In this document: in pieces, positions 1 to 64,000 of the stretch
Position numbering within the stretch: position 1 is the stretch's first letter
Layout: the number at the start of each line of letters is the position of its first letter
NCBI RefSeq assembly: GCF_004343725.1
Contig: NZ_PTQW01000016.1
Span: 1 to 64,000, forward strand
DNA length: 64,000 nt
Direction of reading: 5' to 3'
Origin: Treponema sp. J25
Lineage (GTDB): Bacteria; Spirochaetota; Spirochaetia; Treponematales; Breznakiellaceae
Position numbers and translations under genes: made by a program
Notes under the pieces: model-generated
Seen by the model: the letters and a program-made list of their open reading frames with translations, nothing else
Told to the model about the DNA's origin: nothing
Databases searched by the model: none

Positions 1-50
1 ACCATGTCTGTTAAATAACCACTTAAGGGTGCGTAGCGCCGTGACTGAGG

Positions 51-79
51 CCCCCGGAGCGAGGGGGAGACTTCCCCCT
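51..79 (+). repeat. Partial copy of GC-rich dispersed repeat
   Basis: The segment CCCCCGGAGCGAGGGGG followed by AGACTTCCCCCT matches the 3' end of the two longer copies at 1415-1622 and 4024-4280. AGGGGGA and TCCCCCT form a 7-bp stem around GACT. Only the terminal ~30 bases are clearly shared; the sequence to the left is not an obvious match. Confidence 0.7.
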
Positions 80-97
80 CATAGTTCTCGTTCAGGA

Positions 98-158
98 TTT
101 TTGTTTCATATTTAATGAAATATGAAACAAAAAAAGAATAGCGTCTCATAGATGAGAC
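98..158. repeat. Two consecutive perfect inverted repeats downstream of fic
   Basis: The first dyad has 16-base arms (TTTTTGTTTCATATTT at 98-113, its exact complement at 118-133) around AATG. The second is GTCTCAT-AG-ATGAGAC at 143-158. Both contain related TC..AT / AT..GA cores. They lie just past the stop codon of the leftward fic gene. Neither arm is followed by a T-run in the fic direction, so a classic intrinsic terminator is not clearly indicated. An operator for a gene left of the window is an alternative. Confidence 0.6.
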
Positions 159-162
159 ACAA

Positions 163-1269
163 CTAGAGCCCTTCGGTAATTCGCAAAAGGTCGGTGAACA
201 TATAAATACTGGCGGACCTGCCTTTACCACTCCGCAGGGGCTCAATGATGTTATGCTGAACCAATAAATTAACAATGCGGATAGCTGTAGGTTTGGGAAT
301 ATTTGATTCTTGTATAAAGTGGGGGGTAGAAAAAATCGGTATTCTGAACATAAAGTCCACCGCATTGGGTGCGTACTGGCTATGCGTTATCTCTGTAACC
401 GAGGGCCGAAGTGTATTATACAGGGAAAGAATGTTTTTTGCTTTACGCTCGTTTTCCTGGGCTTGAGACAGTATCCCTTTTAAGAAAAACTCACACCATT
501 CGGTCCAGGATCCATGGCTTGAAATAGCCCGGAGCCGGTCAATGTATTCATCCCGATTTGTTTCTAGGTAGGCGCTCATATAAAAATCCGGGCTGTGTAG
601 CAGCTTTCTCTGATATAAAAAAAGGGGTATTAACATGCGACCCAGACGGCCGTTCCCATCGTTAAAGGGATGTAGCGCCTCGAACTCGGCGTGGATAATG
701 GCTAATTGAACCAGGGCGTCGAGTTCTCGCTTTTCATTGAAGTAGCGTTCCCAAAGATCCATTCCTGTTTGTAGATGTTCGGGGGCTATGGGAATGTAAC
801 TGGCTGTCTCGATCGTAGAATCGGAGCTGCCAATCCAATTTTGATTAGTCCGATAAGCTCCCGGTGTTTTTCCCTGTCCCCGGACTCCTTGCATGAGTAT
901 TGCATGGGCGGATCTGAGAATATGCTGTGAAAAGGGGCGTTCTTCAAGGGCTTGAGAACAGGCTTGCAAAGCTTTTCGATAGTTGATGACTTCTTCGGCA
1001 TCGTTCTTTTGAGATTCGGAAAGATTATGTATATGGGCTTCGTACTCAAGTACTTCACCAACAGTAACTCGGGTTCCTTCGATTTTTGAGGACAACACCG
1101 CTTCCTGAGTAACCAATGGAGATAGCAGCACATGAGGATTGGGTATCGCGCTAAGTAAACCGTCGTATCGGGCTAACGCTGCGTTTGCGGGACCAATCAG
1201 AGGAACTAAACGCTGCCAATCCAGTTGTTTGGGTGGAAACGCCCCCAGGTGATAAGTTACAGGTTTCAT
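163..1269 (-). CDS. Fic family protein (class II, N-terminal inhibitory motif)
   Basis: A 368-residue Fic-domain protein. Fic enzymes transfer AMP or related moieties from nucleotides to hydroxyl side chains of target proteins. The catalytic loop HPFNDGNGRLGR is complete at residues 200-211, including His200 and the final Arg. An inhibitory-helix motif of the (S/T)xxxE(G/N) type, SSKIEG, lies at residues 60-65, before the Fic core, which makes it class II and probably auto-inhibited. The C-terminal ~90 residues look like a winged-helix domain. The length is typical of this subgroup. The target is unknown. It stands alone on the minus strand next to a toxin-antitoxin pair, with a GC-rich repeat separating the two. 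Confidence 0.93.
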   Translation of the reverse strand: MKPVTYHLGAFPPKQLDWQRLVPLIGPANAALARYDGLLSAIPNPHVLLSPLVTQEAVLSSKIEGTRVTVGEVLEYEAHIHNLSESQKNDAEEVINYRKALQACSQALEERPFSQHILRSAHAILMQGVRGQGKTPGAYRTNQNWIGSSDSTIETASYIPIAPEHLQTGMDLWERYFNEKRELDALVQLAIIHAEFEALHPFNDGNGRLGRMLIPLFLYQRKLLHSPDFYMSAYLETNRDEYIDRLRAISSHGSWTEWCEFFLKGILSQAQENERKAKNILSLYNTLRPSVTEITHSQYAPNAVDFMFRIPIFSTPHFIQESNIPKPTAIRIVNLLVQHNIIEPLRSGKGRSASIYMFTDLLRITEGL

Positions 1270-1414
1270 ATGATGTTACCCATTACTGGTTCTGCCTTAA
1301 AAACAGTATGTCCCAAAATCTAGCTCCTGGCAAGGACTAGCGGGGGCACCCCGTATCGCTAAACCTCGGTATGCCATACGGGGAGCATTTAAGCGCCGCA
1401 CAGAGACACAATCT

Positions 1415-1622
1415 ACGGGGGCGTTGCGGGGGTGTCCCCCGCAGAGGGGGTAGCGGAGGCCGCCAGAGGGCGCGTTACGTGGCTGGGGCTCGCCGTGGGC
1501 GCGGCTGACAACCACGGTGCGGCGTCGCGGGAAAGGGCGTGCAGTGGCGAATCGCGTGGCCCCAGCGCAGCGGCGGTGTTTTCCCTCTGGCGGCCGGAGC
1601 GAGGGGGAGACTTCCCCCTGTG
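1415..1622 (+). repeat. GC-rich dispersed repeat, copy B
   Basis: About 208 bases, strongly G/C-rich, nearly identical over its first ~65 and last ~30 bases to 4024-4280, with a shared middle block (GCGGCTGACAACCACGGTGC). It begins with GGGGGCGTTGCGGGGGTG and ends with the AGGGGGA/TCCCCCT hairpin. Open frames in it on both strands are composition artefacts with no recognisable protein. It fills most of the 410-base gap between fic and the antitoxin gene. Confidence 0.85.
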
Positions 1623-1636
1623 CATACCCTTTTTAC

Positions 1637-1680
1637 TTGTCAACTTGACAAATATAAATGATGGTGCGATAGTATAACCA
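1637..1680 (+). promoter_or_regulatory. Promoter and palindromic operator of the toxin-antitoxin operon
   Basis: TTGACA (1645-1650) lies 17 bases before an extended -10 TGCGATAGT (hexamer 1668-1673). The -35 is embedded in a perfect inverted repeat, TTGTCAA-C-TTGACAA (1637-1651), a natural site for autorepression by the Phd-type antitoxin. The predicted transcription start falls on or next to the ATG at 1680, and no Shine-Dalgarno sequence is present, so the mRNA is probably leaderless. Confidence 0.6.
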
Positions 1681-1922
1681 TGAAAACACTTCCTGTTGGA
1701 GAGTTAAAAGCGCGATTCTCAGAGGTTCTGGAACGGGTTAAAGCAGGAGAATCTTTTGGGATCCTGTATGGCAAGAAAAAAAAGCCCATTGCCATGATTG
1801 TCCCCTATAAAGATTCAGCAGTAAAAAAAGAAAGGGAAATTGGGCCGCTCGAGGGGAAAGTAACTATTCAATTTGCTGATGACTTTAAGGTAAGTGAAGA
1901 GGAACTCCTGAAATTGTCATGA
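1680..1922 (+). CDS. Phd/YefM-type antitoxin
   Basis: An 80-residue protein whose N-terminal half (MKTLPVGELKARFSEVLERV, then KAGES and a basic loop followed by hydrophobic IAMIVP) fits the Phd/YefM antitoxin fold, which binds operator DNA as a dimer. The acidic, flexible C-terminal tail (residues 50-80) is where such antitoxins wrap around the toxin. The stop codon overlaps the start of the PIN toxin gene as ATGA, implying translational coupling. Expected role: neutralise the toxin and repress the operon through the palindrome at 1637-1651. Codon usage is AT-rich compared with the flanking repeat and ATPase gene, consistent with acquisition. Confidence 0.88.
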   Translation: MKTLPVGELKARFSEVLERVKAGESFGILYGKKKKPIAMIVPYKDSAVKKEREIGPLEGKVTIQFADDFKVSEEELLKLS

Positions 1923-2317
1923 ATTATTTATTAGATACCCACACGTTTTTATGGACGATTTCTGATACTAAGAACTTATCCGCTAAAGCAAAAGAAATAA
2001 TTAAGAGTCCAAAAAATGAAATATTTGTGAGTGCTGTTAGTTTCTGGGAAATATCGATAAAAACACGACTAAAAAAATTACATCTTGGTACCCTTGATCC
2101 TGAAGAGTTACTTACGTTAGCTTTGCAAATGGATTTTCAAGTTATAAGTTTAACGCCGGAAGAAGCAATAACCTATCATACGTTAAAAGAAGAAACCCAT
2201 ACTGACCCTTTTGATAGAATGCTTATTTGGCAGAGTATTACAAGAAAAATGCCCCTCATAAGCAAAGATGCCGCTTTTTCTAAATTTATCCCTTATGGAT
2301 TAAAGCTCATCTGGTAA
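1919..2317 (+). CDS. PIN-domain toxin (VapC-like ribonuclease)
   Basis: A 132-residue PIN-domain protein. PIN toxins are Mg-dependent ribonucleases that cleave tRNA or rRNA. Acidic residues expected for the active site are visible: Asp6 in LLDTHTFLW, Glu44 in SFWEISIK, and the conserved DPFDRML segment with a following SKDAAF aspartate. The T-H-x-L-W start is typical of the subgroup paired with Phd-type antitoxins. It overlaps the antitoxin gene by four bases. Its stop lies 9 bases from the convergent stop of the ATPase-like gene, and no terminator is evident between them. Confidence 0.9.
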   Translation: MNYLLDTHTFLWTISDTKNLSAKAKEIIKSPKNEIFVSAVSFWEISIKTRLKKLHLGTLDPEELLTLALQMDFQVISLTPEEAITYHTLKEETHTDPFDRMLIWQSITRKMPLISKDAAFSKFIPYGLKLIW

Positions 2318-2326
2318 GGCCTTCCC

Positions 2327-3886
2327 CTACCCCTCCAGGCTCCGCCCTTCCCAGTCTGTGATATTTCGTTCTTCGCTTGAAAAATTGATGCCGAGGAGGT
2401 GTATCCGCTTCCCCTGGCTCTGGTACTTTTCCCAGTAGCGCCGCTCTTCAATCTGTTTGATGGCGGGCTCGCTGCTATCCACCTTAAACTCGATGATGTA
2501 GATGTCCCTGAAAGTTTCTATGGTCATGTCGATTCTGCCCTGGTTCGTGGCGTCCTCGCAGGTGACCCGGTACCCGATGGCCGCAAGGAACACGTACACG
2601 AGGCTTGCCCAGTAGCCCTCGGCGGTGGCGATGTCGTTCTTCACGTAGTTGTTGTAGGGAATCCCCGCGCACAGCCGCTTGAGCTCATCCACCAGGGCCG
2701 AGAGGTTCGCCTGTTCCAGGGCCTTTTCTGCTTTGCTGCCAAGCTTGATGGGCAGGTCCCGGCTTCCGCTCAGGTAATACAGGAAAAATTGATTCAGCGA
2801 TAATTGCACCTCAGCGTTGGGGACCCCCAGGGTAAAGGTGCGGACTCCCATGCTGTTTGTCTCTACGTCCTTAATCGTAAGGTACCCGGTCTGCCAGAGG
2901 AGGGCGCGAATATCGATGTAGTCCACATCAAAGGCATTCAAAAGCTCTTCGCTGGCCTCGCAGTTTTCCAGTTCCGGAAGAAAGTACCGCTCCTGCTTAA
3001 GGACTTCGATTAAAAAGCTCGGACTCCCGGTCTGCCACCAGTAGTTGCTGAAAATCTTACCGTTGGACAAAAAGAGGAGGATATCAAAGGGGTTGTAAAG
3101 TTTTTCCCCAAAATACCAATAGCCATTGTACCAGAGCTGGACAAGATGCATGTCTGAGCCTTCCATGGCGTCCGCAAAGACCGTCTCCAGGTCATGCTGG
3201 GTGTAGCCGCAGATTTCTCCATAGGCAGGGTTGAGCGTAATGTCTTCCAGGTTGTTAAGGCCGCTAAAGAGGGAAAGCTTACTGAACTTGCTCACCCCCG
3301 TGATAAAGGCAAGGCGCAGGTACCGATCGCTGTCCTTAAGGACCGAGTAGAGGTTTTTAAGGATGTCCCGGGCTTCCCGGGCGACCTCAGGCCGGGAAAG
3401 GTTATCCAGGATGGGCTTGTCGTATTCATCGATAAGGACCGCCACCGGGGCCTCGTAGCGCTCGGAGGCGGCCAGGATGAGGTTGGTGAGGGCGAGCTTG
3501 GGGTTCTGGAAGGAGGCTAGGTCGGGCATGGGGAGCTTCAGGCGCCGGTAGTTTTCGGTAAACATGATGGTAAAGGCGGTGGCAAGTTCTTCCTGGAGTT
3601 TCTTGTAGTCTCCACTTCCAAAGCTCAGGCGGATGACGGGATAGGGAGTAAAGTCGTATTTATCGTAAAGATAGAGGCCTTTAAAAAGCTCCCGGTTTCC
3701 TGAGAGGGCCTCCGCCAGGGTGTCGAGGAAGAGGCTCTTTCCAAAGCGCCGGGGCCGGGAGAGGAAGAAAAACTTTCCCTTGAGAAGCACCTTATGCACA
3801 AAAGGTGTTTTATCAACATAGTAATACTGTTCGGTTACAAGCTGGGAAAAAGTCTGGAGTCCAATGGGGAGACGCTTACCGCTCAT
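2327..3886 (-). CDS. AAA-ATPase-like protein with C-terminal PD-(D/E)XK nuclease fold
   Basis: About 519 residues from the ATG at 3886, chosen over an upstream start at 3922 because family members begin near MSGKRLPIGL. The N-terminal AAA-ATPase-like domain carries the P-loop variant RPRRFGKS (residues 44-51) preceded by FFFLS, and a Walker B-like segment VAVLIDEYDKP. The C-terminal domain has the nuclease-fold signature GRIDMT...IIEFKVD (Asp then Glu-x-Lys). Proteins of this architecture are multicopy in Treponema and Bacteroidetes. Their function is not established; roles in defence or mobile-element biology have been suggested. It sits between toxin-antitoxin genes and a dispersed repeat. 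Confidence 0.88.
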   Translation of the reverse strand: MSGKRLPIGLQTFSQLVTEQYYYVDKTPFVHKVLLKGKFFFLSRPRRFGKSLFLDTLAEALSGNRELFKGLYLYDKYDFTPYPVIRLSFGSGDYKKLQEELATAFTIMFTENYRRLKLPMPDLASFQNPKLALTNLILAASERYEAPVAVLIDEYDKPILDNLSRPEVAREARDILKNLYSVLKDSDRYLRLAFITGVSKFSKLSLFSGLNNLEDITLNPAYGEICGYTQHDLETVFADAMEGSDMHLVQLWYNGYWYFGEKLYNPFDILLFLSNGKIFSNYWWQTGSPSFLIEVLKQERYFLPELENCEASEELLNAFDVDYIDIRALLWQTGYLTIKDVETNSMGVRTFTLGVPNAEVQLSLNQFFLYYLSGSRDLPIKLGSKAEKALEQANLSALVDELKRLCAGIPYNNYVKNDIATAEGYWASLVYVFLAAIGYRVTCEDATNQGRIDMTIETFRDIYIIEFKVDSSEPAIKQIEERRYWEKYQSQGKRIHLLGINFSSEERNITDWEGRSLEG

Positions 3887-4023
3887 AGTTCTGAGTATAA
3901 AACAAGCGGTCTCTTTAGACAATCAAGGGGGCCGCGGGGCAGAGCAATACGGGCGGCGCGGTTTGATCGGGGGTGTTGTGGCCGTCCCACCATGGCGTAC
4001 GGCCGCACAAGGGCCGGTCCAGG

Positions 4024-4280
4024 ACGGGGGCGTTGCGGGGGTGTCCCCCGCAGAGGGGGTAGCGGAGGCCGCCAGAGGGCGCGTTACGCGGCTAGGGCCG
4101 CTGAGGGGGCGGCTGACAACCACGGTGCGGCGCCGCGGGAAAGGCCGTGCAGTGGCGAATCGCGCAGCCACAGAGCGGTGGGGCCTGGCAGGGGCGCGGT
4201 CCTGAGGGCTAAGGGTCGCTGGAGGGGGCGGCGCCGAGGCGAATGGGGCGGCCGGAGCGAGGGGGAGACTTCCCCCTGTG
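4024..4280 (+). repeat. GC-rich dispersed repeat, copy C
   Basis: Begins with the same block as copy B (GGGGGCGTTGCGGGGGTG), shares the central GACAACCACGGTGCGGCG region and the terminal GGAGCGAGGGGGAGAC hairpin block, but carries about 50 extra bases of G-rich sequence before the end. It occupies most of the 460-base gap between the ATPase-like gene and the histidine kinase. No protein, RNA gene or promoter is recognised in it. Confidence 0.85.
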
Positions 4281-4382
4281 GCCTCTTACTCCCAAGAGAC
4301 CAAAGAAAAAGGAGCCCCTCGATAGGCGAAGGCTTAGGACACCAGGGCTTGACTAAAACTCAGGGACGAATCGCCCTTGGGG

Positions 4383-6212
4383 TCAGGAATTCTTCGACAA
4401 GGGTTTGGAAAATGAATCGGTATCTCCAAGGGGTAATTCGAGTCTGAAAGTTACCGGATCTGGAGAAACTAAGAACAGTCTCCCTTTATGTTTTTTTTCA
4501 ACTATTTCTCGGCAGAGATTAAGACCGATGCCTGTCCCGACACCTTCCATCTTTGTCGTATAAAATAAATCAAAGATTTTATCAACCTGATCCGGTGCTA
4601 GGGGTTTACCGGTATCCATGATTTCACACCAGAGTGAAGTCTCATCGCAGCCGGTACGGATTTCCAGAATTCCCCGTTTCCCTGTTTCGGCATACTGGGC
4701 CTCGATTGCTTGAAGGGCATTGGTAAAGAGATTAAACAAAACCTGATTAATCGCCTGTTTTTGCATTCGCACCGGTGGAACATCCCCAAATTTTCGGACA
4801 ATATCCGTCGTACGTTGAAATTCTATTTTCATGATGTTTAAAGTGGATTCGATGCAATCATGGATAGAGGCGATTTCAAAGGTTCCTTCAAGAGGATCAT
4901 TGCGGGCTATATGGAGTAGGGATCGGGCTACTTCTTCTATCCGTCCAAAGCCCTCATAGATTCCCGAGGTAATGGCGGCTAATTCACCAAAGAGGGGCTC
5001 AAGAGACTCCGAGTGGGTCTGCCGCTTTAATTCTAGGAGCACATCATTAAGAGAGCGGATGTTGCTTTGTATGTACGCCAGCGGATTATTGATCTCATGG
5101 GCAAGGCCGGCCGCCAACTGCCCAAGGGTGGCGAGTTTTTCGCGTTTTATATATTCATTTTTGATGAACATATTTTCGTTGAGAAGTGCCACCTGAGTCG
5201 ACACATCTTCCAGCATGATAATGGTACCATTTGGCGGGGTGCCGTTGGATTGTACCGTACACTTAAGAAAATAATTATTAATAAAAATTTGTTTTACTTG
5301 AGGTTCATTGCGGGTAACACCCTCTTCATATCCAATTTCACGAAGTAATTGGGTTAAAAAGGGAAAGTGTCGGTAATCCTTTCCGACCATCACCGTATCG
5401 AGGGATAGGAGTTCATCCACCCTTCTGTTATGGTCTACAATCCTGCCCCTGCGATCAAGCACAAGGATGCCCACATCGATTTCCTGAATAATAACGCTGC
5501 GGGAAACCGGCATTATCCAAAAGAGTCGGTGAAAATACATCCCGATCAGGAAAAAAATCCCGGAAGCTGCAAAGCCTATGGGGGTAAAATCTTTCATAAT
5601 GCCGTGATACTGTCGAGTAAGATTAAGGATATTTGTTATGGCAGGTAGTAAGGTTCCCCCTACAATCCAGAGGGATTGACGGTGGTACAGGGTTTCTCCT
5701 TTGAGATAGGAACGAAAAATAATGATACATCCCGTGGCAATGCTCAGCCATGAGTAAACGAAGGCAACCCAATACAGGGGACCATACTGGGGTTTTAAAA
5801 CCGAAAGGTTCTTCCACTCATAGAAATAGATTTTACTCCAATGGAGGCCATGGAATTCGTTGGTAAACACCAGGAGAATACCAACGGCGGGCCCTACAAT
5901 TGCTATCAGTATGAGAGGCTTTATGAGCTTTGTAATCCAACCGGTAAAACGCAAGCTAAATGATAGCCAGGCGATAGGAATATACATAAAGGCCACATAT
6001 TCAAGCTTGGCAAAAAAGACAGTTAAAGCCCCCGCAGGAGCAATTAACTCACCAATATTAGTAACCAGGAGCCAAACACACAAACCCAGATACCATAGGA
6101 GTGGCCGAGCTGCTGGCTCTTTACGGTAGGGGACAACAGTAAGGATTGCCACAATCAGTATAACAATCGCTACGGGCGCAACATTAATGAAGAATTCAAA
6201 TCCGTTATCCAT
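4383..6212 (-). CDS. Membrane sensor histidine kinase (7TM-PAS-HisKA-HATPase)
   Basis: A 609-residue kinase. Residues 1-235 contain about seven hydrophobic helices of the 7TM histidine-kinase N-terminal type. A PAS-like domain follows (~240-340, 'VGILVLDRRGRIVDHN'). The HisKA dimerisation helix has the H-box LAAGLAHEINNPLAYIQ with phospho-acceptor His372. The ATPase domain shows the N-box around 490-502 (NQVLFNLFTNALQAI), a G1 box MDTGKP and G2 GTGIGL. Its ATG overlaps the end of the upstream regulator-phosphatase gene by 8 bases (ATGGATAA), so the two are co-translated. The likely partner is that regulator; the ligand is unknown. Confidence 0.92.
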   Translation of the reverse strand: MDNGFEFFINVAPVAIVILIVAILTVVPYRKEPAARPLLWYLGLCVWLLVTNIGELIAPAGALTVFFAKLEYVAFMYIPIAWLSFSLRFTGWITKLIKPLILIAIVGPAVGILLVFTNEFHGLHWSKIYFYEWKNLSVLKPQYGPLYWVAFVYSWLSIATGCIIIFRSYLKGETLYHRQSLWIVGGTLLPAITNILNLTRQYHGIMKDFTPIGFAASGIFFLIGMYFHRLFWIMPVSRSVIIQEIDVGILVLDRRGRIVDHNRRVDELLSLDTVMVGKDYRHFPFLTQLLREIGYEEGVTRNEPQVKQIFINNYFLKCTVQSNGTPPNGTIIMLEDVSTQVALLNENMFIKNEYIKREKLATLGQLAAGLAHEINNPLAYIQSNIRSLNDVLLELKRQTHSESLEPLFGELAAITSGIYEGFGRIEEVARSLLHIARNDPLEGTFEIASIHDCIESTLNIMKIEFQRTTDIVRKFGDVPPVRMQKQAINQVLFNLFTNALQAIEAQYAETGKRGILEIRTGCDETSLWCEIMDTGKPLAPDQVDKIFDLFYTTKMEGVGTGIGLNLCREIVEKKHKGRLFLVSPDPVTFRLELPLGDTDSFSKPLSKNS

Positions 6213-7380
6213 GAGAAGCTTCCGGTAAAAAGAGTATCGACATAAGGGTTACATCGTCGGTAAAGCAACCTCCGGGGAGGGCGGAACGGAAGGTGGCAAC
6301 GATGTCTTCTATCGGCTGCTCCGGCATTGTCTGTAGGGTAGAAATAACCTCCGGACCTTTCATCGTAAAAAAATGCGGTACCGATTCAATAAGTCCATCG
6401 GTAAAAAGGAACAACCGATCTCCTGGAACAAATTCCCGTTCCACTTGTGTAAAGGGGGCATCTATGAAGGCCCCAAGCATGGGGTTACCACCCGAAAGAA
6501 ATTCGGGTAAGGCCTGGTGGACATAGATAACGCTCGGCATTCCTGCATTCGCCACAGAGAGTCGTTTTTTTTCTATACTGATAGTAACCGCCACAAGGTC
6601 AATAAGCACCTCTGGCTCGTTGCGCAAGAGTTGACAATAGTAATTATTAAGGGAAGACAAAAAAAGGTCCGGTGTTTCTGGCAGTCCAGGCTCAAGAGCT
6701 ATCAATTCGTCCATGGCGGTCTTAAGCATCACGGCCATCATGGCGGATTTTAAACCATGGCCTGCCACATCCCCTAGAATAACAAAAAAATTGTTATCGT
6801 CTAACCGGCGAAACTCGAAAAAATCTCCACCACAATGAAAGGTTTCAAAGGGGATAAATGATACCTCTATCTGCAGTTCAGAAATTGAAGGGATGGTGGA
6901 GGCAAACAGTCTTTTCTGGAATTCCCCTGCCTCTTTGAGCATGGAATCTATACGGCTAGCAAGCAAGGTGTTTTCCCGTCTGATGTTCCATAGTTCGTAA
7001 GCCTTAGCAATTTCTGTTTCCAGGGAGTCTCTGGTCCATGGTTTAAAAAGCAAACTCTGGATGGAAGCCATGATAGCTTTTTGAATGTCCTCTATATCCG
7101 TATAGGCGGTAAGCAAAATCGTCTGAATTTCCGGTGAGGCCTTCCGAACAAGAGTTAAAAGTTCACTACCGCTCATGGCGGGCATTCGCAAATCCGATAT
7201 TACCAGAAATACGGAATCCCGATTATCCGCAATATACTTGGCTGAAATAAGAGGATCATTAAAGGCTTTAATAGAAAACCGCTCGTCACCGAAGATATGC
7301 CGGATTTCACGTTCCAGGGCCTCGGTCACCCGGCTTTCATCATCAACTAAAACTAGTTCATATTTTGTATTCATGTTCAT
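6205..7380 (-). CDS. Response regulator with PP2C-type (SpoIIE/RsbU-like) phosphatase output
   Basis: A 391-residue two-domain regulator. The receiver domain (1-~125) has acidic Asp13/Asp14, phospho-acceptor Asp63 in VISDLRMP and the Lys in LLFKPW. After a helical linker, residues ~170-385 form a PP2C/SpoIIE phosphatase with metal-binding aspartates in CGGDFFEF, GDVAGHGLKSAMMAV and FTDGLIES...FTDDVT. Such proteins dephosphorylate anti-anti-sigma-type partners under control of receiver phosphorylation. No STAS or anti-sigma partner is nearby, so the target must be elsewhere. It is first in the operon with the 7TM kinase. ATG codons at residues 1 and 3 are both possible starts. Confidence 0.92.
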   Translation of the reverse strand: MNMNTKYELVLVDDESRVTEALEREIRHIFGDERFSIKAFNDPLISAKYIADNRDSVFLVISDLRMPAMSGSELLTLVRKASPEIQTILLTAYTDIEDIQKAIMASIQSLLFKPWTRDSLETEIAKAYELWNIRRENTLLASRIDSMLKEAGEFQKRLFASTIPSISELQIEVSFIPFETFHCGGDFFEFRRLDDNNFFVILGDVAGHGLKSAMMAVMLKTAMDELIALEPGLPETPDLFLSSLNNYYCQLLRNEPEVLIDLVAVTISIEKKRLSVANAGMPSVIYVHQALPEFLSGGNPMLGAFIDAPFTQVEREFVPGDRLFLFTDGLIESVPHFFTMKGPEVISTLQTMPEQPIEDIVATFRSALPGGCFTDDVTLMSILFLPEASHG

Positions 7381-7602
7381 TATGATCCATTGATACTAGT
7401 ATACTACATTTAAGCCTTTCATGGGTGGGCTATCCACACCCATCCCTTAGTATGGTATACTCTTTTAAGCTAAAGAATAGGGTGTTTTTGGTGGAAAAAT
7501 ACGTTAGCCCAGGGATACTTTCTTATTGTAATTCCCCTGAGAATCTAGAAAAAACCTCCACCGCAAGGCACTATAAAAAGGGCATTATAAAGAAGGAGCA
7601 GT

Positions 7603-7827
7603 ATGGAAACACCGGTTGTTTTTTTACATGGTTTTTCTCGGGAACAATTAGGGGCCATCATGAGGGCCGTTAAGGCGGTGGCCGCCGAAACAGGGATGGA
7701 TCCCAAAGAAATCGCCTTTGCCACATCGACCCCAACAAACATGGAATGGAAGGTGCGGGACCTTATCGATGAGGTCCGGCAAGAACACGAATATCTTAAA
7801 AACAATCCGCCCCCTCGTATGGCGTAG
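7603..7827 (+). CDS. Small DUF3783-like protein
   Basis: A 74-residue protein with a strong ribosome binding site (AAGAAGGAG, 5 bases before ATG). The pattern FLHGFSREQLGAIMRAVKAV, then IAFATSTPTNMEWKVRDLIDEV and a basic/proline end, resembles the small DUF3783 family, in which function is unknown. It has no signal peptide or membrane segment and is probably cytoplasmic. It is divergent from the regulator-phosphatase gene. The match rests on pattern memory of a short family, hence moderate naming confidence; the gene itself is well supported. Confidence 0.75.
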   Translation: METPVVFLHGFSREQLGAIMRAVKAVAAETGMDPKEIAFATSTPTNMEWKVRDLIDEVRQEHEYLKNNPPPRMA

Positions 7828-8057
7828 TTGGGCATAGCTGGTGATTGGGGGGCCCCCAGAGAAACCCATGGAGCCCCCACACAAAGGAAAGCCGGCCCTT
7901 TGTTCCCCTCGCCGCTAGCTCCTCCCCGGGCCCGCCTAAGTTTCGGTGGCTTCTCCATGGCATAGCCAGCTATTAGATGATGGCGGGGGCCGTTCAGAGA
8001 AACCCCGGGGCCCCCAGACAAAAAAGCCGGCCCTTTGTTCCCCTCGCCGCTAGCCCC
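7828..8057. repeat. Imperfect tandem duplication, GC-rich intergenic element
   Basis: Two ~95-base units fill most of the 335-base gap before the M16 peptidase gene. Unit 1 (~7832-7922) and unit 2 (~7959-8055) each run GGCATAGC..., CAGAGAAACCC, GGGGCCCCCAGA or its variant, then the near-identical GCCGGCCCTTTGTTCCCCTC followed by GCCGCTAGC. They are joined by a 40-base C-rich linker. No protein-coding signal is convincing. The remainder (8058-8162) shows nothing recognised. Confidence 0.75.
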
Positions 8058-8162
8058 ACCATCGGAGGTTAGCCCCCTTTCATGGAGGGTAGTGAGGGAT
8101 GGAAGGCTGGCAGATTCAGTGGCGCACGCCCGAGGAGATTCCGCGGCGCCCGTCACCGTTAC

Positions 8163-11100
8163 TTAAATCGATACCGGGATGGCCGGCCGGCGGTATTCTT
8201 TTTCAAGGCTCCGGGCAACCTCTTCTCCTGCAAGAAGGGCCAGGGGAGCCTGTTCGTATGCTCGATACAGTTCCCGGGCCCGCTGCGCCAGCGCCTCGGC
8301 GGTGCAGTTCACCAGGAATTGAAGCTTTTGTTCCCGCTGTCGCTCCGTAATACCGGTCAGGAACCGTAAAAAGTCGGCCATGGCCTTTTCAGGATTGGTT
8401 TTAGGCCGGGTCTCTTTGGCATAGGCGCCGATGATGATCTTTTCAAGATATTCCTCTGGAAGTTTCTCCTGGGATGCCTGTTCCAGGACCGCCCGGATAC
8501 TCTGGATTGATCGGTGCACCTGGGGATCCCGATAGGTCGCCAGGACAAATACCGGCTCTAGACCATCGGGGAAGGCAAAGGCCCCATAGGCTCCCCCCTG
8601 CATGCGGATTTTCTCCCAAAGGGGCCCCGTGGACACATGATGGGCCAGCACCAGTTCTGCGCTGTGTTCGGGGCTCGCAAAGGGGGCCGCGGGAAAGGCC
8701 TGGGCCACAAACCCCACCTGGAGGGGCGGCACCAGAAAAATCTCAAGTCGCTGAGGGGACTGCGAGGGCTCTGAAGCAAGCGAGGCCCCAGCCTCCCCCC
8801 ATACTTCCTGGGAAAACAACTCCTTTTGGGGCCGGGGAGCCGAAAAACCCTGCAGGTGCTGGGCAAGCAGGGCCTCGGCCCGTTCCCGATAGGAATCTTC
8901 GCTCGTCAGGTGCACGAGGAGCCCCGCGGAAGCTACCAGGGTATCCCGGAGAGCCGAGAGTTTTGCGGCCACCTTCTCTATATCGTCGCGCACCAATGTT
9001 TGAACATAGCCAATCTGGGGAATCCCATACCAGAGATCTTCCACATAGCGAGCGCGGGAAGCGTACCGGCCCGCCGCGGAGATCGCATAGGAGTGCCCCG
9101 ACTGAATAAGAGAAGAGATCAGATCGTTTCGATACTCTACAAGGAGATCCTTAAGGCGGCGATGATCCGAAAAATCTGCAGTCCGGATAAGATCAAGCAC
9201 GAGGGGCAGGGCCGCTTCAAACCGCTCGTGAAGGGTCTTGAACCGAAAAACAATCCAATCCCGGCCCACCAGATCGAAGATCCCCGGCGAAGTGGCCACG
9301 GCCCTTGCCGCCCCCGGCGCAGCCGAGGAACTGTGCAAGAAGGCAGAAAATCCACCCACCACCCGGGCCATTCGGCTTGAGACCTGAGCGTAGGATTCGC
9401 CGGGAAGCCCCAGGGCCGGAATACAGCGGGCAAGGAAGGGAAGGAGCGCATAATCTTCCTTACCCACCACATCTACCGGGAAGGCCAGGTCGCCGTAGGT
9501 AATCCCATTGGTATACAGGCTATGGGCCACAAGGGGAATGGCTCCCAGGGACCCCACGGACCGTTCAACCCGTTCTACCTTGAGGGATATATCGGTCCGA
9601 CGGAGGTGGGGAATCCGCCCCAACATGGCCGGGTCATCCCCCTCACTTTGCTTTTGACGGACAAACTCGCTTTTCTGAAGGAGTTCCCGCCGTTCCTCTT
9701 CCGAAAGGCGCTCATAAAGGGCCTTCAGTTCCCGGGCTTCCGCTTCGGCTTTGCGCTGCGAAAGCCCCACCTCAGGGTACACCGAAACCAGGGCCCGATG
9801 GGGATTGTCCAGCAAATACCGGGTGATAAGCTCCTCAAAGTACCGGGGGTTTTGGGCTATCCGGTGCTTGAGCTGTTCAAAGGGCCTTCGAAATTGCAGG
9901 GTCTCCCAGGGGCTTGTGCCGTGGAGCCAGCCCCTGAGGCTCCGGCGCATAAGCACGAGCGAGAAGGGTCCCCCGGCCCGACGAAGTTCCTTGTTCGAAA
10001 ACTCTAACGAGAAGAGGGCCGCCTCTATCTCCTGGGGCGGGATGCCCCTCTCTACCAGGTCATGGAGGGTGCTCAGGATGAGGGCTTCCACATCCTTTTC
10101 CCGATTCGGCGCTACCCCCCGCAGCCCTGCGGCAAAGACCGTTTCCCGAAGGTCAGTCTCGAGGCCCGTTCCGGGGGCCAGGTCCTCTCCCAGATGGGAT
10201 TCCACCAGGGCCCGGGCAAGGGGAGATCCGTCGTGACCAAGGAGCACTTCCGTTAAGGCTGCGAGGCCCAGGGTTTCTTCTATGTCGGTGCTGTCCCCCG
10301 CAAGCCAGGAAAGGAGGACAATCGATTTTGCATCGGGAGAAGCCGCCGGATAGGGAACGGCAATGTGGCGAGGTTCCCCCCAGCGGGGAGCCCGCGGGAA
10401 CAGTCCCCCCCTCTTTCCCGGTGCGACTCCGTTTTCAAACGGGAAGGAATCCGTAGCATTGCTAAAAAATCGTTCCTCTAAAAAGGCAAGCTGGTCTTCC
10501 GTAGGGATGTTCCCGTACAAGAAAATGCGGCAATTCGCAGGACTGTAATAACGGCGATGGAACGCCCGAAGTTCTTCCCAGCTCAGGCGGGGGATTTCGT
10601 CGGGGTCACCCCCCGAATCAAAACCGTAAGGGGTTCCCTGGAGCACCGAACGGAAGACCCAATCGGCGGCGATGGATTCGGCAGATGAGTAGTTTCCCTT
10701 CATTTCGTTATACACCACCCCCGTCCGAATCAGCGGGGCCGACCGGTTAGCCATCGCCCCGTTTGTATGGGGTTCCCCTTTTTCTATAGTGGCGGGGATT
10801 TCGATCCGATGGCCTTCCTGCATAAAGGTCCATTCTTCCAAAAGGGGATGAAACACCGCATCACCGTACACCGCCATCAGGTTAAAATAATCCTGCCGAT
10901 TGGTAGAACTGGCGGGATATACCGTTTTATCAGGGAAGGTCATGGCATTCAAAAAGGTCTGGAGGCTTCCCTGGGCAAGCACCACAAAGGTATCTTTAAG
11001 GGGATACTGATGGGAGCCGCACAACACCGAATGTTCCAGGATGTGGGCCACCCCCGTTGAATCCGAAGGGGGTGTCGCGAAGGCAAAGGCAAAGAGGTTT

Positions 11101-11252
11101 TCTTCATCATCGGTATAGAGGTGGAACACCTCGGCCCCGGTTTGTTCGTGGCGGGCCCAGATACCCACCCCATTCAGTTCCTCGAGCGGTTCAATGGAAA
11201 CAATAGTAAAACCGTGCAGGTTTTGACCAATCGTAAGGGATGTTTGTATCAT
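8163..11252 (-). CDS. Zinc metallopeptidase, M16C (presequence-protease-like)
   Basis: A 1029-residue single-chain member of the M16C peptidase group, the size of presequence protease and its bacterial relatives. These enzymes enclose and degrade unfolded peptides in a closed chamber. The inverted zinc motif HILEH is intact (His70, Glu73, His74), followed by SVLCGSHQYPLKDTF, a hallmark of this subgroup. The distal Glu ligand is expected in the 'YNEMKGNYSS' region, where a conserved acidic residue is visible. No signal peptide is seen, so it is probably cytoplasmic. The gene starts 7 bases after the stop of a decayed upstream reading frame, suggesting a former operon. Confidence 0.95.
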   Translation of the reverse strand: MIQTSLTIGQNLHGFTIVSIEPLEELNGVGIWARHEQTGAEVFHLYTDDEENLFAFAFATPPSDSTGVAHILEHSVLCGSHQYPLKDTFVVLAQGSLQTFLNAMTFPDKTVYPASSTNRQDYFNLMAVYGDAVFHPLLEEWTFMQEGHRIEIPATIEKGEPHTNGAMANRSAPLIRTGVVYNEMKGNYSSAESIAADWVFRSVLQGTPYGFDSGGDPDEIPRLSWEELRAFHRRYYSPANCRIFLYGNIPTEDQLAFLEERFFSNATDSFPFENGVAPGKRGGLFPRAPRWGEPRHIAVPYPAASPDAKSIVLLSWLAGDSTDIEETLGLAALTEVLLGHDGSPLARALVESHLGEDLAPGTGLETDLRETVFAAGLRGVAPNREKDVEALILSTLHDLVERGIPPQEIEAALFSLEFSNKELRRAGGPFSLVLMRRSLRGWLHGTSPWETLQFRRPFEQLKHRIAQNPRYFEELITRYLLDNPHRALVSVYPEVGLSQRKAEAEARELKALYERLSEEERRELLQKSEFVRQKQSEGDDPAMLGRIPHLRRTDISLKVERVERSVGSLGAIPLVAHSLYTNGITYGDLAFPVDVVGKEDYALLPFLARCIPALGLPGESYAQVSSRMARVVGGFSAFLHSSSAAPGAARAVATSPGIFDLVGRDWIVFRFKTLHERFEAALPLVLDLIRTADFSDHRRLKDLLVEYRNDLISSLIQSGHSYAISAAGRYASRARYVEDLWYGIPQIGYVQTLVRDDIEKVAAKLSALRDTLVASAGLLVHLTSEDSYRERAEALLAQHLQGFSAPRPQKELFSQEVWGEAGASLASEPSQSPQRLEIFLVPPLQVGFVAQAFPAAPFASPEHSAELVLAHHVSTGPLWEKIRMQGGAYGAFAFPDGLEPVFVLATYRDPQVHRSIQSIRAVLEQASQEKLPEEYLEKIIIGAYAKETRPKTNPEKAMADFLRFLTGITERQREQKLQFLVNCTAEALAQRARELYRAYEQAPLALLAGEEVARSLEKEYRRPAIPVSI

Positions 11253-11259
11253 GTTCTAT

Positions 11260-11544
11260 TCATACCCCAGGGGACAGGACCGTGTAAACAGGCCCCTCTC
11301 CTGTGGATACCCCCTTGTGTATCCAGGGGGACCGCTCAAATTTCACCCGCCGAGTCGCCTGTACCACCACAAAAAGGGCGCCCGACACGTCCGTTGCCGC
11401 TAAAGTAACAAGGGGTTCATTTTCCCAAACCAAAAGATGGGAACGGGGCGCCCTCTTTTTCAAAAAGGCTCATCGTCTCAAACCCGTATAAAAGAGGGGA
11501 AAAGGGGCTCCTTCTTCGTCAAAAGGGATCGTTAGTTTTAAGCA
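11260..11544 (-). pseudogene. Possible decayed gene or relic upstream of the M16 peptidase
   Basis: One minus-strand frame reads as plausible protein across an in-frame TGA at 11470-11472: LTIPFDEEGAPFPLFYTG and LRR before the stop, then AFLKKRAPRSHLLVWENEPL, VTLAATDVSGALFVVVQA and on to a natural stop at 11260. Without the TGA it would give ~95 residues. A 67-residue product from a TTG (11463) is the alternative. The segment TIPFDEE resembles the FliG1-like C terminus just upstream (TIPFIDEED), hinting at a local duplication. No family is recognised. Another reading is simple non-coding spacer with chance openness. Confidence 0.35.
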
Positions 11545-11614
11545 TTAGTTTTAAGAAGGGCATCCAACAAAAAAGCGTCGGGGGATCCTCTTCGCCAAAA
11601 GGATCCATCAGTCG

Positions 11615-13225
11615 TTAGGTAACCAGGTCTTCCTCATCGATAAAGGGGATGGTCCCCTTTTCACGGCCCAGACGAAGCCACGAAAGGAAGTCCCGCTCTA
11701 TTTCCGCCACATCCCGGCGGGGAACCGCCCCCAGGAGTTCTCCTTCCTGTTCCACCAGGGTACGACGGGTACTCGAGAGATTCGATTTAATCTTATCCAC
11801 CACCCGATGGGTCTTGCCTTTCAAAAGAAGGGCAATATCCCGATCGCCCATGGAACGGAGTTTTTCCTGGAGCACCCGGTCTTCTATTCGCACAATATCC
11901 TCGATGGTATACAACCGCTCTTTTAATTCCTGGCCCAGGGTAGGGTCCTGTTCTTCTAGGGCCTCTAAAATCTCTTCCCCCAGTTCTGGATTGCTATGTC
12001 GCAGTATTTCAGCCAGGGTAGCCTTCCCATCAATTTCAGGGCTATCTACCTTTCCTACATTCCGAATTTTCTCCCGGAGGGCCTCCGAAACCCGTTCGAT
12101 CACCTCAGGGGCAATTTTCTGCATCTTCGCAATCCGTCGCACCACCTGGACCCGGATAGAAGGATCCAACAGCTTGATGCAGCGGGCCGCCAATGGGGGC
12201 GAAAGGTGGGAGAAAATAAGGGCCAGCGTAGGGATGGTTTCTTCTTTTAAAAGGGGGACAATCTGTTCCGCCCGGTATTCTTCTAAGAACTGAAAGGGTT
12301 TTTCCAGGGCTTGTGGAGCGGCCCGCCGGAGATAGCGCTCTGCCACCTCTTCCCCAAAGGCCTGGGTAAGGAGCAGTTTCGCCGTTTCAGGCCCTCCCTG
12401 TGCCTTCCGATCGACCCCATAGCTTCCCAAACGATGGGCCAAGAGGGCCCGAAATTCTTCCAGAACCTCTTTTGCCTCTTCCTGGGTAACCACCTTAATC
12501 GAGGCAAGTTCCCGGGTTATCGCTTCGATTTGGGCCTCATCCAGCCGCGAGAGGATCTGGGAGGCCTCTTCTTTACCGATAATCAGGAGCAGCTTGGCCA
12601 CCCGCCGAAACTTGCTTTCCTGGGTTCCCCCCTTTGGAGTCGCCCCCCCTTCCTTCTCGGCCCGGGGTGCGCCCGACGGCAGCGGACCTTCTCTCGTTTG
12701 TTTCTGAAAGCCCCCCTCCCTCTCTCCTCGAGGGGTGTAGCCCTGTGAAGGCTTCCGCGACTTTTCTCCCTGTACACCCTTTGTGCGATCCTCCGCAGCA
12801 TCAGGGGTACCCCTCGAAGAAGTAAAAGGGGCTCCCCTGGAAGAAGAGCCTTTTTGAGTATCCTTTTTGTGATCCTCTACAAACATGGACTTTTCCTTTG
12901 ATGCCCCAGCCCCTGCGGTGGTAACCTTGAAGAAACCTCCCGCTGACGGTGCTTCTGTCGCCGAAGGGGCTCTTGTGGTCCCACTTTTTGGGGAAGGGGA
13001 CCCTTCTTTATTTACAGGAGGTTTCTCATCGGAGCGAAGCGGCACCTCCTGGAGGACCGGGGAACCAGAGCGCCGGGGACGCCCAGAGCCGTCGCGAGAA
13101 GAACCAGGGCCCCCCGTTCCCTCCCCTTCTTTCTCCCCTTCTTCCGTATCCTGTTTGAGAATCCGCTTATACGCGGCGAGGCGCATCTTTTCCAGCGGTG
13201 TTTCGGAAGCACCCATGGGAAACAT
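11615..13225 (-). CDS. FliG-like flagellar motor switch protein (FliG1-type, long N-terminal extension)
   Basis: A 536-residue protein. Residues ~210-536 follow the FliG order: an N domain (LLLIIGKEEASQILSRLDEA), a middle armadillo-like domain and a C-terminal motor domain with LYTIEDIVRIEDRVLQ and MGDRDIALLLKGKTHR, which keeps charged torque-helix residues. The usual EHPQ signature of the middle domain is not preserved (EETIPTLALIFSHL instead). Residues 1-205 are low-complexity, rich in Gly, Ser, Lys and Glu, absent from ordinary FliG (~335 residues). Spirochaetes carry two FliG homologues; this divergent one matches the FliG1 type, which influences filament assembly at one pole. Stand-alone position outside a flagellar operon also fits. 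Confidence 0.85.
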   Translation of the reverse strand: MFPMGASETPLEKMRLAAYKRILKQDTEEGEKEGEGTGGPGSSRDGSGRPRRSGSPVLQEVPLRSDEKPPVNKEGSPSPKSGTTRAPSATEAPSAGGFFKVTTAGAGASKEKSMFVEDHKKDTQKGSSSRGAPFTSSRGTPDAAEDRTKGVQGEKSRKPSQGYTPRGEREGGFQKQTREGPLPSGAPRAEKEGGATPKGGTQESKFRRVAKLLLIIGKEEASQILSRLDEAQIEAITRELASIKVVTQEEAKEVLEEFRALLAHRLGSYGVDRKAQGGPETAKLLLTQAFGEEVAERYLRRAAPQALEKPFQFLEEYRAEQIVPLLKEETIPTLALIFSHLSPPLAARCIKLLDPSIRVQVVRRIAKMQKIAPEVIERVSEALREKIRNVGKVDSPEIDGKATLAEILRHSNPELGEEILEALEEQDPTLGQELKERLYTIEDIVRIEDRVLQEKLRSMGDRDIALLLKGKTHRVVDKIKSNLSSTRRTLVEQEGELLGAVPRRDVAEIERDFLSWLRLGREKGTIPFIDEEDLVT

Positions 13226-13260
13226 CCTATGCCGAGAAGCGGCGCCTCGTCAATGCGGAA

Positions 13261-14247
13261 TCACTCCAGTCCGCCGGTCAATGCGCGAATATATTGAAGT
13301 CGTTCATAGGACGCTTCCCGGTTATTCGCCATGTAGGAAAGACAACCCCGGAAGGCATTGATATCCTCTATGTTTCGGCGATCGAGGTGAGCCGAAAATT
13401 CCTCTATCAGCCGTTCTAATACCCCGAGCCCCTTTTGGTACAATAGTGAACAGACCTGCACCGCCGTAGCCCCCGCAGCAATCATCTTAAGGGCCGTTTC
13501 AGCCGAATGAATCCCCGTGGCCGCCACCAGTTCACAATCTACTTTACCATAGAGGTTTGCAATCCAGCGGAGACTTTCATAGTAATCCTGAGGGGAGCTT
13601 AACGTCGGGCCAGGAATAACGGTCATGGAGTCTAATTTAAAATCAAAGCGGTAAAAGCGATTAAACAGCACCACCGACCGGGCGCCGGCCCCGGCAAGCC
13701 GTTCAATAAGGTTTCCTGGATTGGTGTAATAGGGGCCAAGTTTGACCGCGATGGGCAACTTTGTTCGCACCGAAACCTGACGGACAATGGCAAGGACCTG
13801 TTCCTCCAGGTCCCGGCCTTGTTCCTGGGGAGAGCGGGGCCAGAGGGCAATATTCAGTTCCAGAGCCCGGGCGCCAGCCTGTTCAATCTGTTCTGCAAAA
13901 TCCACCCATCGGGAGGAGCTTATACAGTTAATGCTCGCAATGATAGGGACGTCCCCCGCACTGGCGACGGCCCGGCGAATCAATTGGAGATATTCGCTTG
14001 CCCCCGCCTCTATACCAAGATTTTCCAGAAAGGCCTCCGCTTCCGGGTGAGCCATATCAAGATCCTGTTGTACGCTGGCAAGATAGGAGCGGATCTGTTC
14101 CTCAAACAGGGATTTGAGCACGATGGCCCCCGCACCGAGGCTTACCAATTTCTGAATATTCTCCGGTGCATTGGTGATACCACTGGCCGCCACAATAAAG
14201 GGATTCCGCAAAGGAAGCCCCATATAGGTAGTGTTAATAATTGCCAT
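13261..14247 (-). CDS. Dihydroorotate dehydrogenase-like flavoprotein
   Basis: A 328-residue TIM-barrel protein of the dihydroorotate dehydrogenase/PreA superfamily, preceded by a GGGGAGG ribosome binding site. It begins with the family pattern GLPLRNPFIVAASGITN, has PIIASINCISSSRWVDFAEQ with ALELNIALWP, an IAVKLGPYYTN segment and a C-terminal FMN phosphate-binding region (ELVAATGIHSAETALKMIAA, GATAVQVCSLL). Members of this 'DHODH-like' subgroup are distinct from PyrD proper and their substrate is uncertain. No pyrimidine genes adjoin it, so a role in uridylate synthesis cannot be assumed. It is convergent with nothing and stands alone. Confidence 0.88.
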   Translation of the reverse strand: MAIINTTYMGLPLRNPFIVAASGITNAPENIQKLVSLGAGAIVLKSLFEEQIRSYLASVQQDLDMAHPEAEAFLENLGIEAGASEYLQLIRRAVASAGDVPIIASINCISSSRWVDFAEQIEQAGARALELNIALWPRSPQEQGRDLEEQVLAIVRQVSVRTKLPIAVKLGPYYTNPGNLIERLAGAGARSVVLFNRFYRFDFKLDSMTVIPGPTLSSPQDYYESLRWIANLYGKVDCELVAATGIHSAETALKMIAAGATAVQVCSLLYQKGLGVLERLIEEFSAHLDRRNIEDINAFRGCLSYMANNREASYERLQYIRALTGGLE

Positions 14248-14339
14248 GGATGCGCCTCCCCAACGATATTCACGCTACCTCAAATATACGGGACTTTCCA
14301 TAAAAATGGTAGGGATTTTTCGAGAGAAAATCACTTCTT

Positions 14340-14690
14340 TCAACACCTCTGGGCTCCCCCCTTGCGCCTCTGGAACCACCAGTTCCTCCGCCCCCACCGG
14401 AAAGGCGGCTCGTGCCCTCATTGTCCAGGCGGGGGAGCACCGCAGCGCCCCCTACCGGCTTGGCCCGTACCAGACTGCCGCCTCATCCCTCGCGGCTCCC
14501 CCCACGCGCCTGCTTCCTTCGTCGCTTCGACATTACCCCCAGGCCGGGCTTCCAGCCCGGCCCACTACCTTAGCTCCCACGGCTCAGGCGATCAGGCGCT
14601 CCCCCCACTCCGGGCTCACCCCCGGCGGGGCCCTTCTCAGGGCCCCGCCGGGAGTTCGTGGGGAGGACGTCCCCCAAAAAAGATACAGGA
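14340..14690. repeat. GC-rich hairpin-bearing intergenic region
   Basis: A ~350-base very GC-rich block within the 650-base gap upstream of the DHODH-like gene. It contains two perfect hairpins: GGCCGGGCT-TTC region at 14542-14562 (9-bp stem, TCC loop) and CCCGGCGGGGCCCT at 14621-14634 with its exact complement at 14639-14652 (14-bp stem, TCTC loop). On the minus strand, 14404-14452 resembles the start of the dispersed repeats B and C (GGGGGCGCTGCGG...TCCCCCGC...CCGCC). No protein is recognised in it. Confidence 0.7.
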
Positions 14691-14712
14691 TTGCTATTTT
14701 CTCGCTATTTTT

Positions 14713-14766
14713 TAAGCGGTAAGGATTCTGATTTCTTGAACACAAAACTATACGCTTTACCGCTTA
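14713..14766. repeat. 10-bp inverted repeat pair
   Basis: TAAGCGGTAA at 14713-14722 and TTACCGCTTA at 14757-14766 are exact complements separated by 34 bases of AT-rich sequence. They adjoin the end of the GC-rich block. They could be the stem of a structured RNA, a bipartite operator or the ends of a small element. The rest of 14767-14897 shows nothing recognised. Confidence 0.5.
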
Positions 14767-14897
14767 CCTTTCCCATACCACACCATCAGATGAGGCCCAC
14801 ACATCGTCATAATAGTATCGCTACCGCCCCTGCCCGAGCGGGAAAAGTCTTAAATTAGTATAAGCACTTCATTATTATGCAATTTGAGCAGGATCCC

Positions 14898-15258
14898 CTA
14901 TTTCTTTAGCACATACACACCCTCAGCACTGACTCCTGCACCAAAATCTAGATGTGCTGGATCACCATATTCATACACAAATATTCGATCCTTAAAATAA
15001 ATAAAAAATAAAAGGCAGGTATCTTTGAGACGTACGGACGTTGGATTTGCTTCATAATAACCGAGAACAAGCTTATTTATCATAATAGTAATAGCCAAAA
15101 AGATAGACCTCATTTTCTACTTTGAATTCCTTCAATACCCTGGAAATAGGGTACTTCCCATCAATTTCTCCAGAATATTGCCGCATTGATACATCAGGAC
15201 TTATGGCCTACGAAAAATCTGAAAAGAGAAAAAGAATAAAAGAAAACAATAGCACCAT
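14898..15258 (-). pseudogene. Decayed gene for a small exported protein
   Basis: From ATG 15258 the frame gives a typical signal peptide (MVLLFSFILFLFSDFS), a TAG, then in the same frame AISPDVSMRQYSGEIDGKYP and ISRVLKEFKVENEVYLFGYY up to a stop near 15074. Protein-like sequence resumes in the next frame (NKLVLGYYEANPTSV, LKDTCLLFFIYFKDRIFVYE, YGDPAHLDFGAG) to TAG at 14898. So there is one nonsense codon at the expected cleavage site and one frameshift in a short run of TAT/A. An AAGGA site precedes the start and a good promoter lies upstream. The intact product would be ~118 residues, ~100 after cleavage. No family is recognised. Confidence 0.55.
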
Positions 15259-15287
15259 AGACACATTCCTTTTACCTTTTTTTTGGG

Positions 15288-15315
15288 ATTGTAATAGATT
15301 GAACAAAGATGTCAA
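15288..15315 (-). promoter_or_regulatory. Sigma-70-type promoter of the decayed exported-protein gene
   Basis: On the minus strand TTGACA (15315-15310) is followed after 16 bases by TACAAT (15293-15288). The predicted start lies ~25 bases before the AAGGA-preceded ATG at 15258. Its good preservation supports the downstream sequence having been a gene until recently. Confidence 0.55.
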
Positions 15316-15456
15316 TAAAATCCAGAAAAAATGACAGCCCCGTTTTTATCTATACAAGACATAAAAAAGTGCAACAGCGGCACTTCGAAATTCTAAAAAG
15401 ACATGACTCGATCGTGCCGCCATCCTACTAACAGCATAATAACAGGGAAAGATGAT

Positions 15457-16233
15457 TTATTTTAATGAAACGAGAATATTCTGTACCAGGCCGTCGGCCA
15501 TTTCCTGCAACTGAGGAGAAAGATTCTCCCACAGGAGAGCCCCCCGTTGAGCTAGTTCCTGATGCCAAGGGAAACGGGCCAATACGGGGATACGGAGACT
15601 TCCCCTACTATCCCTTCGCTGAGCCTGAGAGAAAAGAGAAAATTCGGTTCCACAGTGGGGACACACCATGGATCCCATGTTTTCCACCATGCCCAGAACC
15701 TTTACGTTTGTTTTTTTCGCCATTTTTACTGATTTGGCCACGATCATGGACACAAAGTCCTGAGGGGTCACGACTACTACAATACCATCCAGGGGAAGTT
15801 GCTGGAAACCACTCAGGACCACATCACTTGTTCCCGGAGGAAAGTCCACCACAAGGTAATCCAGTTCACCCCATTCCGCTTCTTCATAGAATTGTTTTAG
15901 AGCCCCCGACAGAAGCGGTCCCCGCCAGATTACCGGTTCTTCTTCATCGGGCAAGAACATGTTAATTGAGATAACCTTAATACCTTGCTCGGCTTCTAGG
16001 GGGAAAATTTTTTCCCCATCACTTTCACCCTTCAGACCCTCAAGACCAAGCAATCGGGGGATACTCGGCCCAGTCATATCAGCATCGAGAATCCCCGTGG
16101 TATAGCCCCGGGCAGCCAGAGCCTGGGCCAACAACACGCTGGTAGTAGATTTCCCTACTCCACCCTTTCCGCTCACTACCCCAATCATTTGTTTAATTCC
16201 CCTCTTGGGGAATTTTTCTATTTCTCCACTCAT
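15457..16233 (-). CDS. Mrp/NBP35-type P-loop ATPase (iron-sulfur carrier)
   Basis: A 258-residue member of the Mrp/ApbC family, ATPases that bind and hand over Fe-S clusters. The deviant Walker A SGKGGVGKST is at residues 21-30, with LDADMTGPSIPRLLG, the switch region LVVDFPPGTSDVVL and a VCPHCGTEFSLF cysteine pair near the C terminus that would bridge a cluster at the dimer interface. The length is that of the core domain without an N-terminal MIP18-like extension. It is encoded alone. Upstream, a TTGACA-like element lies inside the relic of another gene. Confidence 0.93.
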   Translation of the reverse strand: MSGEIEKFPKRGIKQMIGVVSGKGGVGKSTTSVLLAQALAARGYTTGILDADMTGPSIPRLLGLEGLKGESDGEKIFPLEAEQGIKVISINMFLPDEEEPVIWRGPLLSGALKQFYEEAEWGELDYLVVDFPPGTSDVVLSGFQQLPLDGIVVVVTPQDFVSMIVAKSVKMAKKTNVKVLGMVENMGSMVCPHCGTEFSLFSQAQRRDSRGSLRIPVLARFPWHQELAQRGALLWENLSPQLQEMADGLVQNILVSLK

Positions 16234-16309
16234 GATGCTTTCATTATGAGCATATGACCATTTTTGTCAAGACAAAAAGATTTCACCATTTCTGGGTGAG
16301 GGAGGTGGA

Positions 16310-16448
16310 TAGTATTGCAAAAATGCTCTTTAATTATGCCGCTACTACTCTGTAAAATGAGTATCGCCACCACCACATAGAGAAGTGCCTAAGAGCCGAC
16401 AATAATACCCACTAGTTTGACCGATAGGGGCAGAAATCTGCGATTCAT
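16310..16448 (-). pseudogene. Relic of the 5' end of a membrane sensor/chemoreceptor-like gene
   Basis: ATG at 16448 lies one base after the helicase stop. The frame reads MNRRFLPLSVKLVGIIVGS, TAG, then ALLYVVVAILILQSSSGIIK and EHFCN before similarity to a protein fades. The TAG interrupts an otherwise continuous first transmembrane helix of the kind that begins methyl-accepting chemotaxis proteins or sensor kinases (basic N terminus, helix, then periplasmic 'QSSSGIIKE'). The rest of the gene is missing and the mrp promoter region follows. The family assignment is inference from the helix pattern only. Confidence 0.45.
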
Positions 16449-16449
16449 C

Positions 16450-18498
16450 TCATGAGTCAGTATGGGCTCGTATGGATTTTTCTGCAACCTTTATCTCCGG
16501 ATGATCCGGGCTGCGCCGGGCAAAATCGATGGCCCGGCGGGCCGCTTCGGCAGGAAGGGTTGCGTAGGCACAGGTCTCCAACACTTCGATCCGGTCCACC
16601 AGACGGCCGGGGACCCCTCCGGCACGCTGTAACAGTTGGGCCACATCCCGGGCCCCTGCACCATGACGCCGGCCAATCCCAATAAAGATCCGCTGGCCCG
16701 CCCCATACGAAGAACCTCTTTTCGAAACAGTTCCGGCCTCGGCAGTACCCAGAACTTCAAAGCGATGGTGGAGCTGGCTTTTGAATTTTTCCCGGGGGAG
16801 GTTTTGTCCCTCTTTGAATCGCCGATGGTCCCCATCGGAGGCTGCTTCGCCCCATCGTCCCTTTTTCTTCGCCGTCGAGCCCCCCTGAAGAGAGCCGTTT
16901 CGCCGGGATCCAGAGGATTGCAGAGGACGACTTTGCCGACCTTCGAAGGGTCTATCCTTAAGTTCCACAAGAGGTCCGTAGCGGGAAGGATCCAGTTCGT
17001 TCCCAAAAGAAGCCCGCAGCACCAGTTCCAGCGCCCTCTGGGGGCCCACTTTTTCTGCCAGGGAGCGGGCTAAGCGATGGAGGGGATCCATACGGGGGGA
17101 ACCTGGTTCCTCCTCGGTGACACTCCACGGTCCACCCTCCGAAGGAACCGCCATACGCAGGTACGGCGGGTTTTGTTCTTCCGTAAAAGTTCCTTTTTCA
17201 GAGACGCCGGCATCGCCCCAGGGCTGCAGTTCCTTTTTATTCTGAAAAATCTCAACATCACCTACTTGATCAGGCTCGCCGGTTTCCTCAGAGGCCAATG
17301 AAAGGATCCGGGCAAGGACCCGCCGTTCACAGGCCTGGATAACCGCTTCTACAGAAGGAACAGGCAATACGCGGAGGGGAGACCCAAGGGTTTTCTCCAT
17401 GCTTCGGGAAAGGTGCTTAATCCGGCCCAGACTTTTAAGATCTCCAAAGGTAATGGCTACTCCCCGGCGGCCCGCTCGACCGGTTCGACCAATCCGGTGC
17501 ACGTAGGTTTCCGTATCGTTGGGAAGTTCCCAGTTGATCACATGGGTCAGTCGTTCAATATCGATGCCCCGGGCCGCCACGTCGGTGGCCACCAGGATGG
17601 TGGTCATCCGGGAGCGGAAACGCCGCAGGGTACGTTCCCGGGCTTCCTGCGAAAGGTCCCCGTGGATAGCTTCGGCGGCATAGCCGTTCTCCACCAGGCG
17701 ACGGGCAAGTTCATCGGTTTCCACCTTGGTGGGACAGAACACAAGGCCGTAAAATTCATCGGCCCCATCGATGATACGTCGCAGCGCCTCCAGGCGATCT
17801 TCCCGCCGAACCAACAGATAGTATTGATCCACCGCCGGCTTTTCTTCGAGGGAGCGGGTGTCTTCAACAATCTCCACGGGCCCAATAAAACGATGGACCA
17901 CATCCAGAATTTCCGGGGGCATGGTGGCCGAAAAAAGAGCGACCCGACGCTGGGGATTGGTAGCGGAAAAGATCTTCTCCACATCTTCAAAAAAGCCCAT
18001 GTCGAGCATCTCATCGGCCTCATCCAGGATAAACCAGTCGATGGCCGAAATATCCAGGCTCTTCCGTTCCAGATGATCCATTACCCGGCCGGGGGTCCCC
18101 ACGACAATCTCCACTCCCCGGGCCAATTCTCGGAGTTGGGCCCCCAGAGAGGCCCCCCCATACACCGCCGCAATGCGAGGGTACGGGCCACCCGCAAGGG
18201 AACGAATTTCCTTTGCCACCTGCAGGGCGAGTTCCCGGGTAGGGGTTAAAATAAGGGCCCGGGGTTTTGGGCTTGGTCCCTGTATGCGCTCCACCAGAGG
18301 AATGCCAAAGGCGGCGGTTTTACCGGTACCGGTACGGGCCTTGGCAATGAGGTGGCCCTCATCGGCCAAAAGCCGGGGTAAGGCAAGGACTTGAATCGAT
18401 GTTGGTGTGGTAAATCCCTTTGCCCGCAGGGCAGAAAGGACCCGTTCGGATAAACCGAATTGTTCAAAAGAGGAAACAGTTTCTTCTGTCATATACAT
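16450..18498 (-). CDS. DEAD-box RNA helicase with C-terminal DbpA-type RNA-binding domain
   Basis: A 682-residue ATP-dependent RNA helicase. Motif I ARTGTGKT is at residues 54-61, motif Ia PTREL near 86-90, motif II DEAD at 159-162, motif III SATMPP, and motifs V-VI ATDVAARGID...HRIGRTGRAG. After the RecA-like pair comes a low-complexity basic stretch and then, in the last ~75 residues, a DbpA RNA-binding fold (RIFIGIGRRHGAGARDVAQL ... VLETCAYATLPAEAA). Such enzymes act in ribosome assembly or mRNA decay, close to CsdA/DeaD and CshA. ATG codons at residues 1 and 3 are both possible. It is divergent from recQ and was once followed by another gene, now a relic. Confidence 0.95.
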   Translation of the reverse strand: MYMTEETVSSFEQFGLSERVLSALRAKGFTTPTSIQVLALPRLLADEGHLIAKARTGTGKTAAFGIPLVERIQGPSPKPRALILTPTRELALQVAKEIRSLAGGPYPRIAAVYGGASLGAQLRELARGVEIVVGTPGRVMDHLERKSLDISAIDWFILDEADEMLDMGFFEDVEKIFSATNPQRRVALFSATMPPEILDVVHRFIGPVEIVEDTRSLEEKPAVDQYYLLVRREDRLEALRRIIDGADEFYGLVFCPTKVETDELARRLVENGYAAEAIHGDLSQEARERTLRRFRSRMTTILVATDVAARGIDIERLTHVINWELPNDTETYVHRIGRTGRAGRRGVAITFGDLKSLGRIKHLSRSMEKTLGSPLRVLPVPSVEAVIQACERRVLARILSLASEETGEPDQVGDVEIFQNKKELQPWGDAGVSEKGTFTEEQNPPYLRMAVPSEGGPWSVTEEEPGSPRMDPLHRLARSLAEKVGPQRALELVLRASFGNELDPSRYGPLVELKDRPFEGRQSRPLQSSGSRRNGSLQGGSTAKKKGRWGEAASDGDHRRFKEGQNLPREKFKSQLHHRFEVLGTAEAGTVSKRGSSYGAGQRIFIGIGRRHGAGARDVAQLLQRAGGVPGRLVDRIEVLETCAYATLPAEAARRAIDFARRSPDHPEIKVAEKSIRAHTDS

Positions 18499-18903
18499 CC
18501 CTGGCGCATATCCCGACGGAGCGTCACAAAATCGGTAGGATAGCCTCTATTCGGGATAGACCGGTACCTCAGACAGGATTTATAAACGCTAGCAGCGGGA
18601 CGTTACGCCCATATAAAATACGGGGCCTTCTCCTACGCAAGGACAGCCCCTGCACCCCCTTTGGTCCCCCAAAGGGATAAAGGAATACATGGGTTCTCAA
18701 GATTAAAGAAAAAAACCTCTACAACCTTGTTCTGGACTCTACTATAGATGACCCTTTCCTGTCTAGAGGTTACGGTAAGCCTTTTGAAAACTTGGAGGAA
18801 CATCTTTTTCAGGCCTACCACAGGCATCAATCATTTCCCCGGCAAGGGCCACAAAATTCAATCAATATTATTCAATCAACATTGATGGATTTCTTCTTCT
18901 TTT
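18499..18903. other. Divergent intergenic region, no clear gene
   Basis: A 405-base gap between the divergent helicase genes. It contains an 8-bp hairpin CCCTTTGG-TCCC-CCAAAGGG (18657-18676) and a short minus-strand frame reading VALAGEMIDACGRPEKDVPP then SFQKAYRNL before a stop. That frame looks somewhat protein-like but is only ~31 codons and may be the end of a lost gene. No confident promoter was identified for either flanking gene. Confidence 0.4.
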
Positions 18904-18912
18904 TTGGTAGCT

Positions 18913-20598
18913 ATGATGAACAACAACATCCTCCTTTTTTCAGAGGTGGTTTCCCCTGAATCACCCCTTGCTACGGTTTCACAGGAGGGTCCTTTTACAG
19001 GAGAGGAGGCCCCCATTTCCCCCGACATCCTCAGCGCGGCGGCCCAACAGATCTTTGGACTTTCTTATCTTTATCCTTACCAGCGGCTCGTAATCACCAA
19101 TATCCTGGAAGGCGCTCAAAGGGCTGGCATTTCCCTTATGGGGCCGCCAGAGCTTATGCGGGCCTTTCAAGAGAATCCAGAGCAGGCTCAAGGAGCAGAG
19201 ATAGATCCTGAAGCACAGGAACCACCAGGGGCTAGAGGTTCTGAAGCACAGGACGGGATAGAGGAACGGGCCGGGGCATACCAGCATCAGATTGTGGTGC
19301 TCCCCACCGGTGCCGGTAAGTCCCTGTGTTTTTTGCTCCCCGCCCTTCTTATGGAACGGCCAACCCTGGTGTTATATCCCCTCCTTGCCCTGATGGAAGA
19401 TCAGCGGCGACGCCTTGAGGCCCGGGGTATCCAGCCCCTTATACTGCGGGGAGGACAGACCGCCGAAGAGCGGCATCATATCTGGGATCGCCTTCGGGAA
19501 CACAGGGCGGGGACCATCCTTATTGCCAATCCAGAAGTGCTCTGTACGCCCTCCGTCTGGGAACATCTTCCGGGGCTCACGATTGGGCAGGTGGTTGTTG
19601 ATGAAGCCCACTGTGTCAGCGAATGGGGAGAAAGTTTTCGGCCTTCCTATTTGGAAATAGGAAATATCATTCAACAGTGTAAGGCTCCCCTGGTTACGGC
19701 TTTTACCGCCACCGCATCTCCGCCGGTGCTGGAAAAGATCCGCCACTACATTTTTCCCGACGGTGAAGCCCATACCATCCTCGCCAACCCCGATCGGCCG
19801 AACATTTCCTATCAATGTCAGGGAGCCGTTCTTAAGGACCTGGCAGTTCGGGATATCCTCCGTTCCGTAGAACGGCCCGCCATCGTGTTTTGTGGTTCCC
19901 GGACCCGCACCTGGGAACTCGCCCACTACCTGGCCTTTTACTATGGCTACGAGAGGGTTCGCTTTTACCATGCGGGGCTCAAAAAAGAAGAAAAAAAGGC
20001 CATAGAAGAATGGTTCTTCGCCAGTCAGGAGGGCATTCTCGTGGCCACCTGTGCCTATGGGATGGGGGTGGACAAGAGCAATATCCGAACGGTTATCCAC
20101 AGGGATATACCTCCCAGTGTGGAAGCCTACCTACAAGAAGCCGGACGGGCCGGCAGGGATGGCAATCCCAGCACGGCCATTCTGGTGTGGGGGCCAGAGG
20201 ATGAACTAGGCAGGGGACGAAGGACCGATGCCTACCATTTTCAACGGTATCAGGAACTTTTCGCATATGGCCGTAGCGCAGACCGTTGTCGACGGGAACA
20301 ACTCCTTGCTTTCTTAGGCCACGAAGGGACAAGCTGTGTCCCCGGCCCCACCGCCTGTGACGTCTGTCAGGGAAAGGCCAATTCCCAGTGGCGGGAAACA
20401 AGAGCCTTGGTGGAATATGTCAAAAAACATCCCCGCCGTTTTACGGTCCCCGAGCTTTCCCAGCTTCTTATGGAGTCCCTTTTTGGCTGTTCCTTTCAGG
20501 AAGGAGAGAGACTGCTCCGCCATTTAGTCCAGACTGGGTACTTGAAGGAGCGTCGCTCCTGGTGGCTTCGGGGAAGACTGGAAGCGCCTCGCCGGTAG
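18913..20598 (+). CDS. RecQ-like ATP-dependent DNA helicase
   Basis: About 561 residues from the ATG at 18913. An upstream TTG at 18904 is also in frame, and neither has a clear ribosome binding site. Motifs: P-loop LPTGAGKS (residues ~130-137), VVVDEAHCVSEWGESFRP (motif II and aromatic-rich region), FTATASPP, and MGVDKSNIRTVIH followed by QEAGRAGRDG (motif VI). The zinc-binding region has CRREQLLAFLG and CVPGPTACDVC. Unlike standard RecQ, ~55 residues rich in Glu, Gln and Pro are inserted between the N-terminal YPYQ motif and the P-loop. The winged-helix end is short and no HRDC domain is visible. Function: unwinding DNA during recombination and repair. Confidence 0.9.
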   Translation: MMNNNILLFSEVVSPESPLATVSQEGPFTGEEAPISPDILSAAAQQIFGLSYLYPYQRLVITNILEGAQRAGISLMGPPELMRAFQENPEQAQGAEIDPEAQEPPGARGSEAQDGIEERAGAYQHQIVVLPTGAGKSLCFLLPALLMERPTLVLYPLLALMEDQRRRLEARGIQPLILRGGQTAEERHHIWDRLREHRAGTILIANPEVLCTPSVWEHLPGLTIGQVVVDEAHCVSEWGESFRPSYLEIGNIIQQCKAPLVTAFTATASPPVLEKIRHYIFPDGEAHTILANPDRPNISYQCQGAVLKDLAVRDILRSVERPAIVFCGSRTRTWELAHYLAFYYGYERVRFYHAGLKKEEKKAIEEWFFASQEGILVATCAYGMGVDKSNIRTVIHRDIPPSVEAYLQEAGRAGRDGNPSTAILVWGPEDELGRGRRTDAYHFQRYQELFAYGRSADRCRREQLLAFLGHEGTSCVPGPTACDVCQGKANSQWRETRALVEYVKKHPRRFTVPELSQLLMESLFGCSFQEGERLLRHLVQTGYLKERRSWWLRGRLEAPRR

Positions 20599-20709
20599 GT
20601 AATATAGGCCCTTCTTCCTGGTTGCACTAAGCACCACCTGTTTACTTTTTCGGGGGAAACGGACCCTGTCGCTCACCCTGTAGAGAACTCGCCCCCTTTT
20701 GCACAGAGC

Positions 20710-20943
20710 TTACTCTACCTCTACCTCGGGGGTCTCAGCATTGGTTGAAGGAGAGACCTCTTTCTTGGGGCGCTTTTTTTTGGGTTTATTACTTTCTAGC
20801 ATCAAAAAGGAACGGGGCCGTCGGTTAAGGCGAGCCACATAGAGGACGAGGGAAAAATAAAAAATAACAACCAGGGTAACCGCCCACACTTCCCAGGAAA
20901 GGAGGACCCCTTTTAATAAAAACCACAGGTCTGTCATCATCAT
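20710..20943 (-). CDS. Small single-span membrane protein of unknown function
   Basis: A 77-residue protein (three consecutive ATG codons; the third is also possible, after AAGAGG). Residues ~17-37 form one transmembrane helix (VWAVTLVVIFYFSLVLYVA), followed by a basic segment (RLNRRPRSF, KPKKKRPKKE) and an acidic tail, giving an inside-out arrangement with a charged cytoplasmic tail. It is not recognised as a known family. It lies 94 bases downstream of the exported protein gene at 21038 on the same strand and may be co-transcribed. Confidence 0.6.
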   Translation of the reverse strand: MMMTDLWFLLKGVLLSWEVWAVTLVVIFYFSLVLYVARLNRRPRSFLMLESNKPKKKRPKKEVSPSTNAETPEVEVE

Positions 20944-21037
20944 CCTCTTCTTGACCTTCTATTGGTATATCTCCTGCCTAGCCCTATCCTTACCTTTGAA
21001 GGGCCCCAAAACCCAGGACACCCTCGGCGGGGACCTT

Positions 21038-21982
21038 CTAAAATCGATATCCCTGGCTATTCAACCACGTTTTGAATTCCCCGTCGGTAGCACAGACCGC
21101 GGCCTGCTGGAGCAGGAAGGGGTCCGACAAAATGGTGTCCAGGGTATCCACATCCCATTGAATGGCATCCAAATAGGTAAGACTTTCTGGACCATCGGAC
21201 GTAAAAAGCACGTATACTATTCCCTGCACAAAAATATCCCGTCCCCGGCCCAGAAGTTTTTTCCGTTCCCCCACCGTGGGAACCAAAAAAACCGCCTCAG
21301 ACTGGAGGGCCCGGACAAGGCGCTCCCCTGCCACAGTACCCAGGAGGCCCGGTAACTGGCTGAGCCAGCCCTCAAGGCGTCGCTCCATTTCCTGGATCCG
21401 CTGGGGATCCCGATCTACATCCAGTCCCCGGTGTTTTAACAGGGCCTTGTGCATCTCGTTGGTTATGCCCCGATGGGCCCAGAGGTCCTGGTATGAATGG
21501 GTAAGCACCCCCAAAAGGTAAAGCCCATCTCGCAAAGCCCGGGGATTGGTATCGGCACTTTCCAGAAGATGCCGCACCCGAGAGAGCCCCGAATGCATGT
21601 GCTGGATATACTCCCTCAATGCCGCCGTTTCAATCTGGATAAGCTCTTCGGAGGAATACTTCTTTTTATATGAAAAACTTTTGGTCTGGGCATGGGGATA
21701 CAGGGGACCAAAGAAGAACATATCTATGTCCCGGGCCGCATCGGCCATAAGATTTGCCGCATAGTAAGGATCCCACCGATACTCTTTAATGCCATACACG
21801 GGCATGGTTTTAACTAACTGGGCCGTCCCCAGGGGGCTTCCAAAAACCTTTTGCAGGGTCTTCCCCAGGGTATACATGTGGGAACCCGGATCATTGGAAA
21901 AACCCTCAAAGGCCCAGCCATACCTTCCCCAGCCTATGACAAGCCCCAGAACTCCCAGGAATCGAAGCCAGGACCGCTTCAT
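21038..21982 (-). CDS. Exported protein with zinc-dependent phospholipase C-like motif
   Basis: A 314-residue protein with an N-terminal signal peptide (MKRSWLRFLGVLGLVIGW, cleavage after YGWA). The central helix LYLLGVLTHSYQDLWAHRG followed by ITNEMH, together with the early NDPGSHMYTLGK and an aspartate-rich DAARDIDMFF stretch, recalls the all-helical zinc-dependent phospholipase C/S1-P1 nuclease fold, in which His and Asp residues bind three zinc ions. Homology is not certain. A surface or periplasmic hydrolase is a reasonable guess, a structural protein the alternative. The gene is one base from the membrane protein gene upstream, so the two form an operon. Confidence 0.7.
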   Translation of the reverse strand: MKRSWLRFLGVLGLVIGWGRYGWAFEGFSNDPGSHMYTLGKTLQKVFGSPLGTAQLVKTMPVYGIKEYRWDPYYAANLMADAARDIDMFFFGPLYPHAQTKSFSYKKKYSSEELIQIETAALREYIQHMHSGLSRVRHLLESADTNPRALRDGLYLLGVLTHSYQDLWAHRGITNEMHKALLKHRGLDVDRDPQRIQEMERRLEGWLSQLPGLLGTVAGERLVRALQSEAVFLVPTVGERKKLLGRGRDIFVQGIVYVLFTSDGPESLTYLDAIQWDVDTLDTILSDPFLLQQAAVCATDGEFKTWLNSQGYRF

Positions 21983-21983
21983 A

Positions 21984-22571
21984 TCAGGCTCCTAAAAATC
22001 GAGACAGGTAGTGGATCAGGGCTTCCCCGCCTTGCACCAGGAGGGCAAAGACCAGCCCCGATACGATAGAGGCAAGCAATTCCGTTCTTGTTTCCCGTTC
22101 ATCCTGGACCGACCCACTGCGGGAGATGATCTCTACCAGGATTAACATGAGGGCGATAAAGAGGGCCAGGGCCGCCGAATAATATACGAGCCCCATACGG
22201 CGAATATACCGATAAAAGGCGTCGGAAATCATAAAGATCCCCGAGGAAAGGATGCCCCGCCAGAACGACACCATATACTGGCGGGTATGGACCCCCTTGC
22301 TAATAATGGAGACCACCACCAGGGCCAGAATCACCATGAGGGTCCCCAGGGATACTCCCGAAATCAGGTTCTGGTTCAAGGTACGGTCAAGCCGGGCCAG
22401 GGTAACTTCCGCTTCATCAAGCACAATATCAAAGGGATGAAAGAGTTCCTGGACTATCAGAAATGCGGCCCCCACAATAAGCATGATGATAACGCCATAG
22501 GTAAGGCGGGAAAGGAAACGCTTAAGTCGACTGGTGGGTTTTCGCACCACTACCATACGCTGCTTCTGCAT
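21984..22571 (-). CDS. Multi-pass membrane protein of unknown function
   Basis: About 195 residues from the ATG at 22571, chosen because AGGAG lies 8 bases upstream; a TTG at 22598 extends the frame. Four hydrophobic helices are visible (LTYGVIIMLIVGAAFLIV; LGTLMVILALVVVSIIS; LVYYSAALALFIALMLILV; LLASIVSGLVFALLVQG) with a basic N terminus. It is not a recognised transporter or enzyme. It precedes the exported phospholipase-like protein with a one-base gap. Confidence 0.72.
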   Translation of the reverse strand: MQKQRMVVVRKPTSRLKRFLSRLTYGVIIMLIVGAAFLIVQELFHPFDIVLDEAEVTLARLDRTLNQNLISGVSLGTLMVILALVVVSIISKGVHTRQYMVSFWRGILSSGIFMISDAFYRYIRRMGLVYYSAALALFIALMLILVEIISRSGSVQDERETRTELLASIVSGLVFALLVQGGEALIHYLSRFLGA

Positions 22572-22598
22572 AGCCATCACTCCTGCTTCACAGTACAA

Positions 22599-22786
22599 TT
22601 TTTCTCACGGACCGGGGCCCCTCCTCTCGAATTCCCCGGGACTGGCCGGCAAACCCTTTTTCCCATCCCCTGCACCGACCGGGGCCCCTTTTTTACATCT
22701 TCCTGCACCGGCAGAAAAACTTTGGTCCGCCGAGGGCCGACCGGGGAAGGTATTCCGCACCCCGAACACACCGAAGGAAACCCTTT
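22599..22786. other. GC-rich low-complexity spacer
   Basis: Contains short direct repeats: ACCGGGGCCCCT twice, GACCGGGGA once, and CCTGCACCG twice (around 22611, 22676 and 22738). No coding signal or clear terminator. It resembles in composition the other GC-rich spacers of the window but shares no long block with them. Confidence 0.4.
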
Positions 22787-23674
22787 TCAGAGGTCCCCTA
22801 TAGAGACTAAATCAGAGAGGTCCTGGATGACAAGATCGGGAACAAGATTTTGACAGAGCCGGTTGCCCTCCCGCAATCGGAGAGAACGACCATCGCCGGC
22901 AAAGAGGACCGTCCTGAATCCCACCATATGGGCGCCGTACACATCATTCAACATATCGTTTCCTACATACAGCACCTGGCTGGCCTCTATGCCCCGTTTT
23001 TCAAGGGCCCCTCGAGCCTGTTTAAACAGGGTTGGCGAGGGTTTTGCCTCTCCTACTTCAAAGGAATATATACAAAGGTCTAGCGCAAAACCCGCCGCTT
23101 CCAAGGATTTCCCCAAAACGGCTTCGAGCATTAAGGGGGTGTAAAATTGGGCATTCGACACGATCCCCAATACAAGGGACCCACGCCCAAGCTCACGGAG
23201 ACATTCTTCCAGATGGGGCATGGGATACACCGGATTAATCGCCAGTTCGTAGCGCAGAGCCAGTTCCTGGGGATCCACATCTTCTCTTTTTCCGGGGAGG
23301 CGGGCCCACAGTTCCTCCACCCGCACCTCCGGATAGGGGGTAGTGGCATACTGGCGAAGATGCTCTGCCTGCACCGCATCCCTGAAGAAGGCCTTTAGTT
23401 CTTCCCCTGTCATGTCTTCGGTTGCCCACAGGGCCACCGCGTCGGCGGACCCCCGCAGATACTCGGTTTGAATAGCCATGTCTCCCGTGGCAGACTGCAG
23501 AAGCGTCCCATACACATCAAAGAGCACCGCCCGAATCTGCCAATCCTTCGGCTGATACGACGGATACAGACGCCCCCCGAACGGCTCCGGGAGTTTCCCA
23601 ATCCCCTCCGGAGTCAGAGGACGAAGGGATTCTCGAATCAGGGCCAAAAACTCAGTCTTTTTCTGTTCATCCAT
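22787..23674 (-). CDS. HAD-family hydrolase
   Basis: A 295-residue haloacid-dehalogenase-superfamily phosphatase or dehalogenase. Motif I is VLFDVYGTL with nucleophile Asp53; the +2 position is Tyr instead of Asp, as in dehalogenase-type members. Motif II is LGIVSNA, motif III the Lys in GEAKPSPTLF, and motif IV VGNDMLNDVYGAHMVG. The cap is of the small helical type. An extra ~45 N-terminal residues precede motif I. Substrate unknown. It is followed 20 bases upstream on the same strand by the glycosyltransferase gene, so the two probably form one transcript. Confidence 0.9.
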   Translation of the reverse strand: MDEQKKTEFLALIRESLRPLTPEGIGKLPEPFGGRLYPSYQPKDWQIRAVLFDVYGTLLQSATGDMAIQTEYLRGSADAVALWATEDMTGEELKAFFRDAVQAEHLRQYATTPYPEVRVEELWARLPGKREDVDPQELALRYELAINPVYPMPHLEECLRELGRGSLVLGIVSNAQFYTPLMLEAVLGKSLEAAGFALDLCIYSFEVGEAKPSPTLFKQARGALEKRGIEASQVLYVGNDMLNDVYGAHMVGFRTVLFAGDGRSLRLREGNRLCQNLVPDLVIQDLSDLVSIGDL

Positions 23675-23694
23675 AGGAAGTACGCATCCGTTTA

Positions 23695-25158
23695 CTACAG
23701 TAATCCTATCCCCACTAAAGAAACCTTAAGGGGATCCAGGAAAAGGTCTAGGAGAATAGACCGGGAAATATGCATCCTGACAGGGTGCTCCTGTACCCCC
23801 CGATAGGCTGCAAGGAGGCGATCCAGGATAACCTGTTCCCGATAGTGCTGGAACACCCGCGTTTTATTTGCTTCTATGAGGGCAGGATCCTCGTTCCAGT
23901 TCTGTAGATTCTGAAGAAAAGGATTGAGTTCCCGCAGATCCTCTTGCACCGCTTCGTTGGAAGCCGCCATGGTAATCACATCCCGCTGCAGTTCCTCATC
24001 CATCCTGCCAAAATCAAAGACCTCCCGGGAAAAAAGGTCATCCGTAATCAATTTAAGCACATGGGGGGCCAGTTCAAGATTGAAGTCTTCATACACCTTT
24101 CGCAGGGTTCCTTCTATTTTTTTCCGAAGTATTACCGGCGGAATATAAGCAAAGGGAATATCTATACGTTCGTACAAATCGGGGAATTGGAGCCCCTCTT
24201 TCTCAAAGTCACTACACACATAATCAATCCGCCGCCCTATGACGGCCCGCCCGGCAGTCCAGGGTTCCAGGAAACAGAATCCAAAGCCTTCTTTTACCGA
24301 GGTGGTGATAATTGCCCGGGCCCGGCCGTACAGTTCCGGTAGAGGATGATGGAGACCCACTTCGAATTCTACAGGAAGACGCAGGTCCTGGGCCAATTGT
24401 TTCCAGGACTGGTAGATGGGTTCGTCCCGGGAAGACGTGGGTGGCAAGGTTATGGCAAGCCTGGTCCCCCGGGGAAGAAAGAGGGACAGGAGCAGGGCTT
24501 CCCCCAGATTTTTTCGCCGAATGCCCCGGACGGGATACAAAAAGAGATCCCGCTCGTGTTGCTCCACTCCTGAAGGGGAACTTTGAATGGGTACCACCAC
24601 ATTCGGTATAATGTGCACCCCTTCTCGCAGAGCCCCCGCCCGGATCATAAAAGAATAATCCCGGCTATTGATCACCCCATAATGACAATCATCAGGATAG
24701 GCCACTGAAAAGGCATACACATCGGGCCGAAAGTCCTCTGCAAAATCATGGACCTGGAGAAAGAGGGGTATCCCCCGCTCTTTCAGAAGCGCCAAGGCTG
24801 GCAACAATTGTCTGTTTTTACGCAAGAGAGGATTGTGTACATGGAGGACGTCTATCGAAGAAAACGATTTTGCTATGGCCTTTTCAAGATGCCGGGCGAG
24901 GTCCTCTGCCGAAACCTCTTTTTGATGGGGACCTTCTTTTTCTCTCCCTGCAATTGGCGGAACTCCCGTTTCGTACAGCTTTCCCTCATATCCCAGGCCA
25001 GGGATTTCTACAATCGGGATATCAGACAGGGCCTTTCCTTTCTGGCCCGTAAAAACAACCACCCTATGACCAGCCCGCTGCAACATCCGGGCCTGCTGGA
25101 GGAGTACCGTCGTGACTCCCCCCTGGAGCAGATGATAATGAACTAATCCTATTTGCAC
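23695..25158 (-). CDS. Glycosyltransferase, GT-B fold (GT4-like)
   Basis: A 487-residue protein with a GTG start preceded by AAGGAG at 6 bases. The N terminus (MQIGLVHYHLLQGGVTTVLL) is the Rossmann opening with a Gly-rich acceptor loop, followed by RAGHRVVVFTGQKG. A C-terminal nucleotide-sugar site is suggested by RAIITTSVKEGFGFCFLEPW (the ExFG(F/L)xxxE-type motif) and AVIGRRIDYVCSDFE. It has no membrane span and probably works at the cytoplasmic face. Donor and acceptor are unknown; glucosylglycerate- or trehalose-synthase-like enzymes look similar. It is transcribed with the HAD gene, which might act on a phosphorylated product. Confidence 0.85.
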   Translation of the reverse strand: MQIGLVHYHLLQGGVTTVLLQQARMLQRAGHRVVVFTGQKGKALSDIPIVEIPGLGYEGKLYETGVPPIAGREKEGPHQKEVSAEDLARHLEKAIAKSFSSIDVLHVHNPLLRKNRQLLPALALLKERGIPLFLQVHDFAEDFRPDVYAFSVAYPDDCHYGVINSRDYSFMIRAGALREGVHIIPNVVVPIQSSPSGVEQHERDLFLYPVRGIRRKNLGEALLLSLFLPRGTRLAITLPPTSSRDEPIYQSWKQLAQDLRLPVEFEVGLHHPLPELYGRARAIITTSVKEGFGFCFLEPWTAGRAVIGRRIDYVCSDFEKEGLQFPDLYERIDIPFAYIPPVILRKKIEGTLRKVYEDFNLELAPHVLKLITDDLFSREVFDFGRMDEELQRDVITMAASNEAVQEDLRELNPFLQNLQNWNEDPALIEANKTRVFQHYREQVILDRLLAAYRGVQEHPVRMHISRSILLDLFLDPLKVSLVGIGLL

Positions 25159-25299
25159 CGCCGCGCTCCTTCTTCGCCACTTCTTGTCATTCTCTTTATT
25201 CTATTCTATAACAACTATCCTGCCAATAATATACTGCAAATTCCCTGCGGCCCATCAATTTTTCTGGTAAAACCCACGAATTCTCTTAAATTCGAAATA

Positions 25300-25352
25300 A
25301 CACTTTATATAGAGTATTCATCCTTTACATTACACCATTAGTATGGTATTAT
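25300..25352 (+). promoter_or_regulatory. nrdJ promoter overlapped by two NrdR-like boxes
   Basis: TTTACA (25324-25329), 17 bases, TATTAT (25347-25352) form a good promoter. Two 16-base sites, ACACTTTATATAGAGT (25300-25315) and ACACCATTAGTATGGT (25332-25347), resemble the NrdR box and have centres exactly 32 bp apart, the spacing expected for cooperative NrdR binding on one DNA face. The second overlaps the spacer and the -10. The leader to the nrdJ ATG is ~60 bases. No cobalamin riboswitch was recognised. Confidence 0.5.
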
Positions 25353-25418
25353 AAGAATATTGATAATGATACGGCTAACAGAGCATCATAGACCGTGGAC
25401 AGAAACAAGGAGCATCCT

Positions 25419-28400
25419 ATGAAGATTGAACGGTATTTTACCGCCGGCACACAAGGTCCCTACAGCGATATTCTCTGGGAAAAACGGAAAAGTGAAATCA
25501 GGAATCCCGATGGGAAACTGATTTTCTCGGAAGAGACCGTGATCGTTCCCAGTTTCTGGAGTCAAATTGCGACAGACATTTTGGCCCAGAAATACTTCCG
25601 AAAGGCGGGGGTTCCCGCCGATCGGGCCCTGGCATGGCAAGAGTGGGTCCCCGGGGGAAGCGGCCGGGGAAGTGGAGAAAGCGGTGAGGATATTCCCCGG
25701 GACGGGGCCGAACACGATGCCCGACAGGTGTTTCACCGTCTTGCCTATACCTGGATGTGGTGGGGGAAAGAACAGGGCTATTTTGATACCGATGAAGATG
25801 CCCGGGCCTTTTATGACGAAACCTGCTATATGCTGGCCCATCAGATGGGGGCCCCCAATAGTCCCCAGTGGTTCAACACGGGGCTCTACGCCGTGTATGG
25901 TATCGATGGTCCACCCCAGGGCCACTACTACGTAGATCCTGCCGATGGGCAGGTAAAAAAATCCGACAGTGCCTACAAACGCCCCCAGCCCCATGCGTGT
26001 TTCATCCTCTCCATAGAAGATGACCTGGTAAACGAAGGGGGCATCATGGACCTTATTACCCGGGAAGCCCGGCTCTTTAAGTATGGGTCCGGGACGGGGT
26101 CTAATTTTTCTAAAATTCGGGGAGCCAACGAGCGGCTTTCCGGTGGCGGGGTTTCCAGCGGGCTCCTCTCATTTCTTAAAATAGGAGATCGTTCGGCCAG
26201 CGCCATTAAATCGGGGGGAACCACCCGACGGGCCGCCAAGATGGTCACCCTCGATATGGACCATCCGGACGTAGAAAAATACATCGACTGGAAGGCAGAG
26301 GAGGAACACAAGGTGGCCTCCATGGCTACCGGTTCCCTTATCATCAAAAAACATCTGGAACGGATACGGCAGGCCCTTGCTAACTTCCGGGGTCCCGATA
26401 CCGACCGCTTCAACATAGAAAAAAATCATGAATTAACGGTGGCCCTCCGGAAAGCCCTGGAAGACGCCATTCCGCCCACCTACCTGTATCAACTTTTGCG
26501 TCGCCTTGAGCAGGGGGATACCACCGTAAACCCCGCGGTCTTTAGCACCGCCTGGGATGACGAGGCCTATAACACCGTTTCCGGCCAATCGAGCAACAAC
26601 AGTCTGCGGGTCCGGGACGAGTTTATGCAGGCGGTAATCAACGATACCGAGTGGACCCTTACCGCCCGGGTCGATGGAAAACCGGTAAAAACCCTCAGGG
26701 CCCGGGAACTCTGGGACCGCATTGCCCGGGTGGCCTGGCAGTGCGCCGACCCGGGGCTGCAGTACCACACCACCATTAATGATTGGCATACCTGTCCTGC
26801 GGGGGGCGAAATTCGGGCCTCCAACCCCTGTTCAGAGTACATGTTCCTGGACGATACGGCCTGTAACCTGGCCTCCGTCAATCTCCTCCGGTTCTATGAT
26901 GTCTCCCGTCGGTATTTTGATGTGGAGGCCTACCGTCACGCCATTCGCATCTGGACCACCATTCTTGAAATTTCGGTGGTCATGGCCCAGTTCCCCTCTG
27001 CCCGCATCGCCCAGCTTTCCTATGAATATCGAACTTTAGGGCTCGGCTTTGCCAACCTCGGAAGCCTTCTCATGGTGATGGGCCTCCCCTACGATTCAGA
27101 AAAGGGTCGGGCCGTGGCGGGGGCCCTGTCGGCAATTCTTTCGGGTGAAGCCTACGCCCAATCGGCCCGGATGGCCCGGGCCCTGGGTCCCTTCCTCCGG
27201 TACAACGAAAACCGGGAGGCTATGCTGCGGGTTATCCGGAATCACCGGCGAGCCGCCTACAATGCTCCCGCCAGAGAATACGAAGGGCTCCATACGATTC
27301 CCTGCGGCATTAACGCCGCCCTTTGCCCGCCGGACCTTCTCGCGGCGGCCCGGGCCACCTGGGACGAAGCCCTTACCCTGGGAACCGAGCATGGCTTCCG
27401 AAACGCCCAGGTTACGGCTATCGCCCCCACGGGAACCATTGGTCTCCTTATGGACTGTGATACCACCGGCGTAGAACCGGATTTTGCCCTGGTTAAGTTT
27501 AAAAAGCTTGCCGGCGGAGGATACTTTAAGATTATCAACCAGTCGGTTCCCCCGGCCTTAGAAGCCCTCGGCTATAGCCCGGAAGAAAGGGAAGAAATCA
27601 TTAGGTACGCCCTCGGTCACAAGACTCTGACAAGCGCCCCCTTTATTAATCCGGGAAGCCTTGCCAAAAAAGGATTTGGCGAAGAGGAACTTAGGGCTAT
27701 CGAAAAGGCCCTGGACAATGCCTACACCCTGGAAGGGGTCTTTACGCCCTGGGTGCTGGGCAAAAACTTTTTCGAAGAAAAGCTGGGTATCCCAGAAGCC
27801 ACCTACCAGCTACCCGGCTTTAGTCTCCTTAAACACCTGGGCTTTACCACTGAAGAAATAGAAGCGGCGGAAACCTACGCCTGTGGTACCATGGGACTCG
27901 AAGGGTGTCCTCTCCTCAAACCAGAACACATCCCGGTATTCGATACGGCCACGCCCTCGGGGAAGGGATCTCGCCGTTCTATTCCCTGGGAAGCCCACAT
28001 CGGCATGATGGCGGCGGTACAGCCCTTTATCTCGGGGGCCATATCCAAGACTATCAACATGCCTAACAGCGCTACCTATGAAGATGTGAAGGGGGCGTAC
28101 ATGCTGGCCTGGCGCAGCGGTCTTAAGGCGGTAGCCCTGTATCGAGATGGGTCTAAACTTTCCCAGCCCCTTTCATCCTTTGCGCCGGGCACAGATCCCC
28201 TGGCGGATACCATCGTGGCTATTCAAAAGACCCTGGACAGTTCTCTGGCACCTCAGCGAAGCCCCTCGGTGGCAGAAAAGGGCAGCCCAGGCAGTGCCGG
28301 TGCATCGAATGCTTCCGCAACCACCGAACCATGGCACCAGCGGGGCGTCCGTAAACCCCTGCCCAACCGGCGTTCCGGATATACCCAAAAGGCAAAAATC

Positions 28401-29063
28401 GGTGGGCACTCCATCTTTATCCGCACCGGTGAATACGAAGACGGGACCCTGGGAGAAATCTTCCTGGATATGCACAAAGAAGGAGCGGCCTTCCGGAGTC
28501 TCCTTAACAGTTTTGCCATCGCGGTCTCCCTGGGATTACAGTACGGCGTTCCCCTCGAAGAATACGTGGATGCCTTTACCTTTAGTCGCTTTGAACCCAA
28601 CGGCATCGTACAGGGACATGATTACATCAAGATGGCCACCAGTGTGATCGACTATATCTTCCGGGACCTGGCAATCAGCTACCTGAAACGGACCGACCTG
28701 GCCCAGGTAAAACCGGAGGATCTTTTGGCCACCGCCACGGGGGGAGACGGTTTTTCCAGTGCTTCAGGAGGAGAAGAAAGCCATCGCCGGCCGGGGAACG
28801 GTACCGTCCGTCCCAGCACCGGTTTCCGGCCCTACGGACGTTCGAAAGAAAGTAGCCGGTCCGCTGCAAAGGACGCTGGAACCAGTACCACCGCTACCGA
28901 CGGAATTTCAAACGAAGAAAGGGTCCTGGCGCAAAAAATAGCCCAGGCCCGGGTAAAAGGGTATGAGGGAGACCCCTGTCCCGCCTGCGGAAGTTTTACC
29001 CTCATTCGAAACGGCACCTGCCTTAAATGTGACACCTGCGGGAGTACCACAGGCTGTAGTTAA
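25419..29063 (+). CDS. nrdJ: Vitamin B12-dependent (class II) ribonucleotide reductase
   Basis: A 1214-residue adenosylcobalamin-dependent ribonucleotide reductase, reducing ribonucleotides to deoxyribonucleotides without oxygen. The ATG at 25419 has AAGGAG 8 bases upstream; an in-frame GTG at 25395 lacks one. Seen: the early SPQWFNTG region, [16 protein letters not shown] (redox cysteine), [20 protein letters not shown] (radical-site Cys with Asn and Glu), [20 protein letters not shown], and a C-terminal zinc ribbon/redox tail CPACGSF...[15 protein letters not shown] Ser/Gly/Thr-rich linker of ~80 residues precedes the tail. Activity depends on imported or synthesised B12. The promoter carries NrdR-like boxes. 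The 3' end is followed by a ZIP transporter. Confidence 0.96.
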
Positions 29064-29124
29064 GGCAAGCTGGACAAAAGGGCTTCTCCCCGCTAGGATA
29101 CACCACAGAAAGGAGTGGGTACCG

Positions 29125-29934
29125 ATGAATCACGTAGAAGCTATACCCCCAGTGGTGCAGGCCCTCCTGGCCACCCTATTCACCTGGGGTCTCACCGCCC
29201 TGGGTGCAGGAATGGTTTTTTTCTTTAAGACCATCAATCGGAAAGTGCTTGATGGAATGCTTGGTTTTGCAGGAGGAGTGATGATAGCGGCGAGTTTCTG
29301 GTCCCTCCTTGCTCCCGCTATCGATCTATCCGAATCTATGGGCTTTATTCCCTGGGTACCAACCCTGGTAGGCTTCTTGAGCGGCGCCTTCTTTCTCCGA
29401 GTGGTGGATCGTTTGTTACCTCACCTTCATATAGAGTATCAGCGCAGTGAAGCAGAGGGAATTAAAACGAGCTGGAGCCGTTCTATCCTCCTGGTTCTGG
29501 CTATTACGCTGCATAACATTCCAGAAGGATTGGCTGTGGGAGTGGGCTTTGGAGCCGTAGCTGCGGGGATCCCCTCTGCAGACTTAGCAGGGGCCATCGC
29601 CCTGGCAATCGGTATTGGACTGCAGAATTTCCCCGAAGGGGCCGCCGTTTCTATTCCCCTTAGGCGGGATGGGATGGGACGTTTTAAGGCCTTCTGGTAT
29701 GGACAACTTTCGGGCATTGTGGAACCTATCGCAGGGGTAGCGGGGGCGGCCTTGGTCGGATTGTTGCGGCCCCTTCTGCCCTATGCCCTTGCCTTTGCAG
29801 CGGGGGCCATGATTTACGTGGTGGCCGAAGAAGTCATTCCTGAATCCCGCCGAGAAGGGAACGAACACATTGCAACCCTAGGCCTTATTGTGGGCTTCGC
29901 GGTTATGATGACCCTCGATGTAGCACTAGGTTAA
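29125..29934 (+). CDS. ZIP-family metal transporter
   Basis: A 269-residue membrane protein of the ZIP (GufA/ZupT-like) family, importing Zn, Fe or other divalent metals. The ATG at 29125 has AAAGGAG upstream and begins MNHVEAIPP; a longer frame from 28963 overlaps nrdJ and is rejected. About eight helices are visible. The metal-site helices carry [14 protein letters not shown] (helix IV) and [17 protein letters not shown] (helix V), both with the conserved Asn/His-x-x-Pro-Glu-Gly. It lies 61 bases after nrdJ and 10 bases before the LacI-like kinase; co-transcription is possible. Confidence 0.93.
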
Positions 29935-29944
29935 GCATAGAGCC

Positions 29945-32179
29945 ATGCCCGTTCGGACCTTTGGGTTTCTCGCAGCCCGCCTGGATGACCCCTATCAACA
30001 TGCGGTGTGGAACGGCGCGGCCGACGCGGCCCGCCAGTGGGGGGGAACCATCGTCTTTTTTGGTGGCCAGCGCCTCAAAAGTCCCATCGGATTCGAAGCG
30101 ATGGATAATATCGCCTTTGATGTGGCAGAGCGAAGTAACCTTTCTGCCCTGGCGGTTATGACCAATGTCATTGCCACCTATATAAGCCAGCAGGAGCTAT
30201 TGCGTTTTCTTTCCCATTTTAAGGGGAAACCGGTGATTTCCATAGGGGTTAATCTCCCGGGAATTCCTTCGGTGTGCATCGATAACCGGGGGCCCATGGA
30301 AGAGTTAGCAGAGCACCTGGTAAAAGTCCATAACCGGCGTCGTTTTCTCTTCCTGGCAGGCCCTTTCCGGCATCCCGAATCAATGGCCCGGCAAAAAGAA
30401 TTTACCCAGAAAATCAACAAACTTCTGGGACCGGAAAGCCAGGTACAGGTAGAATATTGCAACTTTCAGGAAGATGAGGCAAGCAACACCATCGCTACCA
30501 TCTTTTCCCAGAGCGTTCCCTTTGATGCGGTGGTAGCTGCCAATGATCAAATGGCCCTGGGGGCCCTGAAGACCCTTTCAGAATTGGGAATCTCCGTCCC
30601 CGAACAGGTGTCCGTCACCGGCTTTGATGATACCGAAGATAGCCGCTTCAGCATTCCCCCCCTCACCACGGTACGACAAAAGGCCTACGAACTGGGATTC
30701 CAGGCCATTAATCAATTAGCCATCGCCCTGGATACAGAGCAAGCCCCCCAGACCGTCATGCTACCGGGGGTATCCTGTATTTACCGGGAATCCTGTGGAT
30801 GTCGATCCCCGCATCTTACCGCTATAGATATCCCCGATGAACCCCTTTTTAAAGGAACCATGCCGGATCCTCTGGAACGCCTTGTGCACGAAGTGAATGC
30901 CACCCTCGCCCAGGGGAAAAACCCCGCGGGAATCGGCCATTACCATCTTACCCCGGGTCAGCAAGAACGGGCCCGAGTTATCGTTGCCGATGGGATAGCC
31001 CGGTATCAGGCAAATCTTCGACGTTCGGTAGAACGTCGGACCGCGGTGCTTCAAGAGATAGAGGCATCCCTGGTGGCATCCTTTTCACTCCCCGACATTT
31101 TAGCTGAAATAGGCCGGGGCATCCGAACCCTGGGCATATCTGCCTGCTGGCTTGTGGTGTTTGCCTCTTCCGAACCCCGCCCTGTATGGGGACGGCTGTT
31201 ACTTGCCGCAACGGGAGACCGGATCCGCATTCTTGCTCCCCGGGGGCTCCGTTTTCGCATCGCCGACATTATCCCCGGTGGACTTCCCTATCGCTGGGCC
31301 TCATACGTCTGTGAGCCCCTGCGATTTGGCAAAGAACGGCTTGGCTACTTTATCTGTACCGGCGATAGCGAAGACCGACGGGTCTTTGATGCCCTGCGGG
31401 ATCAAATTTCCAGTGCTTTGAAAGGGGCCCTGTTAATGGCCTCTGAACGAAACCGGGAAGAAGAGCTTGAACAGGAGGTGCGATTACGAACAATAGAACT
31501 TTCAAGGGCCAACAAACGCCTTATAGAGGAAATTGAACGGCGTCGGGCCCTGGAACAGGAACTGCTCGCCATTTCCCACGAAATCATGGGTCGCATAGGC
31601 CGGGATATCCACGACGATCTATGTCAGAACATTGCCAGTATCGGCCTTATGGCAGCCATTCTCGAAGGGAACCTTCGCCGCTTAGGAACCGCTGCCGGAG
31701 AAGAGGCCGCCCGGGCCGCCTCGGAAATTGCTGAGGAAGCAAGCCGCACCGCCCGCCACGCCAAGTATATTGCCCGGGGACTATACCCGGTGGATTTAGA
31801 GGACCGGGGTTTTATTGAAGCGGTCAAGGAACTGATTCACGCGGCCCAGGCCCGCAGTCAGGCTACCATTCAATTCCATGTAGAGGGATGTTTTTCTATC
31901 AAAAAATCAGATGTGGCCCTTCATTTGTACCGAATCATCCAAGAGGCCTTGAATAATGCTATTGCCCATGCTAAGGCTAGTAATATCACCGTATCCCTCA
32001 GAAAAATCCGGGAAACGGTCCTCATCGAAATTACTGATGACGGGATCGGGTTTTCCCTGCCCTCGAGTTCTGGCATGGGCTTACGAATCATGAAATACCG
32101 GGCCAGTGTCATTGGGGCTGAACTAGATATCCAGTCCAGCGAAAAGGGAACGACCATTATCTGCAGAATGGGGAGGTAA
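29945..32179 (+). CDS. Cytoplasmic LacI-like sugar-sensor histidine kinase
   Basis: A 744-residue protein with no signal peptide or transmembrane helix. Residues 1-285 form a LacI/periplasmic-binding-type sugar-binding domain without the DNA-binding helix-turn-helix (FGFLAARLDDPYQHAVWNGA ... FDAVVAANDQMALGALKTL ... VTGFDDTEDSRFSIPPLTTV), closed by a RESCGC motif. A GAF-like region (~365-495) and coiled coil follow, then a NarL-type HisKA_3 helix with phospho-acceptor His556 in GRDIHDDLCQ, and an HATPase domain (LYRIIQEALNNAIAHAKA, DDGIGF). It would read intracellular sugar and phosphorylate the adjacent LuxR-type regulator two bases downstream. Position before the xyloside genes suggests a pentose-related ligand (inference). 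Confidence 0.9.
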   Translation: MPVRTFGFLAARLDDPYQHAVWNGAADAARQWGGTIVFFGGQRLKSPIGFEAMDNIAFDVAERSNLSALAVMTNVIATYISQQELLRFLSHFKGKPVISIGVNLPGIPSVCIDNRGPMEELAEHLVKVHNRRRFLFLAGPFRHPESMARQKEFTQKINKLLGPESQVQVEYCNFQEDEASNTIATIFSQSVPFDAVVAANDQMALGALKTLSELGISVPEQVSVTGFDDTEDSRFSIPPLTTVRQKAYELGFQAINQLAIALDTEQAPQTVMLPGVSCIYRESCGCRSPHLTAIDIPDEPLFKGTMPDPLERLVHEVNATLAQGKNPAGIGHYHLTPGQQERARVIVADGIARYQANLRRSVERRTAVLQEIEASLVASFSLPDILAEIGRGIRTLGISACWLVVFASSEPRPVWGRLLLAATGDRIRILAPRGLRFRIADIIPGGLPYRWASYVCEPLRFGKERLGYFICTGDSEDRRVFDALRDQISSALKGALLMASERNREEELEQEVRLRTIELSRANKRLIEEIERRRALEQELLAISHEIMGRIGRDIHDDLCQNIASIGLMAAILEGNLRRLGTAAGEEAARAASEIAEEASRTARHAKYIARGLYPVDLEDRGFIEAVKELIHAAQARSQATIQFHVEGCFSIKKSDVALHLYRIIQEALNNAIAHAKASNITVSLRKIRETVLIEITDDGIGFSLPSSSGMGLRIMKYRASVIGAELDIQSSEKGTTIICRMGR

Positions 32180-32181
32180 AA

Positions 32182-32835
32182 ATGGCCTTCTATCCCTCTT
32201 TTATTATTGTGGACGATCACCCCCTCTACCGTCAGGGGGTAGTTACCCTCGTGCAACAGGAACTAAACCTAAAACTAGAAGGGGAAGCGGGATCCATAAC
32301 CGAAGCGTTGGAGCTATTATCCCAGCGGCGGGTAGATCTGGCCATCATAGATATCTCATTGCAAGAAAAAAGCGGCCTCGAGCTTATCAAAATCATCAAA
32401 AACGACTATCCGCAGGTAAAGGTCCTGGTGGTTTCCATGCACGAAGAATCCCTCTATGGAGAGCGGGCCCTGGCAGCGGGGGCCCTAGGCTACGTGATGA
32501 AACACGAACGTCCCGAGGTTCTTTTAAACGCTATTCGAACCGTGTTAGATGGCCGTATAGCGGTAAGTGATCATTTGCGGGACCGAATGCTTTCTGGCAT
32601 AGTGGGGGGGCACGCTTCCAAGGATCCCATAGAACGACTCTCAGACCGCGAACTGGAGGTCTTTCGGCTCATTGGCAAAGGATATAGCGCTGCGGAAATC
32701 GCCGAGGCCCTCCATCTTTCAGTTAAAACTATTAATGCCTATCGGGATCACATAAAAGAAAAATTGAATCTTAGCTCTGCTTCGGATCTCCGTCGCTATG
32801 CCGTCGATTGGATAGCCAGTAGAGAACGATTATAA
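32182..32835 (+). CDS. NarL/LuxR-family response regulator
   Basis: A 217-residue regulator, start supported by GGGGAGG 5 bases upstream. The receiver domain has Asp11/Asp12, phospho-acceptor Asp57 (LAIIDISLQEKSG) and the conserved Lys in GALGYVMKHE. The C-terminal LuxR-type helix-turn-helix (~150-205) reads LSDRELEVFRLIGKGYSAAE and LHLSVKTINAYRDHIKEKLN. It is the cognate partner of the LacI-like kinase. Likely targets are the xyloside genes around it, though no shared binding site could be identified by eye. Confidence 0.94.
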   Translation: MAFYPSFIIVDDHPLYRQGVVTLVQQELNLKLEGEAGSITEALELLSQRRVDLAIIDISLQEKSGLELIKIIKNDYPQVKVLVVSMHEESLYGERALAAGALGYVMKHERPEVLLNAIRTVLDGRIAVSDHLRDRMLSGIVGGHASKDPIERLSDRELEVFRLIGKGYSAAEIAEALHLSVKTINAYRDHIKEKLNLSSASDLRRYAVDWIASRERL

Positions 32836-32840
32836 CAACG

Positions 32841-32870
32841 TTGACACAGGTTATGGGGTACCACTATAGG
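32841..32870 (+). promoter_or_regulatory. Promoter downstream of the response regulator gene
   Basis: TTGACA (32841-32846) and TATAGG (32865-32870) with an 18-base spacer, just after the regulator stop codon. It would drive the 28-codon reading frame at 32893 and the GH52 gene at 33048. Confidence 0.5.
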
Positions 32871-32892
32871 TATTACGTCAAGAGGAGGAAAG

Positions 32893-32979
32893 GTGCTCAA
32901 ACGCATACCCCCCACAGGGCTCTTATTTCTCCTCTACTTCTTTATTTTCCTCACCAATCATAGGTCAAAGTACCGATAG
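32893..32979 (+). CDS. Putative 28-residue single-span membrane peptide
   Basis: A GTG with a near-ideal ribosome binding site (GAGGAGG, 4-5 bases upstream) opens a 28-codon frame. It reads MLKRIPPTG, a 12-residue hydrophobic core LLFLLYFFIFL, then a polar basic end TNHRSKYR and TAG. This is the layout of a small membrane protein with a single helix. It sits between a good promoter and the GH52 gene, so it is either a translated microprotein or a leader peptide for the downstream gene. It could be chance: the core is only 12 residues, short for a span. No homologue is known to me. Confidence 0.4.
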   Translation: MLKRIPPTGLLFLLYFFIFLTNHRSKYR

Positions 32980-33047
32980 GCAAACCCGGTCTCTCTCCGC
33001 TAGTATGGAAGCTAACTTTTTGAAACATTGTTTTATCGGAGGACATA

Positions 33048-35126
33048 ATGGCTGTGGTTGTTCCGGAAAAGGATTTTTATTCCCTCCACGGTATATGGGG
33101 TGCCTATGCATCGTTGGTAATCGGGCGTTTCAATAAAGGTGCAGGACTTGTTGTAGGAAACGTACAACCTCCTCAGCGGGCTCTTTTTGTGGGGTATCAA
33201 TACGGGAATGCTATTCCTCGTCTTTTACCTTTTTGCCCCTCCATTAAGGTAGGTCTTGGGGTAGAAGCCTATGTGGATCCTGATGCGCCTGCTCGTCCCT
33301 CTTTGGAGGTACCTCGCTATATTCTTTTTACGGAAGAAGAAATTCAGCGGCAGGTATCGTATAGCGGAGAACGATGGGATGCGGGCCAGCTTTCTATGGA
33401 AATTACTTCTTTTTTTGGAACTGTTCCCAATCCTGCCAATACCGAGACTCAGGTCCTTCAAAAACACCTGTGCCCCGCCATCTATGTGACCCTTACTTTT
33501 GACAACCAGACGGGAAAAGAAGAAATGCGGGGTATCTTTGGAATGCAGGGGATCCGGCGGCCCCTCTCTGATAGCACGGGGGGTAATCTCCTGGGATTCG
33601 CCCAGGGAACAAGTTGGGGTTTTGCAACGGTACCATCTGAGGCAGTGGAAGAAGCCATGGACTGGCAGGTCCTGGAGGCGGTGTTCAATGGTCGTAGACC
33701 TCTCCGTCGCCTTGCTTCTGAAGGGGCTCTTCGCTTTACCATAAAACCGGGAGAAAAGAAAACCTTTATTATCGCCCTCGGGGTATACCGGGATGGGATT
33801 GTAACAGCGGGAAAACCCATGTACGCCTACTACACCAGTCTTTTCCGGGACCTGGAAGAGGTGCTCCAGTACGCCCTTCGCCATAGCCAGGAAGCTTTAG
33901 ATCGAGCCCATAGGCTTGATATGGAACTAGACCGTTCATCCTTATCGGAGGATCGCAAATTTCTTTTATCCCATGCCGCACACAGTTACTGCGCCAATAC
34001 GGAACTGTTGCTTTCCGAAACAGGGGATCCCTACTTTATTGTAAACGAAGGGGAGTATCAGATGATGAATACCCTGGATCTCACGGTAGATCAGGCCTTT
34101 TTCGAGCTCATCTACTCCCCCTGGACCGTAGGACTAGAACTGGAAGCCTTTCTGGAACGTTCTTTGTATCGGGATTCGTACGGGATTGCCTTTACCCATG
34201 ACCAGGGGGTAGCAGACTGTTTTTCTCCTGTGGGAACTTCGTCCTATGAGCTACCCAACCTTTCTGAATGCTTTAGCTATATGACCTACGAAGAAACGGC
34301 AAACTGGCTCCTTACGGCCTGTCTCTACATCCATAATACCAATAACCGCCCCTGGTTTGAAAAACACCAGGAATATGTGCGGGGCGCCATTCAATCGATA
34401 CTGGCCCGGGATGCAAACAAGGATGGCATCATGGATATCGATTCGGATCGCTGCGGTAAAGGCTCAGAAATAACCACCTACGATTCCTTAGATGCTAGCC
34501 TTGGTCAGGCCCGAAACAACCTTTATTTAGCCGTAAAGGCCTGGGGAGCCCTCATCTGCGGAGCCGAAATACTTAAGCGATATGGGGATGCAAACAAGGA
34601 AAATGCCCTAATTCAAGAAATCAGTCAGCAGGCCCAGGCCGCTGCTGCCACTATTGCCTCCCGGTTCATTGCAGAAGAAGGGTATATCCCCGCGGTCTTC
34701 GAAAATAATAATCAATCCCGGATCATTCCGGCGGTAGAAGGCTTGATTTATCCCTATATCATTGATGCCAAAGAAGCAGTCTCAGAAAAGGGGCCCTTTG
34801 GTACTTTTATAACCACCCTTAAAAAACATCTTTCTACGGTTCTCAAAGAGGGGCTCTGCTTAGATAGTACCTCTGGAGGATGGAAGCTTTCTTCTACCAG
34901 CAAAAACACCTGGCTTTCCAAAATTTTCATCAATCAATTTGTGGCCGAGCGGATTCTCGGGTTTTCGGGGGAGAAAATTGAGCGGGATGGAATCCATGCC
35001 CGATGGCTCAGAACAAGTAGTTCCCAGTGGGCTGCCACCGACCAGGTAGAATCAAGTAGTGGGAAAGATTTGGGTTCCCGCTTATATCCCCGCCTGGTAA
35101 CAGCCATTCTCTGGTTGAAGTATTGA
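33048..35126 (+). CDS. Glycoside hydrolase family 52 beta-xylosidase
   Basis: A 692-residue enzyme closely following the Geobacillus-type GH52 xylosidases in length and motif order. GH52 enzymes are retaining beta-xylosidases that release xylose from xylo-oligosaccharides. The nucleophile region is IVNEGEYQMMNTLDLTVDQ (Glu334/Glu336), and the general acid region TTYDSLDASLGQARNNLYLA (Asp479/Asp482). The end has STSKNTWLSKIFINQF. No signal peptide is present, so hydrolysis is cytoplasmic, after import. GGAGG precedes the ATG by 5 bases. It is convergent with the alpha-xylosidase operon and separated from it by a terminator. GH52 is a small family known mainly from Bacillales, so transfer is plausible. 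Confidence 0.95.
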   Translation: MAVVVPEKDFYSLHGIWGAYASLVIGRFNKGAGLVVGNVQPPQRALFVGYQYGNAIPRLLPFCPSIKVGLGVEAYVDPDAPARPSLEVPRYILFTEEEIQRQVSYSGERWDAGQLSMEITSFFGTVPNPANTETQVLQKHLCPAIYVTLTFDNQTGKEEMRGIFGMQGIRRPLSDSTGGNLLGFAQGTSWGFATVPSEAVEEAMDWQVLEAVFNGRRPLRRLASEGALRFTIKPGEKKTFIIALGVYRDGIVTAGKPMYAYYTSLFRDLEEVLQYALRHSQEALDRAHRLDMELDRSSLSEDRKFLLSHAAHSYCANTELLLSETGDPYFIVNEGEYQMMNTLDLTVDQAFFELIYSPWTVGLELEAFLERSLYRDSYGIAFTHDQGVADCFSPVGTSSYELPNLSECFSYMTYEETANWLLTACLYIHNTNNRPWFEKHQEYVRGAIQSILARDANKDGIMDIDSDRCGKGSEITTYDSLDASLGQARNNLYLAVKAWGALICGAEILKRYGDANKENALIQEISQQAQAAAATIASRFIAEEGYIPAVFENNNQSRIIPAVEGLIYPYIIDAKEAVSEKGPFGTFITTLKKHLSTVLKEGLCLDSTSGGWKLSSTSKNTWLSKIFINQFVAERILGFSGEKIERDGIHARWLRTSSSQWAATDQVESSSGKDLGSRLYPRLVTAILWLKY

Positions 35127-35183
35127 TAAATTTGGCAGGGGAAGGATAGCAGACCTTTTCTTTCCAATCCTTTTTTATTAACA

Positions 35184-35213
35184 TGGGGAGGTGCAGGCCC
35201 TCCCCAGGTTTTT
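35184..35213 (+). terminator. Intrinsic terminator after the GH52 gene
   Basis: TGGGGAGG (35184-35191) pairs with CCTCCCCA (35199-35206) around a 7-base loop, followed by GGTTTTTA. The T-run touches the stop codon of the convergent alpha-xylosidase gene. Confidence 0.75.
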
Positions 35214-37677
35214 ATTCAATGGTAAGGGTGCATTGAGGTGTTTGGGGAATCAACCTCATCCCTTCCGGGACTAACTCTACCTTCCCCTGCCCCGAAACAA
35301 AAGCACCCTTCTTGTTAGCTCCAACAAGAAGGACTGACCAGTTTGTAAGCTTACCTTCCGCCTGAATTTCGTAGGTCTGTCCCCGGCGAAGCACCGAAAG
35401 CTGGGCACAGGACTTTCCCTTTTCGTCAGGTATAACTACCCGGGCAGGTTCGTTTTCTTTTAATTGGTATACCCTGAACTCTACCCCATCGGCATAGGTA
35501 TAATCGGGCCTCTCTTCTTCTGCTCCCAGAGGAAGAATGCTGTGGGGGCGCACTAAAAGGGGAATTTCCCGGAACGAACAGGTTTCTTCTATCCATCGGG
35601 GGCCTTCGATGGTTTTACCGGTAAACCAGTGGGTCCAGCGCCCCGCCGGTACATAGTAGCGGACCCTACCGGAACCAGAAAACACGGGGGCCACAAGCAG
35701 GGCATCACCGAGCATATATTGCAAATCGAGGTACGCACAGGTGGGATCCTCCGGGAATTCTACAAACAAGGGCCGTAGCATGGGAATTCCCTCTTGATGG
35801 GCCTCCACGGCCTTCTGGTACAGATAGGGCATAAGTCGATACTTTAGGCGGGTAAAGTCTCGGGCTACCGTCACCGCTTCTTCATCAAAAAGCCAGGGAA
35901 CCCGATAGGAACTAGACCCATGAAGACGGCTTAAGGGAGAAAGAAGACCAAAGGCAAGCCAGCGCTTGTACAAATCCGCCGGCGGCATTCCTTCGAAGCC
36001 CCCAATATCGTGGCTCCAAAAGCCAAAACCACTAACCGCTAAGGAGAGCCCCCCCCGCAGGGTTTCCGCCATAGCTTCATAGGTCGATTCACAGTCCCCT
36101 CCCCAGTGGGCGGGGAAACGCTGGCTGCCTGCCGTGGCAGAACGAGCAAAGAGGACCGCCTGGCCGGTACCCTTTTTATCTTCGAGGACTTCAAACACGG
36201 TTTTGTTATAAAGAAAAGAATAAAAATTGTGCATCTTCACGGGATCCGAACCATCATAGTAAACCACGTCGGTGGGAATTCGCTCCCCAAAATCGGTTTT
36301 AAAACAGTCCACCCCCATATCCACGAGCCGTGCGAGTTTTTCCTGGAACCACCGGCGGGCCCCGGGATGAGTAAAATCGATAATCCCCATCCCTGCTTGC
36401 CACATATCGGTCTGCCAAACATCCCCATTCGGTTTTTTAAGGAGAAAGCCCTGTCGGGACGCTTCTCTAAACAGAGGAGAGCGTTGCGCCACATAGGGAT
36501 TAATCCATACACAAATCGAAAGGCCCTGACTTTTTAAGCGCCGGAGCATTCCTTCGGGGTCAGGGAAAGTCCGACTATCCCAGGTAAGATCAACCCAGTT
36601 ATACTCCCGCATCCAGAAACAATCAAAGTGAAACACCCGCAGGGGGATTCCCCGACTCTTCATCCCATCGATAAAGGATTGGACCGTTTGTTCATCATAG
36701 GACGTAGTAAACGATGTGGTAAGCCAGAGCCCAAAGGCCCAGGAAGGGAGCAGGGCGGGTCGACCGGTCAGGAGGGTATACTTAGCAAGAATCTCCTTCG
36801 GGGTGGGGCCATAGATAAGGTAGTATTCCAGTGTTTCTCCCGGCACACTAAACTGAAGGCGGCTGATCTTCTCCGAGGCCACTTCAAAGGAGACCCGATC
36901 ACAGGAATTCACAAAAATTCCATAGTTCCGGTTCGAGATACAGAAGGGTACATTCTTGTAGGCCTGTTCACTGGCGGTTCCCCCGTCTTCGTTCCAGATA
37001 TCCACAGACTGACCATTTTTGATAAAAGGCCCAAAGCGCTCCCCCAGACCATAGATGCATTCCCCCGGAGAAAGTCGTAGCATATCCACCATATAGGGCT
37101 GTTTCTTATCCACCACCATATAGCCGGTGGACTTACCATCCCAGGCCGTAAGGAAGTCCCCATCCCCCAGGGCTTGTACGTGCCAGCCCTGTCCACCTAA
37201 ATCAACCTGAATCGAAAGACGGCCTGCCGTAAAGGTAGCCACCGGAGGCACAGGGGAAGGCACGGTATTCTGCGGGGCGTTGGGGGCCTTCCCATTCTGA
37301 GCAAGGAGTCGCTCGGCCGGGGTTATTCCATCAATTCGACGGTACACAGAGGGAGCTACAAGGCCCACCGTTTTCCCCGGGGAAGTTTTTTTCTCTTCCA
37401 CATCAGGGAACAGTTCATAGTGGGGGCCCTGATCAACTGCCCCTTCAAAATGGGTAACCCGAACGCGCACCACATCTTCCATAGGAGCGCTGTATTCAAT
37501 CTTGAGGAGGGTTCCGTTCAGCGTATCTCCCCGGTGATTCACCCGACGGGTCGGTGCATACACCACTAAGGCAGGCCGGCCAGCCTCATCACAGGTTTCT
37601 TCCACATCGTAGGCCTCCGCCACATAGGCGGCATCCACATTCTCTTTAATAAGCCAATAACCGTTCGTAAATTTCAT
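35212..37677 (-). CDS. yicI: GH31 alpha-xylosidase (YicI-type)
   Basis: An 821-residue cytoplasmic GH31 enzyme very similar in pattern to E. coli YicI alpha-xylosidase, which removes alpha-1,6-xylosyl units such as those of isoprimeverose from xyloglucan. The catalytic nucleophile is Asp462 in DCFKTDFGERIPTDV, and the acid/base Asp528 is in HWGGDCEST. Further YicI features are ARSATAGSQRFPAHW and GFGFWSHDIGGFEG. There is no signal peptide. The start overlaps the stop of the upstream permease gene as ATGA, making it the last gene of the sugar-transport operon. An insertion of ~20 residues (NGKAPNAPQNTVPSPVPP) in the N-terminal sandwich domain distinguishes it. Confidence 0.96.
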   Translation of the reverse strand: MKFTNGYWLIKENVDAAYVAEAYDVEETCDEAGRPALVVYAPTRRVNHRGDTLNGTLLKIEYSAPMEDVVRVRVTHFEGAVDQGPHYELFPDVEEKKTSPGKTVGLVAPSVYRRIDGITPAERLLAQNGKAPNAPQNTVPSPVPPVATFTAGRLSIQVDLGGQGWHVQALGDGDFLTAWDGKSTGYMVVDKKQPYMVDMLRLSPGECIYGLGERFGPFIKNGQSVDIWNEDGGTASEQAYKNVPFCISNRNYGIFVNSCDRVSFEVASEKISRLQFSVPGETLEYYLIYGPTPKEILAKYTLLTGRPALLPSWAFGLWLTTSFTTSYDEQTVQSFIDGMKSRGIPLRVFHFDCFWMREYNWVDLTWDSRTFPDPEGMLRRLKSQGLSICVWINPYVAQRSPLFREASRQGFLLKKPNGDVWQTDMWQAGMGIIDFTHPGARRWFQEKLARLVDMGVDCFKTDFGERIPTDVVYYDGSDPVKMHNFYSFLYNKTVFEVLEDKKGTGQAVLFARSATAGSQRFPAHWGGDCESTYEAMAETLRGGLSLAVSGFGFWSHDIGGFEGMPPADLYKRWLAFGLLSPLSRLHGSSSYRVPWLFDEEAVTVARDFTRLKYRLMPYLYQKAVEAHQEGIPMLRPLFVEFPEDPTCAYLDLQYMLGDALLVAPVFSGSGRVRYYVPAGRWTHWFTGKTIEGPRWIEETCSFREIPLLVRPHSILPLGAEEERPDYTYADGVEFRVYQLKENEPARVVIPDEKGKSCAQLSVLRRGQTYEIQAEGKLTNWSVLLVGANKKGAFVSGQGKVELVPEGMRLIPQTPQCTLTIE

Positions 37678-38516
37678 TTGATACTCCCTGCGGTGATTCC
37701 TTTAGTAAGAGTTCGTTGAAATAAAAAGAAAAATAACAAGCATGGAAGAATACCCAACAAGGCTGAGGCACTTGCCATGGTAGCATCCATGTTATGCTGT
37801 CCTTGAGTTACCGAAATAGCAATCGGCACAGTTTGCCGGTGATTTGAAATGAGTAAAATAAGGGGCAGAAAAAATTCGTTCCATGTCCAAATAAAAAAGA
37901 AAGTAAACAAAACCGAAAGGGTTGGCATACTGATTGGAGCCACAATATAAAGAAGATTTTTCATTTTACCACAACCATCAACTTCGGCAGCTTCTAAAAT
38001 ATCTCGAGGGAAAGATGCAAACACAGAGCTGAGTAAATACGTTCCAAAGGCGCTCTGAATAACAGAGAACACAATTATAACAGCTATTTGTCTATCATAT
38101 ATTTTTAATAATTTAGCTAAATAATAAAGAGGATACACAAGAGCTTCATGCGGCAAGGTATTAGCAACAACAAAAAGTACAAGAAAAACTATCCGCCCCT
38201 TAATTCGTCCGAGGCCTAATGCATAGGCATTTAAGAGAGAGAGCAACACACCTATTATTGCCACAGAAAAACTAATGGCAAAACTATTTATGAGTTTATT
38301 GGAAAAATCTACTCGTTGCCAGAAAGATATAATCCCATTAAATGAGAACAATCTTGGCCAGGTCAACGGACCATATTGAGCATAATCCGCAGGTGTCTTA
38401 AAGGCATTAATGAATACTATATAGAAAGGGAATAACATGATTAATAAGACTATACTTACTAGAATTGCCGCGGCTATTTTCTTAAGGGATTCTAAGGATG
38501 TTCGATATTGTTTCAT
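37674..38516 (-). CDS. Sugar ABC transporter permease (MalG-like)
   Basis: A 280-residue inner-membrane permease with six hydrophobic spans and the cytoplasmic coupling loop ILEAAEVDGCGKMKNLLYIV, the EAA motif that contacts the ATPase. It pairs with the MalF-like permease upstream (one-base overlap) and the binding protein. No ATP-binding subunit is encoded here; such CUT1 systems often share an MsmK-type ATPase from elsewhere. The gene is visibly richer in A/T than its neighbours on both sides. Substrate: an alpha- or beta-xyloside oligosaccharide, inferred from context. Confidence 0.93.
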   Translation of the reverse strand: MKQYRTSLESLKKIAAAILVSIVLLIMLFPFYIVFINAFKTPADYAQYGPLTWPRLFSFNGIISFWQRVDFSNKLINSFAISFSVAIIGVLLSLLNAYALGLGRIKGRIVFLVLFVVANTLPHEALVYPLYYLAKLLKIYDRQIAVIIVFSVIQSAFGTYLLSSVFASFPRDILEAAEVDGCGKMKNLLYIVAPISMPTLSVLFTFFFIWTWNEFFLPLILLISNHRQTVPIAISVTQGQHNMDATMASASALLGILPCLLFFFLFQRTLTKGITAGSIK

Positions 38517-39409
38517 TAGTATTCCCCTATTCCTTCATGGCTCATTTGTATTTTAATAAATACTGCAGTAAGAAGAAAAATAATCAAAGTCATTATGGTA
38601 GAAACTGCAGCCCCATATCCTACATTAGCTTTTTCAAAAAAGTTCTGGTAAGCAAAATATGATGGTACTATGGTTGCGGTCCCTGGCCCCCCTCTTGTTA
38701 ACACATAGATTTGAGCAAACAATTTTAATGCATAGATTGTGGTAGTCAGCACAACCACAAGAATCTCTGGACGAATGATGTAGACTGAAATAAGAAAACG
38801 CCGAAACCATCCTGCGCCATCTATTTGAGCAGCTTCGAGAATTTGAGGATCTATTCGCTGAAGGGCAGACATAAAAATAACCAAAGGATAACCTATTTGA
38901 AACCATACCATTATTGCCATCACAGATGGTAAAGCAGTCGCAGGATCACCAAGCCAATTATGAGCAAAAGAACTAAGACCGATAGATTGTAATATTCTAT
39001 TAAGAGCTCCATAATTAGGATTTAGAATCCATCCCCATACAATACCTGCAATAGCCACGGGTAATATTTGAGGAAGATATATTCCTCCTCGAATAAAAGA
39101 AACTGTTCGTTGCCCAAAATGAGGAATGCCATAATCGAAAAGGAAAACGGACAACAATAATCCAATAAAAGTAGGAAGTACCGTTACAGCAAAAATCATC
39201 AAAATATTATTACGGAAAGAGGCCCAAAATACACTATCCTGAACAGCCCGAACATAATTAGCTATCCCAACCCATTGTGGAATTCCTACACCACTCCATT
39301 TAGTACAACTAATATAAAGATTCATAGAAAAAGGTAAAAAAACTACTAGTAGTAGCAACATAAATCCCGGTACTAAGAAAATACCATAGCCCTTATCTTT
39401 TAATCGCAT
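38516..39409 (-). CDS. Sugar ABC transporter permease (MalF-like)
   Basis: A 297-residue permease with six spans, starting with a basic residue-rich end and FLVPGFMLLLLVVFLPF. The EAA loop is ILEAAQIDGAGWFRRFLISV. It precedes the MalG-like gene with a one-base overlap of stop and start. The codon use is AT-rich like the rest of the transporter. It is separated from the binding-protein gene by 96 bases that hold a hairpin, which would lower permease expression relative to the binding protein. Confidence 0.93.
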   Translation of the reverse strand: MRLKDKGYGIFLVPGFMLLLLVVFLPFSMNLYISCTKWSGVGIPQWVGIANYVRAVQDSVFWASFRNNILMIFAVTVLPTFIGLLLSVFLFDYGIPHFGQRTVSFIRGGIYLPQILPVAIAGIVWGWILNPNYGALNRILQSIGLSSFAHNWLGDPATALPSVMAIMVWFQIGYPLVIFMSALQRIDPQILEAAQIDGAGWFRRFLISVYIIRPEILVVVLTTTIYALKLFAQIYVLTRGGPGTATIVPSYFAYQNFFEKANVGYGAAVSTIMTLIIFLLTAVFIKIQMSHEGIGEY

Positions 39410-39455
39410 ACGTCATTCTGTTCCTTTTAGTAGATACTGTTAAAAACCTTACCGA

Positions 39456-39473
39456 AGGCCCCTTAGGGGGCCT
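39456..39473 (-). terminator. Intercistronic hairpin between binding protein and permeases
   Basis: AGGCCCC (39456-39462) and GGGGCCT (39467-39473) form a 7-bp stem with a 4-base loop. In the transcript the stem is followed by TTCGGTAAGG then GTTTTT. A T-run 9 bases away makes it a weak terminator or an mRNA-stabilising structure, as is usual after binding-protein genes. Confidence 0.5.
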
Positions 39474-39505
39474 CTTCAATTTAAAACAAGGGAATAATTA
39501 TCTTT

Positions 39506-40789
39506 CTACTGACTTTTATTTTCAGAATAAGCTTTTCCGATAGATTCTAAGAATTGTGCTACGTTTTTGGTACCACCCATTAATTCCTGTACATTCGCAA
39601 CCAATGTGTCGTAGTAACCAGCCGCAGGCCAATCAGGGTAAAAAGCTAGACCATCGTTCTTCACTATTTTTTCAAAATTTTCTACCAGTTCTTTAATCTT
39701 TATATCTGTTATTTTCGAGACATCCGCATTTACAGGAATACCTCCGGCATTAGCTAATATAGTTTGTATTTCAGGAGAAAGGGTAATATCAATAAAATCA
39801 TAAGCAAGATCTTTATTTTTTGATTTAGCAGAAACGACCCAGATGTTTCCGCCAGAACCGGGATGAAGATTGTTACCAGGGAAGAGGAAAATTCCCCACT
39901 CAAAGTTTTTAATTTCATTCATGAAACGACCATACCACCAACTTCCAGAAATCATAAGAGGATAGGAGCCATTAGAAAAAGCTACCCCCATATCTTCTGC
40001 TTTCATGCTAATAGCTTCTTTTCCGATATAGCCTTTTTTTACCCATTCCACAAGACGATTGGCACCAAAGGTCATTTCTGGTCCTTTAAAATTAACATCA
40101 CCTTTGTACAGTTCATAGGCATTTACAAAATCTCTATTTGCTTTTGACAGCACTAATTCGTAAAACACCTGCTGGGCGGGGTATTCAGCACCAGCTACCA
40201 CCAAAGGAGTGATTTTTGCTTTTACAAAAACATCCATTACTTTTTCAAATTCTTCCAGATTAGATGGTATTGAGAGATTATACTTTTTAAACAAATCTTT
40301 ATTGTAATAAACCATCACATATTCACCATAATTGGTGACCCCATACCATTTCTCACCACCCATAATCCCGCGATCGTCATATTTACAGGTAGTCTGTAAA
40401 CTAGGGCTCAAAATGGTATCCCATCCTCGTTTTTTTGCTTCCTCAGTAAGGTCTGCCAATAATCCCTGCTTTGAGAGAAGCCCCGCGGATGCATTTCCTT
40501 TATTATATTCCATTATGTCGGGGGCATCCTCAGAATTTAAAACCATCTGGGCCGTTTGCCGAATTTGTTCAAATCCCTTATTTTCATATATCACATTTAC
40601 ATCCGGATGTTTTTCTTTAAATTTTTCCATTGCTACTTTCCATGCCGAACCCATTGCCCCATTTTCCGATTCATAGTGCCAAATCTTAAAGGTTCTACCT
40701 ACTTCCTTTTTAGGGGCACAACCTAACATTCCGAGCATGCTTAAAACAAGTAAAATAAAACCAAGATTTAACAAGCCCGACCTTTTCAT
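39506..40789 (-). CDS. Sugar ABC transporter substrate-binding lipoprotein
   Basis: A family 1 extracellular solute-binding protein, ~427 residues from the ATG at 40789, chosen because GGGAGG lies 7 bases upstream; a start at 40810 lies within the leader. The signal peptide MKRSGLLNLGFILLVLSMLG ends in a lipobox MLGC with Cys24 as the lipidated residue. Typical motifs: FKIWHYESENGAMGSAW, YENKGFEQI, DAPDIMEYN, and WVVSAKSKNKDLAYDFI near the end. It is membrane-anchored outside the cytoplasm and delivers sugar to the MalF/MalG-like permeases. It is AT-rich. A palindrome at 40820-40840 sits upstream. Confidence 0.93.
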   Translation of the reverse strand: MKRSGLLNLGFILLVLSMLGMLGCAPKKEVGRTFKIWHYESENGAMGSAWKVAMEKFKEKHPDVNVIYENKGFEQIRQTAQMVLNSEDAPDIMEYNKGNASAGLLSKQGLLADLTEEAKKRGWDTILSPSLQTTCKYDDRGIMGGEKWYGVTNYGEYVMVYYNKDLFKKYNLSIPSNLEEFEKVMDVFVKAKITPLVVAGAEYPAQQVFYELVLSKANRDFVNAYELYKGDVNFKGPEMTFGANRLVEWVKKGYIGKEAISMKAEDMGVAFSNGSYPLMISGSWWYGRFMNEIKNFEWGIFLFPGNNLHPGSGGNIWVVSAKSKNKDLAYDFIDITLSPEIQTILANAGGIPVNADVSKITDIKIKELVENFEKIVKNDGLAFYPDWPAAGYYDTLVANVQELMGGTKNVAQFLESIGKAYSENKSQ

Positions 40790-40819
40790 ACCTATACCTC
40801 CCTTTATCAAAACATAATC

Positions 40820-40840
40820 CTGATTTACTAAGTAAATCAG
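40820..40840. promoter_or_regulatory. Perfect palindrome upstream of the sugar transport operon
   Basis: CTGATTTACT and AGTAAATCAG flank a single central A, a 21-base perfect dyad ~30 bases before the binding-protein ATG. It looks like an operator of a dimeric repressor. Its sequence is unlike the LacI-type dyad at 42004-42032, so a different regulator is implied. Confidence 0.55.
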
Positions 40841-40889
40841 TTGTTCTAAATGGGACTAATAAACAGCCCCATCTTTTCCCAATTAATAT

Positions 40890-41966
40890 TTAGCAGCTAT
40901 CTTTATCCGCTCTTCTCCCTGTAGATCCCCTCTCTATGAGGGGGCAGCGAAGGGTGTTATGAAGGGGGCCTCCTTGTTTTCCTTCAATCTGACAAATGAG
41001 CTGTTGGACTGCCTGGGATGCCAGCACCTGAGCGGGAAATTCCAGGGTAGTAACCGGCGGATAGAGCATTTCTGCGGCTCGCTCTGAACTTACCATACTC
41101 AACACCGACACATCCTCGGGGATCCGTTTTTTTTCTTCATACAGGGCTCGATACACCCCTGGCAGGGCTCGATCATTCATGACAATAAGGGCATGTATCT
41201 CCGGTTCCTGTTGGATAATATGCCGGGTAATTTCATAACCCGCCTCATTGGTTGCCTCACAAAAGTAATGTTCCAGCTTTTCAAAAGCGTACAAGCGCCG
41301 GGCCCGTTCCAGTGCTTCAAAGGAACGAACTACCGGGCCATACCCATTTTCGTACACCGCCCGGGATTGATTAATAAAGGCAACATCCCGATGCCCCAGC
41401 TCTAGGAAATACTCCAGGGCCGTATGAAGGGTTCCTTCAAAATCTATATCCACCCAGTTAAGTGATGGCTCAGAAGAAAAGCGTTCCGCGGACTTATCCG
41501 GTGTTGTATCTCCTATGGTCTCGCAGCGGCCAATCAGTACAAAAGGAATCTTCGTAGTGCTTAACAACTGAACCCGAGGATCATAGGTATGAACTTCCAT
41601 AAGGATAAGCCCATCTACAAGGCTTGTATGAATAAACTCTTGCAGACTACTGAGATCGTCATATTCGTCGGTGAGTAGCAGGGTATGGTAACCGGCTCGA
41701 AGGGCTTCCCGGGAAACGTGGCTTGTAAAATCAATTTCCGTCTCTCCCAGCCCCCGCCGTGTGGGAGGAATCAAAAGGGCAAGAAGGTGGCTCTGCTTAC
41801 TTGCCAGAGCCCGGGCATGAGGATGGGGACGGTATCCCAGTTTTTCCATCGCCTCTTGAACCCGGGCTTTCGTGGCCGCCGAAATAGGGCGACTTCCGCT
41901 TAATACATAGGAGACGGTGCTCACCGAAACACCCGCCGCTTCTGCCACATCCTGAATCGTCGCCAT
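40890..41966 (-). CDS. LacI-family transcriptional repressor
   Basis: A 358-residue repressor. The N-terminal helix-turn-helix and hinge are textbook: ATIQDVAEAAGVSVSTVSYV, SGSRPISAATKARVQEAMEK and LGYRPHPHARALAS. The remaining ~290 residues are the sugar-binding core (FVLIGRCET, ALIVMNDRALPGVYRALYE, EFPAQVLASQAVQQL). It is encoded just upstream of the sugar transporter on the same strand. A promoter with a 29-base palindrome lies immediately upstream, so it probably represses itself. The effector is presumably a pentose or xyloside. Confidence 0.95.
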   Translation of the reverse strand: MATIQDVAEAAGVSVSTVSYVLSGSRPISAATKARVQEAMEKLGYRPHPHARALASKQSHLLALLIPPTRRGLGETEIDFTSHVSREALRAGYHTLLLTDEYDDLSSLQEFIHTSLVDGLILMEVHTYDPRVQLLSTTKIPFVLIGRCETIGDTTPDKSAERFSSEPSLNWVDIDFEGTLHTALEYFLELGHRDVAFINQSRAVYENGYGPVVRSFEALERARRLYAFEKLEHYFCEATNEAGYEITRHIIQQEPEIHALIVMNDRALPGVYRALYEEKKRIPEDVSVLSMVSSERAAEMLYPPVTTLEFPAQVLASQAVQQLICQIEGKQGGPLHNTLRCPLIERGSTGRRADKDSC

Positions 41967-42003
41967 AGCTCCATCCTACCCAATAGTACTACCCTTCTTA
42001 GTT

Positions 42004-42073
42004 ATCGAAACGATTCATCGAATCGTTTCGATTCTATATACAAAAGAGTATACCCTCTTTTGAAATCTGTCAA
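42004..42073 (-). promoter_or_regulatory. Promoter and operator of the LacI-family gene
   Basis: On the minus strand TTGACA (42073-42068) and TATACT (42052-42047) are separated by 15 bases. Downstream, near the expected transcript start, is a perfect inverted repeat: ATCGAAACGATTC (42004-42016), ATC, and its exact complement (42020-42032). Each arm contains GAAACGATTC, itself a near-palindrome with central CG as in LacI-family operators, so two adjacent repressor sites are likely. Confidence 0.65.
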
Positions 42074-42153
42074 GTAAAAATTTTTATCATCTTGTGTATC
42101 GAAAAGCTGTTGAAAAGAGAACTGTTTAAAGACCTAACAATAAGGATACTCCC

Positions 42154-42187
42154 CCAGGCCATCTTCTCTATAGAAAAGATGGCCTGG
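42154..42187 (-). terminator. Strong hairpin downstream of the Thr/Gln-tailed exported protein gene
   Basis: CCAGGCCATCTT (42154-42165) pairs perfectly with AAGATGGCCTGG (42176-42187); the loop holds the self-complementary TCTATAGA. No long T-run follows on the minus strand, so termination may be Rho-dependent or the hairpin may protect mRNA ends. Confidence 0.5.
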
Positions 42188-42203
42188 AATTAAAGTGGCC
42201 CTA

Positions 42204-42680
42204 TTACTTCTTACCTGAAACGCTTTGGGTTTGTGTTGCTGTGGCGGTATTCATCTGAGTTTGTGTCCTGGTCTGGGTCTGCTCACCGGTTCCATCCTTA
42301 AGCTGAAGGAGAAGTCGTTCCTGGTCCTGTGCCGTAAGCCGTACTGCATCCTGGACCTGTTCCTGTTTTCCATTAATCTCACAGGTGCGGGCATATAACC
42401 TCGTTTGAATCTGGGCCGTCGTATCCCCCGGCACCAAAACCCCGTGGAACCGGATGCGGGCTTGTTCCCGAATCTGAAGACGGGCGATTTCCTTTAACGG
42501 AAGGATTACCTCAACTATTTCCCCATTCGAGGATTGCAACGAGATTCTTGCTTCCGTTTGCAAAGGAGTAATCTGCAGTATCGTTCCTTCGAGGGTGCTT
42601 AATTTTTCCTGATTGCCATTCGCCCACAGCGTCCCCATGCTAAGGGTCACTACCAGCGCTATCAAACCGAACCGTTTCAT
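42204..42680 (-). CDS. Exported protein with Thr/Gln-rich tail, unknown function
   Basis: A 158-residue protein preceded by CAGGAGG 6 bases before ATG. The signal peptide is MKRFGLIALVVTLSMGTLWA. The mature part looks like a small beta-rich, OB-like domain (LEGTILQITPLQTEARISLQ, EIVEVILPLKEIARLQI, RIRFHGVLVPGDT). The final ~30 residues alternate Thr and Gln (TQTRTQTQMNTATATQTQ). No family is recognised. It is divergent from the ECF sigma factor gene with ~175 bases between them and might belong to its regulon (inference). Confidence 0.72.
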   Translation of the reverse strand: MKRFGLIALVVTLSMGTLWANGNQEKLSTLEGTILQITPLQTEARISLQSSNGEIVEVILPLKEIARLQIREQARIRFHGVLVPGDTTAQIQTRLYARTCEINGKQEQVQDAVRLTAQDQERLLLQLKDGTGEQTQTRTQTQMNTATATQTQSVSGKK

Positions 42681-42840
42681 ACGAACCTCCTGAGTAGGTA
42701 TTTCAGAATTCGCATATCCCTTTTGGGATGCTTTTCACTCTTATATACCCACCCCAGGAGATATCGGTTGCATAAAATCTTGATTTTCTTGCGGTTTTAT
42801 ACAATTCACCTTTCTATACCTGAAAACAGGCCTCACAATA

Positions 42841-42857
42841 TGCTATAGTAATATTCT
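42841..42857 (+). promoter_or_regulatory. Extended -10 promoter of the ECF sigma operon
   Basis: TGCTATAGT (42841-42849; hexamer TATAGT 42844-42849) ends 8 bases before the GTG start, so the transcript would begin about two bases from the start codon. The -35 is weak (TGAAAA or CTGAAA near 42820). No Shine-Dalgarno sequence precedes the gene. Confidence 0.45.
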
Positions 42858-43442
42858 GTGAATTATTCAGATACGGCTACGGAAGATGCTATCCTTCTTG
42901 CGGTTCAACATGTACTTGCCGGCGACAAAGAGGCATTCCGCAAAATTGTAGAGACATACAAAGATTCGTTGTATAGATATTGCCTTACCAGGATAGGGAA
43001 TGAAGAACGGGCAAAAGATTTGGTTCAAGAAATATTTATCCGGGCATACCGTTCCCTTCCCACTTTTAAATTAGGGAGACAATTCGGTCCCTGGATCTTC
43101 ACCATCGCATCTAATGTATTACGCTCTTCGTGGCGTCGCACCACCCGAGAACAAGCCATGACAAGTCATTTGTTTTATCCCGAGGATCCTGAACAGGAGA
43201 ATCCTGAAAATAATATGCTCCAGCGAGAAACCCAACGGGAAGTAGTACGGGCGCTTCGAAATCTTCCCCACGAACTGTACGAAGTCCTCTATCTCTATTA
43301 TTTTGAAGGCCTTTCGGTAAGCGAAATTGCAAAAACCCTGGAACTGGAGGAAGAGAATATAAAATCCCGTCTTTTTAGGGGACGTAAAAAATTAAGAAAA
43401 ATATTGCAACCAGAAACTCCTAAGAAAGGTATAATAGGATGA
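42858..43442 (+). CDS. ECF-type RNA polymerase sigma factor
   Basis: A 194-residue ECF sigma factor starting at GTG. Region 2 (~20-95) shows VLAGDKEAFRKIVETYKDSL, RIGNEERAKDLVQEIFIRA and FGPWIFTIASNVLRSSWRR. Region 4 (~130-185) has LPHELYEVLYLYYFEGLSVS, EIAKTLELEEENIKSRLFRG and a basic end. It directs polymerase to envelope-stress or glycan-related promoters. The stop overlaps the anti-sigma gene start as ATGA. Both together with three exported proteins form one operon. The transcript appears nearly leaderless. Confidence 0.95.
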   Translation: MNYSDTATEDAILLAVQHVLAGDKEAFRKIVETYKDSLYRYCLTRIGNEERAKDLVQEIFIRAYRSLPTFKLGRQFGPWIFTIASNVLRSSWRRTTREQAMTSHLFYPEDPEQENPENNMLQRETQREVVRALRNLPHELYEVLYLYYFEGLSVSEIAKTLELEEENIKSRLFRGRKKLRKILQPETPKKGIIG

Positions 43443-44083
43443 TGAATTGTGTTCAGATAGCGACCCTGGTGAGAAGGTGGGAACAAAACGAGACGATTTC
43501 GCCCCTCGAGGTGGAAGCAGTAAAAGAGCATCTTTCCCGGTGTTCTTCCTGCGCGCAGCGGTATGCATCTCTCATTCAACTTTTCGAGCGGGATGCCGGG
43601 ATCATTCCAAAGATTTCTTCTCTTTCCCGGGAGGTTCCACCGCTTGATACCAATCATATCATGGCACACATTGAAGAACGATCTTTCAAAACATTTACGC
43701 AGAGAGGAAAACAGAGACATCTTCGAAGATTCAGCCACTTCATTCCGTGGGTTGCAGCCGCGGCACTCCTCCTGGTGGTACCATTGGGCTATATGTTGTA
43801 TACAAACAAGGACTCTGACATGGTAACCGTCCGCTTTGTTTTAGAAGCTCCTGAAGCCACCACGGTGATAGTGTCGGGGAACTTTAACCAGTGGTCAAAC
43901 GTAGATATTCCCCTGCATCCAGAGGGAGATGGAAAAACCTGGTCCACCACTATTCGACTAAAGCGTTCTTTTGAATATCGATACAATTTTGTCATCGACA
44001 ATAAGATCTGGATACCGGATCCTAATGCGGCAGTATCAATCGACGATGATTTCGGCGGCAAAGTATCCTTATTGGATTTATAG
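43439..44083 (+). CDS. Anti-sigma factor with extracytoplasmic CBM48-like glycan-binding domain
   Basis: A 214-residue membrane protein. Residues 1-~45 form a zinc-finger anti-sigma domain (HLSRCSSCAQRY: His31, Cys35, Cys38) that would hold the ECF sigma factor. One helix spans ~102-121 (FIPWVAAAALLLVVPLGYML). Outside the membrane, residues ~127-214 match the CBM48/isoamylase-N early-set fold: TTVIVSGNFNQWSNV, a Gly-rich turn, EYRYNFVIDNKIWIPDPNAA. This domain binds alpha-glucans in glycogen-active enzymes and AMPK. The combination suggests direct gating of the sigma factor by a glycan or envelope polymer, but a purely structural role is possible. Translation is coupled to the sigma gene. Confidence 0.88.
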   Translation: MMNCVQIATLVRRWEQNETISPLEVEAVKEHLSRCSSCAQRYASLIQLFERDAGIIPKISSLSREVPPLDTNHIMAHIEERSFKTFTQRGKQRHLRRFSHFIPWVAAAALLLVVPLGYMLYTNKDSDMVTVRFVLEAPEATTVIVSGNFNQWSNVDIPLHPEGDGKTWSTTIRLKRSFEYRYNFVIDNKIWIPDPNAAVSIDDDFGGKVSLLDL

Positions 44084-44104
44084 ATTCATGAATAGGAGGG
44101 CTGT

Positions 44105-44524
44105 ATGAAACACCTAAGACTTCTTATGGTTATCGGATGTATATTTCTTACCTGGACGCCGGGATTTGCTCAAAAAGCAGAAAATCAATCTTTTTATGCC
44201 GAACAAATACTTCAGGATTTAGAGAAAGCGTTCCCCTCTCTACGGGAGAATGAAACGCTAAAAGAAGACATGGGTCGGCAAATTACTCTGCAATTACTAG
44301 AGGGACACACCTATCAGGAAACGCTTGCCCGGTTTAAACAAATAGTCTCTTATCAGTTTGACAAAAAGTCAGAACAAAACGAGAGAGAACAACAACACCG
44401 AAGGGAAGCTCTTCGTAACCTACAAAGATTACAGATTGAGCAGGATATTCTTGGTACTTCATTAGTCAAGGGATGGATGCATCTGCATCTTCCTGGCTCC
44501 TCTTCTCGACGAAACAAAAGATAA
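44105..44524 (+). CDS. Small exported helical protein in the ECF sigma operon
   Basis: A 139-residue protein with a signal peptide (MKHLRLLMVIGCIFLTWTPG, cleavage after FA), preceded by GGAGGG. The mature part is predicted helical and highly charged (LQDLEKAFPSLRENETLKED, KSEQNEREQQHRREAL) and ends in a basic tail SSSRRNKR. No family is recognised. It lies 21 bases after the anti-sigma gene and 7 bases before the next exported protein. Confidence 0.78.
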   Translation: MKHLRLLMVIGCIFLTWTPGFAQKAENQSFYAEQILQDLEKAFPSLRENETLKEDMGRQITLQLLEGHTYQETLARFKQIVSYQFDKKSEQNEREQQHRREALRNLQRLQIEQDILGTSLVKGWMHLHLPGSSSRRNKR

Positions 44525-44531
44525 ACGATTA

Positions 44532-45233
44532 ATGAAATCGATGAAGAAACGTCTTTTTATTTTGTTTGTCTTTTTTCTTCCTTTCACGTCCTCTGCATGG
44601 GCAGAATATGGTCCGCGTAATTGGTTACACAGTAGTACGGGCGCTTTGTATCAGGAGGTAGCCTCCGAGTTAGAGGTAATCATCAACGAAGCAGAGCGTC
44701 AGCAAATTCCCGGAGACTTATTGGTAGATAAATTAAAGGAAGGGGCGGCAAAGCGCGTTACAGGGACCCAGTTGGTCCAAGCATTGCGAACTGAGGTGGA
44801 CCGCCTAATTACAGCCACAACCCTATTAAAAAAACCAGGCCGTAGGGTCTCTGGGGACAGGCAGTCCCTGTTACGAACCACTTCGTTGCTTTTACAAGGG
44901 GGTATTCCCGTGGATACCATTGATGCGGTCCTTGAATATGCAAGTTTAATAGACAAATCTTCTAATCGGGCTATCAATGCCCTCTCCACAGCCCTGAGAG
45001 TTATTGCGATAGCCCAAGCGCCGGCAGACCTTTTACGGCCCCTTTCGGAATGCCTTGTGCGGAGCACCCTTCAGGATCCACAATTTTCGCAGTTACAATC
45101 CTTTACGGTCCGAGCAAGGGGGAAACAAATTCAGGGAGAGCCCCTTATAAAATTGATTATCGGGAGCCTTGATAGTGGAAACGGCCTTGCATATCTAGAC
45201 CGCGAGATAGAAAGAAGGAGTCAACGCCCATGA
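44532..45233 (+). CDS. Exported protein of unknown function in the ECF sigma operon
   Basis: A 233-residue protein with an N-terminal signal peptide (MKKRLFILFVFFLPFTSSAW; start at the first ATG or at the fourth codon ATG). The mature chain is helical and repeat-like, with segments such as ASELEVIINEAERQQIPGDL, LLVDKLKEGAAKRVTGTQLV and VDTIDAVLEYASLID. The same 'ip.dlL..kl.EGaaKrv....l' pattern is seen in lipoproteins of unknown role. Periplasmic location is expected. The stop overlaps the start of the beta-barrel gene by four bases. Confidence 0.78.
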   Translation: MKSMKKRLFILFVFFLPFTSSAWAEYGPRNWLHSSTGALYQEVASELEVIINEAERQQIPGDLLVDKLKEGAAKRVTGTQLVQALRTEVDRLITATTLLKKPGRRVSGDRQSLLRTTSLLLQGGIPVDTIDAVLEYASLIDKSSNRAINALSTALRVIAIAQAPADLLRPLSECLVRSTLQDPQFSQLQSFTVRARGKQIQGEPLIKLIIGSLDSGNGLAYLDREIERRSQRP

Positions 45234-46147
45234 GAAAGTATCCTTCCTCTGCAAAGGGATTCTACTTTTTATTCATGTGTATGCTCGCCCAGACCGTAAT
45301 GGCCGAACTTGTCATAAAACCCTCTGTAGGATATGGTTCGCCCGCTGAAGATATACAGGTGGGACCTTTATATACGGGACAGGTAGGTTTTTCTCACGAT
45401 ACCCTCCTGGGAGATAATAGGCTTCTTTCTCTTTTTAGTTCTGCCGATACCGCATGGTGGCAGTCTTTGCATGAGTATCAAGCCACAGTTCAAGGCGGGG
45501 CTGAACTCTCTTTGGGAATAGGGCGCTGGATATACCTTGTGGGTATGCAGGGAGTCTTTCAGGAAGACAGAACAACAAACACGGCACCAACAGGAAGTAT
45601 AACAGCTCGCTTGGTAGGTATTCATAACAGCACCGATTATAGCCTTCAGCTTGAGGGGGAAGCCAGTGTTGTCTTTGGCCAAACCTACGATACCGTATAT
45701 ACCGGCACAGTTTCCGCTTCCTTTTTGCAGGGAGAATTGGTAATCAAACCATCTGTACTCATCTCAGCCTCATTTTCACACTACACTCCTGTATCATGGT
45801 CCGTGGGACCAAAAATCGGTTTTTCCTGGTACCCCCCCTTCCCGATAAATCTGGGTATTTTTTGTCTTTACCAGCACGATATCATGGATACAGACGCTTC
45901 CTGGCAAATCGCAGTGGACCTGGCGGTACAACCGCTTTCCTGGCTGGGATTCAATCTTTCCCACGGGGCAGAGTGGACGGAGATGAACTATAACGGTACG
46001 GCAAAGGGGGAACTGCGTTTCAGTCTGGCCTCATCCCCCTGGTATACCAGTGGATATTTTATTGGAACTGACCTGGAATATGTAGTGGAGCCCTTTGATC
46101 TCACCCAATGGAAGATTACCACTGGCATAAGCTTTCAGATATTCTAG
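45230..46147 (+). CDS. Predicted outer-membrane beta-barrel protein
   Basis: A 305-residue protein with a signal peptide (GFYFLFMCMLAQTVMA). The mature chain alternates aromatic and polar residues in ~10-residue strands (ELVIKPSVGYG, YSLQLEGEASVVFGQTY, LVIKPSVLISASFSHYT, GELRFSLASSPWYTSG) and ends in Phe (GISFQIF), typical of an outer-membrane barrel. The segment ELVIKPSV occurs twice, perhaps an internal repeat. No family is recognised. As last gene of the sigma operon it may be the structural output of the envelope response. Confidence 0.72.
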   Translation: MRKYPSSAKGFYFLFMCMLAQTVMAELVIKPSVGYGSPAEDIQVGPLYTGQVGFSHDTLLGDNRLLSLFSSADTAWWQSLHEYQATVQGGAELSLGIGRWIYLVGMQGVFQEDRTTNTAPTGSITARLVGIHNSTDYSLQLEGEASVVFGQTYDTVYTGTVSASFLQGELVIKPSVLISASFSHYTPVSWSVGPKIGFSWYPPFPINLGIFCLYQHDIMDTDASWQIAVDLAVQPLSWLGFNLSHGAEWTEMNYNGTAKGELRFSLASSPWYTSGYFIGTDLEYVVEPFDLTQWKITTGISFQIF

Positions 46148-46226
46148 AAATGCATCGAATATACCAAACCCGCTATTCCGCGCCCCGGAATTCCTAAAAA
46201 GATCCTATCGGAGGTTTCCCAGCCAG

Positions 46227-46283
46227 ATGAGTAACCATGCAAGCTGGCCAGCTAGCCAAAACAAGTGTATATTTATTGTATGA
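46227..46283 (+). CDS. Possible 18-codon leader peptide
   Basis: ATG 46227, 12 bases after CGGAGG, opens MSNHASWPASQNKCIFIV and ends in TGA that overlaps the ATG of the next gene (ATGA). The downstream gene has no ribosome binding site of its own, so translational coupling through this leader would explain its expression. A 12-bp palindrome AGCTGGCCAGCT lies at 46242-46253 inside it. Could be chance. Confidence 0.3.
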   Translation: MSNHASWPASQNKCIFIV

Positions 46284-48591
46284 AAACCAAGGGGCCTCAA
46301 AGCATTGCCGTTCTTCTCAGTACCCTTGATGATGAATACCAAAAAAACCTTGTTTCCTGTTTTACCCGGGCGGGAGAAAAACGAAATGTTCATCTTTCCT
46401 TTTTTGCAGGCTATAGCCTCTGTTCCCCCTATGGGTACCAAGCTGCCAGTAACTCTATCTATGCGCTCATCCATCGACAGCGTTTTGCGGGAGTAGTTAT
46501 TAGCTCTACCCTTTTTACTTATATAGATGAAAATACTATTCATACTTTTCTCAGCTATTTTGATAAGGGACAGATACCGTTCATTATCTTTTCGTATCCC
46601 CTCTCGGGATACCCCTGTGTCCGGCTCAGTGTCGAAAAGGCTATCTATGTTGCCATTGAACACCTTGTCCAGGATCACGGAGTTAAACGGATAGGCTTTA
46701 TTCGGGGACCTAAAAACTCTGAAGAAGCCAATGAACGTTTTCTTGCGTACCAAAGGGGCCTGGAACGCTGTCAATTACCCTATGAACAAGATCTGATTCT
46801 TCAGGGTGATTATGGAAGGTTTAGCGGATATCACGTCATAGATGAGTATATCGCCACAGGTAAATCCTTACCCGATGCCATCCTGGCAGCAAACGATCTT
46901 ATGGCTCTGGGAGCGCTAGAATGCCTACAACACCATGGGATTGCTGTTCCTCAACAGGTAAAAATCATCGGATTTGATGATATTGGGGAAAGTGCTGTGT
47001 CTATTCCTTCTTTGAGCACAATCCGACAACCCTTGCAAGAAATGGCCACAGCTACCTTAGACTATATGAGTCAATTTCGGAACGAAGGGACAGGTACCTC
47101 AGCCCTTATGAATACCCCACCCTCCGAAATCTCTATCGAGGCATCGTTTATTCGCCGAGAGTCCTGTGGATGTTTTGATACATCTCCTTCTCTATCTTCT
47201 TTCTTTTTCCTTCTTCAGAAATCCGCCAATAACATTCTGCAGGTCCCCCAAGACATTACCTCTTTTCAAGAGAAAGGAAAAAACACCTTTCAAGACACTG
47301 AAAGTTCCTCTTACAGAACTATTGAAGGTTTTAGGGATAGTAAACTTTTACGTCATTTTGATACAGCCCTGGAAGAGGTACTAGCTGAGAAACGTCCTAA
47401 GAAAGAATTAAAGGAAATCGTGCTTCATTTTCTGCCGGAGGTATCTCTACTCGAATCCCATCTCCTTGAATTACAGAGGGTATCCTTCTCCTCTCAGGGA
47501 AACGGGCATTCTCAAATAAAGACAGCCCTAATCGCCGAACTTCTTTCCTATATTCATAAGGTAAAAGAGCGCGTTTTTTTACGACAATCCTATCTTTTTA
47601 CATTACACTTTCAAGAGTTCGAGTATGCAAGTCAGTTTATCACCGTGAGCTTTAATCTCCAGGATCTCATTACAAATCTAAAAAATACCCTTTCCCGGAT
47701 CCATATCGAGAATTTCTTTCTGTGTTTTTATTCCAGTACGGTACAGTGGGATAGAAGATTATCCTGGAAATTACCGGCAAAGTCAAAGATAATTCTTTTC
47801 TATAAAGATGGCGTACCCGTTTCTTCCTGGGAGAATAGAATGATAACGACGAGAACCCTGTACCCCAAGGACTTTTTAGCTAATAAAGGCTCTTCTATTA
47901 TCTTGCCCCTCTACTACGAATTTGAGTCTCTTGGCTACCTTGGCGCATCTCCTGTTCCAGAAGATACAATTGCGATGAACATCCTTCGAAGAGAGGCCGC
48001 CATGGTACTAAAAGGGACCCTAATCTTAGAAAAAGAAGAAAAAACAAAGGCGGAACTAAAAAAATCATTAGATACCATAAAGAAACTAAACCGGAAACTG
48101 CAAGGGCTTTCGATAATTGACGAACTAACAGGCCTGTATAACCGCCGTGGTTTTCTTACGGAAGCCCAAAAAGTATTTAATATAAACAAACGCAGTCTCC
48201 GTCCATGTGTTCTCTTTTTTTTCGACGTGAACGGCCTAAAAAAATAAATGACCACTATGGTCACGGAGAAGGGGATTTTACCATAAAATCTGTCGCCACG
48301 GTTCTGCAAAGGACCTTTCGATCTACCGATATCCTTGGAAGATGGGGAGGCGATGAACTCGTAGCCCTGGCCATTGATTGTAGCCTTGAAAAACTTCCCA
48401 TAATACAAAAAAGATTACAAGAAAACTTAGAAAGTATTAACGCAAAACTCCAGAAACCTTATGCTATTTCTTTTTGTTATGGGGTGGCAGCAACAAACCC
48501 AGAAGAGCCTGTGCCCCTTCAGGAACTTTTTGATATGGCGGATAAGAACCTATATGAGGAAAAGGACCGGTTTTATTTCCGCCATGAATAA
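46280..48591 (+). CDS. LacI-like sensor-GGDEF protein in two frames (frameshift at 48238-48247)
   Basis: The first frame encodes ~655 residues from ATG 46280 to TAA 48247; the second continues to 48591. Residues 1-~295 are a LacI-type sugar-binding domain without a helix-turn-helix (SIAVLLSTLDDEYQKNLVSC, DAILAANDLMALGALEC, IIGFDDIGESAVSIPSLSTI), ending in RRESCGC as in the kinase at 29945. A helical/GAF-like middle follows, then GGDEF: DELTGLYNRRGF and FFFDVNGLKK in frame 0, INDHYGHGEGDF and GRWGGDELVA in frame -1. GGDEF domains make cyclic di-GMP; the signature here is GGDEL. Frame 0 alone cuts the domain before its active site. Joined length ~770 residues. Confidence 0.85.
48238..48247 (+). 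other. A AAA AAA slippery heptamer followed by stop TAA
   Basis: The frame-0 codons are CTA AAA AAA TAA. The seven A residues (48238-48244) are in the X XXY YYZ phase for -1 slippage, after which the ribosome reads ATA AAT GAC CAC, restoring the conserved KKINDHYGH of GGDEF domains. Polymerase slippage adding one A would have the same effect. Confidence 0.7.
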
Positions 48592-49150
48592 TAAAGATAA
48601 ACCAGTCGAACAAAGCCGAATTGGCCGAAGTTTATTGCAATGGGATAATATCGTTTCCGAACAAACGCCCCCAGAAGAATCCATACCTACCTTTATCTGT
48701 GATGTTCACCTCGGAAAATTAAGTCGAATACTCCGCCTTCTGGGATTTTCAGTATATTATCGAAACGATTTAGAGGATCGAGAAATCGCCGATCGGGCCG
48801 CCGCTTCGTCTGCCATCGTGCTCAGTCGAGACAGGGGGCTTTTACGAAGGAAAAAGATTAGCCAGGGCCTTCTTCTTACCTCTACCGACCCCTATGAACA
48901 GGCCCGGGAGGTTCTCTGGCACTTTAACCTGCTCCCATCGGTTCGTCCCTTTAGTCGCTGTTCCCTCTGTGGGGAACCAATCAAACCGGTGCCCCGAGAA
49001 ATGGTATACCATCAGCTGCCAGCCTCAGTAAGAGACAAGTACCCTACCTTTTATCAATGCTCTGCCTGTGGGAAGCTTTTCTGGAAGGGGGACCACTTCA
49101 GAACCATGGAAGGCCTTTTAAACCGCCTTCTTTCTCCCAGGGCCGAGTAA
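48584..49150 (+). CDS. Mut7-C RNase-like domain protein with zinc ribbon
   Basis: A 188-residue protein from ATG 48584, which overlaps the end of the GGDEF frame by 8 bases; the longer frame from 48461 is only its shadow. The N-terminal half is a Mut7-C (PIN-like) domain with TFICDVHLGKLSRILRLLGF and the acidic AIVLSRDRGLLRR segment. The C-terminal half has two Cys pairs forming a zinc ribbon (CSLCGEP and CSACGKLFWKGDHF). The family is widespread in bacteria, with ribonuclease activity proposed but function unproven. Some members carry an N-terminal ubiquitin-like domain, absent here. Confidence 0.9.
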   Translation: MNNKDKPVEQSRIGRSLLQWDNIVSEQTPPEESIPTFICDVHLGKLSRILRLLGFSVYYRNDLEDREIADRAAASSAIVLSRDRGLLRRKKISQGLLLTSTDPYEQAREVLWHFNLLPSVRPFSRCSLCGEPIKPVPREMVYHQLPASVRDKYPTFYQCSACGKLFWKGDHFRTMEGLLNRLLSPRAE

Positions 49151-49162
49151 AAATACCCTCCC

Positions 49163-49750
49163 TTAGCGCAATGCCCCCTGCGATACCGCCAGAATTTCCC
49201 CGAAATACACCCGGTGATAGTCCTGCCGGGGATAATTCTGGTCTATGGCGGGGTCCAAAAAATGGGAAGGATCCAGGTCCTGCCAGTATATCTTTCTACA
49301 TTCTATGACAAGATAGGCCTCTGCAAAGGAAGGGGCCGCCACACGATACGAAGAAACAGGAGTAAGCCCCGCCAGGCTAATCTTATCGCCATCCCGGCCA
49401 GAGCGACTTCCTAATAGGCTTAGGGCCTTTCGATATTTTTCAGGCGCAAAGGCCGAAAGCGTAAAAGTATCGTACCGTTCCATAAATTCATAGGTATACC
49501 GCGTGGGCCGCACCACCACCTGAAAGAACATCCGGTCCCAGATCTGACCATAACTTCCCCAGCTAATGGTCATGGCGTTAAAATGCCCTGAGGCATACTC
49601 GCCCGCACAGAGCAGGAGCCATTCTGTTTTTAGTTGGAGCGGATCGTAGTGAAATTCAGAGAGGGGTATTTCCTTTCGTACTCCTGGAGAATTTCCTTCT
49701 CCATACCCTCCACTCTGATAGGACCCTGTTGATTCTTCCATCCTGGCCAT
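49163..49750 (-). CDS. Flavin reductase-like FMN-binding protein
   Basis: About 195 residues from ATG 49750, chosen because AGGAGGAGGG lies ~10 bases upstream and because the sequence before it (to GTG 49882) is not like the family. The flavin reductase split-barrel pattern is visible: LLCAGEYASGHFNAMTISWG, DRMFFQVVVRPTRYTYEFME and the DTFTLSAFAPEKYRKALSLL block. Members bind FMN and reduce it or transfer electrons; many in anaerobes have unknown partners. It is convergent with the Mut7-C gene. Confidence 0.85.
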   Translation of the reverse strand: MARMEESTGSYQSGGYGEGNSPGVRKEIPLSEFHYDPLQLKTEWLLLCAGEYASGHFNAMTISWGSYGQIWDRMFFQVVVRPTRYTYEFMERYDTFTLSAFAPEKYRKALSLLGSRSGRDGDKISLAGLTPVSSYRVAAPSFAEAYLVIECRKIYWQDLDPSHFLDPAIDQNYPRQDYHRVYFGEILAVSQGALR

Positions 49751-49924
49751 CGGTGTTTTTCCCTCCTCCTGTGAATCTCCTGCAAATAAAAGATAGCCCA
49801 AAAAAACCAAACATGGTTCCCATATTTTAGCCCTTTTTACTATACTATTGAACAGGTGTGATGGTACAGGGGGAGGCGACACAGAGAAACCAAGAAGTCT
49901 CCCTCCGTCGTGAGGAGGTTTCCC

Positions 49925-51493
49925 TTGGTCCGAAAAATAGTTTTTTTTCTTCTTGCGGGGGCAATACTTATGGCGGGGGCGATATTTTTTAGGGTTGAGC
50001 GGCCCTCGTTACACCTTACGGTTTATCCCCCCAACGCCAGGATTCTTCTGAATGGGAAAGAGATCACCAGCGAGCACCCCCTTTCCCTTCCGTGGTTTTC
50101 ACAAGAGCTTACCCTCCAGGTCCAGGCAGATGGATACAAACCTCAAGAGCTGTTCTATCGGCCCCATTTATTCGGCCCCTCCCATCTGAGTATCACCCTG
50201 GAGCCCCAATCATTTCCCGTTACCATCGACCTTGAAGAAGGGAGTTCTACTGTGTTCTGGCAAAATAAAAACCTGGGAAACACCCCGCTTTCCACAGAAC
50301 TGCCGACGGGGCTCCAGGAAATCCGGCTTGTTCGGGAAGGTTACGCCGACGAGTGGTGCCGCCTTTATGTCCAGGGGCCGGGGAAATTCCGCCTACGCCA
50401 CCATCCCGAGGGAACTCCCTTTAAACAGATTGGAATCTTTCCCTGTGGTGCCCAACCCAAACAGGTGGTCTTCAGCCCCGACGAACAAAAACTCTGTATT
50501 CCCCTTCTGGATGAAGAGGGGTTCGATGTGCTTGATATAGCGGATGCTCTGCATGGGGAACCGCACATAGAACGCATCACTCCACCGGATCCCCAAAAAC
50601 AACGGGGCTACGTGGAGGCCCTTTTCATTGAAGAGCCAGCTTCCCCCGCGGCTGAACAGAGCAAAGAGACGGCGACCATCCTCTTCTGGATAAGCCAGAT
50701 GACCACTGGCCGAATGTATGAATACCGCTACCCCGATTTTATCTACCAACGGAGTATTCCGACAGGAGGAAGCTGGTCCAAATTTATGGCCTGGTCCGCA
50801 CCAAAACAGGTAGTAGCCGTATCCAACTGGCTCAGTGATACCGTCTCGATTATTGACATTCCGACGGGAACGGTGCAAACGCGGCTAGCCACCGATCCGG
50901 TACCACGGGGACTTGCCTTCAGTTCCGATGGATCCTTTTTGTTGGTAACGACCTACGATGGAGGGACGTTTATTCAATTTGATACCACCACATGGAAACC
51001 AATTCAACGGCTCAAGTTTGCCGGCTCTAATCTTCGCCACGTGGTACTCAGCCCTGACAACCGATGGGCCTATGTGTCCGACATGGCGAAAAATCGGGTG
51101 TACCAGATCAGGGTAGCATCCTTTTCCATTGAGAAAACCTTTACGGTAGATCACAATCCCAATACTATCGATCTGAGTCCCGACGGAAAATGGCTTTTTG
51201 TCTCCTGCCGGGGGCCGAACAACCCCGACTCATATCTTCTCCGCAGCCCCCGCAGCGGCCGCATCGCGGTTATCAATCTTGAAGCAGGGAAGGTAGTCCA
51301 CGAATTTTCCACCGGTAACCAACCCACAGGGCTCGATGTGTCTCCCAGCGGCTCGTACCTTGCCCTTTCTAACTTCCTCGACAATACGATAGAACTCTTT
51401 TGGATTCGGGATTTTCTGGAACCCCTTTCAAAGGGAGCGGCCTCTCCACCAGGCCTATCCTCCGGTCCTTCACCGGAAACAAAACTCCCCTAA
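49925..51493 (+). CDS. Membrane-anchored PEGA and YVTN beta-propeller protein
   Basis: About 522 residues from a TTG at 49925, preferred because GAGGAGG lies 6 bases upstream; GTG 49910 is in frame but covers that site. An N-terminal signal anchor (KIVFFLLAGAILMAGAIFF) is followed by two PEGA-like repeats (HLTVYPPNARILLNGKEI; PVTIDLEEGSSTVFWQNKNL) that are often surface or sugar-related stalks. Residues ~170-510 form a YVTN-type beta-propeller (VVFSPDEQKLCIPLLDEEGF, TDPVPRGLAFSSDGSFLLVT, HNPNTIDLSPDGKWLFVSCR, GLDVSPSGSYLALSNFLDNT). No catalytic motif is seen. Probably an envelope scaffold. Confidence 0.85.
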   Translation: MVRKIVFFLLAGAILMAGAIFFRVERPSLHLTVYPPNARILLNGKEITSEHPLSLPWFSQELTLQVQADGYKPQELFYRPHLFGPSHLSITLEPQSFPVTIDLEEGSSTVFWQNKNLGNTPLSTELPTGLQEIRLVREGYADEWCRLYVQGPGKFRLRHHPEGTPFKQIGIFPCGAQPKQVVFSPDEQKLCIPLLDEEGFDVLDIADALHGEPHIERITPPDPQKQRGYVEALFIEEPASPAAEQSKETATILFWISQMTTGRMYEYRYPDFIYQRSIPTGGSWSKFMAWSAPKQVVAVSNWLSDTVSIIDIPTGTVQTRLATDPVPRGLAFSSDGSFLLVTTYDGGTFIQFDTTTWKPIQRLKFAGSNLRHVVLSPDNRWAYVSDMAKNRVYQIRVASFSIEKTFTVDHNPNTIDLSPDGKWLFVSCRGPNNPDSYLLRSPRSGRIAVINLEAGKVVHEFSTGNQPTGLDVSPSGSYLALSNFLDNTIELFWIRDFLEPLSKGAASPPGLSSGPSPETKLP

Positions 51494-51539
51494 GGAGCAG
51501 GTCAATGCCATCGATACCCCTTAACCAAAAGCCCGATTC

Positions 51540-52205
51540 CTAGGGACTGTCAGAAACAAGGGGCACAAAGGAAACTCCATAATAGGTATTTCTCTGTGTT
51601 CCTCCCGGATCTTTTACCACTACATACAAATTTCCATGACTTTCGGGATATACCAGAATTCCTCCTAGTATCAGTTGGGCCAGAAGAGTTGCCTCCAGTC
51701 GCGGACGCTCCTTTCCTTCTACTCCGGCGGAAACAAGGATGCGATCAAAGGGAGCTTGAGAGGGGAGCCCTCTGGAACCATCCCCTTCAATAATCACTAC
51801 CCGATCCCGGAGGCCCGCCAAATTTTGCCGGGCCTGTTGGGCAAGTTCGGAGATCCGCTCAATTCCATAGAAGGTTCCTCCCGGAGCAATAAGAAGGGCC
51901 CCTATGGCGGCAGCATAGCCACAGCCTGTACCGATTTCCAGAACCCGCTGCCCCGGTTGCAAATCCAGCTTGTCCAGCATAAAGGCTACCATACTGGGCT
52001 CACTGCAGGTCTGCCCATGTCCGATGGGGACCGGCTCATCATGGTACGCCCAGCGGCGCTGGTCAGGAGGAAGGAAGAGGGCCCGATCGACCCGTTCCAT
52101 GGCAGCAAGCACCCGTTCTGACCGGGGAGAGGTGTCAAGGTAGGTGGGAGCCCTTCTTCGTACCACTTCTAGTAAATCATGATTTGTTTCATGATTGATG
52201 GGCAT
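51540..52205 (-). CDS. pcm: Protein-L-isoaspartate O-methyltransferase
   Basis: About 221 residues from ATG 52205 (upstream GGAAAGGAAAG; a start at 52250 is also open). It methylates L-isoaspartyl residues in aged proteins with S-adenosylmethionine. The pattern is typical: VLAAMERVDRALFLPPDQ, AYHDEPVPIGHGQTCSEPSM, the SAM-binding VLEIGTGCGYAAAIGALL and FYGIERISELAQQARQNL, then ILVSAGVEGKERP. Its C terminus is standard. The next gene upstream on the same strand, an unknown membrane protein, ends 64 bases away. Confidence 0.94.
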   Translation of the reverse strand: MPINHETNHDLLEVVRRRAPTYLDTSPRSERVLAAMERVDRALFLPPDQRRWAYHDEPVPIGHGQTCSEPSMVAFMLDKLDLQPGQRVLEIGTGCGYAAAIGALLIAPGGTFYGIERISELAQQARQNLAGLRDRVVIIEGDGSRGLPSQAPFDRILVSAGVEGKERPRLEATLLAQLILGGILVYPESHGNLYVVVKDPGGTQRNTYYGVSFVPLVSDSP

Positions 52206-52269
52206 AAACTTTCCTTTCCTCAAGGTCTTAAAAGGAGCCCCTAAAGGCATCCCTTTCCCAGAAGAGATC

Positions 52270-53451
52270 CTAGGTTCGCAGCAGGTTCCGCAGGGCCTCT
52301 AACCAACGAAGAAGAAGGGCGTTTTCTTTTCTTTCTTGCTCACTGCCCAGGGGGAAAAGGGTGCCCTGGGCCATGACATCCAGGAGGGAGCGGTGCTCCT
52401 GGTTTAAGTAGGGACCGACCAGACTCAGGGTAAGGAAGGGGGTTTCTTCATTAAGCACCTGGAGAGCCTCCGATGCAGTAAGTTGGGTAAAAAGACGAGA
52501 TTCCTGGCTTTTTGGATTCAAGGAATAGAGACGGGCCGTGTATACACGAACTGGCATCGGCCCTTTATTATATAAGGAAGGATAGATGCGGTAAAACGCA
52601 AGTTCCTTACTAAAGGGTCCTTTTTTATACCCGTACGGACCAAAGAGAAGGGGCTTTTCATACCATTGAAAATCGTTGTGGATATCTTCCTGGGTGTAAA
52701 ATTGCCATTGGGCCGTAAGGAGGCCCTCCTTCTGACAGGTTCTTAAAAAAGCAAGAAGGGCCTTTCCCCCTTTCTGAGAAAAGAAAGGGGCGTTCTCGTC
52801 AAGATGCATCATACTGGCCGCATCAAATCCCACCAGCGAGGGGTTATTCTCAGCGATGGCTTGCCTCAAAAGCTCTGGCAGCGAAGGAGTGTTAGAAGGG
52901 GCAAGATGAGCAAAAAGAGCAGAAAGAAAGGCAAAAAGAATCCCGTCGTCGGCCCCGGCAATCAGCAGGAGATGTCCTCCCTGGATTAAAAATTGAGGAA
53001 AGGGAAGGCCGGTTTTCTCCATACCCGCCGGGACAAAAAGACCATAGCCGTCAAAAAAGAAAAGTTTTTTTTCCTGAGAGCCGGTAGGGGCAAGCAACGA
53101 AGCCCCTGCCAGAGGCCCTTCTTCCCATCCACTCAGTTCCTGGAGCTTGATAACGGACTGTTTCTGCCGTTCCCCCCGAAAATACCAGGGGAGTTCCTGC
53201 TCAGACGTAAAGGGCTGAAGAGAACCATCCCCTTTTTGCAGCCAGCGAGAAAGTACTTTAATTAAAGCCCGGTCCCCCTGAACCAAGGCGGTGGTCTTAG
53301 CACGCCACCAGCCATAGGAAACGATTCCAGTGCCCCCTACGATGAAAAGAAGCAAGAGACCCACTAAGAGAAAAAGCCACGGGCGTTGTTTTCCCTTTTC
53401 TTTAGAGCTCTGGGGTTTTTTATTATGAAGAGATACCTGTTCTTTTTTCAC
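52270..53451 (-). CDS. Membrane-anchored protein of unknown function
   Basis: A 393-residue protein with a GTG start after GAGAGAGG. A lysine-rich N terminus is followed by one helix (PWLFLLVGLLLLFIVGGTGI), with the rest outside the cytoplasm. The ectodomain resembles a solute-binding-like fold in its hydrophobic alternation (PFPQFLIQGGHLLLIAGADD, GILFAFLSALFAHLAPS), but no family motif is recognised. It is first in a possible two-gene unit with pcm. Confidence 0.7.
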   Translation of the reverse strand: MKKEQVSLHNKKPQSSKEKGKQRPWLFLLVGLLLLFIVGGTGIVSYGWWRAKTTALVQGDRALIKVLSRWLQKGDGSLQPFTSEQELPWYFRGERQKQSVIKLQELSGWEEGPLAGASLLAPTGSQEKKLFFFDGYGLFVPAGMEKTGLPFPQFLIQGGHLLLIAGADDGILFAFLSALFAHLAPSNTPSLPELLRQAIAENNPSLVGFDAASMMHLDENAPFFSQKGGKALLAFLRTCQKEGLLTAQWQFYTQEDIHNDFQWYEKPLLFGPYGYKKGPFSKELAFYRIYPSLYNKGPMPVRVYTARLYSLNPKSQESRLFTQLTASEALQVLNEETPFLTLSLVGPYLNQEHRSLLDVMAQGTLFPLGSEQERKENALLLRWLEALRNLLRT

Positions 53452-53542
53452 CGAGCCTGAACCTCTCTCTACTCACTTAGGGAGATATAGAGTACCTCTA
53501 ATCATACTATAGGAATAGCAGAACCTCAAGAATAGTTCGCTC

Positions 53543-53573
53543 CTTTGCGCCCCCTAGGCAAAGACCTTTTTTT
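53543..53573 (+). terminator. Terminator-like hairpin in the leader of the CHY gene
   Basis: CTTTGC (53543-53548) pairs with GCAAAG (53558-53563), then ACC and seven T residues (53567-53573). It lies 19 bases before the CHY start with no plus-strand gene upstream, so it would act as an attenuator if transcription starts before it. Confidence 0.4.
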
Positions 53574-53591
53574 CGGTTACAACCAGAATGA

Positions 53592-53963
53592 ATGAAAAAA
53601 GCGGAGATTCCAGTTTATGGGCCGGTAATAGACAGCCAAACCCGTTGTATACACTACCACGGGCCCCTTGATGTCATAGCCATTAAGTTTAAATGCTGTA
53701 AGAAATACTACCCCTGCCACCTCTGCCATATGGAGTGTGAGTCCCATCCCCTTGAACGATGGACCCCAGGTGAATTTCATGAAAAGGCTATTCTTTGCGG
53801 GGTGTGTGGGAAGGAACTATCTATTGCGGAGTACCTCGGAGTATCATCATGTCCCTTCTGTGGAGCCCAATTTAATCCGGGGTGCAAAACCCATCTTCAC
53901 TACTACTTTGAAATACCCGAGGGTTGTGGCAACGAAAACACCCTTTCTACCCCCAAATCGTAA
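53592..53963 (+). CDS. CHY-type zinc finger protein
   Basis: A 123-residue cysteine- and histidine-rich protein of the CHY zinc finger family. The Cys-x-His-Tyr core is TRCIHYHGPLDVIAIKFKCC, continuing KKYYPCHLCHMECESHP and CGVCGKELSIAEYLGVSSCP with FCGAQFNPGC, enough ligands for several zinc ions. The eukaryotic relatives are RING-linked; bacterial members stand alone and have unknown roles. No ribosome binding site is evident before ATG 53592. The neighbouring bacteriohemerythrin converges on it. Confidence 0.9.
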   Translation: MKKAEIPVYGPVIDSQTRCIHYHGPLDVIAIKFKCCKKYYPCHLCHMECESHPLERWTPGEFHEKAILCGVCGKELSIAEYLGVSSCPFCGAQFNPGCKTHLHYYFEIPEGCGNENTLSTPKS

Positions 53964-54132
53964 AACCTGGGAATATACGAAAGCTGCTCATCGAAAAATG
54001 GTTTATCCAAACTTCCCAGCTAGCCCCTCTGCTCTCTATGCACAGAAAATACAAGGCCTCTTTATCCTTTTTTGTTCATAACGGGAAGTCCCTGAACATC
54101 TTCTCTTTTATGGGTTTCATTTTTAATGGGTC

Positions 54133-54549
54133 TCATTTTTGCCCCAGATGGGCTTTTAAGCAGTTTTCATATTGCTTATCTGTAATAGCAATATGCTCCA
54201 GGGTCCAATCCCGCAGGAAACGGGCAAAATTGTTTGGAACAAAGGGTTTACCACCTTCAAAATCCCGAACCCCTTCCAGGACTTTAGCAACGAAGGCAGC
54301 ATGCTCTGCCTTATGTTCCGCATAGAGAGGATACCCCGCCTTTTTCATCAGTTCTTCTTCAAAAGAAAAATGGGTTTGCACATATTTTACCGCCTCTTTT
54401 ACAATGCGACGGAATTCCATTTGGGCGGCATCTTTTCCCTGTACACAGGCGGCAAAAAGTTGATTCGCTATATCCAATAATTTTTTATGCTGCTCATCGA
54501 TTTCAGGAATCCCTACGGAATACTTATCACTCCATTCTACCAATTCCAT
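54133..54549 (-). CDS. Bacteriohemerythrin
   Basis: A 138-residue four-helix hemerythrin that binds O2 (or NO) at a non-haem di-iron site. Iron ligands are visible in order: EWSDKYSVGIPEIDEQHKKL (His and Glu), VKYVQTHFSFEEELMKKAGY (His-x-x-x-Glu), YAEHKAEHAAFV (two His) and LRDWTLEHIAITD (His and Asp). The single-domain length is standard. In an anaerobe it would scavenge or deliver oxygen. It is transcribed from a -35/-10 pair directly next to the ATG, so its mRNA is probably leaderless. Confidence 0.95.
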   Translation of the reverse strand: MELVEWSDKYSVGIPEIDEQHKKLLDIANQLFAACVQGKDAAQMEFRRIVKEAVKYVQTHFSFEEELMKKAGYPLYAEHKAEHAAFVAKVLEGVRDFEGGKPFVPNNFARFLRDWTLEHIAITDKQYENCLKAHLGQK

Positions 54550-54555
54550 GGTTCA

Positions 54556-54584
54556 ATCATAGTAATCTTTACGAAGATTTTCAA
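54556..54584 (-). promoter_or_regulatory. Promoter of the bacteriohemerythrin gene
   Basis: On the minus strand TTGAAA (54584-54579), 17 bases, TATGAT (54561-54556). The -10 ends 6 bases before the ATG at 54549, so transcription would begin at the start codon. No Shine-Dalgarno sequence is possible in that space. Confidence 0.65.
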
Positions 54585-54785
54585 CTCTCGATATTCAGTC
54601 CTGGGCAGGCCTTTTTGGGGGAAAACCATTGTAACAGCATATGCACACCCTCTACCTATACATACAAGCCTTTACACTCCCAGAACCATGATAGGCCCTT
54701 CTTACTCTCTATGAAGATACGGCCTTCTTCTTTATATTCTGCCACACAGGGATAAGGAAACTCCATATTCTGATATTGTTTCTTT

Positions 54786-56075
54786 TTAGTCCAGGTGAAA
54801 GGCCGCCTCCAATTCCGCTACTTGTGCATCATTGATAGCCACCACATCTCCAAGTTCACTGGCCGCGATCAAAGCCTTTGCACTATACTCGGCCACCTCG
54901 AGTCGATCAAAGGCATTGAGGAGGGTGCTGCCTGTCACAATAATACAATCATTTTCCACCATCACAATAGGAGTTTTTTTGGAAAAGCTCCGTGCTACCT
55001 TTTCCTGGTCCATAAAAGTTGATCCAAAGGACACTGTGGGAATAGTGCGCAACAAGATATAACTTTCTGGTATGGTCCGAGAATTAAAACGGGCCTCTGT
55101 TACCGCAAAGACCATCACCGATGGGGGATGGGCAATAATAATTGAATTGATATGAGGATGTAATTCGTAGATCCGCTGATGCAACAGGACAGAACGACTC
55201 GGTGTTTTTCCCTTTTCTTTCCTGCCATTCTGGATTCGAACAAGGTCTTCCGGTTCCAGGTATTTTCTATCTTTCCCATAGGGAGTAATGATAAAGTCAT
55301 TTTGTTCAAGTCGCTGGGAGAAGGTCCCCTGGGTACTGGAGAAAAGGCCCTGATCATAAGCGCGATGGATCAGGGTACACATATCCCGTCGGGCAGAACG
55401 TTCTTCACTTGTTATCCCCAGGGGTTCGAATTCCTCCATTGGAACCGCTTGTTTCCGGTAACTTACATCGATCTGCTGTTGTGTTAAGGCCCGGGGGATC
55501 CCAATACGACGGGCCGAAATTTCAAGGCGCGCGCAAAAATCCAGTGTTTCGAAAGCCATAAAAGCCCTGAAGAGGTCGGCGGCACCTACTACAATACCAT
55601 GGTTTTCGAGGAGCACCGTATTGATTCCTTTTTCGAACACGGCGGCAATATTTTCCCCCAGTTCCTGACTCCCCGGTACCGCATACGGAGCCATGGCTAC
55701 CGGACCACATACAAGCTGTACGTTAGGGATAAGGGTGGTAAGGGGTATCTTCCTCACGATACTAAAGGCTACAAGGGCCGGTGGATGAGCATGGAGTATA
55801 GCCCCCAGATCTGGACGCCGTTCATAGATGGTTTTATGAAAGGGAAATTCACTGGATGGACGATGGTGCCCCACCACTGAGCCATCTTTCTTCACACATA
55901 CCACATCCTCCCGCCGTAGCGATCCCTTATCAACCCCCGCGGGACTGATCCAAATATCTCCATTTTCATCTTTTATAGAAAGGTTTCCCCCCGAAGTCGT
56001 CGTCATACCATACTGGTATACCCGTTCCATGATCATCACAATTTGATCCGCCGGATGGAGCATATCAAAGCGCAT
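54786..56075 (-). CDS. Tandem class II aldolase/adducin-family protein
   Basis: A 429-residue protein made of two class II aldolase domains. The first (1-~210) keeps the active site of the rhamnulose-1-phosphate/fuculose-1-phosphate aldolase family: Glu76 in SSEFPFH, His95 and His97 in HAHPPALVAFS, His159 in ENHGIVV. The second (~225-429) aligns but has Ser295 for Glu76, Ile314 for His95 and Asp376 for His159 (VENDCIIV), keeping only His316, so it should not bind zinc catalytically. Lone family members are ~215 residues. Adjacent GH78 rhamnosidase suggests a role in deoxysugar phosphate cleavage, but the substrate is uncertain. Confidence 0.9.
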   Translation of the reverse strand: MRFDMLHPADQIVMIMERVYQYGMTTTSGGNLSIKDENGDIWISPAGVDKGSLRREDVVCVKKDGSVVGHHRPSSEFPFHKTIYERRPDLGAILHAHPPALVAFSIVRKIPLTTLIPNVQLVCGPVAMAPYAVPGSQELGENIAAVFEKGINTVLLENHGIVVGAADLFRAFMAFETLDFCARLEISARRIGIPRALTQQQIDVSYRKQAVPMEEFEPLGITSEERSARRDMCTLIHRAYDQGLFSSTQGTFSQRLEQNDFIITPYGKDRKYLEPEDLVRIQNGRKEKGKTPSRSVLLHQRIYELHPHINSIIIAHPPSVMVFAVTEARFNSRTIPESYILLRTIPTVSFGSTFMDQEKVARSFSKKTPIVMVENDCIIVTGSTLLNAFDRLEVAEYSAKALIAASELGDVVAINDAQVAELEAAFHLD

Positions 56076-56154
56076 ACCTATTCCTCCTCAGAACAACCGG
56101 TGGGCCCAGGGCCCTAATCAGGAACACCTAACGCCCACCGGTACTGCGAGTAGC

Positions 56155-58440
56155 TTAGGTAGTTTTATTGATTTTTTCTAGTAGGGACTGTAATTCGATG
56201 GGATTCACGGTTGGGACCATCCGTACGATACTTCGGAGGGGTGTTTCTTCAATAAAGGAAGTGATAATCAGCGCCTGGGGATCATCGGGATTAGGAGCAC
56301 CAAACATTTTGAAAAAGGTTTCCCGAATTCGGGAAACAAATTCTTTCGCCTCGGGAAAACCTTCGAGATCGGCGATGGTACTATTCATATCAAGGGGAAG
56401 CAGCACAGAGGGAGTGGTAGAGATACAACGAACCACAGCGCTAAGCCGTAGATCTACGCTCGAGGCTCCCACTGCAAGAGTATATGCTCCCGTTTCTACC
56501 ACCCAATCATGATGATCCACCGACCAGTAGGCAAAAGAGCGCTTGTTTAATGAAAACTGGGCAGTTTTTGTTTCTCCAACCTCGAGGGAAAGCTTTGCAA
56601 AGCCCTTAAGTTCCTGTTTTGGTCGTACTACTTCAGTAGACTGTGGGGGTATCACATACAGTTGCACTATTTCTTTTCCAGGTAAAGGACCCCGATTAGT
56701 CACATCAACTTGAACCAATACTTCTTCGTTATCAGAGAATTGAGACTTAGATACCCGGAGATTGCTATACTCAAAATGAGAATAGGATAGCCCATGCCCA
56801 AAGGGGAAAAGGACCTGCCGGCCTACGCTTATATAATAGCGATAGCCTATAAAAATTCCTTCCCGATATTCCACCCGTCGTCGGTCTCCAGGGAAATTAA
56901 GATACGCCGGTGTGTCCTGAATACTGATGGGGAAGGTTTCTGCTAACTTTCCACAAGGGTTGGCCCGCCCAAACAACAGATCCACTACAGCCGTTCCCCA
57001 TCCTTGCCCCCCAAGGTAGGTTTCAAGTACCGCAGGAACCTGGTCTATCCAGGGCATTTCGACAGGGGCTCCATTACTCAACACCACTACAACCCGTTTC
57101 TGCACCTTACACAGGGCATCGAGGAGGGCCACATGACTCTTCGGAAGGGAGAGGTCCTTCCGATCGTAGCCTTCCGATTCGTAGCGATCCGTAAGCCCTA
57201 TAAAGAGTACCACCATCTCCGCTTGTTTAGCTACTTCGCAGGCCTCTTGAATAAGTCCCGGGTCAGGATCATCCTGATCAAGACGGTACCCATCGGCATA
57301 GAGGATAGAGGGGCCCTTTAATTTTTGTGCTGCCGCCAATGCCGTATCAAGCTGAGTGGGGGTAATATGAGAACTTCCTCCACCCTGATATCGGGGGTAT
57401 CGAGCAAAGGCACCAATAAAGGCCACCGAAGAATGGAGAGAAAGAGGAAGAAGGTTCCCTTCATTTTTAAGAAGCACCGCCCCTTCCCGGGCCGCACGGC
57501 GAGCCAATTCATGATGGGCATCTCGGTCATAGCTGTAAAAACCCGCGGATGATTGAGATGCAGCTTTTTGCGTCGCCATAACCTTTGCCGTCAATTCCAG
57601 GATACGCCGGCAGGCCCGATCGAGGACCGTTTCGTCTAGAACACCGGAACGAACCGCGGCTACTACCTCAGTATCAGTAAGCCCCCGACTACTGGGCATT
57701 TCGAGATCTTGACCGGCAATAAGCCCGGCAATCTTATCATTACAGGCTCCCCAATCGGTAAGAACCACCCCCTGAAACCCCCACTCTTCCCGGAGGACCT
57801 TTTGGAGCAGCCAGGGATGCTCTGCGCAGAAAGTACCATTCAGTTTGTTATAGGCGGCCATCACTGTCCAGGGCTGAGCTTCTCGTATAGCCGTCTCAAA
57901 GGCGGGAAGATAGATTTCCCGTAATGTGCGCTCATCCACGATGGTATCGATAGTGTTCCGATGAGTTTCCTGATTATTCGCCGCAAAGTGTTTAATACTC
58001 GTGCCTATGCCCTGAGACTGCACACCCCTTACATGGTGTTTTGCGAGCTCTCCAGCTAGGTAGGGATCCTCTGAAAAATATTCAAAATTTCGCCCCCCCA
58101 GAGGATGCCTTTTAATATTCACCGCTGGCCCCAAGAGAACACCAACACCTTCTGCCCGGGCTTCTTCCCCCAGGGCCCGGCCGATTTCTTCCAAAAGGTC
58201 CCTATCCCACGTTGAAGCTAAGGTTACTCCACTGGGAAAGCAGGTAGCCGGTACGCTTTCGTGGAGTCCCACATGATCGGGATCACTCGATTGCTTCCGC
58301 AAGCCATGGGGCCCGTCGGTCATCATCCAGGACGGAATCCCAAGCCGTTCTATTCCCTTGGTTGTCCAGAAATCCTTTCCGGAACACAATGCCGCCTTTT
58401 CTTCGAGGGTAAGATGGTGTAACCAATATTCCACATTCAT
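56155..58440 (-). CDS. Glycoside hydrolase family 3 beta-glycosidase
   Basis: A 761-residue GH3 enzyme (BglX/thermostable beta-glucosidase type) without signal peptide. The (beta/alpha)8 domain has GVGVLLGPAVNIKRHPLGGR, SIKHFAANNQETHR and the nucleophile Asp229 in GVVLTDWGACND. The second domain has RRAAREGAVLLKNEGNLLPL and GLTDRYESEGYDRKDLSLP (acid/base region). A C-terminal fibronectin-like domain begins near 560 (FPFGHGLSYSHFEYSNLRVS). It releases glucose or xylose from imported glycosides. The ATG overlaps the GH78 stop (TAATG), with GGAG inside the GH78 end. Confidence 0.95.
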   Translation of the reverse strand: MNVEYWLHHLTLEEKAALCSGKDFWTTKGIERLGIPSWMMTDGPHGLRKQSSDPDHVGLHESVPATCFPSGVTLASTWDRDLLEEIGRALGEEARAEGVGVLLGPAVNIKRHPLGGRNFEYFSEDPYLAGELAKHHVRGVQSQGIGTSIKHFAANNQETHRNTIDTIVDERTLREIYLPAFETAIREAQPWTVMAAYNKLNGTFCAEHPWLLQKVLREEWGFQGVVLTDWGACNDKIAGLIAGQDLEMPSSRGLTDTEVVAAVRSGVLDETVLDRACRRILELTAKVMATQKAASQSSAGFYSYDRDAHHELARRAAREGAVLLKNEGNLLPLSLHSSVAFIGAFARYPRYQGGGSSHITPTQLDTALAAAQKLKGPSILYADGYRLDQDDPDPGLIQEACEVAKQAEMVVLFIGLTDRYESEGYDRKDLSLPKSHVALLDALCKVQKRVVVVLSNGAPVEMPWIDQVPAVLETYLGGQGWGTAVVDLLFGRANPCGKLAETFPISIQDTPAYLNFPGDRRRVEYREGIFIGYRYYISVGRQVLFPFGHGLSYSHFEYSNLRVSKSQFSDNEEVLVQVDVTNRGPLPGKEIVQLYVIPPQSTEVVRPKQELKGFAKLSLEVGETKTAQFSLNKRSFAYWSVDHHDWVVETGAYTLAVGASSVDLRLSAVVRCISTTPSVLLPLDMNSTIADLEGFPEAKEFVSRIRETFFKMFGAPNPDDPQALIITSFIEETPLRSIVRMVPTVNPIELQSLLEKINKTT

Positions 58441-61112
58441 TATATCTCTCCTACCAATGTGTACCTTCCTGAACTCATTTGCAATTCTAACACAGAATCA
58501 GATTTCTGGGGTTCCCGCAGTTTCAGCCACCCTGATTTATGGAGAGGCCAGGGATTTACACTTCTGATTTTCTTCCCTGGCCACCGAAGTAATCCCTGAA
58601 CATTTGGAGGAAGGGTAACTTCCAGGTTCAGGATATTTCCTTTACAACGCCATGATACGGTGATGCTACCATACACCGAATGGTACTGCACCATGGACTG
58701 CGTAATACCACCCCCAGGCTGAGGTGCTATAAGGCAAAGAGGGTGTCCCTCCTCATCATGGGTAAACCGAAGCCCCCCAAGGGTTTCATACATCCACTGA
58801 CCAACAGCCCCGTATGCATAATGGTTAAAGGAATTCATCTCAGGGCTCCAGAAAGACCCATCGGGCTTAATACCATCCCAGTGTTCCCAGATGGTGGTAG
58901 CTCCTTTGGTAATCTGGTAAAGCCAGGAAGGATAATCCTGCTGAAGAAGCAGTTTATACGCCAGATCGGTTCGGCCATGCTCACTCAGGGCTTTCAAAAT
59001 AAAGGGGGTACCCAAGAAACCGGTGGTTAGATGATTGTTACTCTGGCCAAGAATAGCAACAAGGTCTTCCAGAATTCTTTTTCGGTGTTTCTCTGGAGCC
59101 AGATTAAATACGAGTACCAGAATGTGGGCGGTTTGGGTGGGGGATACAAGCCTTCCGTTAGGAGTGATAAATTCTTTCTGGAATGCCCGAACAATCGCTT
59201 CGTGTAACGCCTGGTAGCGGCGAGCATCAGTTTTATAGCCCAATACCTGTGCAGCAAGAGCAAGCAGGTATACCGAATAAGCATAAAAAGCCGTCGCTAC
59301 AAGGTCATTGGGGGTTGCTCCAAAGTAACTCCCCTCCTTTGCATCCAGGGCAACCCAGTCCCCAAAATGGAAACCATCCCGCCACAAAAGTCCTCCTCGG
59401 GCAACAGAGCGGATATATTCAACCCATTGTTTCATAGAGGGGTATTGTTTTTTAAGTAATTCCCGATCCCCATAGCGTTCATAGAGCGTCCAGGGACAAA
59501 TGACTGCCGCATCCCCCCAGCCAGTAGATGAATGGGCCCCCTTAAAATTAGGATCCTGGCTTTTAGCTCGAGAAAGCACATCGGGAATGACAAAGGGCAT
59601 ACCGCCATTGGGTAATTGATCCAGGGCAAGATCGGCAAGCCACTTTCTGAAAAAGGAACGAACATCCCGAAGGTAACTTGCGGTTCCAACGAAGACCTGG
59701 GCATCACCGGTCCAACCCAGCCGCTCATCCCGTTGGGGGCAATCGGTAGGGACATCAAGGCTATTACCTTTCCAGCCCCATTGAATATTATGATGCAGTT
59801 GGTTTAGCATCGGGTTTGAACAAAAGAACTCAAGGGTTTCTCTCATGTCTGAATGGAGGACCTGGGCAGTGAAACTTTCTGGGGATATCTCTCCCGGCCA
59901 TTCAACAACCTGTACATACCGAAATCCCTGAAAACTAAAGCGAGCTTCAAAGGTTTCTTCCCCTTCCCCTCTACAGACATACTCGATGGTATTTTTTGCT
60001 TTCCTGAGGTTTTCCGTATAGAAATTACCATCCTTATCTAGCACTTCCGCATGGCAGAGCACCACCCGGCTTCCAGATGCACCGGTAACTGTAAACCGTA
60101 CCCAGCCAGTAAGATTCTGGCCAAAATCGAGCACCCGTTCTCCCCGGGGAGTCACAAAAAAGGCTATCGGTTTCAGGGTCTCCTGTTTTTTTACAAGGGG
60201 GCCCGCCTGGGCTACCAACTTGCATAAAGGAGTTTGTGTCACCCGGCACGCACCTTTCGATCCTTGGTAAGCCGCATCAGTAAACCACTGAGGAATCTCC
60301 TGGCGGGCATCGTAACGCTCTCCATGGTAGAGCTCTGCGTACTCGAGGGGGCCCCAGGTCCATTCCCATTGGGCATCGGTTGTTACAAGAGGCGTACTGT
60401 CACCAGGACTACCAAAAAGACAAAGAGAAGCTGCCAGGTTCTCCCCATACAACGCCGATTCATTGAACCAGGTAAGATATCCCCGGTACCAGCCATTGGC
60501 AAGGATAAGGGCAACCACATTCGTTCCTGCCCGCAACAAAGGGCCTACCTCGTAGGTCTGATATTGAAGCCGTTTTTCATAACTTGTCCAGCCCGGTGTA
60601 AAATAAGCATCCCCTACCCGCTTTCCATTGAGGTATACCTCGTATAAACCCAGGGCCGTCACATAAAGCCGCGCATTTTTTGGTACGCTATCGAGAGTAA
60701 ACACCCGACGAAGATACTGAGGACGAGAAAAAGTTTCTTGCTGGTTTTCGTCAATAGCGATAAAGAGAGCGGGCCAAGGTTCATTGATAAAAGCAGTTTC
60801 GAACCATGAGGTCTCGCTCCAGGGACTTTCTTCTTTTCTGTTGGTTCGTACCGCAATACGATAATAATAGCGCTGTCGTCCCCGAAGCGAAGGACCGTCG
60901 TAGGAAATGCCTTGAGACCGAGAAGATTTTACCCAGCGGGAATCCCAGAGGAGCATGTTAAAACGAACATCCCGGGAGACCTGAATGCGATAATGGGTTT
61001 GCATAATCCCCGGCTCTTCGGTAGCAAGGGCCCAGCCAAATACTGGTTGGGGCGTATCAATCCCCAACGGGGTAGGTTCATAATTACAGGTGGTCTGTAT
61101 TACGGTGATCAT
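58440..61112 (-). CDS. GH78 alpha-L-rhamnosidase
   Basis: An 890-residue alpha-L-rhamnosidase removing terminal rhamnose from plant glycosides. Domain order: N-terminal beta-sandwiches (PLGIDTPQPVFGWALATEEP; LYEVYLNGKRVGDAYFTPGW), a rhamnosidase concanavalin-like domain, and the (alpha/alpha)6 barrel with LDVPTDCPQRDERLGWTGDA (catalytic acidic cluster), GFLGTPFILKALSEHGR and TIWEHWDGIKPDGSFWSPEM. A beta-sandwich closes the protein. No signal peptide, so it works in the cytoplasm. It lies 14 bases after the permease gene and overlaps the GH3 start. Confidence 0.95.
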   Translation of the reverse strand: MITVIQTTCNYEPTPLGIDTPQPVFGWALATEEPGIMQTHYRIQVSRDVRFNMLLWDSRWVKSSRSQGISYDGPSLRGRQRYYYRIAVRTNRKEESPWSETSWFETAFINEPWPALFIAIDENQQETFSRPQYLRRVFTLDSVPKNARLYVTALGLYEVYLNGKRVGDAYFTPGWTSYEKRLQYQTYEVGPLLRAGTNVVALILANGWYRGYLTWFNESALYGENLAASLCLFGSPGDSTPLVTTDAQWEWTWGPLEYAELYHGERYDARQEIPQWFTDAAYQGSKGACRVTQTPLCKLVAQAGPLVKKQETLKPIAFFVTPRGERVLDFGQNLTGWVRFTVTGASGSRVVLCHAEVLDKDGNFYTENLRKAKNTIEYVCRGEGEETFEARFSFQGFRYVQVVEWPGEISPESFTAQVLHSDMRETLEFFCSNPMLNQLHHNIQWGWKGNSLDVPTDCPQRDERLGWTGDAQVFVGTASYLRDVRSFFRKWLADLALDQLPNGGMPFVIPDVLSRAKSQDPNFKGAHSSTGWGDAAVICPWTLYERYGDRELLKKQYPSMKQWVEYIRSVARGGLLWRDGFHFGDWVALDAKEGSYFGATPNDLVATAFYAYSVYLLALAAQVLGYKTDARRYQALHEAIVRAFQKEFITPNGRLVSPTQTAHILVLVFNLAPEKHRKRILEDLVAILGQSNNHLTTGFLGTPFILKALSEHGRTDLAYKLLLQQDYPSWLYQITKGATTIWEHWDGIKPDGSFWSPEMNSFNHYAYGAVGQWMYETLGGLRFTHDEEGHPLCLIAPQPGGGITQSMVQYHSVYGSITVSWRCKGNILNLEVTLPPNVQGLLRWPGKKIRSVNPWPLHKSGWLKLREPQKSDSVLELQMSSGRYTLVGEI

Positions 61113-61126
61113 ATAGTTTCCCCTTT

Positions 61127-61978
61127 TTATCCTTTGATAGATCCTGCCACCATACCTTCTACAATTCTTTTATTGAAAAAGATAAATAGAACGAGTGGAG
61201 GGATAGATATAAGCAATACATTTGCAAAAAGCAGGTGCCACTGGGTATTGTAACGGCTGATAAAATTGTACAACGTAAGCTGAATGGTGGCATTTTCCGC
61301 ACCGGGTAAGAAATAGAGGGGGTTAACAAAGTCATTAAAAATAGTAACCCCTGACAGAATTAGAATCGTGGTACTCACCGGCTGAAGAAGCGGAAAGATA
61401 ATTTTCCAGAACAGGGTACTTCCTTTGCAGCCATCGATAAACGAGGCTTCATCCAGTTCTCTGGGAATAGTAACCAGAAAGGCTCGATATAAAAGAACAG
61501 AAAAGGGAAGGCCCAGGGCTATTTCCACAAGGATAAGTCCCGGTAAGGTTCTATAGAGATGGAGCGCCTTCAATATCCAGATAGTGGTAATTACAGAAGG
61601 AGGCACCATAAGACCTGACAAAATAACAAAGTGAAAGGCCGAAACCACCGGTCGATGGGAGCGCCGTTCCATCACAAAACCCGCCATGGAAGAAATTACG
61701 ATGAGAAAAAGGACCGAAAAAACCGTCAGTACCGTACTGTTTATAAAAGCCCGAACCATCATATAGTCTGAAGTCCGGAGTACTTCCTGCAGATTGGTAA
61801 GATACTGGGGATGGCGAGGTGGCACAAATTGTTGGAGCGCCGCTTCGGGGCCCGTCTTCCCAGCCTGAAAGAACACAAACAAAAGGGGAACCCCAAAAAC
61901 AAGGGTAACAAGAAGAAGGGCTATCAATTCGCCCAAGGAAAGAAGGGATTTTTTAGAGTTTGACCGAAAGTGTTTCAT
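61127..61978 (-). CDS. Sugar ABC transporter permease (MalG-like), rhamnoside locus
   Basis: A 283-residue permease with six spans and the coupling loop ELDEASFIDGCKGSTLFWKI. It overlaps the MalF-like gene by four bases and precedes GH78 by 14. It belongs with the binding protein at 62928 and lacks a local ATPase gene. Substrate is likely a rhamnosylated or beta-linked oligosaccharide, judged from the downstream hydrolases. Confidence 0.93.
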   Translation of the reverse strand: MKHFRSNSKKSLLSLGELIALLLVTLVFGVPLLFVFFQAGKTGPEAALQQFVPPRHPQYLTNLQEVLRTSDYMMVRAFINSTVLTVFSVLFLIVISSMAGFVMERRSHRPVVSAFHFVILSGLMVPPSVITTIWILKALHLYRTLPGLILVEIALGLPFSVLLYRAFLVTIPRELDEASFIDGCKGSTLFWKIIFPLLQPVSTTILILSGVTIFNDFVNPLYFLPGAENATIQLTLYNFISRYNTQWHLLFANVLLISIPPLVLFIFFNKRIVEGMVAGSIKG

Positions 61979-62847
61979 AGGGCTACCTCACTTTTGATAA
62001 GGAAACGGTTTAAAGGCACCACCAGAATGGCAATAAGAATAAACAGGATGACGTTTCCTGCGGTGGCAAGGCCATAAAAGCCCCCTGAATACTGCTTGTA
62101 AATTATCGATGCAATGAGGTCCGTAGCAAAACCAGGACCGCCCTTTGTCATGGTCCAGATAAGATCAAAAGACCGGAGCCCCCCAATAAAAGAGAGGAGA
62201 ATCACCGAATTCATTGCGGGTCGGCTCAAGGGCAAGGTGATATACCATACCTTGTGAAAACTGGATCCCCCATCGATCATCAAAGCCTCGTAATAATCCT
62301 TAGGAATAGCATTAATTCCCGCAATATATATCACCGTGGCCATACCTACACCTTTCCAGACATCCACGAGGATAACCGAAAAAAGGGCCAGGTGAGGATT
62401 CCCAAGCCAATCTGGGCCAGGGATTCCGATCAATTGAAGTACCCCATTGATAAGGCCCTTACTGGGATGCATCAAGGTAGAAAAGGTAATTCCCACTGCA
62501 ATGGTACTCAATATGGTAGGGAAAAAAATAATAGATCGAAGGTAATCCCGGGTTCTTAAGGGGCCACACAGAAAAGCCCCCAGTAAGAATCCCAGAATAA
62601 CTTTCAGGCCGCTGGTAAAAACCGCATAGATCAGGGTATTCCGAAAACCAATGTTTAAAGAGGGTTCAGAGAAAAAGGTAATAAAATTATCCCAACCTAC
62701 CAGGTTCCATTCTGTAAGGGTCCAACGGGTAAAGGCAAAGAAAAAAGATAATAGGACCGGCACAAGAAACAGGACTCCAAAAACAAGAGTCGCCGGCAAA
62801 AGAAAAAAATAAGAATATTCCCGTTCAATATGTACAACCGAACGCAT
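61975..62847 (-). CDS. Sugar ABC transporter permease (MalF-like), rhamnoside locus
   Basis: A 290-residue permease with six spans (YSYFFLLPATLVFGVLFLVP at the start) and the coupling loop YYEALMIDGGSSFHKVWYIT. It follows the binding protein gene by 80 bases, a gap holding a hairpin, and its stop overlaps the MalG-like start. Its FATDLIASIIYKQYSG segment is typical of CUT1 permeases. Confidence 0.93.
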   Translation of the reverse strand: MRSVVHIEREYSYFFLLPATLVFGVLFLVPVLLSFFFAFTRWTLTEWNLVGWDNFITFFSEPSLNIGFRNTLIYAVFTSGLKVILGFLLGAFLCGPLRTRDYLRSIIFFPTILSTIAVGITFSTLMHPSKGLINGVLQLIGIPGPDWLGNPHLALFSVILVDVWKGVGMATVIYIAGINAIPKDYYEALMIDGGSSFHKVWYITLPLSRPAMNSVILLSFIGGLRSFDLIWTMTKGGPGFATDLIASIIYKQYSGGFYGLATAGNVILFILIAILVVPLNRFLIKSEVAL

Positions 62848-62891
62848 AGGGTAATCCTTTGTTTAAAGTTACATACAACTTTGCATTAAAT

Positions 62892-62921
62892 AGGGCTGCC
62901 GCCCTGAAAGGCAACAGCCCT
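62892..62921 (-). terminator. Hairpin between binding protein and permease genes
   Basis: AGGGCTG (62892-62898) pairs with CAGCCCT (62915-62921), with additional partial pairing inside. It occupies the same position as the hairpin at 39456 in the first sugar operon. No strong T-run follows on the minus strand, so partial termination or mRNA protection is likely. Confidence 0.5.
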
Positions 62922-62927
62922 CATTTT

Positions 62928-64000
62928 TTACCAGCCAGGCAGACCTAACTGCTTCGCCTGTTTTTCCACATCCCGGTCATACTCCTTCGCACTCTCCAGG
63001 GGGCTCTTTATACCAATACCGGTTTGTACACAAATCTGGGGAAGGTTTGGTCCTTTGATGGGAGAAAGGAATTCCAGGGCAGGGGCTGTTTTGTTGTTGT
63101 TGACGTAAACAAGCACATCTTTTACTGCTGGCAAAATATCATCAGGTAATGTTATCCCTTTGACAGCAAAAGGACCTGTTGGCTTTTGAGCTGCCATATA
63201 AATGGCAAATCCTTCTACAGATAGACAGAACCGAATAAATTGTTTCGCGGCGTCAATATTTTTACTTCCTTTATAGATAGAAATATTACCAGGGATCCAG
63301 ACAGTTAAACCATTGTTGGACACATCATCTCCAGGTTGACCGAAGAAACCTATATCTTTCACCTTTTCAGGATCTATTGCTTGCATATTAGGAAGAGCAA
63401 AAGCTAACATAGGATAGTGACATCCTTGGCCATCAAGCAACATCTTTAAAGCCTGCTCATAAGTTGTAGCAAGGGGATCTTTATTAATATACCCCTTAGT
63501 GTACACCTCCTGTAATTTCTCAAAACCCCGGAGTGCAATAGGGGTGGTTGCAAATTTCGCCTTCCCCGCGGTATAATCATCCGCAAATTTGGGATACTTT
63601 GCCTGCACATTGTAATAGTCCGCAAGTAGAATGAGCTGGGATGTCCAGTCATCCTTATAAGAAGCAACCACTGGTATTTTCCCTGCGGCTTTTATTTTTT
63701 CGCAATTGGCCATGAGTTCCGCCCAGGTTCTGGGTACCTTAAGACCAAGTTCCGCATACACCTTCTTGTTATAAAACCACCCGCCGGCAGTTAATTCTCC
63801 ACTTGGAGCGCCATACACTCGACCATTTACAGAGACAGTCTGTTTGAAAGAATCCAGAATGTCCGCCATGTAGGGTTCATCGGTTAAATCCACAAAGTGT
63901 TTTGCAGGGTTCAAGGCCATGTAGAGGGAACCAGAGTTATAAACACACAGGTCATCCATATCACCCGCGGCAAGGCGAGTCTTTACCACATTATCCCCCT
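62928..64000 (-). CDS. Sugar ABC transporter substrate-binding protein (5' end outside window)
   Basis: At least 353 residues of a family 1 solute-binding protein. The visible part starts mid-domain (AAGDMDDLCVYNSGSLYM, FVDLTDEPYMADILDSF, NGRVYGAPSGELTAGGWFYN) and runs to the natural C terminus. Signal peptide and lipobox must lie beyond the window edge. The typical closing segment KNIDAAKQFIRFCLSVEGFA is present. It is the binding component of the rhamnoside-locus transporter. The gene is somewhat AT-richer than the following hydrolases. Confidence 0.92.
   Translation of the reverse strand, partial: GDNVVKTRLAAGDMDDLCVYNSGSLYMALNPAKHFVDLTDEPYMADILDSFKQTVSVNGRVYGAPSGELTAGGWFYNKKVYAELGLKVPRTWAELMANCEKIKAAGKIPVVASYKDDWTSQLILLADYYNVQAKYPKFADDYTAGKAKFATTPIALRGFEKLQEVYTKGYINKDPLATTYEQALKMLLDGQGCHYPMLAFALPNMQAIDPEKVKDIGFFGQPGDDVSNNGLTVWIPGNISIYKGSKNIDAAKQFIRFCLSVEGFAIYMAAQKPTGPFAVKGITLPDDILPAVKDVLVYVNNNKTAPALEFLSPIKGPNLPQICVQTGIGIKSPLESAKEYDRDVEKQAKQLGLPGW

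Follow-up and report, generated by a model that had tools for sequence, protein, structure and literature searches.

A GGDEF gene in the draft genome of Treponema sp. J25 (3.18 Mb in 66 contigs) is broken at a run of seven adenines, and the locus raises the question of whether this break is a device for setting the output of a sensory enzyme or an accident of mutation or sequencing. In the 64,000-nt stretch of DNA analysed here (the window), the 5' part of the gene lies on the forward strand at 46280-48247, starting from an ATG with an alternative in-frame GTG start upstream of it at 46265. It encodes a sensor domain of the LacI-type periplasmic-binding-like family (PF13377 in Pfam, residues 132-301), a middle region that matches no Pfam family, a coiled linker and positions 1-45 of a GGDEF domain, and it ends in ...GGC CTA AAA AAA TAA. 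The A7 run forms an in-phase A_AAA_AAA heptamer at 48238-48244 (forward strand), directly followed by the TAA stop at 48245-48247. Coding then continues on the same strand in the -1 frame at 48244-48591 (stop at 48589-48591), reading INDHYGHGEGDF...GRWGGDELVA..., and supplies the remainder of the GGDEF domain, including an RSTD I-site and the signature GGDEL. The GGDEF frame shares its last 8 nt with the downstream gene, which encodes a Mut7-C RNAse domain (48584-49150, forward strand) and whose ATG lies in this overlap.

This anatomy agrees with the original prediction in every structural respect: frame 0 does stop at CTA AAA AAA TAA inside the GGDEF domain, between Pfam positions 45 and 46; the heptamer does have the X_XXY_YYZ phase relative to the 5' ORF; a -1 shift restores the GGDEF continuation, uninterrupted to 48591; and the read-through product, put at about 770 residues, comes to 655 + 115 = 770 by translation from the ATG at 46280. 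The Pfam GGDEF model is matched at positions 2-45 in frame 0 and at positions 46-156 in the -1 frame, and the joined domain (PF00990) scores 117.6 bits (E 6e-34) when read through. As the motif FFDVNGLKK needs frame 0 while INDHYGH needs frame -1, the A run is the only place where the frame can change. The read-through product contains FFD, KxxND, GGDE and the I-site RSTD, and on the Pfam match and these residues it would be classed as a putative diguanylate cyclase with a conserved GGDEF domain. Its signature carries L in place of F, and DVN and CYG stand for the usual DxD and SIG; GGDEL, DVN and CYG all depart from the consensus of the homologues, and these departures are found on both sides of the break. 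The G+C content of the region is 40-45%, compared to 50% for the genome sample. Re-initiation at the ATG at 48205, which opens the 3' frame, was considered and set aside, since this ATG has no Shine-Dalgarno match and its product would be only part of a domain.

Both sides of the break have the character of coding sequence. The codon-usage score per codon is 0.12 for the 5' part and 0.18 for the 3' piece, real genes having a median of 0.20, and the score of the 3' piece is far from off-frame values. In the 5' half of the GGDEF domain, identity to the homologues is 43-55%, compared to 43-59% among the homologues themselves; in the 3' half the corresponding values are 33-44% and 39-50% (the among-homologue values leave out one close pair, L083/L087). 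Judged by these values, constraint seems to act on the 3' half no less than on the 5' half, and there is no clear decay. Its preservation means that the break is recent, or that it is an artefact, or that the product is still made, slippage making the break tolerable.

The original prediction proposed an alignment of orthologues to see whether the A7 run and its stop are conserved, and the comparison found them conserved nowhere, be it in 200 genomes of the family, in the five closest homologues or at 37 GGDEF motif sites. No orthologue of the protein or of its middle region was found in the 200 family genomes, in which the genus is represented by one genome only, and a Megablast search against plasmids gave no match. 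The five closest LacI-GGDEF homologues, from the same order, are 28-35% identical, and the two of them that are full length are 28-31% identical. Each of the five is read in one frame throughout and has no A7, the motif taking forms such as DGLKLIND and DGLKKVND. The 37 distinct GGDEF motif sites, taken from the same genome and its relatives, are likewise all single-frame, with an A run of at most 6 at the motif, and no other GGDEF domain split by a frame change was found in the genome itself. The break is thus unique to one genome while its homologues are intact, and the site lacks the conservation by which the GeneTack survey mainly recognises programmed recoding (PMC3711429). With respect to synteny, a Mut7-C orthologue occurs elsewhere in two relatives, in neither case with a GGDEF gene, and no orthologous site was found in them, either empty or intact.

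The phase of the heptamer had been put forward as that of programmed -1 frameshifting. This hallmark is not rare: 464 kb sampled from the same genome contain 59 in-phase A_AAA_AAA sites in 345 genes. The A7 runs of this sample fall about equally often into each codon phase (34, 30 and 32), so that A_AAA_AAA in phase is not avoided. The gene itself provides an internal control, in that a second in-phase CTA AAA AAA (48056-48064, heptamer at 48058-48064, forward strand), 180 nt upstream, is read normally. Two unrelated genes, for a solute-binding lipoprotein and an oligopeptide-transport ATPase, have A_AAA_AAA followed by a stop as their natural end, and no coding continuation was found in the -1 frame after either of them. 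The phase of the heptamer and the stop directly behind it are not independent coincidences, but a by-product of the codons involved: when an A run coding for Leu-Lys-Lys-Ile-Asn changes its length by one base, both arise of necessity. This is a caution for searches for slippery sites: where a conserved Lys-Lys-Ile-Asn is written in AT-rich codons, the loss of one base yields a seemingly perfect slippery site.

We consider it probable that the break is a non-programmed, one-base frameshift, either a recent indel or a consensus error, and this also makes the "dull alternative" of the original prediction, sequencing error or simple mutation, the best supported reading of the locus. In this explanation, the A run coding for the conserved Lys-Lys-Ile-Asn would have changed length by one base, putting the cyclase gene out of frame, either through a recent slipped-strand indel that was fixed in, or sampled from, the strain, or through a consensus error in the draft assembly. 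Normal translation would then yield the sensor and the first quarter of the GGDEF domain, presumably without diguanylate cyclase activity, while a small amount of full-length enzyme could arise by incidental ribosomal or polymerase slippage on A7. The gene is most likely an accessory sensor cyclase with an ordinary singleton frameshift. By published criteria, a singleton frameshift that homology confirms should be an error or an indel mutation (PMC3711429), and our case is alike to the singleton frameshifted genes of GeneTack in having a break that is validated by homology and Pfam, occurs in one genome only and lies at a homopolymer; there is no difference of substance, although the slippery phase is better than usual here and a small hairpin is present.

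As to the two possible origins, we regard a real indel mutation as about as probable as all other accounts taken together, and a consensus error as a possibility that we hold more tentatively. Among the junctions listed for the 464-kb sample, no further strong break in frame coincides with a run of at least 7, although the junction score threshold in one 464-kb scan also excluded the focal junction itself. A generally homopolymer-prone assembly is thus unlikely, and the lack of further homopolymer breaks in the sample shifts the weight towards a real indel, with one isolated consensus error as the less probable account. A comparable case is VF_1515 of Vibrio fischeri ES114, in which a GGDEF domain is likewise shortened by an apparent frameshift; there, the frameshift was found by resequencing to be a sequence error, while the present one is known from the assembly alone (PMC2330054).

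A different use of the same one-base change would be phase variation, in which reversible changes in the length of the A run turn the cyclase on and off between cells. The gene is otherwise intact, the break amounting to exactly one homopolymer unit, and a switch that acts by gain or loss of a c-di-GMP enzyme would be plausible. However, 7-8 units make a short run by the standards of contingency loci, and with 211 A/T runs of length 7 and 56 of length 8 in 464 kb, the focal run is not special; the proposed A7/A8 switching also lacks its key evidence, as there is no repeat at the site in any homologue. We consider phase variation very unlikely.

Programmed -1 ribosomal frameshifting, in which the A_AAA_AAA heptamer and a downstream hairpin would fix the ratio of the short sensor to the full-length cyclase, is about as improbable. 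It does have the in-phase heptamer and the preservation of both coding halves in its favour, as well as a candidate stimulator: the original prediction proposed to look for a stem-loop 5-9 bases downstream, and a 6-bp hairpin with a 3-nt loop (UGACCA-CUA-UGGUCA, 48249-48263, forward strand) lies there at a shorter spacing of 4 nt. This hairpin, which falls within the DHYGH codons and might be a weak stimulator, gives the first 22 nt a folding energy of -6.3 kcal/mol, a value that is reached by 3.3% of synonymous recodings and at 0 of 41 homologous sites. As several features were tested, we take this signal to be suggestive at best. The hairpin is small and closely spaced, and the structure over 77 nt is no stronger than in intact homologues (-21.3 compared to a mean of -21.0, matched by 6.7% of synonymous recodings); nor is there a Shine-Dalgarno-like sequence in the 25 nt upstream of the heptamer. 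Read on the minus strand, this hairpin together with the T-rich tail behind it (48248-48264 of the window) scores as a terminator-like site, which is probably a coincidence of the DHYGH codons with the A run.

Results on slippery sites in E. coli bear on this in both directions. A single A_AAA_AAA (7-A) cassette gave 10% frameshifting (PMC3711429), while A_AAA_AAA shifts less well than A_AAA_AAG (PMC5009743). That cassette belongs to the magnesium chelatase -1 frameshift cluster, which likewise has sites of the A_AAA_AAA type; there, however, the site is conserved in 23 genes from six genera (PMC3711429), whereas the one studied here is conserved in no homologue. A regulated frameshift therefore lacks its key evidence, with the heptamer being common in the genome and not avoided, and we infer, rather than observe directly, that the A7 break is not programmed. 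Apart from the heptamer and the small hairpin, nothing positive speaks for programmed frameshifting or for phase variation. As A_AAA_AAA does shift, if weakly, and the cassette reached 10%, it is nonetheless plausible that frameshifting occurs here incidentally, at one to a few percent and without any programme, and the small hairpin 4 nt downstream leaves room for such low-level shifting. A related proposal, that the gene, which is found only in this genus, carries a lineage-specific recoding switch, with the heptamer and hairpin setting how much of a sugar-type sensor is linked to a c-di-GMP-making domain, strikes us as equally improbable. If programmed frameshifting were true, it would, as far as a limited literature search shows, be an undescribed way of tuning a c-di-GMP enzyme.

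Slippage of RNA polymerase, adding a base in a fraction of the transcripts, is very unlikely. It is true that A and T runs are where most transcript insertions arise (PMC5574713), and that slippage has been published as rescuing a gene, Citrobacter rodentium tssM1, which is likewise interrupted near a poly-A tract and yields short and long products (PMC4256274). However, tssM1 has a long uninterrupted run of 11 A's and an experimentally shown slippage of about 20-25% (PMC4256274), while the present gene, known from sequence alone, has a run of 7, which is short for slippage, and A/T runs of 7-8 are abundant in the genes of this genome, as expected if they are harmless.

Some further observations concern related genes. 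The close pair left out of the identity ranges above, L083 and L087, consists of intact LacI-GGDEF genes located near each other (genome G397, contig 201, 105-2300 and 5175-7376) in another family of the same order; their sensor domains are about 66% identical. In genome G000 (contig 24, 31220-32812; L024, L029 and L030), two GGDEF genes are adjacent, and one of the GGDEF matches is split by a short gap that lies inside one open frame and is not a frameshift. Within the window, a LacI-type sensor domain is also found fused to a histidine kinase (29945-32835), adjoining a LuxR-type response regulator; this sensor domain is a paralogue of the one described here, with 35% identity, and has counterparts in two relatives, G015 and G017. 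Further upstream, at 1680-2317, two short overlapping genes resemble, by their sequences, a Phd/YefM-type antitoxin and a PIN-domain toxin.
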